From positions 1 through 6,357 of the forward strand of contig JAJRTK010000318.1 of assembly GCA_024278345.1 (NCBI GenBank): a stretch of 6,357 nucleotides of DNA, written 5' to 3'. The position numbers and the translations under genes are program-made. The DNA comes from a bacterium (lineage in GTDB: Bacteria; CSSED10-310; JAJRTK01). Below the pieces are notes generated by a model, which worked only from the letters and a program-made list of their open reading frames with translations, was not told the origin of the DNA and did no database searches. Within the stretch, counting starts at the first letter, position 1, and the number at the start of each line of letters is the position of its first letter. Of this stretch, positions 1 to 6,357 are shown in pieces.

Positions 1-1
1 C

Positions 2-2512
2 AAGGTGGACAACCCCCGGCATCATCCAGCGCTTTGCGCGCTTCTGGATTCCTCGAAGAAAGCGGCACGTTTGGCGGCGGGCCAGGTCTTGAAGAAGATT
101 GGCGGCCGCGCCATCTTGCACGCGCTGGGCGAGAAGATCAAGGAACCGGCATTCCAGAACCGGATCGAGGCCATCGATCTTGTGATGTCCATTGCCGGCG
201 CCCAGGGGGCGCCCATCATCGGGATCGTCTTGCAGATTGGCAATCCCAGGGAAAAGGTCAAGGCGCTGAAGTTCCTCGGTGACCCTGACACCATGGAGAG
301 GGCGCTTGCCACCGCGCTCCGTGCGATTTTGCCGGCCCTTGAGGATCCGAGCGAGCAAGTCATCGTCCAGGCCATCGAATCGTTTGGCAATCTGTGTAAC
401 GAGCACGAATACTTTGACTATTTGTCCAAGTTTCTCCGGGCCTCGAACCTCAGCTTCGTCAGGGTTGCCGCTCGCGGCTTGAGGCGCTTCCATTCCAGCG
501 CCGTCATGGCGGAGTTGAGCCGCTTGCTACGGGTGGGGCCCTCCGACATTCGAATGGAGGTCCTCGACACTCTGGAAAGGATCGGCCGCGACGAGGTCTT
601 GCCGCTCCTTGTCAAGGCCCTGGCCCACAAGCAGGTCGTCGTTCGAAGCCGCGCCAGCGAAGCGCTCTCAAGGCTTAGCCGGGCAGGGAAGATCAGTGCC
701 ATTTCGGTCATTTTGTGGCTTCTTCGGAGTCCGGACGTCAACATCCGGCGCATGGCCGTGGAGGTCGCTCAATCGATCCAAGACCAGGAAGCGCAGCTTT
801 GGCCGAAGCTGTTGCGGTTTTTGCGGGACGAAGACTGGTGGGTGAGAGAGCGGATGGTGGACGCGCTCCTGGAGATGGCGGGCATGCAGCTTACGCCTTT
901 CATGGTGGGTTTTTTGTCCGATTCCAGTGACGTGCTTCGGCGGTTTGCCATCGATGTGATGAACCGTCTGAAGGATCCAAGAGCCATGGGGGCTTTGGTC
1001 AATGCCGCGCAGAAAGACGAAGACTGGTGGGTGCGGGAAAAAGCTATCGACGCCTTGGCCTGTCTTGGGGACAAGAAGGTTGTCCCCTATATTATTGACC
1101 TCATGCACAACCAGCTCGAGCTCCAGCTCGTCTGCATCCAGGCGTTGGTTCGCCTCGAAGCCCGCTCATCGGCACGCTACATCGCGGCCCTGCTTTCATC
1201 CGGTGACCCGGATGTCCGGATCGAGGCCGTCCGTGCCTTGGAAGCGTTTGAAGCCAAGGATTTTGTCGGCCAGCTCAAGCAGCTTCTTCTGGATCCCAAC
1301 GCCAAGATCGTCCGGGCGGTCCGCCACTTGCTGCAGCGATGGGATATCAAGGAAATCTCGGACCTCGGCCTCACGGGCAGCCAATTCTATTCGCCGCTGG
1401 ACCAGGGGCTTTTGGCCTTGGAAAAGGCTGGAGGCGACGATCTGATTCTGGGGCCGGGCCGCATGCCCTACATGAAGAAATTGGGAAAGGTCATGCCCCT
1501 TTCTCAGAAGGTCTTGCCAGCCGAGCAGGTTTGGGCGATGCTGGCACCGCTCCTTTCTCCTTTTCAGAAAGAGAAGCTCGAGTCCTTAAAGGACGTGGAC
1601 ATGGCCTACCACATCAAGGGGGAGGATCTGCGTTTTCGGGTGAACATTTTTCACCAAGAAGGCGGTTTGGGCGCGGTCTTCCGGATCATTCGCAACCGGG
1701 TTCCCAATCTTGAAAATCTCGGGCTCCCCGAAGTCGTGGAGCGCTTCGCGGACCTCAAGGATGGCCTGATCCTCGTGGGCGGGCCTACGGGATCGGGAAA
1801 ATCGACGACCTTGGCCGCCATCATTGATTCCATCAATCGCAACTCTTCCCGCCACATCGTCTCGCTGGAAGATCCCATCGAGGTGGTCCATGCCACCAAG
1901 AAAAGCTTGGTGAATCAGCGGGAGGTAGGGACGCACACGAGCTCTTTCACCGCCGCGCTCCGCTCCACTTTGCGGCAAGATCCGGATGTGATCCTGGTGG
2001 GGGAGCTCAGGGATATCGACACCATCGAATTTACCGTTCGTGCCGCCGACACGGGCCACCTGGTCTTCGGCACCGTGCATACAGTGTCGGCCCACGCCAC
2101 CGTTGATCGCCTGATCAACGTCTTTCCTCCGGACGAGCACGGCCAGATCCGTTCTTCGTTGGCCAACAGCCTCCGGGCTGTCGTCTGCCAATACCTCATC
2201 AAGCGGATCGATGATCCGGGCCGAATCCTCTCCACTGAAGTCATGCTGAATAATCTGGCGATCTCGAACCTGCTTCGGAAGGGCAAAACCTTCCAAATAC
2301 CCTCTCTCATCGCCCTTGCCCGAGAGGAGGGGATGCAGCTTATGGACCACGAGTTGATGCGCCTTTATCAAGAGGGGAAGATCTCCATAGAAGAGGCCTT
2401 TATGAAGGCAAACGACAAAAAGGCCTTCGACCAGGTGATGGGGGACGACAAAGAGAAGAAGGAGGGAGGCGCTGAAACTTCCCCCGGCGGGGAAGCGCTG
2501 CCGCGAAGTTGA
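2..2512 (+). CDS. HEAT-repeat / PilT-like type IV pilus ATPase fusion protein (5' partial)
   Basis: Residues are numbered from the GTG codon at 5. The frame is open to the left edge and the first residues fall inside a helical repeat, so the true start probably lies upstream. Residues 1 to about 447 are HEAT/PBS-lyase-type helical repeats of roughly 31-32 residues, two of them carrying the same DEDWWVRE motif (275-282 and 338-345). A PilT-type N-terminal domain follows (about 460-570), with GDDLIL at 477-482 where PilT proteins usually have SDLHL. The RecA-like motor has Walker A GPTGSGKS (593-600), Asp box LEDPIE (621-626), Walker B DPDVILVGELRD (659-670, predicted catalytic E667) and a His box with H685 and H692. 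All the main nucleotide-binding motifs are present, so it should hydrolyse ATP. The PilT AIRNLIR motif reads AISNLLR (752-758). The last 35 residues are charged and probably disordered. PilT ATPases normally have about 350 residues and power pilus retraction at the inner membrane; the HEAT arm is extra and probably binds a partner. PilT-family assignment is firm; PilT versus PilU role is open. Confidence 0.93.
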   Translation, partial: KVDNPRHHPALCALLDSSKKAARLAAGQVLKKIGGRAILHALGEKIKEPAFQNRIEAIDLVMSIAGAQGAPIIGIVLQIGNPREKVKALKFLGDPDTMERALATALRAILPALEDPSEQVIVQAIESFGNLCNEHEYFDYLSKFLRASNLSFVRVAARGLRRFHSSAVMAELSRLLRVGPSDIRMEVLDTLERIGRDEVLPLLVKALAHKQVVVRSRASEALSRLSRAGKISAISVILWLLRSPDVNIRRMAVEVAQSIQDQEAQLWPKLLRFLRDEDWWVRERMVDALLEMAGMQLTPFMVGFLSDSSDVLRRFAIDVMNRLKDPRAMGALVNAAQKDEDWWVREKAIDALACLGDKKVVPYIIDLMHNQLELQLVCIQALVRLEARSSARYIAALLSSGDPDVRIEAVRALEAFEAKDFVGQLKQLLLDPNAKIVRAVRHLLQRWDIKEISDLGLTGSQFYSPLDQGLLALEKAGGDDLILGPGRMPYMKKLGKVMPLSQKVLPAEQVWAMLAPLLSPFQKEKLESLKDVDMAYHIKGEDLRFRVNIFHQEGGLGAVFRIIRNRVPNLENLGLPEVVERFADLKDGLILVGGPTGSGKSTTLAAIIDSINRNSSRHIVSLEDPIEVVHATKKSLVNQREVGTHTSSFTAALRSTLRQDPDVILVGELRDIDTIEFTVRAADTGHLVFGTVHTVSAHATVDRLINVFPPDEHGQIRSSLANSLRAVVCQYLIKRIDDPGRILSTEVMLNNLAISNLLRKGKTFQIPSLIALAREEGMQLMDHELMRLYQEGKISIEEAFMKANDKKAFDQVMGDDKEKKEGGAETSPGGEALPRS

Positions 2513-2786
2513 GACACCGTGGAGACAAAGCCTTCCTTCCCGTGGCGGCTCCCCGTTTTTTGGGGGTGCTCCGGCCTTGGGGTAGTGGATCGAGAGCGGC
2601 GATCATGGCGAACAGCGGGTGTCGGACGGCGCCGGATGGGAGCGGGACGTAACACGAAAAAAAACAAAGGGTCTGCTAAAGAGTATGTCCTGGACGAAGA
2701 GCACGGTTCGTTTTCTTGGGGCCATTCGTCCAGGTGGGGATCGTGAGTAGACAAAGCCAACCTATAGAGTGGATGTGGGAATCCAG
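2513..2786. other. Intergenic region between the two ATPase genes
   Basis: No convincing gene lies here. A GTG-started open frame at 2519-2746 has no Shine-Dalgarno, an arginine/tryptophan-rich composition and no recognisable motif. The stretch holds a weak C4/G4 hairpin with a T-rich loop (about 2548-2569), an A-rich run near 2657-2664 and a perfect 10-bp inverted repeat (2689-2734). I could not pick a credible -35/-10 promoter. Its size leaves room for a separate promoter for the second ATPase gene and the kinase, in contrast with the 4-base gap between those two. Confidence 0.6.
2689..2734. repeat. Perfect 10-bp inverted repeat upstream of the second ATPase gene
   Basis: The arm CCTGGACGAA at 2689-2698 is the exact reverse complement of TTCGTCCAGG at 2725-2734, with 26 bases between. 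The right arm ends about 52 bases before the chosen ATG. No T-run follows on the + strand, so a simple terminator is unlikely. It could be a structured 5' leader or a split operator; which of these cannot be told from the sequence. Confidence 0.55.
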
Positions 2787-3866
2787 ATGGCCAGACTCGA
2801 TTCATTCCTTCGGCTCGTGGTGGAGCAGCGGGCGAGCGATCTACATTTTCATGCGGGAAATGTGCCGTTGATCCGCCATCACGGGGATCTGATGAGGCTA
2901 CCGTTTCGCGAGCTCTCTGATACCGAGGCGGAACGCTTTATTTTGGAGGTGTTGACCAAGGAGCAGAGGGCGGAGTTTGAAAGAGAGCAGAATCTCGATT
3001 TCCTTTACGCCGTCCAAGGCGTAGGCCGGTTCAGGGCCAATGTCTTCGTGCAAAACCACGGAGCGAGTGCCGTCTTTCGTGTCATTCCCAGTCGCTTGCC
3101 CAGTATGGAGGAGCTCAGGCTGCCTGGCTCCGTCAAGAAACTGACGACGCAGGGGAACGGCTTGATCTTGGTGACCGGACCCACCGGGGCCGGCAAAACA
3201 ACGACTTTGGCCGCCATCATCCATGAGATCAACAGGACTTCCAGCCGCCACATCATCACCATCGAAGATCCCATCGAGTTCGTCCATACGCCCCTCCAAA
3301 GTACGGTCACCCAGAGGCAGGTGGGCAAGCATACGGAGAGTTTCGTTGCCGGCTTGCGGTCGGCGTTGCGCGAGGCACCGGATGTGCTCATGGTGGGCGA
3401 GCTCCGGGATGCCGAAACTATTTCCCTGGCCATCAATGCGGCGGAGACAGGCGTCTTGGTTTTCGCGACCCTCCACACAAACTCGGCCACGGCTGCCATC
3501 GACAGGATCATCGATGCCCTGCCCGATGCCCATCGGGCACAGATGAGAAGCGCCCTGGCGGTCTTGCTCCAGGGGGTTGTGGCCCAGAGGCTCTGCAAGA
3601 GGGCGGATGGCGACGGCCGCCTTGCCGCCATCGAGATTCTTCTCCGGAACTGGACCGTTTCCCATCTGATCCGCGAGAGCAAAATCCACCAGCTCGAAGG
3701 CTATCTCTCTTCCGCGAATTACGAATCTACCGGCATGCAGAGTCTTGATAGCTGCCTTGTGGGGTACGTCAAGGATGGCCTGCTCACATTGGAGGAGGCG
3801 CGGAAGGCATCCAGCGATCCAGAGCACCTTGACCATGTTTGCTCGGACGTGCAACAGGAGGAGTGA
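2787..3866 (+). CDS. PilT/PilU-family type IV pilus retraction ATPase
   Basis: A 359-residue hexameric-motor ATPase of the PilT family, expected to drive pilus depolymerisation at the cytoplasmic face of the inner membrane. The N-terminus has the ASDLHFHAG signature, near-identical to the ASDLH of PilT. Motifs in order: Walker A GPTGAGKT (131-138), Asp box IEDPIE (159-164), Walker B PDVLMVGELRD (198-208, predicted catalytic E205) and His box GVLVFATLHTNSA (222-234, H230). The C-terminal motif that is AIRNLIRE in PilT reads TVSHLIRE (290-297), followed by the typical GMQSLD region. I chose ATG 2787 because GGGA lies six bases upstream and the protein then begins just ahead of SDLH, as PilT does. 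GTG at 2769 and 2775 are alternatives that add six or four residues. It lies downstream of a HEAT-fused paralogue and four bases before a kinase gene, so it is probably co-transcribed with the latter. Degeneration of the AIRNLIRE motif leaves PilT-like and PilU-like roles both possible, so no symbol is assigned. Confidence 0.95.
   Translation: MARLDSFLRLVVEQRASDLHFHAGNVPLIRHHGDLMRLPFRELSDTEAERFILEVLTKEQRAEFEREQNLDFLYAVQGVGRFRANVFVQNHGASAVFRVIPSRLPSMEELRLPGSVKKLTTQGNGLILVTGPTGAGKTTTLAAIIHEINRTSSRHIITIEDPIEFVHTPLQSTVTQRQVGKHTESFVAGLRSALREAPDVLMVGELRDAETISLAINAAETGVLVFATLHTNSATAAIDRIIDALPDAHRAQMRSALAVLLQGVVAQRLCKRADGDGRLAAIEILLRNWTVSHLIRESKIHQLEGYLSSANYESTGMQSLDSCLVGYVKDGLLTLEEARKASSDPEHLDHVCSDVQQEE
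3856..3863 (+). promoter_or_regulatory. Strong Shine-Dalgarno setting the kinase start
   Basis: AGGAGGAG ends seven bases before ATG 3871 and lies inside the last codons of the upstream ATPase, whose TGA is at 3864-3866. It fixes the kinase start at 3871 rather than at the in-frame ATG 3745, which would overlap the ATPase gene. It also suggests translational coupling of the two genes. Confidence 0.85.
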
Positions 3867-3870
3867 CCTC

Positions 3871-6087
3871 ATGGGGTCCCAGAGTCGAGATGAATTGCTG
3901 GCCAAGGCTCGCCTTCTGGAGGGGCGCGGAGATTATGAGGCAGCGTCACGGATCTACTTGAAGAGCGGCGAACCCATGCGTGCCGCCCGCGCATTGGCCG
4001 TTCGGGGCCGGTACGAGCAAGCGGGCCGGATCTTGCTAGCCTCTCTCGACGCCCAGCAGGGAACCGTCGATCTCCTTGACGGCGACGGACGCAAGCGTGC
4101 TTCATTGGCAGCTTCCTATTTGGCGCGGGCCGGTGACACCGCCACAGCCGTGGATTTGCTCGTGGCTCTTGGAGATTGCCGCGGAGCCGCCGATCTCTTG
4201 GACACCGCCGGCGACCACGAGGCGGCGGAGCTCTTGCGTTCAGAACGGTCCGGGCTGCGCCGCGCCAGCCTTGCGGACGCGTTGAAGCACCGGCAGGCTC
4301 AGGAGCTCGAACGGGCCGGGAAGCTCCAAGATGCAGCCGAGATCTATCTTGAGATCCGAGTACATGCCGAGGCGGCGCGCCTTTTCAAGAGACTGGGCCG
4401 AACCTTGGATGCGGCGAAGGCGTTTGCCACGGCTCGGATGCCTTTCAAGGCGGCCCTCTGTTACGTTGAAATCGGCGATCTCACCAATGCCCAGGAAAAC
4501 CTCGTCTGGGTGCCGAAAACTGACCCACAGTACCGTGCCGCCGCCATGCTCGGCATTCGGACCGCCAGCGAAATGGGGTCCTTGAGCTTCCAGCTCGAGC
4601 ACTTCCTTCAGGAGTTCCTCCAGGCTGCTCCCGCGGAGCCCAGGGAACTGGAGAGCCTTTATCTGCTGAGCAAGCTCTACGAGAAAAGCGATTTACTGGA
4701 GAATGCCAAAGAGGTCTTGCGGAATATCCTGGACTCGGTTCCGCGCTATCGTGACGCTTTGGAACGGCTCCAACGCCTGGAAGAACAGACCCAACTGGGG
4801 AACGACTTCAAGCCGCGATCCCCCCAAGACGCGGCACGGCGAAAGAAGCAACGGATCGATTCCGCCTTCTCGGGCCTTCTGGAATTGCCGCCCCTGCCGG
4901 AGATGCCGGAGATGCCGATTCTTCCAGATCTGGAGGATGGCGCCGTGGTGGCCGTTCAAACGCCAGCGGCTGAAAGGGCTTCGGTGCCCATGGAAGACAT
5001 CGACTCCTTGCATGAATCGGCGGAGCCCGACGATCTCACGGTGACGGCGGGACCCAACATGGCCACGGGTTCTCCATCATCTTCCAGCGATGGCCCCAGT
5101 GCCATGCCAGGGGATCGAGAGGGGCGGAGCCTTTCGACGACGGCCACCGGGCTGTACGATGGAGACCGGGAGAGCCCTCCAGGGAGGCCATCTCCGGTGG
5201 AGCCGAGCCGTGCCAAAAAGTTCGAGCCGTGCCAGGGGGCCATCGTCAATGAGAGATACCGAATCGATGCCGAGATCGGCCGCGGCGGGATGGCGACGGT
5301 CTTTCGGGCTACCGACCTGATGCTGGACGAAGAGATCGCCCTCAAGGTTTTTTCCATGCCCGAAGGCGACCCCAAGATGCTCTCAGAGACCCTCGCCCGC
5401 TGGAAACAGGAGCTCAAGCTCTGCCGGAAGCTGCAACACCCCAACGTCGTTCGCCTTTATGATATCGGGGTCTACCAGGACGTGCGATACATCAGCATGG
5501 AGCTTCTTGAGGGGAAGAGTCTTGGCGATATCCTCACGGCATCCCTCATTCCCATGGATCCGGGGCTTGACTGCCTGATCCAGGTCTGCGCCGGGCTTCA
5601 GGTCGCCCATGACAATGGCGTGATTCACCGGGACATCAAACCCGACAACCTCTTCGTCACGAAAGAAGGCCGGGTCAAGGTCATGGATTTTGGCATCGCC
5701 AAGGGGCGTAACGCCAGCCATCACACCACCGAAGGCCTCATGTACGGCACGCCGCGCTACATCTCCCCAGAACAGATTCGCGGCTTCAGCGACGTCACCC
5801 CAGCCGCCGATCAATATAGCCTTGGTGTGGTGGCCTACCGAATGTTCACGGGCATCGTTCCCTTCCGCCACAAGGAACAATTGCCGGTACTCATGATGCA
5901 CTTGCAGGAGCCGCCCCGTCCGCCTCGGGAGCTTTCCCCTGAAATACCGGACCTCCTGGAGCGGGTCATTTTGCGGATGCTGGAAAAGGAGCCCGACAAA
6001 CGTTTTTCAAGCTGCCGCGAAGTGGCCCAGGAATTGGCGCAGATTCGGAAATTTCTGGGGGGAAAGGGAAAACCCCAAGGGGCGTAA
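3871..6087 (+). CDS. Soluble Hanks-type Ser/Thr protein kinase with N-terminal TPR-like domain
   Basis: A 738-residue protein predicted to phosphorylate Ser/Thr on partner proteins in the cytoplasm; I see no signal peptide or membrane helix. Residues about 5-305 are alpha-helical, alanine-rich TPR-like units with G-D/R-Y/L-x-x-A-A patterns, suited to protein binding. Residues about 310-455 are a low-complexity Pro/Ser/Asp-rich linker with a PEMPEMP run near 343-349. The kinase domain (about 463-731) is complete: glycine loop GRGGMATV (470-477), ATP-binding K492 in IALKV, likely alpha-C glutamate E514, catalytic loop HRDIKPDN (586-593), DFG (606-608), a Thr-bearing activation segment with GTPRYISPE ending at E634, and D647. 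HRD makes it an RD kinase, which usually needs activation-loop phosphorylation. Most bacterial kinases of this class put the kinase domain first and often add a membrane anchor and sensor; here the order is reversed. Context suggests pilus components as substrates, but this is inferred from gene order only. Confidence 0.95.
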   Translation: MGSQSRDELLAKARLLEGRGDYEAASRIYLKSGEPMRAARALAVRGRYEQAGRILLASLDAQQGTVDLLDGDGRKRASLAASYLARAGDTATAVDLLVALGDCRGAADLLDTAGDHEAAELLRSERSGLRRASLADALKHRQAQELERAGKLQDAAEIYLEIRVHAEAARLFKRLGRTLDAAKAFATARMPFKAALCYVEIGDLTNAQENLVWVPKTDPQYRAAAMLGIRTASEMGSLSFQLEHFLQEFLQAAPAEPRELESLYLLSKLYEKSDLLENAKEVLRNILDSVPRYRDALERLQRLEEQTQLGNDFKPRSPQDAARRKKQRIDSAFSGLLELPPLPEMPEMPILPDLEDGAVVAVQTPAAERASVPMEDIDSLHESAEPDDLTVTAGPNMATGSPSSSSDGPSAMPGDREGRSLSTTATGLYDGDRESPPGRPSPVEPSRAKKFEPCQGAIVNERYRIDAEIGRGGMATVFRATDLMLDEEIALKVFSMPEGDPKMLSETLARWKQELKLCRKLQHPNVVRLYDIGVYQDVRYISMELLEGKSLGDILTASLIPMDPGLDCLIQVCAGLQVAHDNGVIHRDIKPDNLFVTKEGRVKVMDFGIAKGRNASHHTTEGLMYGTPRYISPEQIRGFSDVTPAADQYSLGVVAYRMFTGIVPFRHKEQLPVLMMHLQEPPRPPRELSPEIPDLLERVILRMLEKEPDKRFSSCREVAQELAQIRKFLGGKGKPQGA

Positions 6088-6118
6088 CCAGGGCAAAGCG
6101 CCTTCTTTTCCTTGGGTT
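6071..6118. terminator. Candidate terminator hairpin overlapping the kinase stop codon
   Basis: AACCCCAAGG (6071-6080) pairs with CCTTGGGTT (6110-6118), nine base pairs with one bulged C. Inside the loop GGCG (6081-6084) pairs with CGCC (6099-6102), and that inner hairpin is followed by TTCTTTT (6103-6109). On the opposite strand the outer stem runs into TTTTCCC. The inner and outer stems can form together, but the U-tract is imperfect, so this is a plausible and possibly bidirectional terminator, not a certain one. Confidence 0.4.
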
Positions 6119-6179
6119 GTGTTCCGCTCCCGTCGTCGTCCATCCGGCCGCCGCCACTCGCCTTTTAAGGGGACATCTC

Positions 6180-6197
6180 CGCCGGCAGATACCGGTG
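6180..6197. repeat. Degenerate copy of hairpin repeat
   Basis: CGCCGG (6180-6185) pairs with CCGGTG (6192-6197), including one G-T wobble, around a 6-base loop. With one gap it lines up with the hairpin at 6296-6314: both have the order CCGGCA, GAT, CCGGTG. It therefore looks like a diverged copy in the same orientation. Confidence 0.5.
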
Positions 6198-6295
6198 TCG
6201 CGGGACTGGTTTTCCAGGGACCTATCAGATCCGGTTGACAAGTCCACGCACGAAAGGAACCCACCGTTCAATTCCGTGAATCCCGTCCAGCCCGC

Positions 6296-6314
6296 CACCG
6301 GCAAGATGCCGGTG
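6296..6314. repeat. Perfect hairpin repeat (GTGILPV-type dispersed repeat)
   Basis: CACCGGCA (6296-6303) and TGCCGGTG (6307-6314) form a perfect 8-bp stem with loop AGA. The minus-strand reading through it gives GTGILPV and the plus-strand reading gives ATGKMPVPP, both peptides I associate with a dispersed intergenic palindromic repeat rather than a real protein. It is not followed by a T-run, so it is unlikely to be a terminator. Confidence 0.6.
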
Positions 6315-6357
6315 CCACCAGGGCGGCGCCGCGGAGTGTAAAGCAAAAACGCGGGGA

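Follow-up and report, generated by a model that had tools for sequence, protein, structure and literature searches.

Two PilT-family ATPases, one of them fused to a long HEAT-repeat solenoid, and a soluble TPR-Ser/Thr kinase form a three-gene set that, judged by gene order and phylogeny, amounts to a genuine module conserved in two or three phyla, because its synteny, its co-inheritance and the placement of most of its kinases in one clade agree. Pilus retraction is the role of PilT-family ATPases, and we propose that the trio encodes a specialised type IV pilus motor with the TPR-kinase as its docked phospho-regulator, a reading to which we assign a probability of about 0.5. A more specific version is more tentative, namely that HEAT-PilT and PilT form a hetero-complex set by the co-encoded, TPR-docked Hanks kinase, and that the cassette has been both inherited and moved between phyla. 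The first-pass annotation of this DNA had suggested an undescribed, phospho-controlled pilus retraction module. The conserved module stands, and no description of the trio appeared in the open-access papers covered, those on PilT with HEAT repeats, Ser/Thr kinases or TPRs (subscription papers and preprints fell mostly outside this scope); the phospho-control part is weakened by loci in which a TPR protein lacks the kinase domain.

The window, meaning the whole stretch of DNA analysed (6357 bases), is the entire contig G000:C245 of a 6.06-Mb metagenome-assembled genome from the candidate phylum CSSED10-310. Its three open reading frames share the + strand (Table 1). The PilT frame opens at a GTG at position 2769, and the downstream ATG given in the table agrees with the starts of relatives. 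Exactly four bases (3867-3870) lie between the PilT stop and the kinase ATG, and open reading frames and domain matches both agree with the arrangement first noted from the sequence, two PilT-family ATPases and a soluble kinase in the same direction. The HEAT-PilT gene as first delimited was borne out in its domains but is incomplete: its start codon and ~100 further residues are supplied by contig G000:C86, which overlaps the window contig by 300 bp with 3 mismatches and carries a phosphoglucomutase-family gene upstream of that start.

Table 1. Features of the window.
Feature	Position	Strand	Description
HEAT-PilT	2..2512	+	~450-residue HEAT solenoid, C-terminal PilT-family ATPase; 5' end missing
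Dispersed repeat	2552..2705	.	within the HEAT-PilT/PilT gap
PilT-family ATPase, companion paralogue	2787..3866	+	TIGR01420 4.4e-125; PDB 3jvu 1.7e-92; own tree clade
Soluble TPR-Ser/Thr (Hanks-type) kinase	3871..6087	+	PF00069 4e-48; TPR profile vs PDB 5e-26

The apparent shared operon is plausible for PilT and the kinase, the only tightly spaced pair in this genome, but less so for HEAT-PilT, which ends 256-274 bp before PilT, whereas in most relatives the two ATPase genes overlap or almost touch. Beyond this gap, the genome contains 39 or more further copies of the dispersed repeat, most of them 110-145 bp long and 76-86% identical, and an insertion seems to have opened the operon in the window. 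Since the repeat splits the two genes, co-transcription of HEAT-PilT with PilT in the window is uncertain; promoter and terminator scans returned nothing above chance. The 3' tail (6088-6357) is also repeat-bearing, with 141 bp matching contig C400 at 98%. The likeness of the window genes to Myxococcota versions raised the question of whether a Myxococcota contig had contaminated the bin, which was ruled out by tetranucleotide correlation (r up to 0.94 with contigs of its own genome vs. 0.44-0.79 with Myxococcota loci), by the fit of its GC content to its own genome and by the host-type dispersed repeats that the contig carries.

Elsewhere the genome encodes a canonical pilB-pilT-pilC-pilS-pilR set and numerous T2SSE-family ATPases (22 matches). 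The trio itself has no linked gene for a pilin, PilC or PilQ. The genome is also kinase-rich; a strict-pattern protein scan of the genome contigs with the kinase gave no match. One further locus of the same genome (L138, 7713-9584) encodes a PilT-family ATPase with N-terminal cyclic-nucleotide-binding and MshEN domains, an architecture that suggests a nucleotide-controlled pilus motor.

Both ATPases proved to be PilT-family proteins, one with HEAT repeats, as first read. Against TIGR01420 (PilT/PilU family type 4a pilus ATPase), they score 407.6 and 417.5 bits, far above the curated cut-off of 319.1 bits; the E-value of HEAT-PilT is 4.3e-122, and its repeats match PF13646 (E 5.6e-41). HEAT-PilT and its companion carry, respectively, a Walker A motif (GPTGSGKS/GPTGAGKT), a Walker B motif with the catalytic Glu (DVILVGELRD/DVLMVGELRD) and a His box (TVHT/TLHT). 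Among sequences long enough for the test, Walker A is present in 53/53 HEAT-PilT and 51/51 PilT proteins, and apparent Walker B exceptions, where inspected, retain the catalytic Glu. Where an AIRNLIRE-like motif was recognised, it mostly ends in K in HEAT-PilT and mostly in E in the companion PilT. Built from four sequences, the AF2 model of this HEAT-PilT fragment (mean pLDDT 75.5) predicts a paired-helix solenoid that runs to about residue 446 and leads into a PilT fold, with Geobacter PilT4 and Pseudomonas aeruginosa PilT and PilU as the best PDB matches. For the companion, the best match among solved structures is PilT, with PilU (1e-73) and GspE weaker. Together, the two proteins would presumably drive pilus retraction.

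The third protein comprises a TPR solenoid (~aa 1-310), a Pro/Ser-rich linker (~310-455) and a kinase domain (~458-730). Beside the kinase match, it has a TPR-like region matching PF23774 (E 1.4e-9). A TPR profile built from 33 orthologues finds, among PDB structures, designed TPR proteins (5.2e-26) and IFT140 (1.9e-12), the match to intraflagellar-transport TPR proteins being confined to the N-terminal part. No membrane segment was detected in the protein (highest 19-residue Kyte-Doolittle mean 1.24), which together with the PF00069 and TPR matches bears out the earlier description of a soluble kinase with its own solenoid. Across the 34 trio kinases aligned, the VAIK Lys (K), the alphaC Glu (E), HRD, N, DFG and the PE of an APE-type motif do not vary, by which these proteins are assigned to the Hanks type; at 290 bits, against the 450 required, and with no membrane segment, the protein falls outside the PknB/Stk1 PASTA kinases. 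The single-sequence AF2 model of the protein is poor (mean pLDDT 42) and was used for residues 1-124 only, where helix pairs are predicted at residues 6-124.

Conservation of the gene order is evidence for the module. Among 47 full-length HEAT-PilT loci with readable flanks (loci cut by contig ends excluded, and some from the same genome or close relatives, therefore not independent events), the TPR-kinase directly follows PilT in 40. By comparison, in none of 78 ordinary PilT loci from other bacteria do the next 3.5 kb downstream contain a same-strand kinase gene, so gene set, order and strand distinguish the trio from controls as expected of a conserved operon. The kinase start mostly lies -4 to +9 bp from the PilT stop, and the genes usually overlap or stand within 10 bp. 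Absence of the kinase beside these ATPases in relatives, which the first-pass annotation had named as refuting its proposal, is thus clearly contradicted, and the gene-neighbourhood search that it had called for found the order kept in many Myxococcota genomes as well as in four genera of CSSED10-310. The synteny and the control loci also speak against the idea that the genes are neighbours by chance in a kinase-rich genome, which was rejected.

Within CSSED10-310 (eight genomes), the four genera with the trio and readable flanks are represented by L111, L098, L099 and L101; in a fifth (L103) the contig ends inside the TPR part, and the trio is absent from two genomes of other families. The phylum containing 'Myxococcales bacterium nzgw260' has 15 loci with the trio in direct order, and one more (L286) in which PilT and the TPR-kinase are adjacent and HEAT-PilT lies ~2 kb further on. 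The phylum containing 'Myxococcota bacterium Prado145' has the trio in 20 loci. A sample of 386 diverse genomes yielded full-length HEAT-PilT in CSSED10-310 and in just one other genome, whose match coordinates equal those of a Myxococcota genome identified before. Departures from the pattern were of two kinds. Five loci of the Prado145 phylum (L141, L342, L345, L346 and L347; Myxococcota) have, as their third gene, one for a TPR protein that lacks the kinase domain; one Myxococcota locus of this form lies in a complete 10.33-Mb genome. Two others, L336 and L348, have neither TPR protein nor kinase after PilT. At L348 (9478-11913), a REC-GAF-PAS-GGDEF protein occupies the place where the TPR-kinase would stand.

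An ATPase-domain tree resolved two clades, one per position in the trio, and because both also hold tandem plain PilT pairs, the tandem pair is probably older than the HEAT fusion. In the kinase tree, a single well-supported clade takes in 34/38 trio kinases and the kinase of L010, which has no HEAT-PilT beside it. The kinase partner may have arisen more than once, since the CSSED10-310 kinases of L098, L099 and L101 form a separate clade (its placement ambiguous in the tree) and that of L339 is an outlier. A lone kinase without TPR or HEAT-PilT neighbour (L361, 10484-11512, genome G035) lies inside the trio kinase clade. Distance matrices of the three proteins co-vary (Mantel correlations of 0.90 for kinase and PilT, 0.85 for kinase and HEAT-PilT, and 0.90 for PilT and HEAT-PilT), as plain vertical co-inheritance would produce too. 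Compared with the Myxococcota locus L321, the window genes reach 52% (HEAT-PilT), 68% (PilT) and 57% (kinase), each the nearest or nearly so, vs. 28-31%, 49-50% and 41-42% within their own phylum. Because all three are closer to one Myxococcota version than to their own phylum, the simplest reading of these comparisons is that the module was transferred, or deeply retained, as a unit.

Known systems share parts of this arrangement. Like the PilT/PilU pairs of type IVa pili in Pseudomonas and Neisseria, the trio has two tandem PilT-family ATPases with Walker A, the Walker B Glu, a His box and an AIRNLIRE-like C-terminal motif; unlike them, it has a 450-residue HEAT solenoid on one paralogue and a TPR-kinase as third member, and its two ATPase clades lie apart from the PilT and PilU sequences included in the tree. 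Also comparable are short-HEAT PilT pairs (type II) of CSSED10-310 and Myxococcota, in which HEAT-PilT likewise precedes a companion PilT and whose aligned CSSED10-310 copies share a DWWVR signature; in contrast to the trio, none has a downstream kinase, and some lack the catalytic Glu. A second, kinase-free HEAT-PilT and PilT pair was seen at L104, L106, L107, L108 and L351-L360. The HEAT-PilT proteins of L106-L108 (CSSED10-310) have lost the Walker B Glu and may for this reason be inactive ATPases. An HD-REC-DUF4388 protein adjoins kinase-free pairs in CSSED10-310 (L104, 8193-9917; L106, 7149-8888), and near another such pair a single chain holds two PilT domains (L358, 9472-11694).

On the regulatory side, Synechocystis SpkA and other Ser/Thr kinases affect type IV pilus motility, and pilin phosphorylation has been reported (PMC7076178). 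By analogy, the trio kinase, also of Hanks type, may be tied to pilus motility, apparently differing in the position of its gene next to dedicated PilT paralogues, in its solubility and in its TPRs. SgmX of Myxococcus xanthus, a TPR protein that activates type IVa pili (PMC7668184), offers a parallel for the putative regulatory role of the TPR part, although it consists of TPRs only and acts with MglA at the pole. A review of myxobacterial pili mentions extra PilT proteins, with no HEAT or TPR (PMC6060248).

We hypothesize that HEAT-PilT and PilT are distinct paralogues which act together, in addition to the ordinary PilB-PilT-PilC set of the genome. The cytosolic TPR-kinase would use its TPR solenoid to dock either on this pair, where the HEAT solenoid or the PilT hexamer is the probable site, or on the pilus base. 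It would phosphorylate the pair or its immediate partners, so that motor activity is tuned or gated. Docking, the phosphorylation target, retraction as opposed to another pilus function and the direction of control are all points that we infer. Gene identity, gene order, tight spacing in relatives, intact catalytic motifs and co-inheritance as a unit support the motor with its docked phospho-regulator; the five TPR-only loci, the two with neither TPR protein nor kinase, the lack of linked pilus genes and the repeat in the window gap count against it.

At five Myxococcota loci the TPR protein is present and its kinase domain is absent, through loss or because it was never acquired, so phosphorylation is not essential everywhere. 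According to the main rival, what the ATPase pair needs is the TPR part, as a scaffold or polar adaptor working in the manner of SgmX (itself a TPR-only pilus regulator; PMC7668184); the kinase would be an addition, with targets that may be found elsewhere. This arrangement fits five to six Myxococcota loci, including the one in the complete genome, and the N-terminus of the kinase-less TPR protein aligns with that of the kinase form, the C-terminal repeats being alike by eye. Yet the kinase domain and all its catalytic residues are kept in the 34 aligned orthologues across two or three phyla, a conservation otherwise hard to explain, which argues for selection on catalysis within the module. 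The scaffold explanation is less likely than the motor with its docked phospho-regulator. Signal flow in the reverse direction, in which pilus load or contact would be sensed by the ATPases, which would then switch on the kinase towards unrelated targets, is improbable: PilT has been proposed to take part in Pseudomonas surface sensing (titles cited in PMC11656802), the genome is rich in kinases and the third place at L348 holds the REC-GAF-PAS-GGDEF protein, but the neighbourhood of the trio showed no conserved effector gene. Less probable still is that the ATPases serve a non-retraction type IV filament or secretion function (e.g. predation or adhesion) under the control of the kinase, since both score far above the PilT/PilU cut-off and the nearest solved structure of the companion is PilT, ahead of PilU and GspE, even though the genome has many T2SSE-family matches, an ordinary PilT already sits in its pilB-pilC cluster and the trio is unlinked to pilin genes.

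Kinases that affect pilus motility are known; their targets are mostly unclear. In the module proposed here, dozens of genomes retain a kinase next to the motor proteins that are its presumed targets, which makes the question directly testable. The natural variants with a TPR protein and no kinase provide a ready comparison, and a cultured myxobacterium apparently has one of them.
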